64,000 bases of DNA from positions 1,435,001-1,499,000 of the forward strand of contig NZ_PZZM01000001.1 in the NCBI RefSeq assembly GCF_003046175.1. The letters are read 5' to 3'. The notes under the pieces are model-generated. The model worked only from the letters and a program-made list of their open reading frames with translations, searched no databases and was not told where the DNA came from. This document shows, piece by piece, positions 1 to 64,000 of this stretch. Every line of letters starts with the position of its first letter. The stretch's first letter is position 1. Origin of the DNA: Bosea sp. 124. Its GTDB lineage: Bacteria; Pseudomonadota; Alphaproteobacteria; Rhizobiales; Beijerinckiaceae. The position numbers were made by a program, and so were the translations under genes.

Positions 1-624
1 GCGATGGGCGCGGCCATGCTGATCCATCTGCTCAGCCAGTCGCGCGGCGTCACCACCGAGACGGTGATCCTGCTCGGCATCGCGTTGGTCTTCACCTTCA
101 ACGCGCTGCTGGCGCTGCTGCAGTTCTTCGCTTCCGAACAGGCGCTGGGCGCCGTGGTATTCTGGACGATGGGCTCGCTGACCAAGGCAAGCTGGCAGAA
201 GCTCGCGATCACCACCGCCGTGCTCGCCTTCACCCTGCCCTTCTTCCTGCGCCGGGCCTGGGCGCTGACGACGCTGCGGCTGGGCGACGACAAGGCGGCG
301 AGCTTCGGCATCAACGTCAGGAAGCTGCGGCTCGAGATCATGCTGCTGGTCAGCCTGCTCGCGGCCGTGCCGGTCTCCTTCGTCGGCACGATCGGCTTCA
401 TCGGCCTCGTCGGCCCGCATATCGCGCGCATGGTCATCGGCGAGGACCAGCGCTTCTTCGTGCCGGCCTCGGCGCTGGCGGGCGCCGCGATCCTCTCGGC
501 CTCCTCGGTGGTCTCGAAGTCGCTGATCCCCGGCCTGATCTTCCCGATCAGCATCGTCACCGCGCTGATCGGCGTGCCCTTCTTCTTCAGCCTGATCATG
601 ACGAGCCGGAAGCGCTCATGGTGA
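1..624 (+). CDS. FecCD-type iron-siderophore ABC transporter permease, 5' truncated by window edge
   Basis: This is the C-terminal part (about 207 residues) of an inner-membrane permease of the FecCD/BtuC family, which forms the channel of siderophore, heme or cobalamin importers. Several hydrophobic segments are visible. The loop around residues 128-142 of the visible part (GTIGFIGLVGPHIAR) is the conserved family segment that contacts the ATPase. The frame is open to the left edge, so the real start is off-window and the ATG at base 4 is probably internal. The stop overlaps the start of the ATPase gene by 7 nt, so the two are translationally coupled. The ligand (ferric siderophore versus heme or B12) cannot be told from this fragment. 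Confidence 0.9.
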   Translation, partial: AMGAAMLIHLLSQSRGVTTETVILLGIALVFTFNALLALLQFFASEQALGAVVFWTMGSLTKASWQKLAITTAVLAFTLPFFLRRAWALTTLRLGDDKAASFGINVRKLRLEIMLLVSLLAAVPVSFVGTIGFIGLVGPHIARMVIGEDQRFFVPASALAGAAILSASSVVSKSLIPGLIFPISIVTALIGVPFFFSLIMTSRKRSW

Positions 625-1394
625 AGCTCGGCTTGGCCGGCGTCGGCGTCGCCTATGGCCGGCGACGCGTGCTTGAAGACGTCAATGCCGCAGAGCTTCG
701 CGGCGGCGAGGTCGTGGCCGTGATCGGCGCGAATGCAGCCGGCAAGTCGAGCCTGTTTCGCCGCATCGCGGGGCTCGCCTCCGGCGACGGCCAGATCACC
801 ATGACCGGGGAGAGCCGGATCGCCGGCCGGGCCACACCGCGCTGCTGCTACCTGCCGCAGGACACGGCGGTGAATGCCGTGCTGACCGTCTATGAATCGA
901 TCCTGCTCGCGCTCAAGCAGGGCGGTTCCTGGTCGGTCAGCGACGACGAACTCCACCGTATCGACCTCGTCCTGCGCGATCTCGAAATCGAGGATCTCGC
1001 TTTCCGAGGTCTCGGCGAACTCTCGGGCGGACAGCGGCAGCTCGTCTCGATCGCGCAGACGCTGGCCCGCGAGCCCGACATCCTGCTGCTCGACGAGCCG
1101 ACCAGCGCGCTCGACCTGCACCGCCAATTCGAGGTGCTCTCGCTCGTCCGCCGGCTGGCGCGCGAGCGCGGCATGCTGGTGCTGATCTCGATCCACGACC
1201 TCAACCAGGCGCTGCGCTTCGCCGACCGGGTGATGGTGCTGGCGCATGCGCGCCTCGTCGCGCTCGGCGATCCGCGCCTGATCGTGACGCCCGCCCTGCT
1301 CGACGAGGTCTATGGCGTCCGCGCCCGCGTCGAGACGCTGGCGGGTGGAGAGCCTTTCGTCCTCGTCGAAGGATCGAGCCGGCAGATCGTCTGA
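618..1394 (+). CDS. FecE/FepC-type siderophore ABC transporter ATP-binding protein
   Basis: This 258-residue ATPase energises the permease encoded just upstream. Walker A is GANAAGKSS (residues 37-45), the ABC signature is LSGGQ (135-139) and Walker B is ILLLDEP (155-161), followed by the D-loop SALD and a switch histidine in SIHD. Length and order fit the iron-chelate (FepC) subfamily. The start overlaps the permease stop by 7 nt, and no third transporter gene follows. The substrate-binding protein must therefore lie left of the window. The gene ends 8 nt from the convergent tarD stop, leaving almost no room for a terminator. Confidence 0.92.
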   Translation: MVKLGLAGVGVAYGRRRVLEDVNAAELRGGEVVAVIGANAAGKSSLFRRIAGLASGDGQITMTGESRIAGRATPRCCYLPQDTAVNAVLTVYESILLALKQGGSWSVSDDELHRIDLVLRDLEIEDLAFRGLGELSGGQRQLVSIAQTLAREPDILLLDEPTSALDLHRQFEVLSLVRRLARERGMLVLISIHDLNQALRFADRVMVLAHARLVALGDPRLIVTPALLDEVYGVRARVETLAGGEPFVLVEGSSRQIV

Positions 1395-1402
1395 GCGGCG
1401 GT

Positions 1403-2566
1403 TCAGGCGGCGAGGCTGCGCATTTCCTTGATCAGGTCGGACTTGCCCTCGAAGCCGATACCGGCCAAGTCCGGCATGACGATATGGCCGGCTTCGACCC
1501 TGACGCCGTCGGGGAAGCCGCCATAGGGCTGGAACAGGTCGGGATAGGATTCGTTGCCGCCGAGCCCGAGCCCTGCCGCAATGTTCAGCGACATCTGGTG
1601 GCCGCCATGCGGGATGCAGCGGCGCCAGGACCAGCCGTTTTCCTTCAGCATTTCCAGCGTCCGGAGATACTCGACGAGGCCATAGCTCAGCGCGCAATCG
1701 AATTGCAGCCAGTCGCGGTCCGGGCGCATGCCGCCATAGCGGATCAGATTTCGGGCATCCTGCATCGAGAACAGGTTCTCGCCGGTCGCCATCGGGCCGG
1801 GATAATGCTCGGCAAGCCTCGCCTGGAGGTCGTAGTCGAGTGGATCGCCCGCCTCCTCGTACCAGAACAGATCATATTGCCGCAGCGCCTTGGCGTAGGC
1901 GATCGCGGTCTCCAGATCGAAGCGGCCATTGGCGTCGACCGCGAGCTGGCAGCCGGCCGGCAGCAGCTTCAGCACCGTCTCGATGCGCTTGCAGTCGTCT
2001 GTGAGCGGGGCGCCACCGATCTTCATCTTCACGACCGTGTAGCCGCGATCGAGATAGCCCTGCATCTCGGCGGCCAGCCCTTCGAGCCCCTTGCCGGGAT
2101 AGTAGTAGCCGCCGGCGGCGTAGACGAAGACCTTCGGATCGGCCGTGACGCCAGCGCGCTCCGCCAGCAGGCGGAAGAGCGGCTTGCCGGCGATCTTGGC
2201 GACGGCGTCCCAGACCGCCATGTCGATGGTGCCCATGGCGACGGAGCGCTCGCCGTGGCCGCCCGGCTTCTCATTGGTGAACATCGCGGCCCAGACCTTG
2301 GCCGGGTCGATATTGCCGCCCTGCGCATCGAGCAGGCTCTCGGGCGCGGCCTGGAGCACGCGCGGGGCAAAACGCTCGCGGATCAGCCCGCCCTGGCCGT
2401 AGCGACCGTTCGAGTTGAAGCCGTAGCCGATCACCGGCTTGCCGTCGCGGATCACGTCCGTGACGACCGCGACGAGACTGAGCGTCATCTTCGAGAAATC
2501 GATGAAGGCGTTGGCGATGGGCGAGGCGATCGGGGCGGTGCGCTCCCTGATGTCGACGATACGCAT
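1403..2566 (-). CDS. tarD: D-tartrate dehydratase, enolase superfamily (TarD-like)
   Basis: This 387-residue mandelate-racemase-type enolase superfamily enzyme is predicted to dehydrate D-tartrate to oxaloacetate. From memory it closely resembles the characterised Bradyrhizobium enzyme, including the MRIVD N-terminus and the PGGHGERSVA and SRCIPHGGHQ-like segments. The catalytic set is complete: K182 in KMKIGG as base, metal ligands D211 (VDANGR), E237 (YEE) and E263 (GEN), and H320 in the HGGH segment. These match the homologue's numbering with an offset of two. The ATG at 2566 is chosen because family members begin MRIVD. An ATG at 2641 would add 25 residues without a good ribosome site. 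The gene is divergent from a LysR gene, its likely regulator. Confidence 0.9.
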   Translation of the reverse strand: MRIVDIRERTAPIASPIANAFIDFSKMTLSLVAVVTDVIRDGKPVIGYGFNSNGRYGQGGLIRERFAPRVLQAAPESLLDAQGGNIDPAKVWAAMFTNEKPGGHGERSVAMGTIDMAVWDAVAKIAGKPLFRLLAERAGVTADPKVFVYAAGGYYYPGKGLEGLAAEMQGYLDRGYTVVKMKIGGAPLTDDCKRIETVLKLLPAGCQLAVDANGRFDLETAIAYAKALRQYDLFWYEEAGDPLDYDLQARLAEHYPGPMATGENLFSMQDARNLIRYGGMRPDRDWLQFDCALSYGLVEYLRTLEMLKENGWSWRRCIPHGGHQMSLNIAAGLGLGGNESYPDLFQPYGGFPDGVRVEAGHIVMPDLAGIGFEGKSDLIKEMRSLAA

Positions 2567-2668
2567 GAGTCGAATGATGTCCTGTGGGTCGGGCTTCTTG
2601 TCGCGCCGGATCATAGAAAAATCGGCCGCCTTGTCAGCCATCTCTGGACTGGTCTTTTTTCACGCTAG

Positions 2669-2687
2669 CCATTCCGATATGAGATGG
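2669..2687. promoter_or_regulatory. Candidate LysR-type operator between tarD and its divergent regulator
   Basis: The dyad CCAT-N11-ATGG fits the T-N11-A rule for LysR-family binding sites. It lies 26-44 bp upstream of the LysR ATG and about 100 bp upstream of the tarD start, in the 146-bp divergent intergenic region. The assignment is by motif and position only; 4-bp arms can occur by chance. Confidence 0.4.
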
Positions 2688-2712
2688 TTGAGCGGCCCCC
2701 TCGGGAGAATCC

Positions 2713-3630
2713 ATGCGCAGCTTCGATCCGGTCTCGCTGCGGCTCTTCATCGCCGTCTGCGAGGAGCGCAACATCGCCGCCGCCGCGAGACGCGAGGCGA
2801 TCGTGCCCTCGGCCGTCAGCAAGCGCATCAGCCAGATGGAAGACGAGGCCGGCGTCGCCCTGCTGGAGCGCGGCCGGCGCGGCGTCGCCCTGACGCCGGC
2901 CGGCGAAACGCTCTGCCGCTATGCGCGCGACATGCTGCACCTACTCGACCGGATGCGGGCGGAACTCGGCGCCTTCGCCGAGGGCGTGCAGGGGCATGTG
3001 CGCGTCTTCGGCAGCAAATCCGCGGTGGCGCAGTTCCTGCCGCAGGATATCGGCGTCTTCGCGCAGCGCTATCGCGAGGTGCGCGTCAGTCTCGAGGAGC
3101 GCGAGATCTGGGAGGTCGTGCGCGGCGTCGAGGAGGGCCGTGCCGATATCGGCGTCTGCTGGGATGCAGTCGATCTGCGCGGCCTCGACGCCCTGCCCTA
3201 CCATCGCGATCGTCTCGCCGTGATCGTGCATCCGGACCATCCCCTGGCAGGGCTCGATCAGCTCGCCTTCGAGGACACGCTGGATTACGAGCATGTCGAT
3301 ATCGTCGGCCGCAGCATCATGACGACGACGCAGCGCAATGCGGCCGCAACCGCGGGCAAGCCGTTGCGGCATCGCATCCAGGTCTCGACCGTCGATGCCG
3401 CCTGCCGCATCGTTGCAGCCCAGCTCGCCCTGGCGATCGTGCCGCGCGAGGAGGCCGGCGCGATCCAGGAGGCCCTCGGCCTCAGGATCGTTCCGCTCCG
3501 CAACGGCTGGGCGAAACGTCAATTCGTCATCGCCACGCGAAGCGCCGGGCTGAGCCTGCCGGCGCAACTGCTCGTGCAGAGCCTGCGTGACTCAGCTCTG
3601 GCGGTGCCGGACGGCGCGCCCGTGCCCTAG
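2713..3630 (+). CDS. LysR-family transcriptional regulator (probable tartrate regulator)
   Basis: This 305-residue LTTR has an N-terminal winged helix-turn-helix (residues about 5-64, with the IAAAARREAIVPSAVSKRISQMEDEAG recognition region read as two helices) and a periplasmic-binding-protein-like effector domain from about residue 90. The ATG at 2713 has GGGAG 5 nt upstream. It is divergent from tarD, the classical arrangement for an LTTR that activates a neighbouring catabolic gene in response to its substrate, so tartrate or a related hydroxyacid is the likely co-inducer (inference). Its stop codon overlaps that of the convergent dehydrogenase gene by 2 nt (shared TA). Confidence 0.9.
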   Translation: MRSFDPVSLRLFIAVCEERNIAAAARREAIVPSAVSKRISQMEDEAGVALLERGRRGVALTPAGETLCRYARDMLHLLDRMRAELGAFAEGVQGHVRVFGSKSAVAQFLPQDIGVFAQRYREVRVSLEEREIWEVVRGVEEGRADIGVCWDAVDLRGLDALPYHRDRLAVIVHPDHPLAGLDQLAFEDTLDYEHVDIVGRSIMTTTQRNAAATAGKPLRHRIQVSTVDAACRIVAAQLALAIVPREEAGAIQEALGLRIVPLRNGWAKRQFVIATRSAGLSLPAQLLVQSLRDSALAVPDGAPVP

Positions 3631-4691
3631 CCGGTGAGCTCGACGCCGCGCTGTGCCGCCGCCCCGGCCGAGGCATAGGCTTGAAGCGTGTCGAAGAGCT
3701 TCTGCGGGATGGTGATGCCCTGTGCCGCCATGCGCTGACGGGCCGAAGTCCGCCGGCTGCCCGGCAGGCGCGCGCCCTCCTGGCCAGTGATCGCACCGAA
3801 AAGCCGTTCCAGCCGCTCAGTCGAGCCATCGCCGGCGAGCGCGCCGGTGTCGATCGCGATGAAGAACTGGCCGGTGCGGGGCGAGCCGCCGAGATTGTCG
3901 GCGAAGGAGGAGGCGTCGATCGAGAGATTGGCGCCGGTGAGCCAGGCCGCGAAGATCTCGACGATCAGCGCGAGTCCGGCGCCCTTGTAGCCGCCCGCCG
4001 GGACCATGGTGCCGCCTGCCAGCGCAGCTTTGGGGTCGGTCGTCGGCTCGCCGTCCCGGTCGAGCGCCCAGCCGAGCGGGATCGGCTCGCCGCGCTGCTG
4101 GTGGACGACGATCTCGCTCTTGGCGACGACGCTCGACGACTGGTCGAGCACGAGCGGATCGAGGCCTGCGCGCGGCACGGCGAGCGCGATCGGGTTCGTG
4201 CCGAAGACGGGCTTCGTGCCGCCCATCGGCGCGATCGAGGCCGGGGCGTTGACGAAGGCCAGCGCAAGGAGGCCGTGCTGCGCGATGCGCTCGACATGAT
4301 AGCCAACGACGCCGCAATTGTACGAGTTGCTGACCGCGAGCGCGGCGATGCCCTGCGCCTTTGCCGCCTCGCACAAAGCCGGCAAACCAAAATCGATGGC
4401 CGGGTGGGCGAAGCCACCTTTGGCATCGACGCGGACGAGGCCCGGCCTCGGGCTGTCGAGCACCGGGCGCGCCTTGCCGTCGATCTTGCCGACCCGCGCA
4501 TGCTCGCAATAGGTCGGCAGGCGGGCGAGGCCATGACTGTGGATGCCGTCCGCCTCGGCGGCGACGACGGAGGCCGTGATCGCGCCCTCGTTGCGCGGAT
4601 CGACGCCGCAGGCGAGCAGGGCCCGGCGCGTCAGTTCCTCGACCTCGGCGAGGCTGAGCCGGACGCCGCCGGCTGGCTGATGGTCGCTCAT
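3627..4691 (-). CDS. Malate/L-lactate dehydrogenase-family (Ldh_2) NAD(P)-dependent oxidoreductase
   Basis: This 354-residue member of the Ldh_2 family includes (S)-ureidoglycolate, sulfolactate and 2-oxoacid reductases. Diagnostic features are the SHGLARL segment near the N-terminus, the GGTKPVFGTNPIALAVP nucleotide-binding region and the GYKGAGLALIVE segment. The ATG at 4691 overlaps the HyuB stop (ATGA), so it is translationally coupled as last gene of the hydantoinase operon. A longer reading upstream would only shadow HyuB. Ureidoglycolate-type oxidation would suit a hydantoin or ureide pathway, but the substrate is inferred from context only. Confidence 0.88.
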   Translation of the reverse strand: MSDHQPAGGVRLSLAEVEELTRRALLACGVDPRNEGAITASVVAAEADGIHSHGLARLPTYCEHARVGKIDGKARPVLDSPRPGLVRVDAKGGFAHPAIDFGLPALCEAAKAQGIAALAVSNSYNCGVVGYHVERIAQHGLLALAFVNAPASIAPMGGTKPVFGTNPIALAVPRAGLDPLVLDQSSSVVAKSEIVVHQQRGEPIPLGWALDRDGEPTTDPKAALAGGTMVPAGGYKGAGLALIVEIFAAWLTGANLSIDASSFADNLGGSPRTGQFFIAIDTGALAGDGSTERLERLFGAITGQEGARLPGSRRTSARQRMAAQGITIPQKLFDTLQAYASAGAAAQRGVELTG

Positions 4692-6388
4692 GCCGCCACT
4701 CCCGTTTGCGCCGATGCGCCGTAAAGCGAGACCGCCTTTTCGGGGCTGACCATGCCGTCGGCGAGATCCTTGGCAACGCGCTGCGGGTCGCGCTTCAGCG
4801 GATCGCCGAAGCCGCCGCCGCCCGAGGTCTCGATGGTGACGACATCGCCGCACTTCAGCGGGATGCCGGAGATCTTCGAGCGCAGCGGCGTCCGCGAGCC
4901 GTCGGGATGGGTGATCGTCATGCTGCTCAGCGAGCCGGGCTGGCCGCCCTGGACGCCGTGCGGCGGAAAGCGGAAGCGCTCGAAATGGGCGCCGAGCTTG
5001 CCCGCATCCGCCTCCAGCCGCCATTCGCGGACGAGACCGAGACCGCCGCGGAACTCACCCGCGCCGCCCGAATCCGGGATCAGCCCATAGCGTGTGAAGG
5101 TGACGGGGTATTTCGCCTCGACCATCTCGATCGGAGCGTTGGTGTTGTTGTGCAGGCCGCAGGATAGCGCGCTGGCGCCATCGCCGCCGGCATGGCCGCC
5201 CCAACCGCCGACCTCGATGTCGAAATAGACCTGGCGCTTGCCTTGCCGGCCGACGGTCTGGAGGGCGTAGACATAGGAAATGGCGTAGTAGGCCGCCGGG
5301 ATGCGCTGCGGCGCGATCTGGGCGAGGGCTCCGAAGACCGCGATCGCGATGCGATGGTTGATGACCATGCGGCCGGCGACAGGAGCCGGAAAGACGGCAT
5401 CGACGACGCTGCCCTCGGGAAGGGTGACGCTGACCGGCCTGTAGCAGCCGGAATTCGCCGGGATGTCACCGCCGAGTGCGGCGAGCAGCGCGTAGTAGAC
5501 GGCCGAGCAGGTCATCGCGCGGGTGTTGTTGATCGGCCCGCTGACCTGGGGGCTGGAGCCCGCGAAATCGAGCGCGATGCCGTCGCCCGTCTTGACGATC
5601 CTGACCGCCAGCCGGATCGGCTCGTCGGATTGGCCGTCATCGTCGACGAGCTCGACGAAGGAGGCCTCGCCGTCCGGCAACGCGGCAAGCCCGGCGCGCA
5701 TCATCGCCTCGGAGCCGTCGAGGATTGCCGCCATGGCAGCGGCCAGCGAATCCGCGCCATATTTGCGGGCCATGCGCGCGACGGCGCGCTCGCCGATGCC
5801 GAGCGCCGCGATCTGCGCGTTGAGGTCGCCGCGCGTCTCGTCGGGCTGGCGGACATTGTGCAGCAGCATTTCGAAGACGCCGCGATTGAGGACGCCCCTG
5901 TCGACGAGGCGCAGCGGCGGGATGCGGATGCCTTCTTGGAAGACCTCGGTCGCAGCCGCATAGTAGCTGCCGGCCGCCGCGCCGCCGACATCGACATGGT
6001 GGCAGAGCGTGCCGACGATGCCGACGCGCTTGCCGTCCACGAAGACCGGCCGGAAGGTCTGGATATCCGACAGGTGTTGGCCGCCGGAATAGGGATCGTT
6101 GGTGACGATCACGTCGCCATCGTTCCACTCCTGCAGCGGGATGAAGCGGTCGAGGATGGTGCGCAGGCAATCCGACATCGAGTTGAGATGGACCGGGATG
6201 CGCGCCGACTGGGCGATGTTGTTGCCAGCGGCGTCGAAGACGGCGGTCGAGAAGTCCAGGATCTCGCGCACCACCGTGGAACGGCTGGTGCGCCAGATCG
6301 TGATGCTCATCTCCTCGGACGCGGCGACGAGCGCATTGCGGATGACTTCGAGGCGGATCGGGTCGATGCCCGTCTGAAGATCGGTCAT
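4688..6388 (-). CDS. hyuB: Hydantoinase/oxoprolinase family protein, subunit B
   Basis: This 566-residue HyuB-type subunit pairs with HyuA to form an ATP-dependent amide/imide ring hydrolase (hydantoin, 5-oxoproline, caprolactam) or a carboxylase of the acetone/acetophenone type. Family hallmarks are DPIRLEVIRNAL at the N-terminus, VTNDPYSGGQHLSD near residue 100 and the glycine-rich ETSGGGGFGDPLKRDP near the C-terminus. The ATG at 6388 is preceded by GAGG at 9 nt. A TTG at 6403 overlapping the HyuA stop is an alternative. It lies 11 nt downstream of hyuA and overlaps the dehydrogenase gene by 4 nt, so all three should be co-translated. Confidence 0.9.
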   Translation of the reverse strand: MTDLQTGIDPIRLEVIRNALVAASEEMSITIWRTSRSTVVREILDFSTAVFDAAGNNIAQSARIPVHLNSMSDCLRTILDRFIPLQEWNDGDVIVTNDPYSGGQHLSDIQTFRPVFVDGKRVGIVGTLCHHVDVGGAAAGSYYAAATEVFQEGIRIPPLRLVDRGVLNRGVFEMLLHNVRQPDETRGDLNAQIAALGIGERAVARMARKYGADSLAAAMAAILDGSEAMMRAGLAALPDGEASFVELVDDDGQSDEPIRLAVRIVKTGDGIALDFAGSSPQVSGPINNTRAMTCSAVYYALLAALGGDIPANSGCYRPVSVTLPEGSVVDAVFPAPVAGRMVINHRIAIAVFGALAQIAPQRIPAAYYAISYVYALQTVGRQGKRQVYFDIEVGGWGGHAGGDGASALSCGLHNNTNAPIEMVEAKYPVTFTRYGLIPDSGGAGEFRGGLGLVREWRLEADAGKLGAHFERFRFPPHGVQGGQPGSLSSMTITHPDGSRTPLRSKISGIPLKCGDVVTIETSGGGGFGDPLKRDPQRVAKDLADGMVSPEKAVSLYGASAQTGVAA

Positions 6389-6399
6389 GGCTGATGGCC

Positions 6400-8448
6400 T
6401 CAATGGCTGGCGCTGCGGTCGGCGATCAGGGCACCCGACGCATGGGTCAGGACCGTCCAGCCGGCGGGGAGATAGATCGAGGTGTAGGGCTCCTCGACGA
6501 TGGCGGGGCCGGCGAGCGGATCCGTACGGCTGATCGCGTCGCGGTCCCGGACGGGCGTTGCGACCGCCCCATGCCGGCCATGGACCGGCCGGTCGCGGCG
6601 GGCGGTGCCGGGGCCGGCGTCAATGCCTTGCGCCGGGACCGGCTTGGCCAGCCCGCCGACGGCCTTGAGCCGGAGCGCCACGATCTCGACGGGAACGTCC
6701 GGCTCGTCATAGGAGAAGCGCTGGCGGTGCAGGGCGTGGAAGGCGGCCGTGGCCCTGGCGACGCCGCCGGCCGAGAAATCCGTCCCGTCGAGCGCGACGC
6801 GCAGGTCGAAGGCCTGCCCCGCATAGCGCAGATCGACCGCCCATTCGACGCGCCGCGCCGCCTCCGGCACGCCGTCCTCGTCGAGCAGCGTCCAGGCTTC
6901 CGCGACGAGCCGTTCGGCCGTCTCGGCAAGGCCTGGAGCGAGATCGGCGAAGAGGCCGATCTGGGTCGCGCCGAGGTCATGGGCGATGTCGGACCAGAGG
7001 ATGCCCCAGGCCGAGAGCGTCGAGGCGTGGGCCGGAAAGATCACGCGGCGGATGCCGAGTTCCTCGGCGACCTCGCAGGCATGGACGCCGCCCGCGCCGC
7101 CGAACGACAGCAGCGCGAAATCCTCGGGGTCCATGCCCTTCTCGAAGAGCGAGAGCCGCGTCGCGGTCGCCAGCGCGGAATTCGCCACATCGATGACGCC
7201 CGCCGCGACCTGATCGACCGTGAGCCCGAGCCGGTCGGCGATCTCACGGGCTGCCCTGTGCGCGGCGTCACGGTCGAGCGGCATGGCCCCGCCCATGAAG
7301 CTCGCCCCGTCGAGACGGCCGAGCAGGAGGTTCGCGTCGGTGACGGTCAACTTCGCGCCGCCCTTGCCGTAGCAGGCCGGTCCGGGATCGGCACCCGCCG
7401 AGTGCGGGCCGATGCGCAGGCGCCCGCCCTCGTCGACCCAGGCGATCGAGCCGCCGCCGGCACCGATCGTCCGCATCTCGACCATCGGCAGGCGCACGGG
7501 CAGGCCGTCGACCTCGCCCTCATTGACCATCGAGACCTCGCCGTCATGGACGACGGAGACATCGAAGGAGGTACCGCCCATGTCGACGGCGACGAGATTG
7601 GGCTCGGCTAGTTCGGCCGAGAGCCGCCGGGCCGCAGCAGCGCCGCCGCTCGGCCCCGACAGCAGCAGGCGCGCCGGCTCGCGCCCGGCCTTGGCGAGGC
7701 CGGAGACGCCGCCATTCGACTGCACCAGATAGACCTGCGCCTCGGGCAGTTCCTCCTTGAGGCGACCGGCGAGCCGGTCGGTGTAGCGCTGCACGATCGG
7801 CACCAGCATGGCGTTGAGCGCCGTCGTCGACATGCGCTCATATTCGCGAATCTCGGGCGAAATGTCGGAGGCGAGTGTGATCGCGACACCCGGCAGCAGA
7901 TCGGCGAGGATCGCGCCGATGCGGCGCTCATGAGCCGGGTTGGCATAGGCGTGGAGCAGGCAGACGGCGACCGACTTCACGCCGGCCCTGGCTAACTCGG
8001 CCGCGACCTTGCGCACGCCGTCCTCGTCCAGCGGCACGGTGATCTCGCCTGCGGCATTGATCCGTTCGCGCACGCCGAAGCAGAAACGCCGCGCCACCAG
8101 CGGCTCGGGCTGGGCGAGTGTGATGGCATAGACATCGGTGCGGCCATGCCGGCCGATCTGCATCACATCCTCGAAACCGGCCGTGGTGACGACCGCGCCG
8201 AGCGGCAGCTTGCGCTCAAGCACGGCATTGGTCGCGATGGTGGTGCCATGCAGCAGGTACTGCACCGCAGCCATGGGGAAGCCGAAGCGCTCCGACGCCT
8301 GCCTGATGCCGGTCAAAAGCCCGATCGACGGATCGGCCGGCGTGCTCGGCGTCTTGATCTGGTGGATCGCGCCGGAGGCCGCATCGAGAATCTCGATGTC
8401 GGTGAAGGTGCCGCCGATATCGACGGCGATGCGGATGTCCTGATCCAT
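6400..8448 (-). CDS. hyuA: Hydantoinase/oxoprolinase family protein, subunit A
   Basis: This 682-residue HyuA-type subunit carries the ATP-binding (ASKHA-like) half of the ring-opening enzyme. The N-terminal phosphate-binding motif AVDIGGTFTDIE (residues 8-19) and the second glycine-rich motif VAVDMGGTSFDVSVV (about 286-300) are intact, and the length is typical. The ATG at 8448 has GGAG at 9 nt. Hydantoin, oxoproline and caprolactam specificities cannot be separated by eye. The upstream transporter, amidase and RraA-like genes and the downstream dehydrogenase suggest a full uptake-and-degradation route. A palindromic repeat separates it from the upstream permease gene. Confidence 0.9.
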   Translation of the reverse strand: MDQDIRIAVDIGGTFTDIEILDAASGAIHQIKTPSTPADPSIGLLTGIRQASERFGFPMAAVQYLLHGTTIATNAVLERKLPLGAVVTTAGFEDVMQIGRHGRTDVYAITLAQPEPLVARRFCFGVRERINAAGEITVPLDEDGVRKVAAELARAGVKSVAVCLLHAYANPAHERRIGAILADLLPGVAITLASDISPEIREYERMSTTALNAMLVPIVQRYTDRLAGRLKEELPEAQVYLVQSNGGVSGLAKAGREPARLLLSGPSGGAAAARRLSAELAEPNLVAVDMGGTSFDVSVVHDGEVSMVNEGEVDGLPVRLPMVEMRTIGAGGGSIAWVDEGGRLRIGPHSAGADPGPACYGKGGAKLTVTDANLLLGRLDGASFMGGAMPLDRDAAHRAAREIADRLGLTVDQVAAGVIDVANSALATATRLSLFEKGMDPEDFALLSFGGAGGVHACEVAEELGIRRVIFPAHASTLSAWGILWSDIAHDLGATQIGLFADLAPGLAETAERLVAEAWTLLDEDGVPEAARRVEWAVDLRYAGQAFDLRVALDGTDFSAGGVARATAAFHALHRQRFSYDEPDVPVEIVALRLKAVGGLAKPVPAQGIDAGPGTARRDRPVHGRHGAVATPVRDRDAISRTDPLAGPAIVEEPYTSIYLPAGWTVLTHASGALIADRSASH

Positions 8449-8561
8449 CAGGCAATACTCCAGGGTTCCTGCTCGCGAGCGGCGAGCGGGTCGGGACGAT
8501 CGAAAGTCTGCGGTCTCGGGTCGGCTAGATCGGCTTCAGTGTCACGGGCTGGAACCACGCC

Positions 8562-8666
8562 GTCATCCTGGGCGAAGCGAAGCTTCGTTCCGGGATCCAT
8601 CGTAGAGCGCTGGTGCCCTCCGATGAATCCCGGGCCTGCGTCGCTGCGCGGCCGGTCCAGAATGAC
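8562..8666. repeat. Palindromic intergenic repeat, family B, copy 1
   Basis: An approximately 105-bp imperfect palindrome begins GTCATCCTGGGCGAAGCGAA and ends CCAGAATGAC, with an inner pair CCGGGATCCAT / ATGAATCCCGG. It lies in the 249-bp gap between hyuA and the upstream permease gene, inside the operon, so it is transcribed. Related copies lie at 18779, 23420 and 39355. Confidence 0.7.
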
Positions 8667-8697
8667 GCGTTGGTTCCGAGGAAAGTCTTCATGGGCA

Positions 8698-9501
8698 TCA
8701 TTTCACGAAGGTCCTGGCGAGGCCCGATGTCCGGTCCACCACGAGCACGACGAGAAGGGTGAGCACGACGAGCAGCACGGAGAGCGCCGCCACCAGCGGG
8801 TCCGCCTGCTGCTCGACATGGTGATACATTGCGACCGGCAGCGTCTGGATGCGCGGGCCGGTCATGAAGAGCGAGAGCACGACCTCGTCGAAGGAGACCA
8901 GGAAGCACAGGGCCGTCGTGCCGATCAGCCCGGATTTCATCATCGGCAGGGTGATGCGACGAAAGACCGTGAAGGGCGAGGCGCCCAGCGTCGCAGCGGC
9001 CTCCTCGACCGGGATCGGCAGGGTCGCCAGCGCGGTCGCCAGTATCCGCAGCGCATAGGGCAGCGTCACCACGAGATGCGCCGCGACGAGGCCCGGGAAG
9101 GTCGCAAGCAGGCCATAGCGGGCGAAGACGATCAGGATAGCGAGGCCAAGCACGATCGTCGGCAACAGCAGCGGCGCGGTGAAGAGGCTCGACAAGGCCT
9201 CGGCGCCGCGCGGCTTCAGCCGGACCAGCGCATAGGCGGCCGGCAGCGCGATCACCAGGCTCAGGGCCGTGACGACGCAGGCGAGCAGCAGGCTGGTCCA
9301 GAAGGCGGACGTCATCTTGCCGTCGGCGAAGATCGCCGGATACCATTTCAGGCTCCAGCTCGTCGGCGGGAACATCATGTAACTGTCGCCCGAGAACGAG
9401 ATCGGCACGACGACGATCAGCGGCGCCAGCAAAAAGGCGAACATCGCCAGCGCGACGAGCTTAAGGGTGAGCGAGACGGGACGTTCATCCATGATCTGCA
9501 T
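8698..9501 (-). CDS. PotC-like ABC transporter permease
   Basis: This 267-residue inner-membrane permease has about six hydrophobic helices. The binding-protein-dependent EAA loop reads EEAAATLGASPFTVFRRITLP around residues 160-180. It is the second permease of a polyamine/opine-type (PotABCD-like) importer, and the sister permease gene ends 15 nt upstream. The ATG at 9501 follows a G-rich GAGGGG element at about 9 nt. The ligand is unknown; the neighbouring hydantoinase genes suggest a cyclic amide, ureide or its open-chain product. Confidence 0.9.
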   Translation of the reverse strand: MQIMDERPVSLTLKLVALAMFAFLLAPLIVVVPISFSGDSYMMFPPTSWSLKWYPAIFADGKMTSAFWTSLLLACVVTALSLVIALPAAYALVRLKPRGAEALSSLFTAPLLLPTIVLGLAILIVFARYGLLATFPGLVAAHLVVTLPYALRILATALATLPIPVEEAAATLGASPFTVFRRITLPMMKSGLIGTTALCFLVSFDEVVLSLFMTGPRIQTLPVAMYHHVEQQADPLVAALSVLLVVLTLLVVLVVDRTSGLARTFVK

Positions 9502-9516
9502 CCATGACGGCCCCCC

Positions 9517-10397
9517 TCACATGATCGCGCGCAGCGCGCGGGTGTAGAGCACCAGCGCGGCGCCGAAGATCACGAGCACGAGGATCGACAGCGTCGCGGC
9601 CAGCGGCCAGTTCAGCGTGACGATCGCCTGGTCGTAGATTTCGGTAGCGAGCAGGAAGACGCGGCCGCCGCCGAGCAGCTTCGGCGTGATGAAGGACGAG
9701 ACCGCGAGCACGAAGCAGAGCAGGCAGCCGAGCGCGATGCCGGGCAAGGTCAGCGGCAGGATGATGCGGCGGAACACCGTCAGGGGCGGCGCGCCCAGCG
9801 TCGATGCGGCCTCCTCGATCTGGCGGTCGAGCCGCCCGAAGCCGGCGAGCAGCGCCAGGATCATATAGGGCATCAGGATCTCGGTCAGGCCGATGACGAC
9901 GCCGGTCTCGTTGAACATCAACCGCATCCGCTCCAGGCCAAGCGCCGCCAGCGCATTGTTGACCAGGCCGTTCTCGGACAGGATCGCGATCCAGCCATAG
10001 GTCCGCACCACCGCCGAGGTCAGCAGCGGCGAGATCACCAGCACGAGCAGGATCGTCTTCCAGGTGCCGCTGGAGCGGTGGAGATAGAGCGCGATCGGAT
10101 AAGAGCAGACCAGCGTCAGCAGTGTGATGCCGAGGCTGACCGTGACGCTGTTGAAGATGAGCTCGGCATAGAAGCTGTCGGCCACGACCTTGGCCCAGGT
10201 CGCGAGCGAGAAGGCCTCGCGCATCGCACCCGTCGGCTCGACCTCGTAGAACGACATCCGCGCGAGATTGAGAACCGGCACAAGGAAGCCGAAGGCATTG
10301 ACCAGCGCGATCGGCGCGATCAGCGCGACGACGAGCGCAAGCCTGCGATTGCGGACCTCCGCCACCGACGCGGGCGCGGCCATGGCAGCTACCGCGC

Positions 10398-10401
<4 letters not shown>
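9517..10401 (-). CDS. PotB-like ABC transporter permease
   Basis: This 294-residue permease has six predicted membrane helices and the EAA loop EEAASTLGAPPLTVFRRIILP in the C-terminal third. It is the first permease of the importer. The preferred start is GTG at 10401, which overlaps the ATPase stop (GTGA). An ATG at 10383 would shorten it by six residues. Longer readings upstream only run through the ATPase gene in another frame. Order and spacing match the pot-type operon ATPase-permease-permease. Confidence 0.9.
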
Positions 10402-11465
<1,064 letters not shown>

Positions 11466-11485
11466 GACGCTTGTGTCCTTCCGGC

Positions 11486-12535
11486 TCAACGGCTCAGCGG
11501 GATCACCTTGCGGCGCCACTGCTCCATGATCGGCTCGCGGACCTTGGCGAGCGCGATCCAGTCGATCGGGATGACCTTGTCCATCGACTTGACGGCGGTG
11601 CGGGCGATCGCCGCGTCCGAGATCTGCGCCTTGGCGTTGGTCGGGGCGTAGAACATGCTCTCGGTGAAGGCCTTCTGGGCCTCGGGGCTCAGGGCGTAGT
11701 CGATGAACCTGGCGCCGGCATCCTTGCCCGGGCCGTTAGCGACGTAGTTGATCGTGTTGATCTGGAAGGCCGAGCCCTCCGTCGGCAGCACGGCCTGGAG
11801 CTTGCCGTTCGAGGTGTCGGTGTTGACCTGGGCGCGGGCGTTCCAGCCGGCGCCGACCGTCGCCTGACCGGAAATGATGGTGACGTAGACCTCGGGCTTG
11901 GGCTCCCAGGTCTGGACGTTGGGGGCGATCTCGCCCAGCGCCGCGATGCCCTTGTCGACGCTCTTGAGATAATCGGTGCCGCCGCGGGCCCTGTCCATGA
12001 TCAGGACGAGCGAGAGGCCCTGGATGTCGGGCATGCCGGGGATCGCGACCTTGCCTTTGAATTCCGGCTTGGCGAGATCCATCCAGCTCTTGGGAGCCTC
12101 CTTCACCGCATCGGTGTTGTAGAGCATGACGAGGTTGTCAAAGGTCACCGCGACGCCGTCGACATCGGGGATGCGGGCGTTCGGATAGAGATCGGCGACG
12201 TTCTTCGAGACCTTGTCGTCGATCTTGTTGAGCAGCTTCTCGTCGGTTGCGGCCTTGGAGACAGAGACGTCCATGATCACGACATCGGCCTGCGGCGCGG
12301 CCTTCTGGGCGCGCAGATTGCCGAGCATCTGGGCCGAGTTCGGCATCGGGAAATATTCGACCTTGATGCCGGGATTGGCTTTCATGAAGGGCTCGACCAC
12401 GGCCTTGGTGTAGCGCTCCTGGAACAGGCCGGAATAGGCCATGACCGTGACCGTCTGCTGCTGGGCGAGAGCGCCTTCTGCGGACAGGCCGCTGGCCAGT
12501 GCGACGGCAATGGCGAGCTTGGTGGATGTCTGCAT
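11486..12535 (-). CDS. PotD-like periplasmic substrate-binding protein
   Basis: This 349-residue extracellular solute-binding protein of the spermidine/putrescine type has a cleavable signal peptide with predicted cleavage after ALA-Q near residues 23-25. The mature part starts QQTVTVMAYSGLFQERYT, a typical first strand. The ATG at 12535 has a strong GAGGGG ribosome site at 7 nt. It delivers the ligand of the importer encoded immediately downstream. Nothing in the sequence identifies the ligand. Confidence 0.9.
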   Translation of the reverse strand: MQTSTKLAIAVALASGLSAEGALAQQQTVTVMAYSGLFQERYTKAVVEPFMKANPGIKVEYFPMPNSAQMLGNLRAQKAAPQADVVIMDVSVSKAATDEKLLNKIDDKVSKNVADLYPNARIPDVDGVAVTFDNLVMLYNTDAVKEAPKSWMDLAKPEFKGKVAIPGMPDIQGLSLVLIMDRARGGTDYLKSVDKGIAALGEIAPNVQTWEPKPEVYVTIISGQATVGAGWNARAQVNTDTSNGKLQAVLPTEGSAFQINTINYVANGPGKDAGARFIDYALSPEAQKAFTESMFYAPTNAKAQISDAAIARTAVKSMDKVIPIDWIALAKVREPIMEQWRRKVIPLSR

Positions 12536-12624
12536 GTTCAATCCCCTCTGTTGTTGCGCGGGCGGTGATCCGTCCGTCGTCAGGCCTAGTCGCGATTCCG
12601 TCACGTACGAGTCGATGGCGTCAC

Positions 12625-13293
12625 TCAGGATCTGGCGAGCTTGGCCTCGACCAGCGCGGTTGCGCCGGAGATGTCGGGCAGTTTCTCGCCCTTGCGCAGG
12701 CGCTCGAGCAGGACGATCTCGCGCTCCTGCATCTCGATGGCGCGGCGCGCATAGGCTTCGGCAGTGGCAGCCTTCAGCACCACCACGCCGCTCTCGTCGC
12801 ACAGCACCGCGTCACCGGGTTCGATCGTCTGGCCGCCGACACTGACGGGCACGTTGATCGCACCTTCCGTGCCAAGGATCTTGGTCGTGATCGGCGAGGG
12901 GCCGCGGCACCACATCGGCATGTCGGTCTTGACGATCTCGGAGAAGTCGGTGGCCGGGCCGTCGATGACGCCAGCGGCGACGCCGGCATTCTTCATCGCA
13001 TGGGTGACGACGCCGCCCCAGCAGGCGTGCTTGGTGTCGCCGCAGCGGTCGATCACCACGACATCGCCGGGGCGGACCAGCTTGGTCAGGTAATGCAGCG
13101 CAGTCGAATCCGCGTGCGGGATGCGGATCGTCACCGCCGTGCCGGCGATGCGCTTGGTGGGCAGAACCGCCCTGATCTCACGGTCGACGAAGCCCGAATG
13201 CAGGACATGGCCGATGGTCGCCACCTCGCATTGCTGCAGCAGGGAGACCAGTTCGCCGGAGATCTGCGCCGGCATGGGATTGACGATGAACAT
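12625..13293 (-). CDS. RraA-like protein (HMG/CHA aldolase fold) with altered catalytic arginine
   Basis: This 222-residue protein has the RraA/4-hydroxy-4-methyl-2-oxoglutarate aldolase fold, a Mg-dependent class II pyruvate aldolase or oxaloacetate decarboxylase in characterised members. The family pattern G-X20-R-D-X2-E/D is seen as G94, then T115-D116 and E119. The metal-ligand Asp and Glu are kept, but the Arg that binds the pyruvyl carboxylate is Thr. GDVVVIDRCGD (76-86) and CWGG are recognisable. It lies 15 nt downstream of the amidase gene. It could cleave or decarboxylate an intermediate of the hydantoinase pathway, or the Arg change could mean a different substrate or a non-enzymatic role. 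Confidence 0.82.
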   Translation of the reverse strand: MFIVNPMPAQISGELVSLLQQCEVATIGHVLHSGFVDREIRAVLPTKRIAGTAVTIRIPHADSTALHYLTKLVRPGDVVVIDRCGDTKHACWGGVVTHAMKNAGVAAGVIDGPATDFSEIVKTDMPMWCRGPSPITTKILGTEGAINVPVSVGGQTIEPGDAVLCDESGVVVLKAATAEAYARRAIEMQEREIVLLERLRKGEKLPDISGATALVEAKLARS

Positions 13294-13308
13294 GGGGGTG
13301 CTTTCCGC

Positions 13309-14115
13309 TCAGGCAATGACGTGGTGGTTGGCGACCGGCACGGCCGCGCGGACCTTCGCCGTGTAGTCGAAATCGAGCCGGCCACTGGTCGTGCCGACGC
13401 CGTCCGAAGCCTGCGCGGTGACATGGCCCCAGGGGTTGATCACCATCGAATGGCCGTAGCAGGCGTTCTTGCCCTGGGCATGGGCTCCGGTCTGGCCGGT
13501 GGCGAGAAACCATGTCTGGGTCTCGCAGGCGCGCGCCCTCGCCAGCAGTTCCCAATGGTCCTTGCCGGTCATCAGGGTGAAGGCGGCGGGCAGGACAATA
13601 ACGTCGGCGCCGGCATCGCGCAGCTTGCGGAACAGCTCGGGGAAGCGGATGTCGTAGCAGATCGCGCAGCCGACGGTCGCCTCGCCGACCTGGTAGGTGA
13701 CGACCTCCTGCCCACGCGAAACCATGTTGGACTCGCGGTAGCTGACGCCGCCGGGCGCATCGACGTCGAAGAGATGGATCTTGCGGTAATGCGCGATCTG
13801 CCGGCCGTCGGGACCGAAGACGATGGTCGCATTGAAGTAGTCGTCGCCATCGCGCTCGGCGACGCTGCCGGCATGAATGGTGACGCCGTGCTTTTCCGCC
13901 AGCCCCGACATCAGGCGATAGCTCTCGCCGTTCGGAAAGGTCTCGGCGCTCTCGCGCATCGCGGCCGCGCTGCCGTCGAGGAAGGCGTAGTATTCAGGCA
14001 GGACGATGAGATCGGGCCGGTCCTCGGCGACGACCTTCTCGACCATGGCGCGCGCCGTCTTCAGGTTCGCGGACTTGTCGTCCTGCGAATTCATCTGGAT
14101 GAGCGAGACCTTCAC
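13309..14115 (-). CDS. Carbon-nitrogen hydrolase (nitrilase superfamily amidase)
   Basis: This 268-residue cytosolic nitrilase-fold amidase, of the size of omega-amidase/Nit2-like and N-carbamoyl-type enzymes, has a complete Glu-Lys-Cys triad: E41 in LPEYY, K112 in YRKIHLFD and C153 in CYDIRFPE. The start is GTG at 14115, supported by AGGGAG at 7 nt and by the family N-terminus KVSLIQMNS. It is the first structural gene of the hydantoinase operon, just downstream of a LysR gene and a dyad operator. It probably removes ammonia from an open-chain amide or carbamoyl intermediate; the exact substrate is unknown. Confidence 0.9.
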   Translation of the reverse strand: MKVSLIQMNSQDDKSANLKTARAMVEKVVAEDRPDLIVLPEYYAFLDGSAAAMRESAETFPNGESYRLMSGLAEKHGVTIHAGSVAERDGDDYFNATIVFGPDGRQIAHYRKIHLFDVDAPGGVSYRESNMVSRGQEVVTYQVGEATVGCAICYDIRFPELFRKLRDAGADVIVLPAAFTLMTGKDHWELLARARACETQTWFLATGQTGAHAQGKNACYGHSMVINPWGHVTAQASDGVGTTSGRLDFDYTAKVRAAVPVANHHVIA

Positions 14116-14177
14116 CGGCGTTCTCCCTGCTGACTGCCTCGCAGGAGATCAAACCAGGGCCAGCCCGGCAAACGCGA

Positions 14178-14203
14178 AATTCTTGTTCGCTCCGACAAGA
14201 ATT
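14178..14203. promoter_or_regulatory. Perfect 9-bp-arm dyad, candidate LysR operator of the hydantoinase operon
   Basis: The arms AATTCTTGT and ACAAGAATT are exact reverse complements separated by 8 nt. The dyad contains T-N11-A spacing and is AT-rich against a GC-rich background. It lies 63-88 bp upstream of the amidase GTG, in the only sizeable gap between the LysR gene and the operon, where an activator should bind. Confidence 0.6.
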
Positions 14204-14271
14204 GCTTATGACAGCGCCGTGACCAGCCCCTGCCTCTTGTGAGGGCAGTCAGTCGGAGCGGGCCGGCAGGC

Positions 14272-15156
14272 TCAGGACGCCGCGATTTCAGCCGCCATGT
14301 CGGCGATCAGGGCCGGCAGGGCATTTCCGGGGTTGTCGTTGAAGACGGCGTGGAAATGCAGCGCCGGCAGCGTTGCCTCGACATCGAGCACGTGCAGCTC
14401 GCCGGTATCGAGGAATTCCTGCACCACCGCCCGCGGCAGGGTTGCCACGCCGACGCCATCGCGGATCAGCCGCGTAATGGTGGCAAGCGAGTTCGAGTTG
14501 AACACCCGCACCGTCTCGATGTCGATGCCCGAGAGTTCGATCGCCCGCAGCACCGAATGATGCGGCTGCGAGCCCTTCGAATAGGCGAAGATCGGATAGT
14601 CGGTGAGATCGGCGATGGCGAGCCGGCCGGGTTTCAACGGCAGCTTCGGCGACGCGATCCAGAGACAGTCGAAGACGCAGAGTTCGATGTTGCGGATATG
14701 CGGTGCCACGACCGGCCCCATGATCAAGCCGAGATCGATCTGGCCATCCTGGACCTGCCGGGCGAGGTTGAGGCTGGTGTCAACGTTCAGATCGATCGCG
14801 ACGTTGGGATAGGTCTCCTTCACCCGCTCGATCAGGCGCGGCAGCCAGGCGTAGACGACGGAATCGACGGTGCCGATCATCACCGTCCCGCGCATCTGGC
14901 CGGCATCGCTGATCGAGCGCTCGAACTCCGCCACCATGCGCATGATCGCCTCCGCCTGCGGCAGAGCGCGCTGGCCATGCGGCGTCAGGCCGACATTGCG
15001 CAGGTCGCGCTCGAACAGGCGCACGCCAAGCTCGCGCTCCAGCGTCGCGATGCGGTTCGAGACCGCGGCCTGCGTGGTGCAGAGCTTCTCCGCCGCGACC
15101 GAGAAATTCCGCAGCCGCGCGACCCAGACGAAGGTTTCGAGGAATTTGAGGTTCAA
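14272..15156 (-). CDS. LysR-family transcriptional regulator of the hydantoinase gene cluster
   Basis: This 294-residue LTTR has an N-terminal helix-turn-helix (residues about 3-60; FSVAAEKLCTTQAAVSNRI) and an effector-binding domain. The start codon is read as TTG at 15156 because the family N-terminus (MNLKFLETFVWVARLRNFS) begins there and no ATG lies nearby; no strong ribosome site is seen. Unusually for an LTTR it points in the same direction as its likely target operon, which starts 156 bp downstream behind a perfect dyad. Confidence 0.88.
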   Translation of the reverse strand: MNLKFLETFVWVARLRNFSVAAEKLCTTQAAVSNRIATLERELGVRLFERDLRNVGLTPHGQRALPQAEAIMRMVAEFERSISDAGQMRGTVMIGTVDSVVYAWLPRLIERVKETYPNVAIDLNVDTSLNLARQVQDGQIDLGLIMGPVVAPHIRNIELCVFDCLWIASPKLPLKPGRLAIADLTDYPIFAYSKGSQPHHSVLRAIELSGIDIETVRVFNSNSLATITRLIRDGVGVATLPRAVVQEFLDTGELHVLDVEATLPALHFHAVFNDNPGNALPALIADMAAEIAAS

Positions 15157-15371
15157 TGTGGCCGCAAGCTTCGCTGGATGCGCTTCTGGCGCGGGATGTG
15201 CCGACCCTACCCCCGTTTCGCCTGCCGCGTGAAGCCGTTACGATACTCGGCCTCCGCGACAGCGCCGGCCCCGGCTAGCGGCACCTCGCGGAACGGCGGA
15301 GCCCCCTTGCCGGCCTCCGCGATCCGGACAATATAGCCCGGCGTATGGCAGCAGCGGCGGAGCTTTCTGGA

Positions 15372-16754
15372 ATGGCGCAGGACGAGCCCGTCGCGCGCTG
15401 GATCGACCCGCTCGATCCCGCTGCCGGTCCGCGCTACCTCCAGATCGCGGACCGCATCACCGCAGCCGTCGCGACCGGCGCGCTGCGGCCCGGCGACCGG
15501 CTGCCGCCGCAGCGCAGGCTGGCCGAGTTGCTCGATGTCGACCTGACCACGGTGACCCGCGCCTATGCGGAGGCGCGCCAGCGCAACTTGCTCGACGCCG
15601 TGACCGGGCGCGGCTCCTTCATCGCGGCGCGGCCGGAAGCCTTGGGACCACCGGTCGATCTCAGCATGAACATCCCGCCGGCGCCGAAGGGGGTGCGGCT
15701 CGCCGAGCTGATGCAGCGGGGCATCGCCGAGGTGCTGGCGCGCTCCAGCGCCGATCTGCTGATGACCTATCATGTCGGCGCGGGCTCGCTGGCCGACCGG
15801 GCGGCAGGCTGTGCCTGGCTCGAACCGATGCTCGGGCGGATCGAGCCGCAGCGGGTGGTCGTCGCACCCGGCGCACAGCCGGCGCTCGTCGCGCTCCTGA
15901 CCGTGCTGGCGCGCCCGGGCGAGACGCTGCTGTGCGAGCCGCTGACCTATCCGGGGCTGCTGGCGGCGGCCCGGCTGCGGGGATTGAGGCCGGCGCCTGT
16001 CCCGAGCGACGATGAGGGCTTGCGGCCCGACGCGCTGGAGACCACCATTCACGCGTATGGCGCGAAGCTGCTCTGCCTGACCCCGACGATCCAGAATCCG
16101 ACGGCCATCACCATGCCGGAGCGGCGCCGGCGCGAGATCGTCGCGCTCGCACGGGCGCATGACCTCACCCTGATCGAGGACGACCCCTACAGCCTGCTCG
16201 CGGGCGACGCGCCGCCGGCCATCGCCACATTCGCGCCAGAGCGGACCTATCATGTCGCGACGCTGTCGAAGGCGCTGACGCCGGGCCTGCGGACCGCTTT
16301 CGTCGTGGTTCCCGACGGCACGGCGCCCGATGCACTGGCACGCGCCCTGCGCGCGATCACGCTGATGCCGGCGCCGCTGATGACGGCGCTGGCGACGCAC
16401 TGGATCAGGGTTGGCGCGGCAGGCGATCTGCTCGACGGCGTGCGCAGGGAGGCTGCCGCGCGGCAGGCGCTGGCGCGCGCGATCCTGCCGCTCTCGGGCC
16501 GGAGCCATCCGAACGGGCTGCATATCTGGCAGCCGCTGCCGGCGCATTGGGACCGCCACCGCCTGATCGAGGCCGCGCGTCGCGAGGGGCTGGGGGTGAC
16601 GCCGTCCGATGCGTTCAGCGTCGAGGGACGAGCGCCGGATGCCGTGCGCATCTCGCTCGGCGGCGTGCCCGACAGGGCGCGTCTCGGCGAGGCGCTCGCA
16701 ACGCTGGCCGCGATCATCGGCCATGAACGCGTGGCGGATCACTCGGTGGTGTGA
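15372..16754 (+). CDS. MocR/PdxR-like regulator: GntR helix-turn-helix fused to aminotransferase fold
   Basis: This 460-residue regulator has a GntR-type winged helix at the N-terminus (LQIADRITAAVATGALRPGD and RLPPQRRLAELLDVDLTTVTRAY, read as two segments) joined to a class-I aminotransferase-like domain. The pyridoxal phosphate lysine is expected in TLSKALTPG, and NP and DDPYSLL segments are also present. The ATG at 15372 has GGAG at 9 nt; an ATG 27 nt upstream lacks one. MocR proteins bind PLP to regulate vitamin B6, GABA, taurine or related genes. No such target is adjacent, so its regulon is unknown. Confidence 0.9.
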   Translation: MAQDEPVARWIDPLDPAAGPRYLQIADRITAAVATGALRPGDRLPPQRRLAELLDVDLTTVTRAYAEARQRNLLDAVTGRGSFIAARPEALGPPVDLSMNIPPAPKGVRLAELMQRGIAEVLARSSADLLMTYHVGAGSLADRAAGCAWLEPMLGRIEPQRVVVAPGAQPALVALLTVLARPGETLLCEPLTYPGLLAAARLRGLRPAPVPSDDEGLRPDALETTIHAYGAKLLCLTPTIQNPTAITMPERRRREIVALARAHDLTLIEDDPYSLLAGDAPPAIATFAPERTYHVATLSKALTPGLRTAFVVVPDGTAPDALARALRAITLMPAPLMTALATHWIRVGAAGDLLDGVRREAAARQALARAILPLSGRSHPNGLHIWQPLPAHWDRHRLIEAARREGLGVTPSDAFSVEGRAPDAVRISLGGVPDRARLGEALATLAAIIGHERVADHSVV

Positions 16755-16782
16755 GGGCAGGCCCGGCGGGCCGCGCCTCCGC

Positions 16783-17184
16783 TCAGCCTTCCGGCTTTTC
16801 CCGGGCGATCGGCTTGGCCAGACGCCCCTCCTCTGCCTTGTGGAAGAACTGCGCGGCGACGAGCCAGCCCTTCAGCGGCTGGAGCGGCGGGATGCAGGTC
16901 AGCAGGATCAGCGGCAGCGTCGTGACGAAATGCACCCAGGTCGGCGGCTGATAGGCGAGTTCGAGCCAAAGCGGAAAGGCGGCGGCCGGCACGCAGACGA
17001 ACATCATCACGAAGAAGGCCGGGCCGTCCGCCGGATCGGCGAAGGAATAGTCGAGCCCGCAGACCTCGCAGGACGGACGCAGCTTCAGGAAACCCTGGAA
17101 CAGATGGCCCTTGCCGCAGCGCGGGCAGCGGCCGCGCAGACCCGTCTGCAGCGGCGACAGAGGCGGCCATTGCTCGCCGGACAT
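16783..17184 (-). CDS. DUF983 family membrane protein with zinc-ribbon N-terminus
   Basis: This 133-residue small membrane protein has two CxxC pairs near the N-terminus (CPRCGKGHLF and CEVCGLDY, residues about 20-45) that can form a zinc ribbon. They are followed by the family signature DYSFADPADGPAFF and two hydrophobic helices (about 56-75 and 83-101). DUF983 proteins are often encoded near cytochrome oxidase assembly genes, but none is adjacent here, so the role is not known. The gene converges on the MocR gene with a 28-bp gap. Confidence 0.85.
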   Translation of the reverse strand: MSGEQWPPLSPLQTGLRGRCPRCGKGHLFQGFLKLRPSCEVCGLDYSFADPADGPAFFVMMFVCVPAAAFPLWLELAYQPPTWVHFVTTLPLILLTCIPPLQPLKGWLVAAQFFHKAEEGRLAKPIAREKPEG

Positions 17185-17248
17185 GACGGTCTCCCGAAAG
17201 CGCGCCGCGTCATCGGCGCGGTCTTCACATGGGAGCAGATGAAGACAA

Positions 17249-17261
17249 TGTCAATATTGTA
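17249..17261 (-). promoter_or_regulatory. Possible promoter elements upstream of the DUF983 gene
   Basis: The 149-bp gap between the DUF983 and lpd genes has an AT-rich core. Read on the minus strand it contains TACAAT (17261-17256), a fair -10 hexamer, and TTGACA (17254-17249), a perfect -35 hexamer. They are in the wrong order to serve one promoter. The core also forms the short dyad ACAAT-N6-ATTGT. One or the other hexamer may be used; no firm call. Confidence 0.25.
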
Positions 17262-17333
17262 TGCATGCGACATAGAAGCCACCAGACGCGCCTGGAAGCA
17301 ACAGCCCCATGCTGAGGCGCCGCGCGATCGCGA

Positions 17334-18731
17334 TCAAATATGGATCGCATGCCCGAGCGCCTTGAGCGCCGCCTCCTGGAAACCCTCGCCTTGTGTCGGA
17401 TGGGCGTGGATCGTGCCGGCGATATCCTCCAGCGTTGCACCCATCTCGATGGCGAGCCCGAAGGCGGTCGAGAGTTCGGAGACGCCCGAGCCCACCGCCT
17501 GGATGCCGAGGACGAGCTGCGTCTGCGCCTGGGCGACGATGCGGACGAAGCCCTGCTCGCCGTCGCGCGTCATCGCCCGGCCATTGGCCGCGAAGGGAAA
17601 CTGGCCGATCCTGACATCGAGTCCGGCGCGCTTCGCTTCGTCCGGCGACAGGCCGGCCGAGACGATCTCGGGATCGGTGAAGCAGATCGCCGGGATGCAG
17701 CGCTTGTCCCAGGCACGCGAGAGGCCCGCCGCGATCTCGGCGACCATCTCGCCCTGCGCCATGGCGCGATGGGCCAGCATCGGCTCGCCTGTGACGTCGC
17801 CGATGGCATGGATGCCGCGCATCGAGGTCTCGCACTGGTCGCCGATGCGGATAAAGCGGCCATCCATGTCGAGCACCAGTTCGTCGAGACCGAGACCAGC
17901 GGTAGCCGGCGCCCGGCCAACGGTGACGAGGATTTTGTCGGCAGCGATGCGGCGCTCCTGGCCGTCCGCTGTCTCGACCAGCAAGGCGTCGCCCTTCGGC
18001 GCTGCGCCCCGCGCCTTGGCGCCAAGCAGGACTTCGATGCCGAGCAAAGTCAGCCGCTTCGCGACCGGCCCGGTCATATCGGCATCATAGAGCGGCAGGA
18101 TGCGACCTTGAGCCTCGACGATCGTGACCTGGCTGCCGAGCTTGGCGAAGGCAATGCCGAGTTCCAGCCCGATATAACCGCCGCCGACGACGGCTAGGCG
18201 CCTGGGCACCTCGGCCAGCGCCAGCGCCTCCGTCGAGGAGATCACCGGGCCACCGAAGGGCAGAAAGGGCAATTCGACCGGGATCGAGCCGGTCGCGATG
18301 ACGATCCTCTCGGCGCGGATCACCTTCGGGCCGGTCTCGGTCTCGACCACCACCGTCTTGCCGTCGCGGAAGCGAGCGCGGCCATGGACGATCTTGACCT
18401 TGGCCTTGCGCAGAAGCGCCGCGACGCCGTTGTTGAGGCGCGCGACGATGCCGTCCTTCCAGGCGACGGCCTTGCCGAAATCGAGCGCCGGTGCGCCCGC
18501 CGTCAGTCCAAAGGGCGTCTTGCCAGCGGCGGCATGGGCCACCTTCTCGAACTCCTCGGCGACGTGGATCATCGCCTTGGAGGGGATGCAGCCGACATTC
18601 AGGCAGGTGCCGCCGAGCTTGCCACTCTCGACGATGACGGTGTCGAGGCCGAGCTGGCCGGCCCGGATGGCGCAGACATAGCCGCCGGGACCGGCGCCGA
18701 TGACGAGCAGCTTGCAGATGATCTCGGTCAT
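17334..18731 (-). CDS. lpdA: Dihydrolipoyl dehydrogenase (E3) of the branched-chain 2-oxoacid dehydrogenase complex
   Basis: This 465-residue FAD-dependent E3 reoxidises the lipoyl groups of the adjacent E2, reducing NAD. It has the FAD motif VIGAGPGGYVCAIRAGQLG, the redox disulfide in GGTCLNVGCIPSK (two Cys spaced CxxxxC), a second Rossmann GGGYIGLELG for NAD, and a C-terminal HAHPTQGE segment supplying the His-Glu pair. The ATG at 18731 has GGAG at 7 nt. It is the last gene of the leftward bkd operon. A palindromic repeat lies in the 174-bp gap to bkdB. Being bkd-linked, it is probably the Val-specific isoform (LpdV). Confidence 0.93.
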   Translation of the reverse strand: MTEIICKLLVIGAGPGGYVCAIRAGQLGLDTVIVESGKLGGTCLNVGCIPSKAMIHVAEEFEKVAHAAAGKTPFGLTAGAPALDFGKAVAWKDGIVARLNNGVAALLRKAKVKIVHGRARFRDGKTVVVETETGPKVIRAERIVIATGSIPVELPFLPFGGPVISSTEALALAEVPRRLAVVGGGYIGLELGIAFAKLGSQVTIVEAQGRILPLYDADMTGPVAKRLTLLGIEVLLGAKARGAAPKGDALLVETADGQERRIAADKILVTVGRAPATAGLGLDELVLDMDGRFIRIGDQCETSMRGIHAIGDVTGEPMLAHRAMAQGEMVAEIAAGLSRAWDKRCIPAICFTDPEIVSAGLSPDEAKRAGLDVRIGQFPFAANGRAMTRDGEQGFVRIVAQAQTQLVLGIQAVGSGVSELSTAFGLAIEMGATLEDIAGTIHAHPTQGEGFQEAALKALGHAIHI

Positions 18732-18778
18732 GACTGAACTCCGCCCCAAACGGGGAAGGCTTTCCTTTTGAAACGCGC

Positions 18779-18872
18779 CATCGTCCCGGGCGACCGGAGG
18801 GAGACCCAGGACCCATTCCGGAACGGCTCAGGAATGGATCCCGGATCTCCGCTTCGCTGCGTCCGAGATGAC
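18779..18872. repeat. Palindromic intergenic repeat, family B, copy 2
   Basis: About 94 bp between the E2 and E3 genes run from CATCGTCCCGGGCGAC to CCGAGATGAC. The inner stem is GGACCCATTCC paired with GGAATGGATCC with one mismatch. It lies within the bkd operon and is transcribed with it. Confidence 0.65.
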
Positions 18873-18905
18873 CCGGTAAAGGTGATGAGGACAGACACCA
18901 TCGCC

Positions 18906-20231
18906 TCAGACATCGATGAACAGCGTGGCCGGGTTCTCAAGCAACTCCTTGAGCCGCTGCACGAAGACGGCCGCGTCCCAACCGTCGACGACGCGATGGT
19001 CGAAGCTGGAGGACAGGTTCATCATCTTACGCGGGACGAAGGTGGTACCGTCCCAGACCGGACGCACCATCATCTTGTTGACGCCGACGATGGCGACCTC
19101 GGGATGGTTGATGACCGGCGTCGTTGCAATGCCGCCCATCGCGCCAAGCGAGGTGATGGTGATGGTCGAGCCGGTGAGTTCGTCGCGGGTCGCGGTGCCG
19201 TCGCGGGCGCGATCGGCAATGCGGTTGAGTTCAACGGCGCAGCCCCAGATGTCACGCGCCTCGGCATGTTTGACCACCGGCACCATCAGCCCGCCCGGCG
19301 TCTGCGTCGCGATACCGAGATGAATGCCGGCATGCTGGCGCACGATGCCGGCCTCGTCGTCATAGAGCGCGTTCAGGTTGGGCTGCTCGGCCAGCGCCTT
19401 GACCATGGCGCGCATCAGGAACGGCAGCAGCGTCAGCTTCGGCCGCTCGGGCGTCGGCTTCCGGTTCAACGTCGCGCGCAAATCCTCGAGCGGGTTGACA
19501 TTCACCTCCTCGACGATGGTGATGTGCGGGATACGCGCTTTCGACAGCGCCATCTTCTCGGCGATCTTGCGCCTGAGACCGACGATCTTGACCTCGGTGA
19601 CACCGCTCTTCTCGGCAAGGCCGGGCGTGTGGCCCGGCTCCGGGCCGCGAAGCAGGAAGGCGTCGATGTCCTCGTGCAGGATGCGGCTCGCGGGCCCCGT
19701 GCCCGTGACCTGGCGCAGATCGATGCCGGCTTCGCGCGCCTTGAGACGCACCGCCGGCGAGGCCAGCGGCTTGTCGCCAGGCGCACGGCGCGGGGCAGCC
19801 GGTGCCTGAGGCGCCGCCGTCGCGATCGCCCGCGTGGGCTTAGGGACTGTCATGGCGCGGGGCGGCTCGGGGGAAGCCGCGGCCTTGGCCGATTCCGGCA
19901 CGGCGGATTTCGGCGTCTCGGATTTCGACTCGGCCTGCTCTGGCTCCGGCTCGGCCGTATCAGCCGGCGGTTCTTCGGCTCCGGCCTCGCCGGCGATCTT
20001 GAGCTTCACGATCGCCGAACCGATCGCAACCGTGTCGCCAACCTCGGCGCCGATCCAGGTGACCTCGCCGTCGACGGGCGCCGGAATCTCGACCGTCGCC
20101 TTGTCGGTCATCACGGCGGCAAGCAGGTCATCCTCGCGGATGATGTCGCCGACCTTGACGTGCCACTCGACCAGTTCGGCCTCGGCGATGCCTTCGCCGA
20201 CATCGGGAAGCTTGATGATGCGCTCGGCCAT
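18906..20231 (-). CDS. bkdB: Branched-chain 2-oxoacid dehydrogenase E2 (lipoamide acyltransferase)
   Basis: This 441-residue E2 core protein has an N-terminal lipoyl domain (residues 1-78, lipoyl-lysine in [10 protein letters not shown]), an Ala/Pro/Glu-rich linker (about 80-135), a peripheral-subunit-binding domain (about 150-185; [20 protein letters not shown]), and a catalytic acyltransferase domain ending with [12 protein letters not shown], which carries the active His and Asp. It transfers branched-chain acyl groups to CoA. The ATG at 20231 overlaps the E1-beta stop by one base (TGATG), so it is translationally coupled. Confidence 0.93.
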
Positions 20232-21247
20232 CAGCGGCTCTCCATGATCTCGGCAAGCGCCTGGCCGACGCGGGCCGGGCCGGGGAAATAGGCCCACTCC
20301 TGGGCATGGGGATAAGGCGTATCCCAGCCTGCGACACGCCGGACCGGCGCCTCGAGATGATAGAAGCAGGTCTCCTGAACGAGCGCGGCCAGCTCGGCGC
20401 CAAAACCCGACGTCAGCGTCGCCTCGTGCAGCACCATGCAGCGCCCGGTCTTGGCGACGGAGGCGGTGATCGTGTCGAGGTCGAGCGGAACGAGGCTGCG
20501 CAGATCGATCACTTCGGCGTCAATGCCGGTCTCCTGCGCCACGGCCTCGGCGACATGCACCATGGTGCCATAGGTGACGATGGTGCAGGCCGAACCCTCG
20601 CGTCGGATCGCGGCCTTGCCGAGCGGCAGCGCGAAATGGCCATCGGGCACCTCGCCGAGCTCATGCTTCGACCAGGGCGTCACCGGCCGGTCGTGATGGC
20701 CGTCGAAGGGACCATTATAGAGGCGCTTGGGCTCCAGGAAGATCACAGGGTCCGGATCCTCGATCGCGGCGATCAGCAGCCCCTTGGCGTCGTAGGGGTT
20801 GGAGGGCACCACGGTCTTCAGCCCCGAGACGTGGGTGAAGAGGGCCTCGGGGCTCTGGCTGTGGGTCTGGCCGCCGAAGATGCCGCCGCCGGTCGGCATG
20901 CGGATCACGATCGGGCAGGTGAAGTCGCCATTCGAGCGATAGCGCAGCCGGGCGGCCTCGGAGACGATCTGGTCATAGGCCGGATACATGTAGTCGGCGA
21001 ACTGGATCTCGATGCAGGGCCGCAGGCCATAGGCAGCCATGCCGATCGCCGTGCCGACGATGCCGGCCTCGCTGATCGGTGCGTCGAAACAGCGGTTGAC
21101 GCCGTATTTCTGCTGCAGCCCATGGGTGCAGCGGAAGACGCCGCCGAAAAAGCCCACATCCTCGCCATAGACCACGACATTCTCGTCGCGCCCCATCGAG
21201 ACGTCCATGGCGGAGCGGATCGCCTCGATCATCGTCATGCGTGGCAT
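20231..21247 (-). CDS. bkdA2: Branched-chain 2-oxoacid dehydrogenase E1 beta subunit
   Basis: This 338-residue transketolase-like beta subunit contains the pyrimidine-binding motif [11 protein letters not shown] (about residues 28-38), the alternating-site segment [39 protein letters not shown] and a C-terminal transketolase C domain. The ATG at 21247 has GGAGG at 9 nt. Longer in-frame readings run into the palindromic repeat upstream and are not real. It pairs with the E1 alpha product encoded 163 bp upstream. Confidence 0.93.
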
Positions 21248-21286
21248 GGTCAGCGGCCTCCGAAAAAGAGAGGGGCGGACCACATC

Positions 21287-21377
21287 GTCATGGTCGGGCT
21301 TGTCCCGACCATCCACGTCTTCCTCTGGCGAGGGCCGTGTTCAAGACATGGGTGCTCGCCACAAGGGCGAGCATGAC
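21287..21377. repeat. Palindromic intergenic repeat, family A, copy 1
   Basis: A 91-bp element begins GTCATGGTCGGGCTTGTCCC and ends GGGCGAGCATGAC. It contains two local hairpins (GGTCGGG/CCCGACC with loop CTTGT; GCTCGCC/GGCGAGC with loop ACAAG) and terminal GTCATG/CATGAC repeats. It lies between the two E1 genes. Copies 2 and 3 are at 42948 and 56487. Confidence 0.8.
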
Positions 21378-21410
21378 GGCGGAGGTTCATGTGCCAGGAA
21401 GCCATGCGTC

Positions 21411-22661
<1,251 letters not shown>

Positions 22662-22818
22662 CTACAGGCATCGCCCTGGCTCCCCAGCATTCCGCCGTCC
22701 GCCCCGGACAGCAAGCCGTATCGTCGTCACGGGGCCCGGTTCCGCGCCATGCCGAGCGGCAGGGCCGGCCCGTCCCTCTTGCCGTCAGGCTAGCCCGACC
22801 CTGAAAAAGAGTTCTCTC

Positions 22819-22858
22819 GAAATTGGTTGCGGAAGGAACCGACAACGGAAATAATTTC
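22819..22858. promoter_or_regulatory. AT-rich dyads in the bkdA1-bkdR divergent promoter, candidate Lrp-family sites
   Basis: Within the 247-bp divergent region an AT-rich stretch carries GAAATT (22819-22824) paired with AATTTC (22853-22858) and, offset inside it, GGTT-N8-AACC. It lies 33-72 bp upstream of the bkdR GTG. Lrp-family proteins bind loosely defined, repeated AT-rich dyads, so BkdR is the natural candidate. The rest of the gap (22644-22818) shows nothing clear. Confidence 0.35.
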
Positions 22859-22890
22859 TGCCCCATGACAATTTAACAGGATGATTTGCC

Positions 22891-23391
22891 GTGATATCGC
22901 GAAGCAGACGAGGAGACGAGCCCGATCAGACCGATCTGCGGATTCTCTCCGCCCTGCAGGAAGACGGCCGGCTGACCACCAATGCGCTGGCGGAGAAGGT
23001 CGGGCTGTCACCCTCGCCGTGCTGGACGCGGGTGAAGCGGCTGGAGGAAAGCGGCGCGATCGAAAAATATGTCGCCGTGCTCGACCAGAAGGTGCTCGGC
23101 TTCAACAATGTCGTCTTCGTCGAGATCACCCTCGACAAGCATGACGACAAGATCCTCGACCATTTCGGCGAGGCGCTGACGCGCATCCCCGAGGTGGTCG
23201 AGGCCTATCTGGTCACCGGCGAATACGACTATCTCGTCAAGGTCGTGGTCAGCGGCACCGACCATTACGAGCGCTTCCTGCGCGAGATGCTCTACCGCAT
23301 CCCCGGCATCCGCCAGACCCGCACGACCTTCGGCCTCAGGACGCTGAAACGGGCGATCTCGATCGACCCGCTGAAGATGCCGAAGCCTTGA
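22891..23391 (+). CDS. bkdR: Lrp/AsnC-family regulator of the bkd operon
   Basis: This 166-residue feast/famine regulator has an N-terminal helix-turn-helix (DQTDLRILSALQEDGRL and NALAEKVGLSPSPCWTRVKRL, residues about 12-52) and a C-terminal RAM/AsnC ligand domain with VVEAYLVTGEYDYLVKV. The start is GTG at 22891 with AGGA at 9 nt. It is divergent from bkdA1, exactly as in Pseudomonas, where BkdR activates bkd in response to branched-chain amino acids. It probably also controls its own gene. Confidence 0.9.
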   Translation: MISRSRRGDEPDQTDLRILSALQEDGRLTTNALAEKVGLSPSPCWTRVKRLEESGAIEKYVAVLDQKVLGFNNVVFVEITLDKHDDKILDHFGEALTRIPEVVEAYLVTGEYDYLVKVVVSGTDHYERFLREMLYRIPGIRQTRTTFGLRTLKRAISIDPLKMPKP

Positions 23392-23419
23392 GGGTTTTGT
23401 CGCAGTGACGAAGCGCGCC

Positions 23420-23532
23420 GTCGTCCCGGGCGTAGCGTAGCGAAGACCCGGGACCCATTCCGGAACCTCTATCGGAAAGCCTCCGGCATGGCTCCCGTAT
23501 CAGCGCCGCTGACGCGGCTTGTCCGGGACGAC
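23420..23532. repeat. Palindromic intergenic repeat, family B, copy 3
   Basis: A 113-bp element has perfect 10-bp ends (GTCGTCCCGG and CCGGGACGAC) and an inner CGGGACCCATTCCGGAA segment shared with copy 2. It fills most of the 157-bp gap between the convergent ends of bkdR and the PhnN-fusion gene, where it could act as a bidirectional 3'-end structure. Confidence 0.7.
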
Positions 23533-23548
23533 CGGTCCCTTTGATTGC

Positions 23549-25624
23549 TCAGTCGAGCAACGCGGCCTCGCCAGCCAGCACAAAACCATCGTCCTGCGCC
23601 GCCATCGCGACAGCCGCCTCGAGCTCCGGCCCGGCCGAGGCGTGGATGATGAAGAGCGCCTCGCCTGCCGTCACGTCGTCGCCAACGCGGCGCAGCAGGT
23701 CGATGCCGGCGCCCTTGTCGAAGGGCGCCCCGGCGCGTCGCGCGATACCGGCGATGCACCAGCCGTCGATCTCGCCGATGCGGCCGGGCCGAAGCGCCTT
23801 CACCGTATGGGTCAGAGCGGCCGGCTTCGGCACGATCTCCCGCCGCCCCTGCGCGGCGACGATTGCGTCCAACGCCATGCGCGCCGCGCCCGAATCCAGG
23901 AGTTCGGCAGCGCGCGCCCGGCCGCGTTCTGGCGTCGCGACGGCGGGGTCCCAGGACAGGATGCGCCCGGCAAAGGCAAGCGCCTTCTCACGCAGGTCGG
24001 CGGGGGCCTCAGGCTGGCCTTCCAGCACCCAGAGCACGTCGCGGACCTCGAGCGCCGGGCCGATGCCGCGCCCGATCGGACCGGCGCCGCAGGTCGCGAC
24101 GGCCTCGACATGCAGGCCGACCGAGCTCCCGACCGTCTCGAACAGGCGGCCCAACTCTTCGGCTTCGGCCTGGCTGCGCAGCTTCGCCCGCCGGCCGTAG
24201 GGCAGATCGACGGCGACATGGGTCGAGCCCGCCGTCAGCTTCTTCGAGATGATCGAAGCCACCGACCAGCGATTGGAATCGATGCCCAGCGGGCGCGTGA
24301 TCGCGTTCATCACATCGTCCACGGCGGAGTGGTTGAGACGCCCGTTCCAGGCGATGCAAGCGCGGGCCTCTGCAACCGTGCGGCGGACATCGTCGACCGT
24401 GAGATCGACCTTCGCCAGAACCTCCATCGCATCGGCAGTGCCGGCGGCCGAGGTGATCGCACGCGACGAGGTCTTGGGCATGGCGAGGCCATGGGCCGCG
24501 ACGATCGGCGCCACGATCAGCGTGATCCGGCTGCCGGGAATGCCGCCCATCGAATGCTTGTCGACGACGATCGGCTCGTTCCAGCGCAGGGGCGTCGAGA
24601 AGGAAGCGCGGACGCTGGCCAACGCGCCAACCTCGGCATCGCTCAGCGAACGCGTGGCGGCAACGAGAAACGCCGAGATTTCGCCTTCGGGGTAGCGCCC
24701 CTCGACGATGTCGCGCAGCAGCATGGCGTATTCGGACGCGCCGAGCTCATGGCCTTGAATCTTGGCGCGAAGCGCATCGCGGCTGTGCTGCGGCGGGGTG
24801 CGCGTCAGCGTGATCTCGCTGTTTTCCGGCAGGCCGAGTTGCGCGAAGGCCTCGCGCGACAGGCCGATCTCGTCCGGCGCCAGCAGCCAGCCCGGCTCGA
24901 CGACATTGACGCGGGCGCGGATGCTGCGGCGCTGCCCGCTCGCATCGGCCTGTCCGGCCACGTCGACCTTGCCCGGCCCGTCGAAGTCCTCGACGCCGAG
25001 CATGCTGTCGCGCGGCAGATAGGCGATGTTGTCGCGCCAGGCGTCGATCGACACGGGCTTCAGCGCGAGCCGGCGCGTGGCGGCGTCGATCGCAGCGAGG
25101 AAATGCTCGATGCCCTCCTCGATCGCGCCGTTGTTCTCGACGACCAGCGTCTCGATCCCGGCCGGCAGTTGCGGCGGCCGGCGCGCCAACCTTGCCGCGA
25201 TGTCGTCCGCCGTCTCGCGACCGCGCGAGGCCAGCCGGGCGGCAAGGATTTCGGGCGAGGCGGTCACGTTGATGATGATCAGGCGCGGGACCGCGCCGGC
25301 CAGCGTCTCCAGCACGCCGCGCGAGCCATTGGCGACGATGTGCCGGCCCGCCACCAGTTCATCGCGCAGCGAGGCCCGCAGGCCGTAATGCAGGCCATGG
25401 GCGTTCCAGGAGACGAGCAGCCCGCCGGAGGCGGCGAGCGCTGCGAAACCCTGATCGTCGATCGCCTCGTGATCCTCGCCACCGGCATCGGCCGGCCTGG
25501 TGATCAGGCGCCGGGCAAAGCCGAAGCGACCGCCATCGGCCAGCGCCTTGCGGGCGCCGTCCATCAGCGTGTCCTTGCCGGCGCCGCTCGGGCCGACGAC
25601 GACGAAGAGGATGCCTGGCCGCAT
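23549..25624 (-). CDS. Fusion protein: PhnN-like ribose-1,5-bisphosphokinase + thymidine/AMP-phosphorylase-like domain
   Basis: This 691-residue two-enzyme polypeptide has a PhnN-type kinase at residues 1-185: Walker A GPSGAGKDT (11-19), the RRLITRPAD segment, and HGLHYG. This family makes PRPP from ribose 1,5-bisphosphate and ATP. From about residue 190 it is a type-2 thymidine-phosphorylase-like protein: an N-terminal barrel-like region, then DKHSMGGIPGSR (phosphate binding), TSSRAITSAAGTADAMEVL and a C-terminal pyrimidine-phosphorylase domain. Archaeal AMP phosphorylases of this superfamily release ribose 1,5-bisphosphate. It starts 15 nt after nadC. No phosphonate genes are nearby. The reading frame is continuous and both halves are full length, so this is a true fusion rather than a sequencing join. 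Confidence 0.88.
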   Translation of the reverse strand: MRPGILFVVVGPSGAGKDTLMDGARKALADGGRFGFARRLITRPADAGGEDHEAIDDQGFAALAASGGLLVSWNAHGLHYGLRASLRDELVAGRHIVANGSRGVLETLAGAVPRLIIINVTASPEILAARLASRGRETADDIAARLARRPPQLPAGIETLVVENNGAIEEGIEHFLAAIDAATRRLALKPVSIDAWRDNIAYLPRDSMLGVEDFDGPGKVDVAGQADASGQRRSIRARVNVVEPGWLLAPDEIGLSREAFAQLGLPENSEITLTRTPPQHSRDALRAKIQGHELGASEYAMLLRDIVEGRYPEGEISAFLVAATRSLSDAEVGALASVRASFSTPLRWNEPIVVDKHSMGGIPGSRITLIVAPIVAAHGLAMPKTSSRAITSAAGTADAMEVLAKVDLTVDDVRRTVAEARACIAWNGRLNHSAVDDVMNAITRPLGIDSNRWSVASIISKKLTAGSTHVAVDLPYGRRAKLRSQAEAEELGRLFETVGSSVGLHVEAVATCGAGPIGRGIGPALEVRDVLWVLEGQPEAPADLREKALAFAGRILSWDPAVATPERGRARAAELLDSGAARMALDAIVAAQGRREIVPKPAALTHTVKALRPGRIGEIDGWCIAGIARRAGAPFDKGAGIDLLRRVGDDVTAGEALFIIHASAGPELEAAVAMAAQDDGFVLAGEAALLD

Positions 25625-25639
25625 GGTTCCGGTGTTGCC

Positions 25640-26473
25640 TCAGGCCTCGTCGAGCCCGATGTCGACGGCGGGCGCCGACTGGGTGATCTTGCTGGTCGAG
25701 ATATAGTCGACGCCGGTCTCGGCGATGGCGCGGATGGTCTCGTAGCGAATACCGCCCGAGGCCTCGACCTTGGCGCGGCCCGCGACATAGGCCACCGCCT
25801 CCTTCATCTCCGGCACCGGCATGTTGTCGAGCATGATGACGTCGGCGCCGGCCGCGACCGCATCGCGGACCTGCTCCATCCGGTCGCATTCGACCTCGAT
25901 TTTGGTCAGCACCGGCAGCCTTTTGCGGGCGCGCTCGACTGCCTGGGCGATGCCGCCGCAGACCGCGATGTGGTTGTCCTTGATCATCACGCCGTTATCG
26001 AGGCCGAGGCGGTGGTTGAGGCCGCCACCGCAGGCGACCGCATGCTTCTCCAGCATGCGCAGGCCGGGCGTGGTCTTGCGGGTGTCGATCAGACGCGCCG
26101 AGGTGCCCTTGATAATGTCGACATAGCGCGCCGTCTCGGTCGCGATGCCGGACAGGCGCTGCACGATGTTCAGTGCCGTGCGCTCGGCGGTCAGAATGCC
26201 CTGCGCCGGCCCCTCGACCAGGATCAGGGTCGCGCCCTTCTCGACGCGGTCGCCATCGGCAGCCTCGACCTTGACCGACAGCGCCGGCTCGTAGCGCCGG
26301 AACACGGCGGCGGCGACATCGATCCCCGCCAGCACCATCGGCTCGCGGGCATTCATCCGGAAGCAGCCCGTCTCGGTCGGCTCGATCATGAGCTGGACGG
26401 TCAGGTCGCAGGAGCCGATGTCCTCCCTCAGCCAGAGGTCGATCAGCCGCTCGGTCGCGAAACGATCATACAT
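25640..26473 (-). CDS. nadC: Nicotinate-nucleotide pyrophosphorylase (carboxylating), quinolinate phosphoribosyltransferase
   Basis: This 277-residue type II phosphoribosyltransferase converts quinolinate and PRPP to nicotinate mononucleotide, CO2 and PPi. Family segments are ERTALNIVQRLSGIAT, DTRKTTPGLRMLEKHAV, GGGLNHRLGLDNGVMIKDNH and the C-terminal VEASGGI and GVDYISTSKIT. The order is N-terminal open-faced sandwich followed by a barrel. nadA and nadB are not adjacent, as they would be in a de novo nad operon. Instead it is coupled to a gene predicted to make PRPP. A ModD-like role is a weaker alternative. Confidence 0.9.
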   Translation of the reverse strand: MYDRFATERLIDLWLREDIGSCDLTVQLMIEPTETGCFRMNAREPMVLAGIDVAAAVFRRYEPALSVKVEAADGDRVEKGATLILVEGPAQGILTAERTALNIVQRLSGIATETARYVDIIKGTSARLIDTRKTTPGLRMLEKHAVACGGGLNHRLGLDNGVMIKDNHIAVCGGIAQAVERARKRLPVLTKIEVECDRMEQVRDAVAAGADVIMLDNMPVPEMKEAVAYVAGRAKVEASGGIRYETIRAIAETGVDYISTSKITQSAPAVDIGLDEA

Positions 26474-26948
26474 GCTTCAGCCCCTGACACGCGCTCCCGC
26501 AGCCTTGGCGCGGGCTTCGCCAGGGAGAGCGAATAGCATGGACGGCCCGATTTGATTACCGTTTGTGTACCAACGATGCGGAGAGCGCTGCAGACTGTCA
26601 AGCAAGGAATAGATCAGGGGGCCGCCGTTTTCGGGCTGACAGTGCAACCATGCCTAAATCCGGGCCAAACCCATGGTTGCAGCGCTTATTTCGCAAGCAA
26701 TTGCTGCACTGCAAGCGGTCAGATTGAGCGAAGACCAGCATTGACAAGCCATATGCATACCAACAAACTTCGCCTCGTGCTGCGCAGGGCTTTGCCTGAC
26801 AAACAAGACATGCACGCGACGAAGCGGCTTGAAGCCGCCGGGGATAGACAGCTACGGCAGATCGTCGGGCGCAGGTTGCGACCGACGAAGTATGGGTTTG
26901 CGGCCCGTCATGCGGGCCATCTCTCGACACAGGCCTGGGAGGGCAATC
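26474..26948. other. 475-bp divergent intergenic region between nadC and the TRAP transporter
   Basis: This region is lower in GC than its surroundings and has no credible gene. It holds a perfect 10-bp inverted repeat (26643-26681), the 10-bp palindrome AGCAATTGCT (26696-26705) and a perfect -35 hexamer TTGACA near 26740 pointing toward the TRAP genes, without a clear -10. It should contain both divergent promoters and operator(s) for an unlinked regulator. Confidence 0.6.
26643..26681. promoter_or_regulatory. Perfect 10-bp inverted repeat upstream of nadC
   Basis: TGCAACCATG (26643-26652) and CATGGTTGCA (26672-26681) are exact reverse complements with a 19-nt spacer. The repeat lies 170 bp upstream of nadC and 268 bp upstream of the TAXI gene. 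It may be a dimeric operator or a transcript hairpin; there is no T-run, so it is not an intrinsic terminator. Confidence 0.5.
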
Positions 26949-27932
26949 ATGAAGAGACTGGCTATCGCGTCCATCGTGGCGGCATCGCTCGGACTCTGCG
27001 CAGGCCTCAGCCTGGCGCAGACCGCTCCGACCAAGAAGATCACCCTGACCGGCGGCTCGGTCGGCGGCGCCTGGAGCGCCATCGGCAATGCGATCGGCGA
27101 GACGATCCGGCGTGAATCGCCCGGCGCCGCCTTCGGCTACGAGCCCGGCCGCGAGGCCGCCAATATCCAGCTCGTCTCGACCGGCAAGGTCGAACTCGGC
27201 ATCGCCCATGCCCAGCTCATCAAGCGGGCGCAGGCGGGCGAAGATCCGTTCAAGGCGCCCGTCACCAACCTCAAGGCCATCGCGCTGATCGATCCGCAGG
27301 CCGCGGTGCAGATCCTCGTCCGCGAGGATTCCGGCATCGACAGCTTCGAGAGCATCCTGGCCGCCAAGAAGCCGGTGCGCATCGCGCTCAACCAGCGTGG
27401 CACGCTGATGGCGGTGACCGGCGAGGAGGTCTTCAAGGTCTATGGCATCACCGCCAAGGACATCGAGGGCTGGGGCGGGCGCATCCAACATGTCGACTAC
27501 AATGCCGGCCTGGAGATGATGAAGAACGGCCAGGTCGACATCATCATCAACATGCTCGCCTTTCCCTCCGGCCAGATCAACAGCGCGACCCGCGAGATGA
27601 AGGTCAAGATGCTGGGCATCAGCCCGGAGGCGACCGCCAAGCTCGGCGCCCAGCTCGGCACCGCGGCGATCACGGTTCCAGCCGGCACCTATCCGTTCCA
27701 GCCGCAGGCGATCCCAACCGTCACCGGCAGCGTCGTGCTATTCGCGGCCAGCGAGATGAAGAACGAGGATGCGGCGGCGATCGTCGAGGGGATGCTGAAG
27801 AACTTCGACTATCTCAAGCAGGCCCATGCCACGATGGCGCGCCTCGAGCCCGTCAACCTCACCCAGACCGCGCCGCTAGCGCTCCATCCGGGCGCGGAGA
27901 TGGCCTATCGGAAGGCCGGCCTGATCAAGTGA
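26949..27932 (+). CDS. TAXI-family TRAP transporter solute-binding protein
   Basis: This 327-residue periplasmic receptor of the TAXI class has a signal peptide (KRLAIASIVAASLGLCAGL, cleavage at LSLAQ near residue 24). The mature start KKITLTGGSVGGAWSAIGNAIGE is the family's first strand and loop, and LVSTGKVELGIAHAQ is also typical. The ATG at 26949 has GGGAGG at 6 nt. It feeds the fused TRAP permease 23 nt downstream. TAXI receptors bind organic acids or glutamate-like ligands; the ligand is not readable here. Confidence 0.9.
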   Translation: MKRLAIASIVAASLGLCAGLSLAQTAPTKKITLTGGSVGGAWSAIGNAIGETIRRESPGAAFGYEPGREAANIQLVSTGKVELGIAHAQLIKRAQAGEDPFKAPVTNLKAIALIDPQAAVQILVREDSGIDSFESILAAKKPVRIALNQRGTLMAVTGEEVFKVYGITAKDIEGWGGRIQHVDYNAGLEMMKNGQVDIIINMLAFPSGQINSATREMKVKMLGISPEATAKLGAQLGTAAITVPAGTYPFQPQAIPTVTGSVVLFAASEMKNEDAAAIVEGMLKNFDYLKQAHATMARLEPVNLTQTAPLALHPGAEMAYRKAGLIK

Positions 27933-27955
27933 AAGGTGCCGTGCGGAGCTGATCG

Positions 27956-29896
27956 ATGCCGATTTCGCGAGGTGCCCCGATGCCGCTCCTGCTGAAGCTC
28001 CTCGCGCCGGGACAGTCGCGCCGGCTCGACGCCCCCGAGCAGTGGACCGTCCACATCGTCGGCGTCGCGGCCGGCCTGCTGCTACTGGCGATGTCCTTCG
28101 GCTGGTATGTCAACCGCGAGATCGCGCTGTTCCTCTTCCTCGGAGCAGTCCTGTCGCTGGCCTTCCTGACCACGACCGCCAATCCGCTGCGACAGACCGG
28201 CCGCTCCTGGCCGGCCTGGGGTTTGGTCGCACTGTCGGTCGCCTCCTGCGGCTATTTCATCGCGATGCATCCGGTGCACGAGTTGCGCCTGCCGATGATC
28301 GACGAGCTCTCGACCCTCGACATCGCCGCCTCGATGGTCCTGATCGCGCTGGTGATGGAAGCGACGCGACGCTGCATCGGGATGATCCTCGTCGTCCTCG
28401 TCTCGACGTTCCTCGCTTATGCGATCTTCGGCAACAGGCTGACGGGCTCCTTCGCCCATCGCGGTTTCAGCACGCAGGAGATCGTCGACCATCTCGTCTT
28501 TTCGACCAACGGCCTGTTCGGCCCGGCGCTGGAGGTGGCGGCCTTCCTCGTCGTCGTCTTCGTCATCTTCGGCGCGCTGCTGGACCGGATCGGCGGCGCC
28601 GACTTCTTCTATGACGTCGCCAACAGCCTCGTCGGCAAGCAGGTCGGCGGGGCGAGCAAGGTCGCGGTCGTCTCGTCGGGCCTCTACGGCTCGATCTCGG
28701 GATCGCCGACGGCCGACGTCGTCACCACCGGCTCCTTCAGCATCCCGCTGATGATCCGGACCGGCGTCAGCCGCACCTATGCCGGCGCCATCGAATCCGC
28801 GGCATCGACGGGCGGTGCGCTGCTGCCGCCGGTGATGGGCTCGGCGGCCTTCCTGATGACCGACTTCACCGGCATTCCCTATGCGACGATCGCCCTGTCG
28901 GCGCTGGTGCCTGCCCTGCTCTACTACCAGTCGGTCTTCCTTGCCGCGCATTTCCGGGCGCATCGGGATGGCCTCCAGCCGATGTCGCATGGCGAGGCTC
29001 CCTCGATCCTGACCGTGCTGCGGCGCGACTGGCTGTATCTGGTTCCGATCGGCCTTCTGGTCTGGGGCGTGCTCAGTCTCAACCGGCCGTCCTTCGCCGG
29101 TGCCATCGCCTGCGCCGCGCTGCTGCCCGTCGCCCTGCTGCGGCAGAAGAACCCGGTTCAGCTCGTCAAGACGCTGTTCTTCGGTCTCAGCGACGGCATG
29201 CGCGGCATGATCGGCGTCGGTGTCGCCTGCGCCATCGCCGGGCTCGTCGTCGGCACGCTCTCGATGACCGACCTCACCGGCAAGATCAGCTCGGGCCTGT
29301 TCCACATGGCCGGCGGCAGCCCGATCCTGACGATCATCGTGGCTGCCTTCGTCATCATCGTGCTCGGCATGGGCATGCCGACGCCGGCGGTCTATGCGCT
29401 CTCGGCCGTGCTGGCGGCCCCGGCGCTGATCGCGCTCGGCATCGCGGTGCTGCCGGCGCATCTCTTCATCGTCTATATCGCCTCGATGTCGGCGATCACG
29501 CCGCCGGTCGCCGTTGCGGCCTTCGCGGCGGCCTCGATCGCCAAGGCCAATCCGGTGATGATCGCGCTCGTCGCCTGCCGGATCGCGATGGTCGCCTTCA
29601 TCCTGCCCTTCGTCTTCATGTACCAGCCCGCGCTGCTCATGATCGGTTCGCTCTGGCAGATCATCGCGGCCGTCGGAGCGGTGGCGCTCGGGGTGCTGGC
29701 GCTCAATGCCGCGTTCGAGGGCTACTACATCGTCATGCTCGACCTGACGAAGCGCGCCCTGCTCTTTGCAGCCGGCATCGGCCTGTTCCTGCCGTTCCAG
29801 AATTCACAGATCGCGGGAGCCGTCCTGCTGGCTGCGGTGACGGCATGGCTCTGGACCGGCCGCCGGGCCGCGCAGACGGCGCCCCGAATCGCGTAG
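27956..29896 (+). CDS. TAXI-type TRAP transporter fused permease (small + large subunits)
   Basis: This 646-residue inner-membrane protein has about 16-18 hydrophobic helices. The N-terminal about 200 residues correspond to the small (Q-like) subunit and the rest to the large (M-like) DctM-type subunit. The conserved segments SGLYGSISGSPTADVVTTGSFSIP and ESAASTGGALLPPVMGSAAF are each read in short stretches. A second symmetric motif, MGMPTPAVYAL and AITPPVAVAAF, lies in the C-terminal half. It uses a Na+ gradient to import the receptor's ligand. The ATG at 27956 has GGAG at 7 nt. Confidence 0.92.
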   Translation: MPISRGAPMPLLLKLLAPGQSRRLDAPEQWTVHIVGVAAGLLLLAMSFGWYVNREIALFLFLGAVLSLAFLTTTANPLRQTGRSWPAWGLVALSVASCGYFIAMHPVHELRLPMIDELSTLDIAASMVLIALVMEATRRCIGMILVVLVSTFLAYAIFGNRLTGSFAHRGFSTQEIVDHLVFSTNGLFGPALEVAAFLVVVFVIFGALLDRIGGADFFYDVANSLVGKQVGGASKVAVVSSGLYGSISGSPTADVVTTGSFSIPLMIRTGVSRTYAGAIESAASTGGALLPPVMGSAAFLMTDFTGIPYATIALSALVPALLYYQSVFLAAHFRAHRDGLQPMSHGEAPSILTVLRRDWLYLVPIGLLVWGVLSLNRPSFAGAIACAALLPVALLRQKNPVQLVKTLFFGLSDGMRGMIGVGVACAIAGLVVGTLSMTDLTGKISSGLFHMAGGSPILTIIVAAFVIIVLGMGMPTPAVYALSAVLAAPALIALGIAVLPAHLFIVYIASMSAITPPVAVAAFAAASIAKANPVMIALVACRIAMVAFILPFVFMYQPALLMIGSLWQIIAAVGAVALGVLALNAAFEGYYIVMLDLTKRALLFAAGIGLFLPFQNSQIAGAVLLAAVTAWLWTGRRAAQTAPRIA

Positions 29897-29907
29897 AGTC
29901 GGCGCGC

Positions 29908-31092
29908 TCAGTTCCCGAGATCGCGGGCGACGCGGAAGCCTGCAACCTGATCGCGGATGCCGGGATCGCTGACGATCCGGGCATCGAGCGTGCGCATCGC
30001 CGGCGGATCGGCCCAGGAACCGCCCCTGAGGATGCGGCCCTCGACCTCGTTGCAGACAGGTGGCGGAAAGGGTTGACCGGGAACCGACGGATCGGGCGGA
30101 CAGGTATCCACCCACTCCCAAAGATTGCCGCTGAGATCGGAGATGCCCCAGGCGGTCGCGGCGAAGCTGCCGGCCGGTGCGGTGTTGCGGAAGCCGTCCC
30201 GGCAGGGTGCGACCGTCCAGCCCGGATTGCCCTGCTTCGCGCTCTCGTCGGCGCCGTTGCCGATGGCGCAGAGCCGCGCGGGATCGGCCATCTCCTTCGC
30301 CGAACCGGCCGCGACATGGTGCCATTCCGGGTCCGAGAGCAAACGGTAGCGCTGGCCGCTGCGCTTCGACAGCCAGGCGAGATAGGCCCTGGCGTCGCCA
30401 TGACTGACGCAGGCGACGGGGTCGCTTTCCGTCTGAGGGTAGCCCGGATCCTGCCAGGACAGGGTCGGATCGAGCTTCCAGACCGGCGCGCGGACGTGGC
30501 AACCGATCTCGACGACATGGCCCGACTGCGCGACGAAGGCCCGATACTGCGCCCGCGTAACCTCGAAACGGCCAACGGCGAAGGGTTGCGGCAGGCTGGC
30601 CTCGACGATCCGCGGCGTGGCGCCGGTCGAGAGCTGGATGCGGACATCGCCCTCGGGCACGAGGACGAGTTCCGGGCAGTCGGCGCAGTCGCGGAAGGTC
30701 TCGCCCGAGCCCGGCTTGAGCCAGAGCCGCGTGCTGCCGGCGGCGAGATCGACATAGCCCAGAGCCGTCAGCCGCGCCGCGATCCTGGCCTTGTCCACCC
30801 CGGCGGCCATGAGTTCGAGCAGCGCCGCGCGGTTGGTGGTGGCGGCGATGCGCTCGGCCAGTTCGACGGCCGGATCCTTCGGCGGAGCCAGCGGGATCAG
30901 CTTCAGCGTGGGAGCTACAGCACCTGCCTGGGGCGGCTTCGGCTGGGCCAGGGAGTGGGACGCCGTCATCAGCAGGGCGATTCCGGCCGCGATGGCCGGG
31001 AATGCGGTTAGCAGCAGGGGCGATTTCGGCTGCCGGTTTGCTCCCGACAGGCAGCGACGCAGCCGGCCCGGAGCAATGCGAGACCAGGTCAT
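29908..31092 (-). CDS. FGE-sulfatase/SUMF-fold domain protein, probably non-catalytic
   Basis: This 394-residue exported protein has an N-terminal hydrophobic segment near residues 27-49 (signal or anchor), a Pro-rich linker and a helical region. From about residue 140 it carries a formylglycine-generating-enzyme-like fold (FAVGRFEVTRAQYRAFV, WGISDLSGNLWEW, RILRGGSWADPP, GFRVAR). The Cys pair that oxygen-dependent FGEs carry after GGS is absent (GGSWADPPAMRTLDAR), so a formylglycine activity is unlikely. The ATG overlaps the upstream OmpA-like gene stop (ATGA). FGE folds also act as ligand-binding modules in envelope and signalling proteins, which fits this cluster better. Confidence 0.85.
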   Translation of the reverse strand: MTWSRIAPGRLRRCLSGANRQPKSPLLLTAFPAIAAGIALLMTASHSLAQPKPPQAGAVAPTLKLIPLAPPKDPAVELAERIAATTNRAALLELMAAGVDKARIAARLTALGYVDLAAGSTRLWLKPGSGETFRDCADCPELVLVPEGDVRIQLSTGATPRIVEASLPQPFAVGRFEVTRAQYRAFVAQSGHVVEIGCHVRAPVWKLDPTLSWQDPGYPQTESDPVACVSHGDARAYLAWLSKRSGQRYRLLSDPEWHHVAAGSAKEMADPARLCAIGNGADESAKQGNPGWTVAPCRDGFRNTAPAGSFAATAWGISDLSGNLWEWVDTCPPDPSVPGQPFPPPVCNEVEGRILRGGSWADPPAMRTLDARIVSDPGIRDQVAGFRVARDLGN

Positions 31093-32354
31093 GCGCAGGG
31101 CGCCGTCTTGAATTCGACGCGGCGATCGACCGCCGTGCTGGCGTCGTCGCGCGGCAGCCCGACCAGCGCCTCGCGATAGCCGACACCGGAAGGGCGCAAG
31201 CGTTGGGAGATGCCCGGCGCCTGCCCGGCCATCAGCGAGGCGATGCGCTCGGCACGGTCGCGGGAGAGCCGGTCGTTCAGATCCTCCGGGCCGGTGCGGC
31301 TGGCATGGCCGACGACCTCGAGGCAGACACCGGCCCTGGTGGCGCGCGATGCGATCTCGCGCAACCAGGCGGGATAGCTCGCCGACAGCTTGCGATCGGC
31401 GTTGAAGGCCGTCGAGTTCGGCTCGAACAGGAACTTCACGCCGAGCTGGCCGAGCGAGAAGCCGCGTTCGACCATCTGGCCAAAGGTCTGGTCGGCCTCG
31501 CCGGTCTCGCCCAGCGCGGTATAGGACAGATAGAGCCCGTTCAGGACGCGGAGCTGGTCGCCGCCTGGTTGATCCTTGGCCTCGCGGTAAAGATCGCGCG
31601 CCTTGCGGTGATCGCCAGCCTCATAGGCAGCAGTCGCCTCGCGGATGCGGGCGGCGGCCCCGAGCTGATCGAGATAGGCCGGTGCTACGGGCGTGCCCGG
31701 CTGCGACTTCTGGCAGGCCTCGATATAGGCCTTCGTCGCAGCGTCCATGCCCCAGACCGGGCTGTCGGAATAGGAAGCGGCCGGAGCGATGTCGACATTG
31801 CCGATGAGGGCGCGCGAGACGCTGCGGGCATAGACGGTCCTGGCCTCGCGCTCGACCAAAGCGAAGCAGATCCAGAAGGCATCCTTCTCAGCCCCCGGCT
31901 GGCCGGCATTGTTGATCGTGTTGAAGGTGCCGATGAAGACGAAGCGCGCCCTGGCGACGTTCTCTGGCGTGAAGGCCAGGACCTTCACATGCGGATAGCG
32001 CTCGGCGACGAGTTCGGCGATGCGCCTGTCGAAACCGCGTGTCGCGGCCGACTGGATGCCGGTGACGCCGTCGATCAGCGGATCGATCACGATGGTGACG
32101 TCGCCGGCGCCGACTGGCACCTTTGCAAAGAGGTCGGTCGCAGCCTTCATGAAGGCCTGTTCGAGCGGCACCAGCGCCGGCGCCATGACCGCCGCGGCGG
32201 GCTGGGCGATCGCGGCAGGCGCGCTGCCGACGGCAGCGAGAGCCAGCATGACGGTGGTGGTCAGCACGCGCAGTGTCACGCGGCGGCGGCAAACACCGTC
32301 ACGGCCGGGCCCGGCATCCCGATGCTGACGAACGAGGATTGAAGCCTGGACCAT
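31089..32354 (-). CDS. OmpA-like C-terminal-domain envelope protein
   Basis: This 421-residue exported protein has a hydrophobic stretch with an Ala-rich cleavage region (VMLALAAVGSAPAAIAQ, ending about residue 51 from this start). The N-terminal part is of unknown type. A TPR-like middle segment (YEAGDHRKARDLYREA) leads to a C-terminal OmpA/MotB peptidoglycan-binding domain (residues about 300-415; VKFLFEPNSTAF, LEVVGHASRTG, NDRLSRDRAERI, VDRRVEF). The ATG at 32354 has GGGAG at 8 nt. It overlaps the FGE-like gene by 4 nt and follows the cyclase gene by 108 bp, so it may have its own promoter. Confidence 0.85.
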   Translation of the reverse strand: MVQASILVRQHRDAGPGRDGVCRRRVTLRVLTTTVMLALAAVGSAPAAIAQPAAAVMAPALVPLEQAFMKAATDLFAKVPVGAGDVTIVIDPLIDGVTGIQSAATRGFDRRIAELVAERYPHVKVLAFTPENVARARFVFIGTFNTINNAGQPGAEKDAFWICFALVEREARTVYARSVSRALIGNVDIAPAASYSDSPVWGMDAATKAYIEACQKSQPGTPVAPAYLDQLGAAARIREATAAYEAGDHRKARDLYREAKDQPGGDQLRVLNGLYLSYTALGETGEADQTFGQMVERGFSLGQLGVKFLFEPNSTAFNADRKLSASYPAWLREIASRATRAGVCLEVVGHASRTGPEDLNDRLSRDRAERIASLMAGQAPGISQRLRPSGVGYREALVGLPRDDASTAVDRRVEFKTAPCA

Positions 32355-32462
32355 AACGTCATCTCCCTTTGAGCGATCCGTGCACCGGGCCAACCGGAGC
32401 AGCGCGTGCCGTAAGAATGTACGAAAATGGCTAACCTGCCTGTCCCGCAGGGAACAGCCGCA

Positions 32463-34397
32463 TCACGCGGCCTCCAGCGCGGTGAAAACCTCGACCTCGC
32501 CCAGGCCACGCAGTTCGACGCGAGCGAGTGGGCGAACGCGCTGCGGCCCACACCGCTCCGCCGCCACCGGCCCGATGCAGATCGAGGAGTCGAGCTCCTT
32601 GTTGAGCGCTTCGAGCCTCGCCGCCATATTCACCGCATCGCCATGGGCGGTGTAGTCGAGCTTCGCGCCGACACCGACATCGCCGACGATGGCAATGCCG
32701 GCCTCGATGCCCTGGCGGGTGCGACCGAGCCTGACCGTCGCGGCGAGGCCACGGGCACGATAATCTTCCGTCCAGGCCAGGATCGCGACTGCGCAGGCGA
32801 CGGCACGCTGCGGGTGGTCAGCGAGGTCGAGCGGCGCGTTGAAGAAGGCGTGCACCGCGTCGCCAACGAGCTTGTCGACCATGCCGCCATGCTCGCCGAC
32901 GATGCGCGTCACGCCCTCGAAATAGCCGTCCAGCACGCTGACCAGTTGCTCGGGACCAATGTCGCGCGTCATCTGGGTGAAACCCTCGATGTCGGTGAAC
33001 AGGGCGGTGATCTCGCGTCTCTCGCCGGAGAGCCTGAGGCTGGCAGGGTTGGCGATGATGCGCTCGACCACCCCCGGCGCAAGGTGCTGCTCGAAGCGAC
33101 GGCGCAGACGCGCCTCGCGCAGACGTGTTTCCGAGAAGCCCGCCAGCGAGGTCGCGAGGAAGGCGGCCGCGCCCGAGGCCGCCGGCGTCAGCGGATCGAG
33201 CAGCAGGTCCGCCGCGGCGAGCCCGAGGGCGCCGAGGATGAGGCAGAGCAGAAGCGTCGCTAGCACGGGTGCGGCCGATGCCGGCCGCAGATGGCGTCCG
33301 ACCGCGGTTGCGGTCAGGACCACCAGGAGCGCAGCCGCGATCTCCCAGGCCCAGCCCTGGACGGGCCGGCCCGGCATCACACCGGCCGCAATCTGGCGGA
33401 CGGCATCGGCCTGAAGCAGCGACGACGCGGTAAGCGGATCGCGCGCGCTCGCCCGCAACGCGCCGAGTTCGGGCGCGAAACCGCCGATAAAGACGATCGC
33501 TCCGGCAAGCGGCGCGAGATCGGCGCCGCCATTCAAGATATCGGAGGCGCGCAGCGTCGAGACGGCTGCCGTGCCGGGCACCAGACGCAGCAGACCGTCC
33601 GATGGCAACGGGCGCGACAGCGGTCCGAGACTGAAACGGGCCGGATCGGCCGAGAGCAGGTAGCCCGAGGCGCCGACGGCGAGGCGCAGCGCCTCGAGCG
33701 CCAGGCCGGGGCGGATGCCGTCGCCGACCGCGACGAAGAGCGGGACGCGGCGGACCATGCCGTCCTCGTCGCCCGGAAGGGACAAGGTGCCGGCGCCTGC
33801 AGCCTCGGAGGCCAGCACGGCCGGCGGTCCGGTCGCGCCGTTCTCGCGCCAGAGGGAGCCGAACCGCACGCCTTCACGCATCAGGACCGGAATCTCGGCG
33901 ACCTCGTCGCGCCCACGCGGATCGAGGACCCAGCCGAGCGCGACGGAGCCCGCAGCGACGGCCTCGGCCAACGCCTTGTCGCCATCGACGAGCGTCTGCG
34001 CCAACACACGGAACTCGGCGCGACCCGTCTGTGCGGCGAGCTGGCGGGCGAGTGCGGCCGGGGAGCGCGTATCCTCCCCCGCCAGCAGCATGTCGAGCGC
34101 GACGGCCGCCGGTTTGGCGGCATTCACCGTGGCAATCAGGCGGGCGAGCGTCTCGCGCGGCCACGGCCAGGGGCCGATGGCTTCGAGGCTGGCGGTGTCG
34201 ATGGCGACGATGGCGAGCCTGGTGTCGGGCGCGGCTCCGCGCCAGCCGGCGACACCGCGCAGCATTGCGTCGAAGACGCGTTCGCGCAGTGTCTCGCGCC
34301 AGGCCGCCGGCGCGGCGAGCGACAGCACCAACACGCAGAAACCGGCGAGCAGGCCGGCAAGCACGGGCCGCGACAGCCACCGCCATCGTTCAGACAT
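32463..34397 (-). CDS. CHASE2-domain class III adenylate/guanylate cyclase
   Basis: This 644-residue membrane cyclase has a first helix near the N-terminus and a periplasmic CHASE2 sensor (about 40-340, including IVAIDTASLEAIGPWPWPR and IVFIGGFAPELG). Three helices (about 360-450) precede a cytoplasmic class III cyclase domain (about 480-640). The catalytic set looks intact: metal Asp in FTDIEGF, Lys and second Asp in DKLVGDAVHAFF, and the Asn/Arg pair in GDAVNMAARLE. It should make cAMP. The ATG at 34397 overlaps the Crp-like gene by 8 nt. Longer upstream readings only shadow that gene. Confidence 0.92.
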   Translation of the reverse strand: MSERWRWLSRPVLAGLLAGFCVLVLSLAAPAAWRETLRERVFDAMLRGVAGWRGAAPDTRLAIVAIDTASLEAIGPWPWPRETLARLIATVNAAKPAAVALDMLLAGEDTRSPAALARQLAAQTGRAEFRVLAQTLVDGDKALAEAVAAGSVALGWVLDPRGRDEVAEIPVLMREGVRFGSLWRENGATGPPAVLASEAAGAGTLSLPGDEDGMVRRVPLFVAVGDGIRPGLALEALRLAVGASGYLLSADPARFSLGPLSRPLPSDGLLRLVPGTAAVSTLRASDILNGGADLAPLAGAIVFIGGFAPELGALRASARDPLTASSLLQADAVRQIAAGVMPGRPVQGWAWEIAAALLVVLTATAVGRHLRPASAAPVLATLLLCLILGALGLAAADLLLDPLTPAASGAAAFLATSLAGFSETRLREARLRRRFEQHLAPGVVERIIANPASLRLSGERREITALFTDIEGFTQMTRDIGPEQLVSVLDGYFEGVTRIVGEHGGMVDKLVGDAVHAFFNAPLDLADHPQRAVACAVAILAWTEDYRARGLAATVRLGRTRQGIEAGIAIVGDVGVGAKLDYTAHGDAVNMAARLEALNKELDSSICIGPVAAERCGPQRVRPLARVELRGLGEVEVFTALEAA

Positions 34398-35088
34398 CGC
34401 CGATTCCGGCGCATTTCGCCAAGGCATCGGGATCGCAGAAGATGCGGTCGGAGGTGCGGCGGATAGCGCCGGCCTGTTCGAGCGCGCCGAGCGCCGCATT
34501 GACCTTGGGGCGGCTGGCGCCAAGCAGTTGCGCCAGCTCGCCCTGGGAGAACGCCATGTCGAGCGGCAGGCGTTTGCCGGGCGACGGCCGGCGCCCACCC
34601 AGCCCGACGAGCAGGAAGCGCGCCAGCCTGACCTCTATCGAATAGAGCGCGATGCCTTCGAGCTGGTCGGTGGTCTGGCGCAAGCGCCGGCAGAGGAAGG
34701 CGATGATGCCTGCGGACATCTCGGGATAGCGGCCGGCAAGCTGATCGAGCTGTGCCCGTCTCAGCCCATAGGCAACGACAGCCGTCAGTGCGACAGCATC
34801 GGCGCTGCGTTCGCCGCCATCGAGCACCGCGATCTCGCCAAGGAGCTCGCCCCGGACGGCATGGCGGACGCTCAGTTCGCGGCCATCCTCCGTCGTCACC
34901 GCCAGCCTGACGCGGCCCTCCCCGACGAGAATGAGCTGGTCGCCGCGGTCCCCGCGAGAGAACAGCATCTGGCCCTGCTCGAAGCGCTGCTCGCGGAATT
35001 CCCCGGCACAGGCCGACAGAGCCTCGGGCGCGAGCCGCGCGAAGAACGCGGCCTCGCCCAGCATCGCGGCGATGGCGGCATGGTCCAT
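34390..35088 (-). CDS. Crp/Fnr-family cyclic-nucleotide-responsive transcriptional regulator
   Basis: This 232-residue protein has an N-terminal cyclic-nucleotide-binding beta-roll (residues about 15-125; FSRGDRGDQLILVGEGRVRL, GELLGEIAVLDGGERSA with the R/E pair expected to bind phosphate and ribose), a long helix and a C-terminal winged helix (FSQGELAQLLGASRPKVNAAL). The ATG at 35088 has GGAGG at 7 nt. It overlaps the cyclase gene downstream by 8 nt, so sensor and second-messenger synthase are translationally coupled. It probably responds to the cAMP made by its neighbour. Confidence 0.9.
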   Translation of the reverse strand: MDHAAIAAMLGEAAFFARLAPEALSACAGEFREQRFEQGQMLFSRGDRGDQLILVGEGRVRLAVTTEDGRELSVRHAVRGELLGEIAVLDGGERSADAVALTAVVAYGLRRAQLDQLAGRYPEMSAGIIAFLCRRLRQTTDQLEGIALYSIEVRLARFLLVGLGGRRPSPGKRLPLDMAFSQGELAQLLGASRPKVNAALGALEQAGAIRRTSDRIFCDPDALAKCAGIGDV

Positions 35089-35122
35089 CGAGGCCCCTCC
35101 GGCTTGCATCAGGAGCGCTTCG

Positions 35123-35782
35123 TCACTCGACCTGCGCCAGCGCCGCGCGAATGCGCGCCTCGCCCCAGGCGCGGGCCGGCGTCGGCATGGCGCCCCGCCG
35201 TGCGATATCGGTGCCCTCGCCCGCCGCGAGCACGACCTCGCGGCCGGCGGCACGCACGGCGACCTCGCCGCGCAAGACCAGCACGCCGAAGACGCCATTG
35301 CTCGGCCCGGCGAAGAAACGCGTGCCCCGCACCGCGATCAGACCATATGAGGAGCGAACGCGAATCCGGCCGGCCTCGCTGCCGGGCGCCTTATCGACCA
35401 GTAGCGCGCCGGCACCGAGCGTGATGGTGCCGCCGGCATCGACGATGAAACGATCGATCGTGATCCGTGCCTTTTCGCCGAGGCGAAGCTCGGTCGCGCG
35501 GCCGAGCCGGAAACCGGCCCGGGCGCCGTCGCCGGTCTCGACCCGGTCCCCGACGAAGACCGGGCCCTCGGCGGCAAGCATGCGCCGCGCCTCCCTGAGC
35601 TCCGCGACTGCGTCGCCGCGCACATCCGTCACCAGACCCGCCGGAATCTGCCCAGCCGCCGGGGCCTGTGCACCCGCCGAGGCCTGTGCGAAGGCCGCGG
35701 CGGGCAGGCCAGCCACGCCGAACAGCGACGCCGCCCCGAGCAGGCGGCGCCGGTCGATGGCCCAGCTCTCATCGCAACTCAT
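35123..35782 (-). CDS. FecR-domain exported protein with Tat-like signal
   Basis: This 219-residue periplasmic protein begins with a twin-arginine-like signal (DRRRLLGAASLFGVAG, cleavage near AFAQ, residue 32-33). Its FecR domain (about 50-165) has alternating short strands (RAGFRLGRATELRLGEKARI, IRVRSSYGLIAVRGTRF, GVFGVLVLRGEVAV). It lacks the DUF4880 cytoplasmic N-terminus and membrane helix of classical anti-sigma FecR. It is thus a free or membrane-peripheral module and not a FecI partner. It is first in the cluster with the Crp-like and CHASE2-cyclase genes, so it may feed the periplasmic sensor. Confidence 0.88.
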   Translation of the reverse strand: MSCDESWAIDRRRLLGAASLFGVAGLPAAAFAQASAGAQAPAAGQIPAGLVTDVRGDAVAELREARRMLAAEGPVFVGDRVETGDGARAGFRLGRATELRLGEKARITIDRFIVDAGGTITLGAGALLVDKAPGSEAGRIRVRSSYGLIAVRGTRFFAGPSNGVFGVLVLRGEVAVRAAGREVVLAAGEGTDIARRGAMPTPARAWGEARIRAALAQVE

Positions 35783-36099
35783 TCATGCCTCCGCTGCCCC
35801 ATCTTTTCCGTGGCCTCCGCTTCGGCGCACATCCCGGTGGCTCGTACCGTAGGGTCAATTCATGCCCGCATGAAGGGGGCACGCGATCTGTCACAGCGGA
35901 AACAGCGTCGGATCGCCGACCGGCCGCCATTGGCCGCGCTTCTCCTGGCGGACGTCATCGCCCTGCGCCGCTTGCGTCTCGCCCCCGCCATTGCGGGCAT
36001 GGCGGCGACGCGCCGCCTGCGTCATCCTTCGCCATTCCAGCCGGCATGCCCGACGGGACCGACAAAGAGCGCCGCATGCGCCGTACAGGGAGGGATTTC
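35783..36099. other. 317-bp divergent intergenic region between fecR-like and alpha/beta hydrolase genes
   Basis: No credible gene, repeat or clear operator is seen. A 97-codon frame starting at a GTG near 35810 has no recognisable features. Good ribosome sites for both flanking genes lie at the edges (GGAGG on the minus strand, GGGAGGG on the plus strand). Confidence 0.6.
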
Positions 36100-36930
36100 A
36101 TGACCCAGGACGAAAGCGACCTTCCCGGTCCCATCGACTTCACGGTTCCGACCGCTGACGGCGCGACCCTGCAAGCCTTCGCCGAAGGCCAGGGGCGGGT
36201 TCTGCTGCTGGTCAGCGGTCTCGGCGGCACGGCCGCGTTCTGGACCAGCATCTCGGCGACGCTGGCCCGCTCCTTTCGCGTCATCCGCTTCGACCAGCGC
36301 GGCATCGCGGCGAGCACGCGCGGCAAGGCCGCCTGCAGCATCGACGAGCTGGCACGGGACTGCCTTGCCCTGCTCGATCAGGCCGGGGTCGAACGCGCGA
36401 TGGTGCTGGGTCATTCGACCGGAGGCTGCATCGCCCAGGCGCTGGCGCGACAGGCTCCAGAGCGCATCGACGGGCTGATCCTGAGCGGGGGCTGGCTGAA
36501 ACCGAGCCGCTACATGGCCGGATATTTCGGGGCGCGCCGTGCCATCCTCGAAAGCAATCCCGAAGCCTATGCCGCCAGTTCGGTGCTCTGCGCCTATCCG
36601 CCGGCCTGGATCGAGGCGAACTGGCATGTCTTCGAGGCGGCGCTGGCCGCGGCGCCGGCCACCGCGCAGGCGCAGGCCGCGATGCGCGAGCGCATCGACG
36701 CGCTGCTGTCCTTCGACGGCTCCGCCGAGGCCGCAGCGCTCGCCATGCCGATCCTCGTGCTCGGCGCGCGCGACGACATGGTGGTTCCGGCTTTCCTGCA
36801 GGAGGAGCTCGCGGCCGCCCTTCCCGGTTGCAGCAAGACCATGCTCGACACCGGCGGCCATCTCTTCCCGGTCTCGCGACCGGACGCCTTCACCGCCACC
36901 GTCGCCGACTGGATCGGCCGTCTCGGCTGA
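36100..36930 (+). CDS. Alpha/beta-fold hydrolase
   Basis: This 276-residue cytosolic serine hydrolase of the alpha/beta superfamily has an oxyanion-hole segment LLLVSGLGGTAAFW, nucleophile elbow GHSTGG (Ser near residue 103), acid in LGARDDMVVP, and catalytic His in TGGHLFPVS. The size is that of RutD, 3-oxoadipate enol-lactonase and similar enzymes. The ATG at 36100 has GGGAGGG at 6 nt. It stands alone between a divergent signalling cluster and a cytochrome gene, so its substrate is not indicated. Confidence 0.9.
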   Translation: MTQDESDLPGPIDFTVPTADGATLQAFAEGQGRVLLLVSGLGGTAAFWTSISATLARSFRVIRFDQRGIAASTRGKAACSIDELARDCLALLDQAGVERAMVLGHSTGGCIAQALARQAPERIDGLILSGGWLKPSRYMAGYFGARRAILESNPEAYAASSVLCAYPPAWIEANWHVFEAALAAAPATAQAQAAMRERIDALLSFDGSAEAAALAMPILVLGARDDMVVPAFLQEELAAALPGCSKTMLDTGGHLFPVSRPDAFTATVADWIGRLG

Positions 36931-37066
36931 TCGTGCGGGCGAGGCCGCCCGCGTCGAATTGGCTCATAGGCGCCGCGCTGCGTTGCATTATTCCAGTTCA
37001 AGGACCTGATGCCATGCCACCGGGTCCGGTCCCCGAACTGGACCAATGCCGCAGCAAGGATATCCC

Positions 37067-37468
37067 ATGCACGCCATCGCCCGCATCGCGCTTTTCGTTG
37101 CCCTCGCCGCCCCGGCCCTCGCCACCCCGCTGCCCGCCTTCGCACAGGACATCGCCGCGGGCGAGCGCTCCTGGAACAAGTGCCGCGCCTGCCACCAGAT
37201 CGGCGAGACGGCGAAGAACCTCGTCGGCCCCCAGTTGAACGGGCTGATCGGGCGCCATTCCGGAGCGGTGGAGGGCTACAGCTATTCCGCGGCCAACAAG
37301 AACTCGGGCATCACCTGGGATGAGGCCGTCTTCGCCGAGTACATCAAGGATCCCAAGGCGAAGATTCCAGGCACCAAGATGATCTTTCCGGGAATCAAGA
37401 ACGAGCAGGAAATCAAGGACCTGACCGCCTTCCTCAAGCAGTACGACAAGGACGGCAAGAAGCTGTAA
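37067..37468 (+). CDS. Class I c-type cytochrome (cytochrome c2/c550-like)
   Basis: This 133-residue periplasmic electron carrier has a signal peptide (residues 1-27, cleavage at AFA-Q), heme attachment CRACH (about residues 38-42) close to the mature N-terminus, and a distal Met ligand in GTKMIFPG. The C-terminal helix ends LTAFLKQYD. The ATG at 37067 has AAGGA at 6 nt, better placed than the ATG 21 nt upstream. The layout is that of mitochondrial-type cytochrome c2, which shuttles electrons from complex III. It appears monocistronic. Confidence 0.92.
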   Translation: MHAIARIALFVALAAPALATPLPAFAQDIAAGERSWNKCRACHQIGETAKNLVGPQLNGLIGRHSGAVEGYSYSAANKNSGITWDEAVFAEYIKDPKAKIPGTKMIFPGIKNEQEIKDLTAFLKQYDKDGKKL

Positions 37469-37569
37469 CCGGCGCCGCACCTCACCCGCTGCCCACAGCC
37501 TATCCGAGGCATAGATACAGCCTATTGGACCGCGCGCGGCCTTCCTTCCTATCGTCGCCCTGGCATAGC

Positions 37570-37595
37570 TCTCCCGCCTCGGCCGAGGCGGGAGA
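37570..37595. promoter_or_regulatory. 26-bp perfect palindrome between cytochrome c and dipeptide-importer genes
   Basis: The half-site TCTCCCGCCTCGG is followed directly by its exact reverse complement, with no spacer. It lies 102 bp after the cytochrome stop and 162 bp before the importer's binding-protein ATG. There is no T-run, so it is either a 3'-end hairpin or an operator. The rest of the 289-bp gap shows nothing firm. Confidence 0.6.
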
Positions 37596-37757
37596 CGACC
37601 AGAGGCCGAATGGCCCGGATTTTGCCGGACAGAATGGCGCGCTTCGCAGGACAGCAATGGCTGTGCGGCGGCGCCGGGCTGTGATCTATTCGAGCCGGAC
37701 GGTGCCTGAGGGGGCCCGCCGATGATGCGACTGTTCCAGGTTAACGGGAGAACCACG

Positions 37758-39341
37758 ATGACTTCAGCGATCCGCCGACAGCTTGCCCTCAAGGCGACCT
37801 TGGCCCTGACGACGGCGCTCGCCTTGGCACCGCTGACCGCGCTGGCGCAGACGCCGAAGTCCGGCGGCACGGTGCATGTCGTCGTCCAGCCCGAGCCACC
37901 GATGCTGATGCAGGGCCTCAACCAGAACGGCCCGACCAACATGGTCGCGGGCAACATCTACGAGTCGCTGCTGCGCTATGACGAGAAGCTGACGCCGATC
38001 CCCTCGCTCGCCAAGAGCTGGGAGATCTCGGCGGATTCCAAAGTCTATACGTTCAAGCTCCAGGAAGGCGTGACCTGGCATGACGGCAAGCCGTTCAGCG
38101 CCGACGACGTGGTGTTCTCGCTCGACAAGTTCCTGCGCGAGGTTCACCCGCGCTGGCGCCCGGTCGCCAACGGCCAGATCGAGAAGATCGAGAAGGTCGA
38201 CGACCTGACCGTGAAGATCACGCTGAAGCAGCCCTTCGGTCCGCTGCTGCTGGCGATGGAAGCCGCCGGCGCGCCGATGATCCCGAAGCACATCTATGAC
38301 GGCACCGACTACCGCGCCAATCCGGCCAACAACACCCCGATCGGCACCGGCCCGTTCAAGCTCAAGGAGTGGAAGAAGGGTTCCTACATCCACCTCGTGA
38401 AGAACGAGAGCTACTGGCAGAAGGGCAAGCCCCATCTCGACGAGGTCTACTGGCAGATCATTCCCGACGCCGCTGCCCGCGCCGTCGCCTACGAAACCGG
38501 CAAGATCGACGTGCTGACCGGCGGCTCGGTCGATGTCTACGACGTCGCCCGGCTCTCGAAGCTGCCCAACACCTGCGTCACCACCAAGGGCTGGGAGATG
38601 TTCGCTCCGCATGCCTGGCTGACGCCGAACATCGCCCGCGGCGGGCCGCTCGCCAACAAGCAGTTCCGCCAGGGCATGATGTATGCGATCGACCGCGAAT
38701 TCGGGAAGGACGTGGTCTGGGGCGGCCTCGGCAAGCTGCCGACCGGGCCGATCTCGTCCAAGACGAAGTTTTACTCCGCCGACGTGCCGAAATACGGCTA
38801 CGACGTCGCCAAGGCGAAAGAACTGGTCAAGGCCTCGGGCTACAAGGGCGAGCCGATCAAGCTTCTGGCGCTGCCTTATGGCGAAGTCTGGAGCCGCTGG
38901 GCCGAGGCCATCAAGCAGAACCTGACCGATGCCGGCATCAACGTCTCGATCGAGACCACCGATGTGCCGGGCTGGACGCAGAAGGCCAGCAACGGCGACT
39001 TCGACATGACCTTCAACTATCTCTACCAGCTCGGCGACCCGGCGACGGGCGTGGCGCGCAACTACGTCTCGACCAACATCATCAAGGGCAACCCGTTCGG
39101 CAACCAGGGCGCCTATATCAACCCCGAGGTCGACAAGCTCTTCGCCGATGCCGCGATCGCGCCGACCAACGAGGCCCGGCAGGAGCTCTACACCAAGGTG
39201 CAGAAGATCATGGCGGAAGAGGTGCCGGTGCTCTGGCAGCTCGAGATGGATTTCCCGACGATCTATCGCTGCAACGTCAAGAACCTCGTCACGACCGCGA
39301 TCGGCGTGAATGACGGGTTCAGGGATGCGTGGAAGGACTGA
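37758..39341 (+). CDS. DppA/family 5 peptide-type ABC transporter substrate-binding protein
   Basis: This 527-residue periplasmic protein of the SBP_bac_5 (dipeptide, oligopeptide, nickel) family has a signal peptide of about 30 residues (cleavage at LALA/TALAQ). The mature start is KSGGTVHVVVQPEP. Typical inner segments are SWEISADSKVYTFKLQEGV, WHDGKPFSADDVVFSLDK and TPIGTGPFKLKEW. The ATG at 37758 has GGGAG at 7 nt. It is the first gene of a complete importer (binding protein, two permeases, fused ATPases) followed by an M20 peptidase gene, which suggests peptide or acylated amino-acid uptake. Confidence 0.92.
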   Translation: MTSAIRRQLALKATLALTTALALAPLTALAQTPKSGGTVHVVVQPEPPMLMQGLNQNGPTNMVAGNIYESLLRYDEKLTPIPSLAKSWEISADSKVYTFKLQEGVTWHDGKPFSADDVVFSLDKFLREVHPRWRPVANGQIEKIEKVDDLTVKITLKQPFGPLLLAMEAAGAPMIPKHIYDGTDYRANPANNTPIGTGPFKLKEWKKGSYIHLVKNESYWQKGKPHLDEVYWQIIPDAAARAVAYETGKIDVLTGGSVDVYDVARLSKLPNTCVTTKGWEMFAPHAWLTPNIARGGPLANKQFRQGMMYAIDREFGKDVVWGGLGKLPTGPISSKTKFYSADVPKYGYDVAKAKELVKASGYKGEPIKLLALPYGEVWSRWAEAIKQNLTDAGINVSIETTDVPGWTQKASNGDFDMTFNYLYQLGDPATGVARNYVSTNIIKGNPFGNQGAYINPEVDKLFADAAIAPTNEARQELYTKVQKIMAEEVPVLWQLEMDFPTIYRCNVKNLVTTAIGVNDGFRDAWKD

Positions 39342-39354
39342 TCAGCGAGAACAC

Positions 39355-39440
39355 GTCATGCTCGGGCGAAGCGAAGCGCAGACCCGAGCATCTCTCCCAG
39401 GAGATTCCCGGCTCTCCGCTTCGCTCTAACCGGGAATGAC
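39355..39440. repeat. Palindromic intergenic repeat, family B, copy 4
   Basis: An 86-bp element between the dppA-like and dppB-like genes begins GTCATGCTCGGGCGAAGCGA and ends CCGGGAATGAC. The inner pairs are GCTCGGG/CCCGAGC and GATTCCCGG/CCGGGAAT. It ends 12 nt before the permease ATG and may tune the ratio of binding protein to permease. Confidence 0.65.
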
Positions 39441-39452
39441 GGGCTGCACCGA

Positions 39453-40430
39453 ATGAACCTCCTGCATTTCCTCTCCGGCCGGCTGGTGAAGGGCATTCTC
39501 GTGCTCTTCGCCATCGCCGTGCTGAACTTCTTCCTGATCCGTGCTGCGCCGGGCGATCCGGCGCAGGTGCTCGCCGGCGAGGCCGGGGCGGCGGATGCGC
39601 AGCTGCTTGAACAGCTGCGGGCGCGTTTCGGGCTCGACCAGCCGCTCACGACGCAGCTCTGGATCTACATCAAGGGCTACATGACCTTCGATCTCGGTTT
39701 CAGCTACCGGCAACAGCAGCCGGTGCTGACGCTGGTGCTCGACCGGCTGCCGGCGACTCTGCTGCTGACCGGGGCCGCCTTCGTCATCTCGCTCGGGCTC
39801 GGCGTGATCATGGGCGCGCTCGCGGCGCGCCGCGCCGGGCGCTGGTCCGACAGCCTGATCACCACGCTGTCACTGGTCTTCTACGCGACGCCGCTGTTCT
39901 GGATCGCGCTGATGAGCCAGATCGTGTTCTCGCTGAAATTCGGGCTCGTTCCGAATGTCGGCTACGAGACCATCGGGGCGAACTACACCGGGCTGGCCCG
40001 GGCGCTCGACATCGGCCACCACCTGATCCTGCCGGCGATGACGCTGGGCCTGTTCTTCACAGCCCTGTACGCCCGGATGATGCGCGCCTCGATGCTCGAG
40101 GTCGCAGGCGCCGATTTCGTCAAGACGGCGCGTGCCAAGGGTCTGTCTCCGGGAATCGTCTCGCGGCGGCATGTGGCGCGGAACGCGATCCTGCCCGTGG
40201 TGACGTTGGCCGGTTTGCAAGCCGGCCAGCTCGTCGGCGGCGCGGTACTGACCGAGACGGTCTTCGCCTGGCCCGGCATCGGCCGGCTGATGTTCGATGC
40301 GTTGGTGCAGCGCGATTATTCGGTGCTGCTCGGCGTGTTCTTCATGTCCTCGGCCATGGTCGTCGGCTTCAACATCATCACCGATCTGGTCTATCGGATC
40401 GCCGATCCGCGCATCGAGGCGACGTCGTGA
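39453..40430 (+). CDS. DppB-like ABC transporter permease
   Basis: This 325-residue permease has an N-terminal helix (LVKGILVLFAIAVLNFFLIRAAPGDP, the RAAPGDP motif being typical of DppB/OppB) and five further helices. The EAA-type loop FVKTARAKGLSPGIVSRRHVARN precedes the last two helices. The ATG at 39453 begins directly after a palindromic repeat and has only a weak ribosome site. It pairs with the DppC-like permease encoded 10 nt downstream. Confidence 0.92.
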   Translation: MNLLHFLSGRLVKGILVLFAIAVLNFFLIRAAPGDPAQVLAGEAGAADAQLLEQLRARFGLDQPLTTQLWIYIKGYMTFDLGFSYRQQQPVLTLVLDRLPATLLLTGAAFVISLGLGVIMGALAARRAGRWSDSLITTLSLVFYATPLFWIALMSQIVFSLKFGLVPNVGYETIGANYTGLARALDIGHHLILPAMTLGLFFTALYARMMRASMLEVAGADFVKTARAKGLSPGIVSRRHVARNAILPVVTLAGLQAGQLVGGAVLTETVFAWPGIGRLMFDALVQRDYSVLLGVFFMSSAMVVGFNIITDLVYRIADPRIEATS

Positions 40431-40440
40431 GTTTCCCGGC

Positions 40441-41277
40441 ATGAACTTCCTCAAGCGCTTCTGCCGCAATCGCGGCGCCGTGCTCGGCCTCGTCATCCTG
40501 CTGGCGGTCGTGGCCTTCGCGCTGCTGGCGCCGACGCTCTATCCGCAATCGCCGTGGCGGCCGGTGGCGCGGCCCTTCCTGGCGCCCTTCACCATGGAGC
40601 GCTTCCCGCTCGGCACCGATACGCTTGGCCGCAATCTGGCGGCCGGCCTCGTCCATGGCGCGCGGGTCTCGCTGATGATCGGGGTGGTCTCCACGCTGGT
40701 AGCGCTCTTGATCGGTGTGCCGCTCGGTGCCGCGGCCGGCTATGCGGGCGGCTTCGTCGATGACGCGCTGATGCGCTTCACCGAATTCTTCCAGACGATT
40801 CCTTCCTTCGCGCTGGCGATCGTGATGGTCGCGATCCTGCAGCCGGCGCTGGGCTCGATCGTGCTCGCCATCGGCGTGGTGTCGTGGCCGCCCGTGGCGC
40901 GGCTGGTGCGCGGCGAGGTGCTCTCGCTGAAGACGCGCGAATATGTCCAGGCAGCGATCACCATCGGGCAATCGACGCCGCGCATCATCTTCAGCCAGGT
41001 GCTGCCCAACACGATCGCGCCGATCATCGTGATGGGCTCGCTGATGATCGGCTCGGCGATCCTGCTCGAATCCTCGCTGTCCTTCCTCGGGCTTGGCGAC
41101 CCGAACCTGATGAGCTGGGGCTATATGGTGGGCGCCGGGCGTACGCGCCTGCTCGACGCCTGGTGGATCAGCTTCTTCCCGGGGCTGGCGATCTTCCTGA
41201 CCGTGCTTGCCCTCAACCTCGCGGGCGAAGGCCTGAACGACGCGCTCAATCCGCGCCTGGCGAGGGGCCGCGAATGA
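40441..41277 (+). CDS. DppC-like ABC transporter permease
   Basis: This 278-residue permease has a short N-terminal helix (AVLGLVILLAVVAFALLAP), the periplasmic motif PLGTDTLGRNL that is characteristic of DppC/OppC, and the loop YVQAAITIGQSTPRIIFSQVLPN of the EAA type. The ATG at 40441 lies 10 nt after the dppB-like stop. Its own stop overlaps the ATPase ATG (ATGA). It is the second channel subunit. Confidence 0.92.
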   Translation: MNFLKRFCRNRGAVLGLVILLAVVAFALLAPTLYPQSPWRPVARPFLAPFTMERFPLGTDTLGRNLAAGLVHGARVSLMIGVVSTLVALLIGVPLGAAAGYAGGFVDDALMRFTEFFQTIPSFALAIVMVAILQPALGSIVLAIGVVSWPPVARLVRGEVLSLKTREYVQAAITIGQSTPRIIFSQVLPNTIAPIIVMGSLMIGSAILLESSLSFLGLGDPNLMSWGYMVGAGRTRLLDAWWISFFPGLAIFLTVLALNLAGEGLNDALNPRLARGRE

Positions 41278-42926
41278 GCCAAATCTCGCCTCAAGTCGCG
41301 CCTCCGGCCTCGCCCGTCCTCTCGATCGAGACGCTGACGCTCGCCCTGCCCGCGCTCGCGGACCGGGCCCATGCAGTGGAAAACATCACGCTCGCCATCG
41401 CGCCCGGCGAAACACTCTGCGTCGTCGGCGAATCCGGCTCGGGCAAGTCGATGATCGCCCATGCCGTGATGGGCCTGCTGCCGAAGGCGGTGAAGCCGGT
41501 CGGAGGGGCGATCCGGCTCGCCGGGCGCGACCTGCTCGGGCTCTACGAGGCGGCGATGCAGGATGTGCGCGGCCGCGAGGTCGGCATGATCTTCCAGGAG
41601 CCGATGACCTCGCTCAACCCGGTCATGCGGGTGGCAGACCAGATCGTCGAGACCTTCGAGGCGCATGGGCTGTTCGGCCGCTCGGAACGCTACAGGCGGG
41701 CCGTCGATCTGCTGGCCGAGGTCGGATTGCCCGATCCACCGCGCCTGGCACGCGCCTATCCGCATGAACTCTCCGGCGGCCAGCGCCAGCGCGTGATGAT
41801 CGCGATGGCGCTCGCGCTCGAACCGAAGCTGCTGATCGCCGACGAGCCGACGACAGCGCTCGACGTGACGACGCAGGCGCAGATCCTCAAGCTCATCGAC
41901 AATCTCCGCCACAAGCACGGCACCGCCGTGCTGTTCATCACCCATGACATGGGCGTCGTCGCCGAGATCGCGGACCGTATCGCCGTGCTCGAAAAGGGCG
42001 TCCTGGTCGAGGAAGGCACGGCCGACCAAGTGCTGGGCGCACCCCGCCACGCCTATACGCAGAAGCTGCTCGCCGCCGTACCCTCGCTGATCCCGCCGAA
42101 GCGGCCGCCGCTGCCGGCGACAGCGCCTGTTCTCAGCGTCGAGAAGCTCGGCAAGGTCTATCGCAAGCGCGCCTTCTTCGGTGCGACGCGCGAGGTCAGG
42201 GCGGCGGACGAGATCTCGTTCTCGCTGGTCAGGGGGGAGACGCTCGGCCTCGTCGGCGAATCCGGCTCCGGCAAGTCGACGGTCGGGCGCTGCTGCCTGC
42301 GGCTGATCGAGCCCGATACCGGGCGGATCACGCTGAGCAGCGAGAGTGCCGGCGACCTCGTCCTCAGCGACCTGAAGCCGTCGGCGCTGCGCGAGCAGCG
42401 CAAGCGTATCCAGATGGTGTTCCAGGACCCGTTCGCTTCGCTCAATCCGCGCCAGACGGTTGGCCGGATCATCTCGGACGGGCCGGTGGCGCATGGCACC
42501 TCGCGCAAGGACGCACTGGCGAAGGCGCGCGAACTGCTCGAACTGGTCGGCCTGTCAGCCAATGCGATCGACCGTTACCCGCACGAGTTTTCGGGCGGGC
42601 AGCGCCAGCGCATCGGCATCGCGCGGGCGCTTGCGCTCGAACCCGACGTGCTGGTCGCGGACGAGGCGGTCTCGGCGCTCGACGTCTCGGTACAGGCGCA
42701 GATCCTGACGCTGATCAAGGAGATCCAGCAAAGGCTCGGCCTCGCCATCCTGTTCGTGACGCATGATTTGCGCGTCGCGGCCCAGATCTGCGACCGCATC
42801 GCGGTGATGCAGCGCGGCCGGATCGTCGAGACGGGACCGACGGCGGCGCTCTTCGCCAACCCGCAGCACGCCTATACGCAAGCCTTGCTGGCGGCTGTCC
42901 CGGGCGGCGGCCGGTTCGGGCATTGA
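41274..42926 (+). CDS. Tandem ABC ATPase (DppD-DppF fusion) of the dipeptide-type importer
   Basis: This 550-residue cytosolic protein carries two full ATPase domains. The first (about 15-270) has GESGSGKS, LSGGQRQR and LLIADEPTTALD; the second (about 290-545) has GESGSGKST, FSGGQRQR and VLVADEAVSALD. In the second Walker B the usual DEP is DEA, a change common in this family. It replaces separate DppD and DppF. The start overlaps the permease stop by 4 nt. A family-A palindromic repeat follows. Confidence 0.93.
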   Translation: MSQISPQVAPPASPVLSIETLTLALPALADRAHAVENITLAIAPGETLCVVGESGSGKSMIAHAVMGLLPKAVKPVGGAIRLAGRDLLGLYEAAMQDVRGREVGMIFQEPMTSLNPVMRVADQIVETFEAHGLFGRSERYRRAVDLLAEVGLPDPPRLARAYPHELSGGQRQRVMIAMALALEPKLLIADEPTTALDVTTQAQILKLIDNLRHKHGTAVLFITHDMGVVAEIADRIAVLEKGVLVEEGTADQVLGAPRHAYTQKLLAAVPSLIPPKRPPLPATAPVLSVEKLGKVYRKRAFFGATREVRAADEISFSLVRGETLGLVGESGSGKSTVGRCCLRLIEPDTGRITLSSESAGDLVLSDLKPSALREQRKRIQMVFQDPFASLNPRQTVGRIISDGPVAHGTSRKDALAKARELLELVGLSANAIDRYPHEFSGGQRQRIGIARALALEPDVLVADEAVSALDVSVQAQILTLIKEIQQRLGLAILFVTHDLRVAAQICDRIAVMQRGRIVETGPTAALFANPQHAYTQALLAAVPGGGRFGH

Positions 42927-42947
42927 TGGCGGTTTTCCCAGCCGTTC

Positions 42948-43033
42948 GTCATGGTCGGGCTTGTCCCGGCCATCCACGTCTTCCTTCATCCGCGTCGCAA
43001 GGCGTGGATGCTCGGCACAAGGCCGAGCATGAC
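42948..43033. repeat. Palindromic intergenic repeat, family A, copy 2
   Basis: This 86-bp copy lies between the importer ATPase and M20 peptidase genes. The right-hand hairpin is GCTCGGC/GCCGAGC with loop ACAAG, a compensatory change relative to GCTCGCC/GGCGAGC in copies 1 and 3. The left hairpin GGTCGGG/CCCGGCC keeps pairing through a G-T. Part of it is open in frame with the peptidase gene and can falsely extend that protein. Confidence 0.8.
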
Positions 43034-43058
43034 GGCATCGCATCCGGAGACTGAGTCC

Positions 43059-44348
43059 ATGCCCCTCGACCCCGCCCTTCGCGACAAGATCCTCGCCTCC
43101 GTCGAGGCCGGGTTCGCCGAGCAGACCGCCTTCACGCAGGAGCTGATCCGCTTCCCGTCGCTGCGGGGCGAGGAGCATGCCTGCCAGGACTTCGTCTTCC
43201 GGGCGCTGAAGGACCGCGGCTTCACCATGGACCGCTTCAAGATGGACGAGGCCGCGATCAAGGCCCATCCTGGCGGCGCGCCCTTCTCCGAGTTCCATTC
43301 CGACGCGCCGATCGTGGTCGGCATCCATCATCCGCGCGCGGAGACCGGCCGCTCTCTGATCCTGCAGGCGCATGTCGACGTGGTTCCGACGGGCCCGGCC
43401 GATCAGTGGACGCATGCGCCCTTCGACCCCGTCATCAAGGGCGACTGGCTGTATGGCCGCGGCAGCGCCGACATGAAAGCGGGCGCCGCCGCCAATGTGT
43501 ATTGCCTCGACGCCCTCAAGCGCATCGGCCTGCAGCCGGCCGCGACGCTCTATCTGGAATCGGTGGTCGAAGAGGAGTCGACCGGCAATGGCGCGCTGAT
43601 GACCCATTTGCGCGGCTACCGCGCCGGGGCCGCGCTGATCCCGGAGCCCGAATACGAGATGCTGGCGCGGGCCAATGCCGGCGTGATCTGGTTCCGGTTC
43701 GAGGTGCGCGGCGTGCCGGTGCATGTCCGCGAGATGGGTGCCGGCGCGAACGCGATCGACGCCGCCTATCGGGTGATCGCGGCGTTGCGCAAGCTCGAAG
43801 AGGAGTTCAACGCCGAGAAGGCCGGCCGCGAGCATTTCGAGGACCAGGCCCATCCCATCAACCTCAATATCGGCAAGATCGAGGGGGGCGACTGGGCCTC
43901 CTCCGTGCCGTGCTGGTGCAAGGTCGATTGTCGCGTGGGGCTTTATCCGGGCGTGCCCGCGCAGGAGATCGCGCGCCGAATCGAGGATTGCATCCGGGCG
44001 GCGTCGCGCAGCGATGCCTTCCTCGCCAACAACCCGCCCAAGGTCACCTTCAACGGCTTCTGGGCCGAGGGCTACGTGCTGCAGCCGGGCAGCGAAGCGG
44101 AAGCCGTGCTCGGCCGCGCGCATCAGGCGGCGCTCGGCAACCCGCTCAAATCCTTCATGACTGCGGCCTATCTCGATGCCCGCGTGCATGCGCTCTACGA
44201 CAAGATCCCGGCGCTCTGCTACGGCCCGATGGGTGAGAACATCCATGCATTCGACGAGCGCGTCAGCCTGGCCTCGGTGAAGAAGATCACCGGGGCGATG
44301 GCGCTGTTCGTCGCCGAGTGGTGCGGCGTGGAAAGCCTGTCCGGCTGA
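43059..44348 (+). CDS. M20-family peptidase/deacylase (ArgE/DapE-like)
   Basis: This 429-residue di-zinc hydrolase has metal ligands in LQAHVDVVPTG (His, bridging-site Asp), YGRGSADMKAG (Asp) and VVEEES (Glu-Glu, catalytic base and ligand), with a C-terminal His in GENIHAFDE. A dimerisation lid domain lies between. The ATG at 43059 has GGAGA at 8 nt and begins family-like sequence (PLDPALRDKIL). Probably co-transcribed with the dipeptide-type importer, it would cleave an imported dipeptide or N-acyl amino acid. Confidence 0.9.
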   Translation: MPLDPALRDKILASVEAGFAEQTAFTQELIRFPSLRGEEHACQDFVFRALKDRGFTMDRFKMDEAAIKAHPGGAPFSEFHSDAPIVVGIHHPRAETGRSLILQAHVDVVPTGPADQWTHAPFDPVIKGDWLYGRGSADMKAGAAANVYCLDALKRIGLQPAATLYLESVVEEESTGNGALMTHLRGYRAGAALIPEPEYEMLARANAGVIWFRFEVRGVPVHVREMGAGANAIDAAYRVIAALRKLEEEFNAEKAGREHFEDQAHPINLNIGKIEGGDWASSVPCWCKVDCRVGLYPGVPAQEIARRIEDCIRAASRSDAFLANNPPKVTFNGFWAEGYVLQPGSEAEAVLGRAHQAALGNPLKSFMTAAYLDARVHALYDKIPALCYGPMGENIHAFDERVSLASVKKITGAMALFVAEWCGVESLSG

Positions 44349-44528
44349 AGGCGGCGCGGCGGCCGTCCACCGCGCTCGCCATTTCATCGGCAGCAGCCCT
44401 TAATTGCGACACCGTGTTGTGTGGAATGCTCTTTCCATATCGTCGTATCGGCGCAATATTTGAATCGCTGGAAGGTCGAGCGAATCGGCCTAGGCGGCAG
44501 CCGCTGGAGGCAAGGGCACCACCCATTG

Positions 44529-44972
44529 ATGAAGAAGACGAAGCGCGCCCCCGGCGAGATTCGGGCACAGATCGCGGCTATGCCGATCCGGCGCCTGGCG
44601 GACGGCTTGACGGAAATCCTGCTCGTGACGTCGCGCACGACACAGCGCTGGATCGTGCCCAAAGGCTGGCCGATCAAGGGATTGACGGCGCCAGAGGCAG
44701 CGGCGCGCGAAGCCTTCGAGGAAGCTGGCGTCGTCGGCCGGATCGTATCCGAGCCGGCCGGCCGCTACACCTACTGGAAGCGGATGTCGGACCATTTCAC
44801 CCTGTGCGAGGTGACGCTCTATCTGCTGGAGGTCGAACGCCAGCTCTCGACCTGGGCGGAGCAGGGCCAGCGCCGCAGCCAATGGTTCAAGCTCGAGGAT
44901 GCGGCAGACCTCGTCGACGAGCCCGAACTCGCGACCGCGATCCGCAGCTTACCGGTCGCCCTCGCCGTCTGA
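44529..44972 (+). CDS. Nudix hydrolase, diadenosine/diphosphoinositol phosphohydrolase-like
   Basis: This 147-residue Nudix protein has RWIVPKGWPIKG before the Nudix helix, which is read as G-x5-L-x7-REAFEEAGV. The REx2EE core that binds metal is intact, but the conserved Glu at box position 7 is Leu, as I recall being common in this bacterial subgroup. Substrates of related enzymes are dinucleoside polyphosphates and diphosphoinositol phosphates. The ATG at 44529 has only a distant AAGGG; the frame is open further upstream without family similarity. It converges on the Na/Pi transporter gene. Confidence 0.85.
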   Translation: MKKTKRAPGEIRAQIAAMPIRRLADGLTEILLVTSRTTQRWIVPKGWPIKGLTAPEAAAREAFEEAGVVGRIVSEPAGRYTYWKRMSDHFTLCEVTLYLLEVERQLSTWAEQGQRRSQWFKLEDAADLVDEPELATAIRSLPVALAV

Positions 44973-44988
44973 GGGCACAGCGCTTGGC

Positions 44989-46713
44989 TCAGTGGCCCGT
45001 CTGCGGCGTGGGCAGGAGCATTTCGCGTTCCTGACGCGCTCTCGCCTCCTTGGTCTCCATCAGCCGACTCTCGCGCAAGGCATTGGCGCTTTCGAGAATC
45101 GGATAGCCGATCGAGGCGATATGGCCGTGGATGCGCTTGAGATCGCGGATGATGTCGAGATGGATCGCGCTGGTCTCGATCGATTCCGGCCGGCCGCTAC
45201 GCAGCCGCTGGAAATGGCTTTCGGTGGCGCGCCGCTCGGCATCACGCATCGTTGCCTTCTCGGCGAAGAGCTGGCGTGCCAGCGCTAGGTCCCGCGTCGC
45301 GAAAACGTTGAGCGCCAGGACGAGTCCCGACGAGACGCGCTGGTGGAACTCGCGGATCTCCGCCAGGCCCTCGGGCGAGAAGGCATAGCGCTTGCGGATC
45401 TTCTTCTCGGCGAGTTCGCGCAGGTTCTTGTCGATGATGTCGCCGATATGCTCGAGATTGGTGATCAGCGTGATGATCTCGAGCAGGCGGCGGCCTTCCT
45501 CGTCGCTCAGTTCGTTGCGCGAAACGCGGACGAGATAGAGCTTGATCGATTCATGGATCGTGTCGACGCCGTCATCCGCCTCGGCGATGACGCGCGAGAG
45601 CTTCAGCTCGTCTTTCTCCAGCAGCGTCATCGTGTCCCGCAGCATTCCCTCGACGCGATCTCCGAGATGCAGCGCCTCGCGCATGGCGCAGGCGAGCGCC
45701 TCGGTCGGGCTGTCGAGGATGTTGGGGTCGAGATAACGCGGCGTGACCTCAGTCCCGGCCGACTCCTTGCCGGGCATAAGCCGCGCGACGAGCGTCGAGA
45801 CGGGCGTGACGAAGGGCAGAAAGAGCAGCGCGCCGGCGAAGTTCAGCGCGACATGGAATTCGATCGCCAGGCGCGCATCGACGGAGGGCAGCGCGAGCAT
45901 CCAGCCCGACAGCGGGCCGACGAAGGGCAGCACCACAAGCGCGAGGACGACCCGCGTCACGAGATTGCCGACGGCGGCGCGGCGCTGGGCGGCGGGCGCG
46001 CCGATCTGGTCGAGCACTGGGATCAGGGCATTGCCGAGATTGGCGCCGATCACCAGCGTCAGCGCGGTCGCGGGCGGAAACAGCCCGGAGGCGGCGAAGG
46101 TCGCGATCAACAGAATGACCGCGATGCTGGAATGGGTCAGCCAGGTCGCGGCGATCGCGACGAGCGCCGCCAGCAAGGGTTCGCTCGCCAGCGCCCCAAG
46201 CAGGGTCCGGAAGGTCGGCGACTGGGCGAGCGGGGCGGCCGCAGCGTTGAGTTCGATCAGGGAGAGCAGGATCAGGCCGATGCCGACGAGGACGCGGCCG
46301 ATATTGCGGGCGCGGTCCATCGCCTCGTGGCCGAGATAGAGCGCGACGCCGAGCGCCATGCAGACGCCCCAGAGCCAGCCCAGATCCATCGAGATGACGA
46401 AAGCCGCCAGAGCCGTGCCGAAATTGGCGCCGAGCAGCACGGCCAGCGCCATCGCCGGCGCGATCAGGTTGCGACCGGCGAAGGAGGAGACCAGCAGCGT
46501 CGTCGCAGTCGAGCTCTGCAGCACCATCGTCACCGCGGCGCCGCTGCCGAACGCGGCAAAGCGGTTCTGGGTGAAGGTCTGCAGCGCCTGGCGCAGCGAG
46601 GAGCCGAAGGCGCGCATCGCCCCCGTCCGCACCAGCCTGACCGACCAGATCAGCAGCGCGACGCCGCCGGCCAGGTGAATCAGGATCGTGGTCGCGCTGT
46701 CGCTCGTCGTCAT
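44989..46713 (-). CDS. Na+/Pi cotransporter family protein with PhoU-like C-terminal domain
   Basis: This 574-residue protein has a membrane part (about 1-310) with two inverted Na/Pi repeats carrying the signature QSSTATT in the first and THSSIAV in the second. It is followed by a PhoU-like helical domain (about 340-545; LEHIGDIIDKNLREL and related heptads). The length matches bacterial NptA/YjbB proteins; YjbB exports phosphate when it is in excess. It lies 147 bp after the AfuC-type ATPase gene in the same direction. Export of phosphate released by the neighbouring inositol phosphatase is a plausible but unproven link. Confidence 0.9.
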   Translation of the reverse strand: MTTSDSATTILIHLAGGVALLIWSVRLVRTGAMRAFGSSLRQALQTFTQNRFAAFGSGAAVTMVLQSSTATTLLVSSFAGRNLIAPAMALAVLLGANFGTALAAFVISMDLGWLWGVCMALGVALYLGHEAMDRARNIGRVLVGIGLILLSLIELNAAAAPLAQSPTFRTLLGALASEPLLAALVAIAATWLTHSSIAVILLIATFAASGLFPPATALTLVIGANLGNALIPVLDQIGAPAAQRRAAVGNLVTRVVLALVVLPFVGPLSGWMLALPSVDARLAIEFHVALNFAGALLFLPFVTPVSTLVARLMPGKESAGTEVTPRYLDPNILDSPTEALACAMREALHLGDRVEGMLRDTMTLLEKDELKLSRVIAEADDGVDTIHESIKLYLVRVSRNELSDEEGRRLLEIITLITNLEHIGDIIDKNLRELAEKKIRKRYAFSPEGLAEIREFHQRVSSGLVLALNVFATRDLALARQLFAEKATMRDAERRATESHFQRLRSGRPESIETSAIHLDIIRDLKRIHGHIASIGYPILESANALRESRLMETKEARARQEREMLLPTPQTGH

Positions 46714-46797
46714 CGCCGCTGCATCTCTCTCCGTCTCACCAGGCCAAGCTAACGCCGAATCGTCGCTTTTTCATTAGCCAACTTATTACTCATGCGC

Positions 46798-46817
46798 GCA
46801 AAACATGCTGATTTTGC
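46798..46817. promoter_or_regulatory. Dyad upstream of the Na/Pi transporter gene
   Basis: GCAAAA-N8-TTTTGC lies 85-104 bp upstream of the transporter ATG in an AT-rich 147-bp gap. It suggests that this gene has its own promoter or operator. No Pho-box-like direct repeat is seen. Confidence 0.35.
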
Positions 46818-46860
46818 GGCAGGACGGTCGGTTTTTACGCAGATCCAGCACGTCGCCGGG

Positions 46861-47928
46861 TCAGGCCGGCGGAATCAGCGTCACACCCGAGCCGGCAAAG
46901 GTCAGCCGCACGGGCGTGCCCGGCTCAAGCATGGCGTGATGGCCGTACTGGACGACGAAAAGCTCGCCGACCGGGGTCTCGACCATGATATCGAGGTGAT
47001 TGCCGAGATAGGCGCATTTGGCGACCGTCCCCGGCAGCGAAGGCGAGCCGGTCTCGCCCGACAGCAGCAGGCTTTCCGGGCGGATCGCGACCTTGGCTGG
47101 GCCGGGGCCGAGCCCCCGCGCCGGCAGGGAGACGGTGGCGGGCCCGACCGCGACCTCGGCCCGGCCGTCGGCCACGGCCTTGACGGTGACGTCGATCAGG
47201 TTGGCGTCGCCGATGAAATCGGCGACGAAGGCATTGGCGGGCTCCTCATAGAGCGCGCGCGGGGCGCCTTGCTGGGCGATCTTAGCATTCGACATGACGA
47301 TGATCTTGTCGGAGACGGCGAGCGCCTCCTCCTGGTCATGGGTGACATAGGCGACGGTCAGGTTGAGGTTCTGCTGCAGTTCGCGGATTTCCTCGCGGAC
47401 CCGGCGGCGCAGCTTGGCGTCCAGATTGGAGAGCGGCTCGTCGAAGAGCAGGACCTGCGGCTCCAGCACGAGCGCACGCGCCACGGCGACGCGCTGTTGC
47501 TGGCCGCCGGAGAGCTCGGACGGGTAGCGGTTCTCGAAGCCCTTCAGGCCGACCAGCGCGAGCTTGTCCAGCGCCATCTCGCGGGACTTCTCCTTGCCCA
47601 GGCCCTTCACCGTCGGGCCATAGGCGGCATTCTCCAGCACGCTCATATGCGGGAACAGCGCATAGGACTGGAACACCATGCTGACGTCGCGATCGGCGGC
47701 CGAGAGCTTCGTCACGTCCTGTCCGCCGATCAGGATCTGTCCGTCGCTGGCGATCTCGAGGCCGGCGATCATGCGCAAGGTCGTCGTCTTGCCGCAGCCG
47801 GAGGGGCCGAGCAGCGTCACCAGCTTGCCCGCCTCGACGGTGAAGCTGACATTGTCGACCGCCGTGACGGCGCCGTAGCGCATGGAGACGTTACGGAATT
47901 CGACGGATGCGGGCCCGGCCTTCGTCAA
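46861..47928 (-). CDS. afuC: AfuC/FbpC-type ABC transporter ATP-binding protein
   Basis: This 355-residue ATPase has Walker A GPSGCGKTT, Q-loop VFQSYALFPH, signature LSGGQQQ, Walker B VLLFDEPLSNLD and switch VTHDQEEA, then a C-terminal TOBE domain. The start codon is TTG at 47928: it overlaps the permease stop (TTGA) and has a strong GGGAG at 7 nt, while no ATG lies close by. By family it could serve a ferric-ion or sugar-phosphate (Afu) importer. The neighbouring genes and the AfuA-like binding protein favour the latter. Confidence 0.88.
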   Translation of the reverse strand: MTKAGPASVEFRNVSMRYGAVTAVDNVSFTVEAGKLVTLLGPSGCGKTTTLRMIAGLEIASDGQILIGGQDVTKLSAADRDVSMVFQSYALFPHMSVLENAAYGPTVKGLGKEKSREMALDKLALVGLKGFENRYPSELSGGQQQRVAVARALVLEPQVLLFDEPLSNLDAKLRRRVREEIRELQQNLNLTVAYVTHDQEEALAVSDKIIVMSNAKIAQQGAPRALYEEPANAFVADFIGDANLIDVTVKAVADGRAEVAVGPATVSLPARGLGPGPAKVAIRPESLLLSGETGSPSLPGTVAKCAYLGNHLDIMVETPVGELFVVQYGHHAMLEPGTPVRLTFAGSGVTLIPPA

Positions 47929-50156
47929 CTTGCTGCTCCCTGGCTGATGGGGTCGGACACCGAACTGGAGAGCGCCACGGCTTTGCCCCGGCCGGCCTGG
48001 CGCCGGCCAAGCTTGCGCTCGCCGACACCGAGCTGGATCAGGCCGATGCCAAACGCCATGAAGACGATGAGGACGGAGGAATAGGCGATGGCGAGGCCGA
48101 ACTCGCCCGCCTCGACGCGCCCGACGATATAGGCCGTGGCGAGGTTGTATTCGGCCGAGACCAAGAAGATCACGGCGCTGACCGCCGTCATCGAGCGGAC
48201 GAAGGAGTAGACCAGCGCCGAAACCAGCGCCGGCCGCAGCAGCGGCAGCACCACCCGCCAGAGCGTCGTGAAGCTGCGCGCCCGCAGCGTGGTCGAGGCC
48301 TCGTCCAGGCTCTTGTCGATCTGCGACAGGCCGGCGATGCCCGAGCGCACGCCGACCGGCATGTTGCGGAAGACGAAGGCGATGATCAGGATCAGGCCCG
48401 TGCCGGTGATCTCGATCGGCGGGACGTTGAAGGCGAGGATATAGGCGACGCCAAGCACCGTGCCGGGAATGGCGAAGGAGAGCATCGTCGCGAATTCGAG
48501 CATGCCGCGCCCGGCGAATTTCTGCCGCGTCAGCAGATAGGCAGTAAGCAAGCCGATCACCGCCGTCAGCGGCGCAGAGATCGCCGCGACCTTGATCGTG
48601 GTGAAGAAGGAATTCCAGGCCGAGCCCTGGAAATAGATGCCATTGCTGAAATCGATCGCGAAGCCCGTCGCGTAGTGCTCCAGCGTCGGGGTGTGATTGC
48701 GGCCCATCGATTTGACGAAGCCGCCGACCAGAATGACGAGATAGATCACGAAGGTCAGCGCGACCCAGGGCACGATCGCCGCCGCAGCCAGCCAGGTGAT
48801 GCGGCGCGGCAGCGGCGTCGGCAGGCCGGAATCGCCCTTGCCGGTGACGGTCGTGTAGGATTTTCCGCCAAGCCAGCGCTGCTGCACCCAGAAGGCGCCG
48901 AGCGTGAAGGCGAGCAGGATGATGGCGAGCACCGCCGCCTGGCCCTGATTGTAGGCGGCGCCGACCACCGCGAAGAAGATCTTGGTCGAGAGCACCTCGA
49001 AATTGCCACCGAGCACCAGCGGATTGCCGAAATCGGCCATGCTCTCGACAAAGCCGAGCAGGAAGGCATTGGCGATGCCGGGCTTGAGCAGCGGCCAGGT
49101 CACGGTGCGGAAGGTCTGCCAGCGCTTAGCGCCGAGCGTCTGCGAGGCCTCCTCGAGGCTCGGGCTGATGCCCTGTACGACGCCGATCAGCACGAGGAAG
49201 GCGATCGGCGCGAAGGCCAGCACCTGCGCCAGCAGCACGCCGGGCAGGCCATAGAGCCAGCGCGAACGCGGCACGTCGAACCATTCGTAGAGGAAGGTCG
49301 AGATCACGCCGGCGCGGCCGAAAAGCAGGATCAGCGCCAGGCCGATGACGAAGGGCGGGGTGATGATCGGCAGCACCGTCAGCGCCCGCATGACGCGCTT
49401 GCCAGGCATGCCAGTGCGCAGGATCAGCAAGGCGCAGGCGAGGCCGAGCAGCGTCGTGATGACGCCGCAGAGCACGGCGAGGACCAGCGTGTTCCAGGCC
49501 ACGCCGCAATTGACGTTGGCGCTGAGGCAGCCCAGCCCCCAGATCGAGGAATCGAAGAAGCGGGCGACGAAGGCGGACGGTGCGAAGGCGCCGCTCTGGT
49601 CGACCAATGCGCTCTTCAGGATCGTCGAGACGGGATAGAAGATGAACAGCCCGATCAGCAGGATGACGATGCCGATCGAGGAGGTGGTGAACACATCGCC
49701 CCGGCAGATTCCGCGATAGGCGAGGCCGTGGCAGAGCAGGAGCAGCAGCGAAACCACGACGAGAAAGGCACCGCCGCCCATGCCGCGCTGGACCGCGCCG
49801 CCGCCGCCGAGCAACGCTGCGAGCCAGGGGATGCCTTGGCCCTCGAGCGCGATGGCGAAGCCCTGGGCGAAAAGCAGCGCGAGGCCGGCCGCCCCCGCCC
49901 AGATCAGCACCCGCGCCGTCTTCGCCGCATCGCGGCTGGCGACAAACGCCGTCGCCGCCAGCAATGCCGCGCCGATGGACAAAAGCCAGGGCGCCTGCCC
50001 GGACAGGCCCAGCGCCAGCGCGCTGCCGGCCTTGCCGAAGGGATAGCCGACGGCCCAGTCCAGGCGCGTCAGGCTCATGCCCTCGACGAAGTACCAGGGC
50101 AGCACGGCATAGCCGAGCCAGCCAAGCAGCAGCACGAGCTTCGTGGCGGCGCGCAT
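47925..50156 (-). CDS. afuB: AfuB/FbpB-type tandem ABC transporter permease
   Basis: This 743-residue protein contains two fused permease halves. Each carries an EAA loop: EEASQTLGAKRWQTFRTVTWP near residue 400 and DEASTTLRARSFTTLWRVVLP near 660. About 170 extra N-terminal residues form four or so additional helices, as I recall for AfuB-type proteins and unlike shorter FbpB. The ATG at 50156 has AGGGA at 9 nt. The stop overlaps the TTG of the ATPase gene. It forms the channel for the AfuA-like binding protein encoded 29 nt upstream. Confidence 0.88.
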   Translation of the reverse strand: MRAATKLVLLLGWLGYAVLPWYFVEGMSLTRLDWAVGYPFGKAGSALALGLSGQAPWLLSIGAALLAATAFVASRDAAKTARVLIWAGAAGLALLFAQGFAIALEGQGIPWLAALLGGGGAVQRGMGGGAFLVVVSLLLLLCHGLAYRGICRGDVFTTSSIGIVILLIGLFIFYPVSTILKSALVDQSGAFAPSAFVARFFDSSIWGLGCLSANVNCGVAWNTLVLAVLCGVITTLLGLACALLILRTGMPGKRVMRALTVLPIITPPFVIGLALILLFGRAGVISTFLYEWFDVPRSRWLYGLPGVLLAQVLAFAPIAFLVLIGVVQGISPSLEEASQTLGAKRWQTFRTVTWPLLKPGIANAFLLGFVESMADFGNPLVLGGNFEVLSTKIFFAVVGAAYNQGQAAVLAIILLAFTLGAFWVQQRWLGGKSYTTVTGKGDSGLPTPLPRRITWLAAAAIVPWVALTFVIYLVILVGGFVKSMGRNHTPTLEHYATGFAIDFSNGIYFQGSAWNSFFTTIKVAAISAPLTAVIGLLTAYLLTRQKFAGRGMLEFATMLSFAIPGTVLGVAYILAFNVPPIEITGTGLILIIAFVFRNMPVGVRSGIAGLSQIDKSLDEASTTLRARSFTTLWRVVLPLLRPALVSALVYSFVRSMTAVSAVIFLVSAEYNLATAYIVGRVEAGEFGLAIAYSSVLIVFMAFGIGLIQLGVGERKLGRRQAGRGKAVALSSSVSDPISQGAAS

Positions 50157-50185
50157 CGTTGCGTTTCCCTGGCCTGAGCTGCGGC

Positions 50186-51229
50186 TTACTTCGGCAGCGC
50201 CTTCACTTCCTTGTCCCATTTGGCGAGCAGGCGGGTGCGCTCGGCCGAGGAGCCGTATTTCACGAAGTCGTAGTTGATGAGCTTCATCTCGCTCATCTTG
50301 GGCGACTGCGGCGGCACGGAGGAGCTCTTGTTCGACGGCACCTGATAGGACTTGGCCGGGGCGGCGAGCGCCTGGGCGGCCGGGGTCAGGGCCCAATCGT
50401 AGAACTTCTTGGCGTTGTCGAGATTGCGCGCGCCCTTGACGATCGACATCGAGCCGATCTCGTAGCCCGTGCCCTCGCAGGGCGCGACCGGCTTGATCGG
50501 GTCGCCCTGCACGGCGAAGACGACCGCGTCATGGATGAAGACGATGCCGACCGCGGTTTCACCGAGGCTTGCGGCCTTGGCGGGCGCGGCGCCCGACTTG
50601 GTGTACTGGCTGACGTTCTTGTGCAGAGCCTTGAGATATTCGAAGCCCTTGTCCTCACCCATCAGCTGGATGACGGTGGCGAGCAGGTTGTAGGACGTGC
50701 CGGAAGAATTCGGGTCGGCGACCTGAACGTCGTCCTTGAGCTTGGCGTTGAGCAGGTCGGCCCAGCATTTCGGCTCGGGGATACCCTTCGACTTGATCTG
50801 CTCGGTATTGAAGCCGAAGCCGAGCGCGCCGGCATAGATGCCGATCGAGCGCTGCTTGGCGGCGTTCCACTGGTTCAGCGCCCAGTCATGCAGGTCCTTG
50901 TTGACGGGCGAGGTGTACTCTTGGGTGAGCCCCTCCTCTGCCGCCTGGAGATGCGGATCGCCGGTGCCACCCCACCAGATGTCGCCGCGCGGGTTGGAGG
51001 ACTCGGCCTTGAGCTGGGCATAGATTTCGCCAGCGGATTTCCGCGTCATCGCGACCTTGATGCCGGTCTCCTTCTCGAAGGCCCCGGACATCGCCCGGCA
51101 CCACTCCTCCTGGACGCCGCAATACATCACCAGCGAACCCTGGGCGCTGGCGGGGGCCGTGGAGAAGGCGGTGGCGGCGGCAGCCGCTACGGCGAAGAGG
51201 CTCGCCTTGAGCCTGGAACTGGTGTGCAT
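50186..51229 (-). CDS. afuA: AfuA-like periplasmic binding protein, probably for a phosphorylated sugar or cyclitol
   Basis: This 347-residue exported protein has a signal peptide cleaved at ASAQ-G (residue 30-31). Although formally of the ferric-binding family, it shows the segments GGTGDPHLQAAEEGLT, FIHDA (H233-D234) and EGTGYE (E257). The spacing of His-Asp to Glu (24 residues) matches the H205/D206/E229 ligand set I recall for Actinobacillus AfuA, which binds hexose phosphates and not iron. The ATG at 51229 has GGGAGG at 6 nt. It is encoded just after the inositol-phosphatase gene, which fits a phosphorylated ligand. Confidence 0.87.
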   Translation of the reverse strand: MHTSSRLKASLFAVAAAAATAFSTAPASAQGSLVMYCGVQEEWCRAMSGAFEKETGIKVAMTRKSAGEIYAQLKAESSNPRGDIWWGGTGDPHLQAAEEGLTQEYTSPVNKDLHDWALNQWNAAKQRSIGIYAGALGFGFNTEQIKSKGIPEPKCWADLLNAKLKDDVQVADPNSSGTSYNLLATVIQLMGEDKGFEYLKALHKNVSQYTKSGAAPAKAASLGETAVGIVFIHDAVVFAVQGDPIKPVAPCEGTGYEIGSMSIVKGARNLDNAKKFYDWALTPAAQALAAPAKSYQVPSNKSSSVPPQSPKMSEMKLINYDFVKYGSSAERTRLLAKWDKEVKALPK

Positions 51230-51245
51230 CGTAACCTCCCTGATG

Positions 51246-51259
51246 AGAACGTTCGTTCT
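51246..51259. promoter_or_regulatory. 14-bp palindrome upstream of afuA
   Basis: AGAACG-TT-CGTTCT is a perfect palindrome placed 17-30 nt before the afuA ATG, in the 71-bp gap after the phosphatase gene. It may be an operator for an internal promoter or a transcript hairpin. Confidence 0.4.
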
Positions 51260-51300
51260 TCTGTGATTGCTATGAAACTGAGACGACTTTCGCCGAAAGA

Positions 51301-52116
51301 TCAACGCATATCGCGCTGGCTAACGATGCCGGTGATCGTCGCGAGATCCTTCGCCAGCCCCGGCGTGCAGCACAGCACGGGATTGCCTTTCGCAATGCCT
51401 TCGCCGGCAAAGAAATCATTGACCGCCGCACCCGCTTCCCGGGCGATGACGAGGCCCGCCGCAACGTCCCAGGCGTTGATATGGAGCTCGGCATAGGCTT
51501 CGCTGCGGCCGATGGCGACGTGGCAGATGCCGAGCGCCCCGGAGCCCGAGCGCTTCATCGAGGCGCCGGCGGTGTAGCCGCGCTCGATCACCGCGAGATA
51601 ATTGGCCGCCGGGACCCGGGTCGACCAGCCCAGCTCGACATAGGCACGGGTGATGTCGGTCGCGCCCGAGACCTTGATCGGCCGGCCGTTCATGGTCGCG
51701 CCCTGCCCGCGCCGCGCGCAGTAGACTTCTTCCATAGCCGGCGCGGCGATGATGCCGATCTCGGGCACTCGGTTCACGAGGAAGCCGATCGAGATGCACC
51801 AGTTGCGGTCACCGCGCGCGAAATTCGAGGTGCCGTCGATAGGGTCGATGATCCACACCGCGTCCGAGGCCTCTCCCCCGCCCTCCTCGCCGATGATCGC
51901 GTCGGAGGGAAACAGCACGGCGAGGCGCTGGCGCAGGAAATCCTCGACCGCGCCGTCGGCAACGGTCAGCCAGTCCTGCGCACCCTTCATGGTGATGCCG
52001 AGGCTGTCGCTCCGGTTGAAATAGTCGAGCGCCATGCGGCTGGCCTCGCTGACCAGGCCGAGCACCGCGTAATGGCGCAGTTCGAGTTCCGCGGATGTCA
52101 TCGCTGCCTGCGTCAT
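51301..52116 (-). CDS. Inositol monophosphatase family protein (SuhB-like)
   Basis: This 271-residue Mg-dependent phosphatase has a complete IMPase core: GEEGGG (first metal Glu), DPIDGTSNF (metal Asps and Thr), and INAWDVAAG (third-metal Asp). The ATG at 52116 has GGAGG at 7 nt and lies 2 nt after the iolG stop. It would dephosphorylate inositol phosphate or a similar sugar phosphate in the cytosol. Family members also accept fructose-1,6-bisphosphate, PAP or histidinol phosphate, so specificity rests on the iolG and afuABC neighbours. Confidence 0.9.
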   Translation of the reverse strand: MTQAAMTSAELELRHYAVLGLVSEASRMALDYFNRSDSLGITMKGAQDWLTVADGAVEDFLRQRLAVLFPSDAIIGEEGGGEASDAVWIIDPIDGTSNFARGDRNWCISIGFLVNRVPEIGIIAAPAMEEVYCARRGQGATMNGRPIKVSGATDITRAYVELGWSTRVPAANYLAVIERGYTAGASMKRSGSGALGICHVAIGRSEAYAELHINAWDVAAGLVIAREAGAAVNDFFAGEGIAKGNPVLCCTPGLAKDLATITGIVSQRDMR

Positions 52117-52118
52117 GC

Positions 52119-53138
52119 TCAAGCCTCCGTCAGCGAAACGGCGACCGGCTTGCCGGTCCTGGCCGATTCCGTCGCGGCGTCCGCGAGGATTTGCGCCCTG
52201 AGCCCGTCAAGGCCCGACGGTGCCGGCGCCTTGCCGCCCTTGCAGGCGGTGAAGAAGGCGTCGAGTTCGGCACGATAGGCAGCGGCGTAGCGTTCGAGGA
52301 AGAAGTTCTGCACGGGATCGGCCCGGAAGCCCTGCCCTGTCGCACTCTCGACCGTGGTCTCGTGGATATTGCCGGCGCGCAGCATGCCCCTGGAGCCGTG
52401 AACCTCGATGCGCTGGTCGTAGCCATAGGTGGCGCGGCGGGAATTGGAGATCTGCGCGATCTTGCCCGAGGCCGTCTTCATCAACACGGCGGCGGTGTCG
52501 ACGTCGCCGGCCTGCCCGATCGCGGGATCGACCAGGGCCGAGCCGAGCGCGAAGACCTCGACCGGCTCCTCGGCGAGGAGGAAGCGGGCCATGTCGAAGT
52601 CGTGGATCATCATGTCGCGGAAGAGCCCGCCGGAGCGTTTCACATAGTCGACCGGCGGCGGCGACGGATCGCGCGAGATCACGCTGACGATCTCGATGGC
52701 CCCGGCCTCACCGGCGCGCAGCCGGCTTTCGAGCGCCGCGAAATTCGGATCGAAGCGGCGATTGAAGCCGATCATCAGCGGCTTACCGGACTTTTCCACC
52801 GTCTCAAGGCAGCGGCGAATGCGGGCCGCGTCGAGATCGACCGGCTTTTCGCAGAAGACGGCCTTGCCGGCCGAAACCGCGGCCTCGATCAGATCGGCAT
52901 GGGTGTCTGTCGGCGTGCAGATCAGCACGGCATCGATGCTGGTATCCGACAGGATGGCCTCGGGGCTCGTCGCCTTCGCGCCGCTGGCCGCAGCGAGCGA
53001 GGCGGCGGCGTCCTGCATCGCATCGGCGACCGCGACGAGTTGCGCATCGGCGCGCGCCACGACGTTCAGCCCATGAATGCGGCCGATCCGCCCCGCCCCC
53101 AGCAATCCCACCCGCATTCTCGTCTGTCCCGTCGTCAT
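52119..53138 (-). CDS. iolG: Inositol 2-dehydrogenase, Gfo/Idh/MocA family (IolG-like)
   Basis: This 339-residue NAD-dependent oxidoreductase has Rossmann GLLGAGRIGRIH, the catalytic-lysine segment CEKPVDL, FNRRFDPNF, and the SGGLFRDMMIHDFDMARFLL region with the catalytic Asp-x3-His. From memory these match alphaproteobacterial IolG proteins, including RRATYGYDQRIEVHGS. It oxidises myo-inositol to 2-keto-myo-inositol. The ATG at 53138 has GAGGA at about 11 nt; an ATG 21 nt downstream is possible. The rest of the iol pathway is not in this window. Confidence 0.88.
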   Translation of the reverse strand: MTTGQTRMRVGLLGAGRIGRIHGLNVVARADAQLVAVADAMQDAAASLAAASGAKATSPEAILSDTSIDAVLICTPTDTHADLIEAAVSAGKAVFCEKPVDLDAARIRRCLETVEKSGKPLMIGFNRRFDPNFAALESRLRAGEAGAIEIVSVISRDPSPPPVDYVKRSGGLFRDMMIHDFDMARFLLAEEPVEVFALGSALVDPAIGQAGDVDTAAVLMKTASGKIAQISNSRRATYGYDQRIEVHGSRGMLRAGNIHETTVESATGQGFRADPVQNFFLERYAAAYRAELDAFFTACKGGKAPAPSGLDGLRAQILADAATESARTGKPVAVSLTEA

Positions 53139-53181
53139 CTCGTGGATCGTCCTCTGGGCCGCAGTCTCGCAGGCCGTCGTG

Positions 53182-53982
53182 TCAGTCGTGCGCGCCCAGA
53201 ATCGTCTGGTCGAAATCGATGTTGGAGCCGGTCATAAGCCCGGATTCGGCCGACGCCAGATAGGCGACGGCGCGCGCGACCTCGCGCGGATCGAGCAGGC
53301 GCCCGAAGGGCTGCGAGGCGGCAGCCGCGTCGAGCCAGCCATCCTGGGCGCCATGGCGCTTGCGCATGATCGCATCCTCGCCCGGCGTCGACATCCAGCC
53401 GATGTTGAGGCCGTTGACGCGAATCCTGTGCGCCAGCAGGCCATAGGCGGCATTGCGGGTCAGCGTCGCCAGCGCTCCCTTGGAGACACTGTAGGCCGAA
53501 AGGAAGGGCTGCCCGCCATGGGCCGACATCGACTGGATATTGACGATGGCGCCGGCTATCCCCTTGCGGCGCATCAGCTCGGCCGCATCCTGGATGAGGA
53601 AGAAGGGCGCGCGCAGATTGACCGCCATGATGCGCTCGTAGAGCTCCGGCGTGGTGTCGAAGACGGTGCCACGATCGGTGTCGCCAGCCGCATTGACGAG
53701 GATATCAAGGCGGCCGAAGGCGCGCTCGGCCGCAGGCACCACCGTCCTGACGGCGGTAAGATCGGACAGATCGACGGCGTGGAAGCGGGCATCGCAGCCC
53801 TCGCCCTTCAGACTCGCGGCAACTGCCTCGCCGCGCTCGCGGCTGCGCCCGGTCAGCAGCAAGCCGGCGACGCCGCGCGCCGCAAGCTCGCGCGCCACGG
53901 CCTCTCCGAGCCCCTGGCCCGCGCCGGTGACGATGGCGATCTGGCCGGCAAGAGCCCGGCTGGCGGATGTAGGTTCAGACAC
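53182..53982 (-). CDS. Short-chain dehydrogenase/reductase
   Basis: This 266-residue classical SDR has the cofactor motif TGAGQGLG (residues about 19-26), NAAG (about 96-99), and the catalytic Ser with Y-x3-K in SAYSVSKGA. The start is GTG at 53982 with GGGAG at 11 nt; no better ATG lies nearby. It is first gene of the leftward inositol-type operon and lies 43 bp before iolG. It may oxidise or reduce a second cyclitol or keto-inositol; specificity is not readable. Confidence 0.88.
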   Translation of the reverse strand: MSEPTSASRALAGQIAIVTGAGQGLGEAVARELAARGVAGLLLTGRSRERGEAVAASLKGEGCDARFHAVDLSDLTAVRTVVPAAERAFGRLDILVNAAGDTDRGTVFDTTPELYERIMAVNLRAPFFLIQDAAELMRRKGIAGAIVNIQSMSAHGGQPFLSAYSVSKGALATLTRNAAYGLLAHRIRVNGLNIGWMSTPGEDAIMRKRHGAQDGWLDAAAASQPFGRLLDPREVARAVAYLASAESGLMTGSNIDFDQTILGAHD

Positions 53983-54036
53983 CTGACGCGCTTCTCCCAG
54001 AGCGTAAACGGCATGTTTCTTTGATTTTTATTCTTT

Positions 54037-54054
54037 ATGGAACAACCATTCCAT
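54037..54054. promoter_or_regulatory. Candidate IolR operator (GGAA-N6-TTCC) upstream of the inositol-type operon
   Basis: A perfect dyad ATGGAA-N6-TTCCAT (core GGAA at 54039, TTCC at 54049) lies 55-72 bp upstream of the SDR start in a sharply AT-rich stretch that should hold the promoter. I recall GGAA-N6-TTCC as the site of the RpiR-type repressor IolR in Sinorhizobium inositol operons. No iolR gene is in this window. Confidence 0.6.
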
Positions 54055-54133
54055 TTTTCGAGTCAGCAAGTCAAGGCGGACCACGGCCTTCGACGGGGAA
54101 TGCCCACCGGCCCGGCGGCGGCTCCAAGCTGCT

Positions 54134-55132
54134 TCAGCGCACGGGTTTCTCGCGTTCGGCGCGGGGAGGATGCCCGAAGCGGCGGCGATAGCCGCGCGAG
54201 AAATGGCTGGCGCTGGCAAAGCCGCAGGCAAGCGCGGTCTCCAGCACCGAAAGCGAGGTCTGGCGCAGCAGGTCGCGGGCCCTGTCGAGCCGCAAGCCGA
54301 GATAGTGTTCGCCGAGCGAGCGGCCGAGATGGTGACGGAACAGGCGCTCCAGCTGGCGCAGCGAGACATTGGCCGTGCGCGCCAGCTCCTCGCGCGAGAT
54401 CGGGTTCTCCAGGCTCTGCTCCATGCGGCCGACGACGCGCAGCAGGGGCGCATGGCTGATGCCCAGCCGTTCGCGCAGCGGCATGCGCTGCGGCCCCGCC
54501 CCCTCGCGGACGTGGGTCTGCAGGAACCATTCGCTGACCGCGAGGGCGAGTTCGCTGCCGTGCTCGCGGGCGATGACCGCATGCATCATGTCGAGCGGCG
54601 CCGTGCCGCCGCTCGAGGTCAGGCGGTCCCGGTCGATCTCGTAGAGCGAGCGCCGCAGGTCGAGATCCGGATAATCCTCCAGGAAAGCCGGCGCATGCTC
54701 CCAGTGGATCGTGAAGCGGTAACCGTCGAGCACATTGGCCCGCGCGAGGATATAGGGCCCGCCGGAGACGCCGCCGAGCCTGACCCGGTGCCGCGCCAGA
54801 TGCCTGAGCCAGGCGAAGGTCTGGGGATGCTGGAAGATCGCCGGATTGCCGCCCGCGCAGACGATGACGTAGTCGAGGCGGGTCTCGGTCCCGACCGCGT
54901 GATCGGCGCGGATGCTGACCCCGTTCGAGGCGGTCGCCGGCCCACCGTCGATCGAGACATGGCTCCAGTGATAGAGATCGCGGCCGGAGAGCCGGTTGGC
55001 GGCGCGCAGCGGCTCGACCGCGGAGGCATAGGCCAGGAGCGCGAAGTCAGGAATCAGCAGGAAGCCGACATGGGCCGGCCTTCCTTCGCCATCCTTGTCG
55101 CCAGCAGGCAAGCTCTTGTCGCGCAAGGTCAT
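54134..55132 (-). CDS. gbdR: GlxA/GbdR-type transcriptional regulator (DJ-1/PfpI + AraC helix-turn-helix)
   Basis: This 332-residue regulator has an N-terminal DJ-1/PfpI-like domain (about 20-190, FLLIPDFALLAYASAVEPLRAAN, VCAGGNPA) that binds an effector. The C-terminal AraC double helix-turn-helix (about 225-325) includes ELARTANVSLRQLERLF and ETALACGFASASHFSRGYRR. It is divergent from soxBDAG, as expected for GbdR, which in Pseudomonas activates glycine betaine, dimethylglycine and sarcosine catabolism. The ATG at 55132 has AGG at 9 nt. The 75-bp gap to soxB must hold both promoters. Confidence 0.85.
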   Translation of the reverse strand: MTLRDKSLPAGDKDGEGRPAHVGFLLIPDFALLAYASAVEPLRAANRLSGRDLYHWSHVSIDGGPATASNGVSIRADHAVGTETRLDYVIVCAGGNPAIFQHPQTFAWLRHLARHRVRLGGVSGGPYILARANVLDGYRFTIHWEHAPAFLEDYPDLDLRRSLYEIDRDRLTSSGGTAPLDMMHAVIAREHGSELALAVSEWFLQTHVREGAGPQRMPLRERLGISHAPLLRVVGRMEQSLENPISREELARTANVSLRQLERLFRHHLGRSLGEHYLGLRLDRARDLLRQTSLSVLETALACGFASASHFSRGYRRRFGHPPRAEREKPVR

Positions 55133-55207
55133 GTCCGGCAGCCTATGTCGGCCAATCTGCCGGTGACAAGGCCGTTGACGCTTTCCCGATCCGGAACCGG
55201 ACCCCCG

Positions 55208-56458
55208 ATGCGCTACTCCGTCTTCTCGCTGCTCGCCCAGACGCTCAAGGGCCACAAGGGCTGGCAGCCGACCTGGCGCGACGCCGCGCCGAAACCCGAA
55301 TACGACGTGCTGGTGATCGGCGGCGGCGGGCACGGGCTGGCGACCGCCTATTACCTCGCGAGCCGGCACGGCATCCGCAACATCGCGGTGATCGAGAAGG
55401 GCCATATCGGCTCGGGCAATGTCGGGCGGAACACCACGATCATTCGCTCGAACTATCTGCTGCCGGGCAATACGCCGTTCTACGAGCTCTCGATGAAGCT
55501 CTGGGAGGGGCTGGAGCAGGACCTCAACTACAACGCCATGGTCAGCCAGCGCGGTGTCCTGAATCTCTACCATTCCGACGCGCAGCGCGACGCCTATGCC
55601 AGGCGCGGCAACGCCATGCGACTCGCCGGCGTCGATGCCGATCTGCTCGAGCGCGAGCAGGTGCGCGCTATGGTGCCCTTCCTGGACTACGACAATGCGC
55701 GCTTCCCGATCCAGGGCGGCCTGCTCCAGAAGCGCGGCGGCACGGCGCGGCACGATGCCGTCGCCTGGGGCTACGCCCATGCCGGCGACCGCAACGGCGT
55801 CGACATCGTCCAGAACTGCGAGGTCACGGGCCTGACGCTCGATAACGGCCGGGTCACCGGGGTCGAGACCACGCGCGGGCCGATCCGGGCGAAGAAGGTG
55901 GCGCTCGCGGTCGCCGGAAACTCCTCGCGGGTCGCGTCGATGGCGGGGTTGCGGCTGCCGATCGAGACCCATGTGCTGCAGGCCTTCGTCTCGGAAGGCG
56001 TGAAGCCCTTGATCGACACCGTCGTCACCTATGGCGCCGGCCATTTCTATGTCAGCCAGTCGGACAAGGGCGGGCTGGTCTTCGGCGGCGATATCGACGG
56101 CTACAATTCCTACGCCCAGCGCGGCAACCTGCCGGTGATCGAGGATGTGATGGAATCGGCGATGGCGCTGTGGCCGGGCGTCGGCCGCATCCGCATGCTG
56201 CGGCACTGGGGCGGCGTCATGGACATGTCGATGGACGGTTCGCCGATCATCGACCACACGCCGGTGCAGGGCCTCTATCTCAATGCCGGCTGGTGCTATG
56301 GCGGCTTCAAGGCGACACCGGCGTCCGGCTTCTGCTTCGCGCATCTGATCGCGAAGGACGAACCGCACCCGGTCGCCGCCGCCTACCGGCTCGACCGCTT
56401 CGCGAGCGGCCGTGTGATCGACGAAAAGGGCGCCGGCGCCCAGCCGAACCTGCACTGA
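55208..56458 (+). CDS. soxB: Sarcosine oxidase beta subunit
   Basis: This 416-residue flavoprotein of the DAO family forms the sarcosine-oxidising subunit of heterotetrameric sarcosine oxidase. It has FAD motif VIGGGGHGLATAYYL (about residues 36-50), then GNVGRNTTIIRSNY, a typical SoxB segment, and a C-terminal GWCYGGFKATPASG flavin-contact region. The N-terminus MRYSVFSLLAQTLKGHKGWQP is the family start, which fixes the ATG at 55208 despite a weak ribosome site. A palindromic repeat separates it from soxD. Confidence 0.94.
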   Translation: MRYSVFSLLAQTLKGHKGWQPTWRDAAPKPEYDVLVIGGGGHGLATAYYLASRHGIRNIAVIEKGHIGSGNVGRNTTIIRSNYLLPGNTPFYELSMKLWEGLEQDLNYNAMVSQRGVLNLYHSDAQRDAYARRGNAMRLAGVDADLLEREQVRAMVPFLDYDNARFPIQGGLLQKRGGTARHDAVAWGYAHAGDRNGVDIVQNCEVTGLTLDNGRVTGVETTRGPIRAKKVALAVAGNSSRVASMAGLRLPIETHVLQAFVSEGVKPLIDTVVTYGAGHFYVSQSDKGGLVFGGDIDGYNSYAQRGNLPVIEDVMESAMALWPGVGRIRMLRHWGGVMDMSMDGSPIIDHTPVQGLYLNAGWCYGGFKATPASGFCFAHLIAKDEPHPVAAAYRLDRFASGRVIDEKGAGAQPNLH

Positions 56459-56486
56459 GGCGGATGATGCCTACGCTTCCTCTCCC

Positions 56487-56577
56487 GTCATGGTCGGGCT
56501 TGCCCCGGCCATCCACGTCTTCCTTCGGCGAGACCTGTGTTCAAAACGTGGATGCTCGCCACAAGGGCGAGCATGAC
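56487..56577. repeat. Palindromic intergenic repeat, family A, copy 3
   Basis: This 91-bp copy lies in the 161-bp gap between soxB and soxD. It has terminal GTCATG/CATGAC, right hairpin GCTCGCC/GGCGAGC with loop ACAAG and left hairpin GGTCGGG/CCCGGCC, and it is nearly identical to copy 1 elsewhere. It is transcribed within the sox operon. Confidence 0.8.
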
Positions 56578-56619
56578 GTGGTTGGCACACGCTGCTTTCA
56601 ACGCAGGGGCAACTGAACC

Positions 56620-56895
56620 ATGCGCATCACCTGCCCCCATTGCGGCGCCCGCGACGCCCAGGAATTCAGCTATCTCGGTGACGCCAATCCGAAGCGTCCC
56701 GACGGGCTCGACGCAACGGAAGCCGCCATGCACGACTATGTCTACCAGCGCGACAATCCGGCTGGGCGGCATCGCGAGCTCTGGTATCACGGCGCCGGCT
56801 GCCACGCCTGGCTGGTGGTGACGCGCGACACGCGCAGCCACGCGATCGAGGCCGTCGAGGTCGCCAGCACCGTCAGGTCAGGAGCGGCGGCATGA
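56620..56895 (+). CDS. soxD: Sarcosine oxidase delta subunit
   Basis: This 91-residue zinc-binding subunit has ligands C5 and C8 (CPHC), H57 and C61 (YHGAGCHAW). The RPDGLDATEAAMHDYVYQRDN stretch is typical when read in parts. It stabilises the SoxA-SoxB interface. The ATG at 56620 gives full family length, and the stop overlaps the soxA ATG (ATGA). Confidence 0.94.
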   Translation: MRITCPHCGARDAQEFSYLGDANPKRPDGLDATEAAMHDYVYQRDNPAGRHRELWYHGAGCHAWLVVTRDTRSHAIEAVEVASTVRSGAAA

Positions 56896-59873
56896 GCACG
56901 CAACCCTTCCGCACCCCCGCCGGTGGCCTGATCGACCGGACCCAGGCCCAGACCTTCCGTTTCGACGGCAAGCGCTTCGAAGGCTATGCCGGCGACACGC
57001 TCGCCTCGGCGCTGCTCGCCAATGGCGTCAGGCTGGTCGGGCGATCGTTCAAATATCACCGCCCGCGCGGTATCCTCTCGGCCGGGCCGGAGGAACCGAA
57101 TGCGCTGGTCGAACTCAGGGCCGGCGCGAGGCGCGAGCCGAACACCCGCGCGACGGTTGCCGAGCTCTATCATGGCCTCGAAGCGCGCAGCCAGAACCGC
57201 TGGCCCTCGCTCGCCTTCGACCTGCTCTCGGTCAATGGGCTGGTCGCGCCGACGCTGGTCGCCGGCTTCTACTACAAGACCTTCATGTGGCCAGCGGCAT
57301 TCTGGGAAAAGCTCTACGAGCCGCTGATCCGCCGCGCCGCAGGCCTCGGCCGCGCAGCCGGGCATGAGGACCCCGACCATTACGAGAAGGCCTTCGCCTT
57401 CTGCGACCTGCTGGTGATCGGCGGCGGCCCGGCCGGGCTGTCGGCTGCGCTCGCGGCGGGCCGGGCTGGCGCCCGCGTCATCCTCTGCGACGAGGATTTC
57501 CGCTTCGGCGGCAAGCTGCTGGCCGAAAAACGCGAGATCGATGCGCGTGCCGCCAGCGAATGGATCGCGGATGCGCTGGCCGAGCTTGCCGGCATGCCCG
57601 ATGTCACGATCATGCCGCGCAGCACGGTCTATGGCGTCTACGACCATGGCATCTACGGCGTGATCGAGCGCGTCGCCGACCATCTGCCGGTGCCGCCACC
57701 GCATCAGCCGCGCCAGCGCGCCTGGCGGATCAACGCGAAGCGCGCGATCCTTGCCGCCGGCGCGATCGAGCGGCCGATCGTCTTCGCCGGCAACGATACG
57801 CCCGGCGTGATGCTGGCCGGCGCGGCGCGGACCTATCTCAACCGCTATGGCGTCCAGCCCGGGCGCGAGGCCGTGGTGTTCACGACCGGCGACGATGGCT
57901 GGGCAACGGCACGCGACCTCGCGGCGGCCGGCGTAACCGTCGCCGCGATCGTCGACCCACGCCCGGGGGTCGATACCGCACTTACCCTGCTCGCAGGCAA
58001 GATCGGCGCGCGGGTGCTGACCGGCGTGGTCGCCAGTGCCTCGGGCGGCCGGGCGCTGAGATCCGTCACGGTCCGGGACGCCGCGGGGCGCGAACAGAGC
58101 ATCGCCTGCGACCTGCTCGCCGTCTCGAACGGCTGGAACCCGACGCTGCACCTGACCTCGCATCAGAACACGCGGCCGGTCTGGGATGCCGGCATCCACG
58201 CCTTCGTGCCGGACGCGCTGCCGGCCGGGCTTTTGGTCGCGGGCAGTGCCGCCGGGCGACTGACGCTGCGGCAGGCGCTGGAGGATGGCGCGCGGCTCGG
58301 CGCCGAGGCCGCGACGGATTGCGGCTTTGCGCCAAGACCCGCGCCGCAGCCGCCGAAGACAGATCCGGAGGGCGTCGCGCTCTCGCCGGTCTGGCGCGTC
58401 AGCGGCGGGAAGGGCAAGGCCTTCGTCGATTTCCAGAACGACGTGACCGATATGGATATCGAACTCGCGGCGCGCGAGGGCTTCAAGCCGGTCGAGCATC
58501 TCAAGCGCTACACCACGCTCGGCATGGCGACCGACCAGGGCAAGACCTCGAACCTCAGCGGTCTCGCCATCATGGCCGAGCAGACGGGGAAGACGATCCC
58601 GCAGACCGGCACGACGATCTTCCGGCCGCCCTATACGCCGGTCGCGATCGGCGCGCTGGCGGGCCATCATCGCGCCAAGGATTTCCGACCGGTGCGGCTC
58701 AGCCCCACGCATGAATGGTCGAAGCAGCAGGGCGCCGTCTTCGTCGAGGCCGGGCAATGGCTACGGGCGCAGTATTATCCCAGGCTCGGCGAGAGCGACT
58801 GGCTGACGACAGTCAACCGCGAGGTCCTGGCGGTGCGCGGCGGCGTTGGCGTCTGCGACGTCTCGACGCTCGGCAAGATCGACATCCAAGGGGCCGATGC
58901 GGCCGAGTTCCTCGAGCGCGTCTACACCAATCGCTGGAAGGCGCTGCCAGTGGGCAAGGCCCGCTACGGGCTGATGTTGCGCGAGGACGGCTTCGTGATG
59001 GACGATGGCAGCACCTCGCGGCTCGGCGAGACGCATTTCATGATGACCACCACCACGGCCAATGCCGGCAAGGTGATGCAGCATCTCGAATTCTGCCACC
59101 AGGTGCTCTGGCCCGATCTCGACGTGGCGATGGTCTCGGTCTCCGAGCAGTGGGCGCAGGCCTCGATTGCCGGGCCGAAGGCGCGCGTGGTCCTGCAAGG
59201 CGTGGTCGATCCGCAGCATGATCTCTCGAACGACGCCTTTCCCTATCTGGCGGCGCGCACCGTCACGGTCGGCGGCGGCCTTCCGGCACGGCTGTTCCGG
59301 ATCTCGTTTTCCGGCGAGCTCGCCTATGAGCTCGCCGTCCCGGCCGATCATGGCGACGCCATGATGCGGGCGCTGATGGCGGCCGGGGCAGCGCACGGCA
59401 TCACCCCTTATGGGACCGAGGCGCTCGGCGTGATGCGGATCGAGAAGGGGCATGTCGCCGGCAACGAACTCAACGGCCAGACCACGGCGCGCGATCTGGG
59501 ATTAAGCAAGATGGCATCCTCCAAGAAGGACTATGTCGGCCGGCTGATGGCGAAACGCGCGGCGCTGGTGGAGCCGGAGAGGCCGATCTTCGTCGGCTTC
59601 CGCCCGGTCAACCGCGGCGAGCGGCTGCGTGCCGGGGCGCATTTCATCGCGATCGGCAAGGCGGCCGTGATGGAGAATGACGAGGGCTACATGACCTCCG
59701 TCGCCTATTCGCCGAATCTGAAGCACTGGATGGGGCTCGGCCTGCTAAAGAACGGCTCAGCCCGCATCGGCGAGCGCATCCGCGCCGTCGATCCGGTCCG
59801 CAATGGCGATATCGAGGTCGAGATTTGCCATCCGGTCTTCCTCGATCCGGAAGGAGCACGCCTCCATGGCTGA
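56892..59873 (+). CDS. soxA: Sarcosine oxidase alpha subunit
   Basis: This 993-residue subunit has an N-terminal ferredoxin-like region with FRFDGKRFEGYAGDTLASAL, an NAD/FAD-binding oxidoreductase part (GGGPAGLSAALAAGRAG near residue 175) and a C-terminal aminomethyltransferase (T-protein-like) domain. The latter spans about residues 600-990 and binds tetrahydrofolate and captures the sarcosine methyl group as 5,10-methylene-THF. It is full length for the family. The start overlaps the soxD stop by 4 nt and the stop overlaps soxG by 8 nt. Confidence 0.94.
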   Translation: MSTQPFRTPAGGLIDRTQAQTFRFDGKRFEGYAGDTLASALLANGVRLVGRSFKYHRPRGILSAGPEEPNALVELRAGARREPNTRATVAELYHGLEARSQNRWPSLAFDLLSVNGLVAPTLVAGFYYKTFMWPAAFWEKLYEPLIRRAAGLGRAAGHEDPDHYEKAFAFCDLLVIGGGPAGLSAALAAGRAGARVILCDEDFRFGGKLLAEKREIDARAASEWIADALAELAGMPDVTIMPRSTVYGVYDHGIYGVIERVADHLPVPPPHQPRQRAWRINAKRAILAAGAIERPIVFAGNDTPGVMLAGAARTYLNRYGVQPGREAVVFTTGDDGWATARDLAAAGVTVAAIVDPRPGVDTALTLLAGKIGARVLTGVVASASGGRALRSVTVRDAAGREQSIACDLLAVSNGWNPTLHLTSHQNTRPVWDAGIHAFVPDALPAGLLVAGSAAGRLTLRQALEDGARLGAEAATDCGFAPRPAPQPPKTDPEGVALSPVWRVSGGKGKAFVDFQNDVTDMDIELAAREGFKPVEHLKRYTTLGMATDQGKTSNLSGLAIMAEQTGKTIPQTGTTIFRPPYTPVAIGALAGHHRAKDFRPVRLSPTHEWSKQQGAVFVEAGQWLRAQYYPRLGESDWLTTVNREVLAVRGGVGVCDVSTLGKIDIQGADAAEFLERVYTNRWKALPVGKARYGLMLREDGFVMDDGSTSRLGETHFMMTTTTANAGKVMQHLEFCHQVLWPDLDVAMVSVSEQWAQASIAGPKARVVLQGVVDPQHDLSNDAFPYLAARTVTVGGGLPARLFRISFSGELAYELAVPADHGDAMMRALMAAGAAHGITPYGTEALGVMRIEKGHVAGNELNGQTTARDLGLSKMASSKKDYVGRLMAKRAALVEPERPIFVGFRPVNRGERLRAGAHFIAIGKAAVMENDEGYMTSVAYSPNLKHWMGLGLLKNGSARIGERIRAVDPVRNGDIEVEICHPVFLDPEGARLHG

Positions 59874-60507
59874 CGCCGCGACACCAGCGAACTGGACACC
59901 CCGCGGCGCCTGGGCCGGCATCCTGCAGGACGGTCATCTCGGCGTGGCCGGCACGCCCGGCGTGCGGATCGCAGCGCGCGACGGGCTCGGTATCGCCAGC
60001 CTGATCGCGCCCGGGACCGGCGCGGCCGCACTGACCGCGGCCGTGAAAGCCCGTTTCGGGCTCGACCTGCCGACGAAGCCGGCGATTTCGCACAGCGCGA
60101 CGCATGCGGCCGTGTGGGCCGGACCCGGCCAATGGCTGCTGCTGGCCGAAAACCGCGATGGTTTCGATGACGCGCTGCAGGCGGTGGTGGGTCTCGGCGC
60201 CGTCGCCGAGCAGAGTTCCGGACGCGCCGTGCTGCGCCTCTCCGGACCGAAAGCGAGAGAGGCGCTGGCCAAGGGCTGCATGCTCGATCTCCACCCGGCC
60301 GCCTTCCCGGTCGGCATGGCGGCCTTGACAAGCATCGGCCATATCGGCGTGCATCTCTGGCGGGCCGAGGATGGCCCAGAGGGCGCAGTCTTCGAGATGA
60401 TGGTGGCACGCAGCATGGCCGGCAGCTTCTGGTCCTGGTTGTCCGGCGCGGTGGCGGAGTTCGGCTGCCAGGTCGTCGCGACCGAGGGTTCGACCGGACG
60501 AGGTTGA
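59866..60507 (+). CDS. soxG: Sarcosine oxidase gamma subunit
   Basis: This 213-residue GcvT-like small subunit completes the heterotetramer. It has [36 protein letters not shown] and the [10 protein letters not shown] segments typical of SoxG. The ATG at 59866 has AAGGAG at 9 nt and overlaps the soxA end by 8 nt. The next gene, purU, follows after 88 bp. Confidence 0.9.
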
Positions 60508-60595
60508 AAGCGGCGCGGCGCGCGCACGCCTCTCCCTTGCCGTCCGTCTTCCACCCGTTTCAAGCGAAGGGCCGCCCGATCCGGCGGCGTCAGCC

Positions 60596-61459
60596 ATGTC
60601 CGACCGCAGCGCCATCCTGACCCTGTCCTGCCCCGATCGTCCGGGGATCGTTGCCGCCGTCTCGACGCTGCTGTTCGAGGCCGGCTGCAACATCCTCGAC
60701 GCGCAGCAGTTCGACGACATCGAAACCGGCCGCTTCTTCATGCGCGTCGTCTTCGCCCGGCTCGACGACGCCCGGTCGCATGACGCCATCGCGGCCTCGA
60801 TCGGCGATCTCGCCCAGCGCTTCGGAATGGCCTTCACGCTGCGCGAGCGCGCGACAAAAAAGCGCGTCATGCTGCTGGTCTCGAAATTCGACCACTGCCT
60901 GACCGACCTTCTCTATCGCTGGCGCATCGGCGAATTGCCGATGGAGGTGACGGCGATCGTCTCCAACCATGGCCGCGAGCATATCGCCTCGACCGATCTC
61001 GGCGACCTGCCGTTCCACCATATTCCGGTGACGCGGCAGACCAAGATGGAGCAGGAGGCGGAAATCTGGCGGCTGGTGCAGGAGACCAAGACCGATCTCG
61101 TCGTGCTGGCGCGCTACATGCAAATCCTGTCAGACGGCTTTTCGGCCAAGCTGCTCGGGCGCTGCATCAATATTCATCACTCCTTCCTGCCGGGGTTCAA
61201 GGGCGCCAAGCCCTATCACCAGGCCCATGAGCGCGGCGTGAAGCTGATCGGCGCCACGGCGCATTACGTCACGCCCGATCTCGACGAGGGCCCGATCATC
61301 GAACAGGACGTCGAGCGCATCTCGCATCGCGACATGCCCGACGATCTCGTGCGCAAGGGCCGCGATATCGAGCGGCGGGTACTGGCGCGCGCCGTGCTGC
61401 ACCATCTCGAGGATCGCGTTGTCCTCAACGGAAAGAAAACGGTCGTCTTTCCGGATTGA
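60596..61459 (+). CDS. purU: Formyltetrahydrofolate deformylase
   Basis: This 287-residue enzyme hydrolyses 10-formyl-THF to formate and THF. It has an N-terminal ACT domain (residues about 5-80; [14 protein letters not shown]) and a C-terminal formyltransferase fold (about 88-285) with Asn and His in [16 protein letters not shown] and the catalytic Asp in [11 protein letters not shown]. It is commonly linked to soxBDAG, where it recycles the one-carbon folate produced by sarcosine oxidation. glyA and folD, which often accompany it, are absent here. Confidence 0.93.
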
Positions 61460-61581
61460 CCCGCATAAAATTGCGAACTCTCGACCGTCGAAGACAAATT
61501 CATTCATTTGCCCCAGACGCCGGGCCGCCCGCCCTGCGATGGGCGCACATTTGCTCTGCGCTGCACAGTTGACGCTTTCGT

Positions 61582-61597
61582 TGGCACATGGCTTGCT
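61582..61597 (+). promoter_or_regulatory. Sigma-54-type -24/-12 promoter upstream of the second peptide-type importer
   Basis: TGGCAC-N5-TTGCT matches the sigma-54 consensus fully: GG at 61583-61584 and GC at 61595-61596 with the required 10-nt spacing. It lies 76 bp upstream of the binding-protein ATG and points toward it, which predicts control by RpoN and an enhancer-binding protein such as NtrC. Confidence 0.65.
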
Positions 61598-61672
61598 GAG
61601 GGCGACCGAGAGGGAAAACGGCGCAGCAAGCGCCGGACGACCGGCATTGAGCTTATGAGTGGAGACATCCCC

Positions 61673-63460
61673 ATGAAAGACCAGGAACTGGGCCATCTGA
61701 TCGCCCGCGTGAAGGAAGGCGCCCTGTCGCGGCGCTCCTTCATCAAGAAGGCGGCGGCCATCGGCCTGGCTGCACCATTCGCCAATCAGCTTCTGGCCTT
61801 CAACGGCGTCGCGATGGCGCAGAGCAAGTATGAGTACAAGCCGACCAAGGCCGGCGGTGGCGGCCCGCTGAAGGTGCTGCTCTGGCAGGCGCCGACCCTG
61901 CTGAACCCGCATTTCGCCAGCGGCACCAAGGACCAGATCGCCTCGCGCATCTTCTTCGAGCCGCTCGCCGGCTGGGACAAGGAAGGCGTGCTCACGCCGT
62001 GCCTGGCGGCCGAGATTCCCTCCAAGGCCAATGGCGGTCTCTCCGCCGACGGCAAGGAAGTGATCTGGAAGATCAAGCCGGGCGTCAAATGGCATGACGG
62101 CAAGCCCCTCACCGCCGACGACGCCGTCTTCACCTGGGAATACGCCGCCGATCCGGCGACGGCTGCCTACACGACGGGCGCCTACAAGGACATCAAGGTC
62201 GAGAAGGTCGACGAACTCACCATCAAGGTGATCTTCCCACAGCCGACGCCGTTCTGGGCCGACGCCTTCGTCGGCGTCACCGGCCAGATCCTGCCGAAGC
62301 ATCATTTCGGCGAATACAAGGGCGCCAAGTCCCGCGAAGCTCCGGCCAACCTGAAACCGGTGGGAACCGGGCCCTACAAGTTCGTCGACTTCAAGCCGGG
62401 CGACATCCTGACCGGCGAGCGCAATGCCGACTATCACATCAAGAACCAGCCCTTCTTCGACACGATCGAGTGCAAGGGCGGCGGTGACGCGGTGTCGGCA
62501 GCGCGCGCCGTGTTGCAGACCGGCGAATACGACTATGCCTGGAACCTTCAGGTCGAGGACGAAGTCCTCAAGCGCATGGAGACCGGCGGCCGCGGCAAGA
62601 TCAGCGCCGTGGTGTCAGGCGACATCGAGTTCATCATCCTCAACACGACCGATCCGTGGACCGAGGTCGATGGCGAGCGCTCGAGCGCCAAGACCAAGCA
62701 TCCGACGCTGTCGGATCCGAAGGTCCGCGAGGCGATCAACCTGCTGATCGACCGTGACTCGGTGCAGAAGTTCATCTACGGCCGCGGCGGCATCGCGACC
62801 GCGAGCTTCGTCAACGAGCCCAAGCAATTCAAGTCGCCGAAGTTGAAATACGAGTTCAACATCGACAAGGCGAACAAGATCCTCGACGACGCCGGCTACA
62901 AGAAGGGCGCTGACGGCATCCGCGAGAAGGACGGCAAGAAGCTGAAATACGTCTTCCAGACCTCGATCAATGCCCCGCGCCAGAAGACCCAGGCGATCAT
63001 CAAGCAGGCCTGCCAGCGCGCCGGCATCGACCTTGAGCTGAAGTCGGTCACCGCCTCGGTGTTCTTCTCCTCGGACGTGGCGAACCCCGACACCTACACC
63101 AAGCTCTATGTCGACATGGAGATGTATACGACGACGCAACCGCAGCCCGATCCGGAGCGCTTCCTGAACCAGTTCACGTCCTGGGAGGTCGCCAACAAGG
63201 AGAACAAGTGGCTTGGCCGCAACGTCTCGCGCTACACCGACAAGGCCGCCGACGAAGCCTATCAGGCGGCCCAGAAGGAACTCGACCCTGCCAAGCGGGC
63301 CGCGCTGCTGATCAAGGTCAACGAGATCTTCTGCGAAGCCAATGTGATCCTGCCGCTGCTGTCGCGGACACGCGTCGCCGCGTCCCTCAACAACATCACG
63401 CATGATCACAGCGGCTGGGACGTCGATACCTGGAACATCGCTGGCTGGTATCGCAGCTAA
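61673..63460 (+). CDS. Peptide-type ABC transporter substrate-binding protein with Tat-like signal
   Basis: This 595-residue SBP_bac_5 family receptor begins with a twin-arginine-like signal (LSRRSFIKKAAAIGLAAPFA, cleavage near AMAQS at residue 44-45). Typical segments are KPGVKWHDGKPLTADDAVFTWEYA, PVGTGPYKFVDFKPGD and SDPKVREAINLLIDRD, each read in parts. The ATG at 61673 has GGAG at 8 nt. It is the first gene of an importer whose permease gene starts at 63616. The sigma-54-type promoter suggests a role in nitrogen scavenging. Confidence 0.92.
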   Translation: MKDQELGHLIARVKEGALSRRSFIKKAAAIGLAAPFANQLLAFNGVAMAQSKYEYKPTKAGGGGPLKVLLWQAPTLLNPHFASGTKDQIASRIFFEPLAGWDKEGVLTPCLAAEIPSKANGGLSADGKEVIWKIKPGVKWHDGKPLTADDAVFTWEYAADPATAAYTTGAYKDIKVEKVDELTIKVIFPQPTPFWADAFVGVTGQILPKHHFGEYKGAKSREAPANLKPVGTGPYKFVDFKPGDILTGERNADYHIKNQPFFDTIECKGGGDAVSAARAVLQTGEYDYAWNLQVEDEVLKRMETGGRGKISAVVSGDIEFIILNTTDPWTEVDGERSSAKTKHPTLSDPKVREAINLLIDRDSVQKFIYGRGGIATASFVNEPKQFKSPKLKYEFNIDKANKILDDAGYKKGADGIREKDGKKLKYVFQTSINAPRQKTQAIIKQACQRAGIDLELKSVTASVFFSSDVANPDTYTKLYVDMEMYTTTQPQPDPERFLNQFTSWEVANKENKWLGRNVSRYTDKAADEAYQAAQKELDPAKRAALLIKVNEIFCEANVILPLLSRTRVAASLNNITHDHSGWDVDTWNIAGWYRS

Positions 63461-63467
63461 GATCCGG

Positions 63468-63519
63468 GGGAGCGGGCGGCTCCGCGTGGCCCAGCGCCGC
63501 GCGGGGCGGCACCGCTCCC
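63468..63519 (+). terminator. GC-rich stem-loop between importer binding-protein and permease genes
   Basis: GGGAGCGG (63468-63475) pairs with CCGCTCCC (63512-63519), followed by TCTTCGTTTTG. Further GC pairing is possible inside. The T-run is poor, so it is more likely a partial terminator or RNA-stabilising hairpin, as is common after binding-protein genes of ABC operons. Confidence 0.5.
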
Positions 63520-63615
63520 TCTTCGTTTTGACGACGCAAAACCCGCCGCCGTTCCGGTGGCGGTGTTCTGCGGCTTGTGGCGGTTAGAGTCCGCGTTCGA
63601 AAGAAGTCTGTTTGA

Positions 63616-64000
63616 TGGGCGCTTACCTGCTGAGGCGACTGCTGATCGCTATTCCGAGTCTGCTCGGTATCAGCCTGATCCTGTTCACCGTGCTCGCCAT
63701 GGCGCCGGGCGATCCGTTTTCGGAGATGGCGACCAATCCCAACGTCCCGCCGGAGGTCCGCGAGGCGCTGCGTGCCAGCTTCGGCCTGAATGATCCGATC
63801 ATGGTGCGCTATCTGCGCTGGCTCGCCGCCATGGTGCAGGGTGACTGGGGCTTTTCCTTCGCGAGCCGCATCGATGTCGACAAGCTGATCCTGCAGCGCG
63901 TCCCGACGACGCTGTTCGTCGTCGGCTCCTCGCAGATCCTGGCGCTCTGCATCGCCCTGCCGGTCGGCATCTTCGCCGCGACGCGGCCTTATTCCATCTT
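63616..64000 (+). CDS. DppB-like ABC transporter permease, 3' truncated by window edge
   Basis: The frame is open from the ATG at 63616 to the right edge (128 complete codons). The N-terminus MGAYLLRRLLIAIPSLLGIS, then the helix ending VLAMAPGDPF, matches DppB/OppB proteins, and FGLNDPIMVRYLRWL and GDWGFSF are the usual following segments. It lies 155 bp after the binding-protein gene with a stem-loop between them. The DppC- and ATPase-encoding genes should follow off-window. Confidence 0.92.

Follow-up and report, generated by a model that had tools for sequence, protein, structure and literature searches.

Two enzymes provide the closest points of comparison for the locus analyzed here: Escherichia coli PhnN, a ribose 1,5-bisphosphokinase represented by the models TIGR02322 and PRK10078, and the AMP phosphorylase of the archaeon Thermococcus kodakarensis, to which the structures 4ga4, 4ga5, and 4ga6 presumably belong. 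The established routes of nicotinate degradation, through the nic genes or 6-hydroxynicotinate reductase, include to our knowledge neither a nadC gene nor a step that uses PRPP. At the level of gene neighborhoods, a recent study (Sorci et al. 2024, PMC11452294) describes nadC-phnN-bug27 arrangements in Variovorax and Jezberella. The loci treated below are of the same kind, in that nadC stands together with a gene carrying the annotation phnN and with a TctC protein that binds quinolinate, and the record of Variovorax SRS16 shows nadC, a phnN of 717 aa, and a TctC gene. Unlike our reading, the parts of that paper drawn on here speak of phnN without a phosphorylase half, and they interpret the association in terms of NAD biosynthesis.

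The window, by which we mean the whole stretch of 64,000 nucleotides of the Bosea sp. 124 genome that was analyzed, carries on its reverse strand (23549..25624) an open reading frame of 691 aa with homologous fusions in other genomes. In it, a PhnN domain (residues 1–185, 25070..25624) is followed by the N-terminal domain (residues 186–282, 24779..25069) and the catalytic core (residues 283–691, 23552..24778) of a type-2 thymidine (AMP)-phosphorylase-like protein, all on the same strand. The open reading frame and its profile matches confirm the single continuous frame of 691 codons given in the preliminary description, as well as the Walker A motif, GPSGAGKDT, at residues 11–19. The kinase half scores above the equivalog cut-off of the PhnN model TIGR02322 (NCBIfam; 186.5 bits against 156, residues 4–180 of 691); it differs from E. 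coli PhnN in lying outside a phn operon, in being fused to a phosphorylase, and in falling short of the PRK10078 cut-off (106.1 against 153). The phosphorylase half matches PRK04350, “thymidine phosphorylase,” over residues 186–685 (597.4 bits, cut-off 434). Its identification as a classical thymidine phosphorylase was rejected (TIGR02643, 123.7 against 570.7; PRK05820, 161.3 against 269). The closest characterized fold to an AlphaFold2 model of the fusion is that of the archaeal AMP phosphorylase, with 4ga5 aligned from model residue 184, in Foldseek/VIA match lists of the whole-fusion model that are occupied by the phosphorylase half. The Bosea protein differs from that enzyme in being fused to a kinase and in scoring below the AMP_phos cut-off (TIGR03327, 382.7 against 535), and nothing about it implies a route through an isomerase or RuBisCO.

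This fused frame is neither a chance frame nor a pseudogene, because full-length homologous fusions occur in 22 of the 37 Bosea genomes searched, dN/dS is low in five pairs of near relatives (0.165–0.279 for the kinase half and 0.127–0.163 for the phosphorylase half), and the AlphaFold2 model is confident (mean pLDDT 93.6, with 5 of 691 residues below 70). The dN/dS values indicate purifying selection on both halves, and the earlier view that both domains are intact is supported. The architecture varies across the family: the N-terminal phosphorylase domain is missing from most Cupriavidus-family fusions, the spacing between the halves is 4–31 residues in short fusions and 85–130 in long ones, and one relative (G018) has the PhnN part alone, as a 200-aa product, without the phosphorylase half or nadC. 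In sequence records, the recurrent fused gene carries the annotation “phosphonate metabolism protein PhnN.”

The phosphorylase cores of the fusions form one clade (SH-aLRT 93) in a tree that took 76 of 79 distinct fusion cores, those with fewer than 340 aligned residues or identical to another having been dropped. A single origin of the fusions is likely rather than proved, because the tree was built by a quick method, its midpoint rooting serves for drawing only, two of its rows (L153 and L193) are long, and the branch at 93 is not starred. Eleven positions are near-fixed in the fusions and differ from the stand-alone bacterial relatives, in a comparison that excluded L083 and the DeoA row and placed positions by sequence alignment alone. 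R339, N427, H432, and N440 occur in 76/76 fusions and W453 in 74/76, where 37 stand-alone relatives have other residues; in E. coli TP, Tyr168 is aligned to N440 and Leu182 to W453. At two of the eleven positions, 358 and 393, the archaeal AMP phosphorylase shares the residue of the fusions.

Upstream of the fusion, and separated from it by the 15 nt already noted in the preliminary description, lies a nadC gene for a quinolinate phosphoribosyltransferase of 277 aa (25640..26473, reverse strand), which scores 330.6 bits against TIGR00078 (NCBIfam cut-off 198.4), aligns with 1x1o over residues 8–274, and is the only nadC match in the Bosea sp. 124 genome. The pairing is found in alpha- and betaproteobacteria: nadC is upstream on the same strand in all 54 fusion loci compared, at 10–2193 nt (median 24), and the fusion-linked type of nadC is present in 43/43 carriers outside Bosea at 65–79% identity. 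The recurrent link to a PRPP-using gene, on which the preliminary description had staked its reading, was thus found. A second nadC, only 42–45% identical, is present in 39 of these 43 carriers, and nadA in 41. The fusion-linked nadC is a separate paralogue. Among Bosea genomes, nadA occurs in 10 of 61; a search of the Bosea sp. 124 genome gave no nadA match, and this genome has a gene of the nicotinate phosphoribosyltransferase family.

Divergent from nadC, on the forward strand, are genes for a TAXI-family TRAP solute-binding protein (26829..27932; TIGR02122, 148.6 bits; its true start may lie further in) and for the TRAP transporter fused permease that partners it (27956..29896). A TAXI protein stands beside the nadC-fusion pair in 13/55 loci and a related permease in 14/55, and the permease of the Pacificitalea cluster is annotated “TRAP transporter fused permease subunit.” The kind of transporter is exchangeable between fusion loci, and the closest PDB entry to a transporter protein from a Cupriavidus locus is Bug27 (E 5.7e-108), which binds quinolinate at a submicromolar level according to the parts of the above study used here (PMC11452294). 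The TAXI protein is a candidate for pyridine-carboxylate uptake.

In gene content, some of the loci overlap with nicotinate degradation of either the nic or the 6-hydroxynicotinate reductase type. Nicotinate-catabolism genes were found near 21/55 family loci (20 of the 54 fusions, plus L083) and 1/38 controls (Fisher p 4e-5); because the genomes are related, the Fisher p values overstate the associations. The query genes for this count were taken from fusion loci, so that four loci match themselves, and the identity thresholds were chosen by the analyst. The controls comprised 18 Bosea phn loci, two of them only 9 kb long, and 20 arbitrary stretches from Cupriavidus-family carriers, and the single match among them is a NicA-like protein in L218; counting only NicC, NicX, NicD, NicE, and the reductase, the figures become 18/55 and 0/38. 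The neighbors in the 21 loci are NicA, B, C, X, D, or E, or 6-hydroxynicotinate reductase with its companions, the latter in Bosea and a Comamonadaceae MAG. Solved structures identified NicC (5eow, E 1.3e-170), NicX (7cn3), NicD (4l0c), and NicE (4fq7). NCBIfam scans placed the NicB-, NicC-, NicD-, and NicE-like neighbors in broad families only and gave no family for the NicX-like protein or the reductase; the identities of these neighbors come from solved structures and record annotation, and some gene labels were assigned by eye. The same nadC-fusion core is thus recurrently accompanied by two different nicotinate pathways. In 34/55 loci, including that of the window, no nicotinate gene was found in the stretch examined; Bosea sp. 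124 has its own 6-hydroxynicotinate reductase cluster (L198) at 4.78 Mb, with the fusion at 1.46 Mb.

The association extends to whole genomes. The 6-hydroxynicotinate reductase occurs in 27/28 Bosea genomes with the module versus 8/33 without it, and NicX in 38/40 Cupriavidus-family carriers versus 67/309 other genomes of that family, the 8 and the 67 being nicotinate degraders that lack the module. The PhnN part was confirmed in frame in 38 of these 40 carriers, G887 and G912 being the other two. A within-genus test gave 23/23 versus 11/18, where the 18 are the fusion-free genomes among the matches listed, counted by hand.

We favor, at a probability of roughly 0.6, the reading that the fusion is the PRPP-regenerating enzyme of a quinolinate-using module. 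NadC would convert quinolinate and PRPP to NaMN, CO2, and PPi, by established chemistry; the phosphorylase half would then split NaMN with phosphate into nicotinate and ribose 1,5-bisphosphate; and the PhnN half, assigned by family and genetics, would phosphorylate ribose 1,5-bisphosphate with ATP to PRPP and ADP, again by established chemistry. The net outcome would be quinolinate to nicotinate with loss of the 2-carboxylate, and since PRPP would be regenerated in the last step, it would serve as a catalytic handle. The nicotinate could be degraded further, or a nicotinate phosphoribosyltransferase could direct it to NAD. Most Bosea genomes lack nadA, and in this genus quinolinate from outside may be used for NAD as well. 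NaMN made by the adjoining NadC is the more likely substrate of the phosphorylase half. In favor of this reading are the nadC at every fusion locus compared, the nicotinate genes nearby and genome-wide, the exchangeable transporters, the residues particular to the fusion clade, and the PhnN kept by all Bosea genomes searched; against it count the 34 loci with no nicotinate gene in the stretch examined, the score below the AMP_phos cut-off, and the nicotinate degraders that lack the module. We know of no earlier NaMN phosphorylase, so the fusion would be the first. The odds are slightly better than even that this constitutes a new catabolic entry, a closed PRPP/ribose 1,5-bisphosphate cycle of a NadC paralogue and a bifunctional NaMN phosphorylase–ribose 1,5-bisphosphokinase. 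A literature search at the level of titles and abstract openings, with few subscription papers, found no description of such a cycle, no match for PhnN together with thymidine phosphorylase, and none for an enzyme called NaMN phosphorylase, quinolinate decarboxylase, or the like; nor did the matches listed on quinolinate degradation include a bacterial pathway.

The preliminary description had proposed that the phosphorylase half acts on AMP, CMP, or UMP, with the ribose 1,5-bisphosphate converted by PhnN to PRPP and consumed by NadC to form NaMN for NAD. The logic of the chain from phosphorolysis to NadC remains plausible, and the AMP phosphorylase fold, the nadC adjoining the fusion at 54/54 loci, and Bosea sp. 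124 itself, where without a nadA match quinolinate would be an NAD precursor, all agree with it. Salvage of nucleoside monophosphates to NAD nevertheless fits poorly, because most carriers outside Bosea have nadA and a second nadC and because nicotinate-degradation genes neighbor 21 of the 55 loci. The nicotinate phosphoribosyltransferase-family gene of Bosea sp. 124 also speaks against it, as do several positions near the base site that are unlike both AMP phosphorylase and the stand-alone relatives, and we consider this salvage route unlikely. The neighboring nicotinate genes would also suit a phosphorylase half that acts on another pyridine nucleotide or on a nucleoside (NMN, nicotinate riboside), in which case the module would serve a general turnover of pyridine nucleotides rather than the use of quinolinate. 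Phosphorolysis of a nucleoside gives ribose 1-phosphate, however, which is not a PhnN substrate, and the dedicated NadC kept at every fusion locus, with its full-length alignment to solved NadC enzymes, needs quinolinate and PRPP, which makes such turnover quite improbable.

The phosphonate pathway offers a further alternative, in which the kinase half is simply the relocated phnN of the C–P lyase system, while nadC and the phosphorylase half either come along as passengers or have some unrelated role. No phn genes lie beside the fusion, and the earlier statement that phn genes are lacking proved wrong for the genome: the single PhnJ match of Bosea sp. 124 lies at 2.66 Mb, outside the window (1.435–1.499 Mb), in a cluster of phnC, D, E, G, H, I, J, K, L, and M. 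The absence of a phosphonate pathway was accordingly rejected. A scan of this cluster found no phnN, which leaves the fusion as the one PhnN detected in the genome. PhnN is kept in 37/37 Bosea genomes searched; 14 of the 22 that bear the fusion have no other phnN, all with PhnJ, against 0/14 fusion-free genomes lacking phnN (G018, whose only PhnN is the fusion remnant, was set apart). The kinase half thus appears to replace the missing phnN of Bosea C–P lyase clusters and probably also serves phosphonate use in lineages whose cluster lost the gene, and the retention of the PhnN part alone in G018 agrees with a relocated phnN. As the whole explanation, relocation is very improbable indeed: a separate phnN is kept in 8 of the 22 fusion-bearing genomes, both halves are under purifying selection, and phosphonate use does not explain why nadC stays beside the fusion across families and classes.

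If the quinolinate-to-nicotinate cycle is correct, it would give a reason for the second nadC of many proteobacteria and a function to the recurrent fused gene now annotated as a phosphonate metabolism protein, and it would connect the Bug proteins that bind quinolinate with a pathway of catabolism. A bacterial type-2 “thymidine phosphorylase” relative would gain a testable nucleotide substrate, and predictions for dozens of genomes would change, such “nadC” genes denoting pyridine degradation rather than NAD synthesis. The cell would regenerate PRPP from ribose 1,5-bisphosphate, and PRPP would act as a recycled carrier that is not consumed.

Every one of the 54 fusion loci compared has nadC upstream of the gene that joins a PhnN-type ribose 1,5-bisphosphokinase to a type-2 thymidine/AMP-phosphorylase-like protein, on the same strand and at a distance of 10-2193 nt (median 24; 47 loci have 100 nt or less); in the window the pair occupies 25640..26473 (-) and 23549..25624 (-). 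In Cupriavidus and a congener, a gene of about 205-223 aa on the opposite strand stands between the two (L084:5091-5762 (-), L177:8425-9042 (-)). A neighbourhood of nadC, phnN and bug27 has already been published: where they treat Variovorax, Sorci et al. 2024 (PMC11452294) place bug27 next to nadC and "phnN", and take the link as NAD biosynthesis. The distribution of nadC and nadA puts the fusion-linked nadC outside ordinary de novo NAD synthesis. Among carriers outside Bosea, the fusion-type nadC was found in 43 of 43 searched (65-79% identity to the window's nadC), additional nadC copies with just 42-45% identity to it in 39, and nadA in 41. The fusion-linked type (72-100%) occurs in 28 of 61 Bosea genomes; the fusion was seen in 27 of these, and in the 28th (G083) the contig stops within the PhnN part. 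Seven other Bosea carry a 46-51% nadC type, all seven together with nadA. The window's genome has a single nadC and one nicotinate phosphoribosyltransferase-family gene, and a search of it for nadA gave no match. Since searches of the 61 Bosea genomes gave no nadC match in 26, and nadA in just 10 (including 3 of the 28 with the fusion-linked nadC), most Bosea species probably rely on external nicotinate or quinolinate for NAD.

Genes of nicotinate degradation recur near the module. At least one nicotinate-catabolism gene lies in the stretch examined (11-30 kb per locus) in 21 of 55 family loci, versus 1 of 38 control loci drawn from Bosea phn loci and arbitrary stretches of Cupriavidus-family carriers (Fisher p 4e-5; this and the co-occurrence p values below ignore shared ancestry). 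When the five most specific genes are counted alone, the figures are 18/55 and 0/38; the stretches at 34 of the 55 loci, the window's included, held no nicotinate-catabolism gene. Locus L153 (genome G612) encodes a 6-hydroxynicotinate 3-monooxygenase (PDB match 5eow, E 1.3e-170) along with NicA-like, NicB-like, XdhC-like, MarR and MFS genes, and L177, from a genome (G849) of the same genus as the Cupriavidus, encodes NicX (7cn3, E 3.8e-122), NicD (4l0c "Deformylase", E 2.2e-91) and NicE (maleate isomerase 4fq7, E 1.2e-116). One clade of Bosea carries the module next to a gene whose 60-80% identical relatives are labelled 6-hydroxynicotinate reductase in several plasmid records, and a cluster with this enzyme is described as nicotinate degradation (PMC3511419). 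Genome-wide, the reductase is present in 27/28 Bosea with the module versus 8/33 without it (p 3e-9), within 12 kb of the module in 13 of the 28; the window genome's own copy lies at 4.78 Mb, surrounded, as judged by eye, by its usual companions. NicX (E < 1e-150) behaves similarly in the Cupriavidus family, with 38/40 carriers versus 67/309 other genomes (p 3e-20) and, within one genus, 23/23 carriers versus 11/18 visible genomes without the fusion (p 0.001).

Four kinds of transporter are found near the pair in the 55 loci: TAXI-TRAP (TAXI protein in 13, its TRAP permease in 14), TctC/Bug (10), NMT1-type (9) and MFS (6). The TAXI-TRAP genes of Pacificitalea line up with nadC and the fusion, and the nearest PDB entry to the Cupriavidus Bug protein is Bug27 (E 5.7e-108), for which submicromolar quinolinate binding has been measured (Sorci et al. 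2024, PMC11452294). An FRG-domain protein (PF08867) also occurs near the pair in 11/55 loci, all betaproteobacterial or Cupriavidus-family (L154:11528-12304 (-); also L182, L183, L184, L190, L192 and others), with weaker relatives (29-31%) in L081, L152 and L158.

The preliminary description, which proposed salvage of nucleoside monophosphates through PRPP to NaMN, held that phn genes were lacking; this is contradicted by a single C-P lyase cluster in the window's genome, in which phnC, D, E, G, H, K, L, M, along with two accessory phn genes, score above their cut-offs and which also holds phnI and phnJ. PhnJ is present in 59/61 Bosea genomes. No phnN was found in the window genome's cluster, and fusion-free Bosea relatives have phnN within theirs. 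A separate phnN is missing from 14/22 fusion-bearing Bosea (8/22 have both) and present in 14/14 fusion-free ones (Fisher p 9e-5, not corrected for kinship). Counted apart is the Bosea relative G018, in which a 200-aa PhnN part (L025:3536-4135 (-), 84% identical) adjoins the same Lrp-type regulator gene; its phosphorylase half and nadC are gone, and its phn cluster has no phnN. G018 is thus a natural separation of the fusion's two functions. Read most simply, the kinase half would be a functional ribose 1,5-bisphosphokinase able to replace phnN. Downstream of the window's fusion, at 17334-22643 (-) and 22891-23391 (+), lie the Lrp/AsnC-type regulator and, as judged by eye, a 2-oxoacid dehydrogenase operon, retained next to the fusion in near Bosea relatives.

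In support of a probably altered base site in the phosphorylase half, 11 almost fixed positions of the core alignment differ between 76 fusions and 37 stand-alone relatives, including R339, N427, H432 and N440 (76/76 fusions) and W453 (74/76); at two more of the 11, 358 and 393, archaeal AMP phosphorylase shares the fusion's residue. With numbering converted by hand from alignments, N440 aligns with Tyr168 and W453 with Leu182 of E. coli thymidine phosphorylase, the latter adjoining Ile183; Tyr168 and Ile183 have been placed at the base by docking (PMC6863536). Of the base contacts reported for thymidine phosphorylase, Arg171, Ser186 and Lys190 (PMC5238616), the last two are conserved as S457 and K461, and alignment gave no clean match for Arg171.

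A homology search recovered the full-length fusion in 22/37 Bosea genomes (the window's own being a single contig of 5.47 Mb) versus 0/24 genomes of other families in the order. Relatives on record under a name whose proteins are 87-88% identical belong to Bosea. It occurs in 12/248 Beijerinckiaceae, one of them non-Bosea, and in 5/398 genomes of a phylum-wide draw, including G694 (another family of the order) and G612 and G555 (two families of other classes). The family of G555, that of Cupriavidus, has it in 40/349 genomes, with an in-frame PhnN part seen for 38 of the 40 and the phosphorylase N-terminal domain missing from most; it includes Cupriavidus yeoncheonensis, whose SBP is identical to that of G971. 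Named carriers are Microvirga massiliensis, a Comamonadaceae MAG, C. yeoncheonensis, a Paraburkholderia MAG and Burkholderia sp., and the gene is plasmid-borne in Variovorax sp. SRS16, Pacificitalea manganoxidans and Paraburkholderia sp. 22B1P. In the phosphorylase-core tree (n=115), the 76 fusions form one group with L083 (SH-aLRT 93), separate from the 37 stand-alone relatives. Bosea sequences fall at three places, of which one also holds Microvirga and G088 and another adjoins G694, and this scatter speaks for spread by horizontal transfer. L083 (Comamonadaceae, 5968-7527 (+)) groups with the fusions although it has no PhnN part; it neighbours NicB-like, XdhC-like and Bug genes, with neither PhnN nor nadC within the 13 kb covered, and is possibly a deletion product.

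The component families are all known, and the fusion gene stands in public records under the name "phnN"; the literature searched yielded no published description of a PhnN and type-2 phosphorylase fusion. As far as that literature goes, neither the PRPP-cycling reading nor the catabolic context has appeared before. One case hints that the wider phosphorylase family is also active near PRPP: in L169 (8571-12702 (+)), the gene after a stand-alone type-2 phosphorylase encodes a PRPP-synthetase (ribose-phosphate diphosphokinase) paralogue (PRK07199, 371 bits; cut-off 322). An MBL-fold/beta-CASP protein comes next, and plasmid records repeatedly show an overlapping MBL-fold annotation.

The proposed cycle builds on what was observed of the gene structure, family membership, conservation, neighbourhood and co-occurrence; we infer NaMN as the substrate, the direction of reaction and the physiological role. 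NadC uses up one PRPP per quinolinate, and degradative use of the enzyme would deplete pentose if the ribose moiety were not recovered. The fusion's two predicted activities are exactly those that would return it: an NMP-type phosphorylase half would convert NaMN to nicotinate and ribose 1,5-bisphosphate, and the kinase half would spend one ATP to convert the latter to PRPP. The net reaction would be quinolinate + phosphate + ATP -> nicotinate + CO2 + PPi + ADP.
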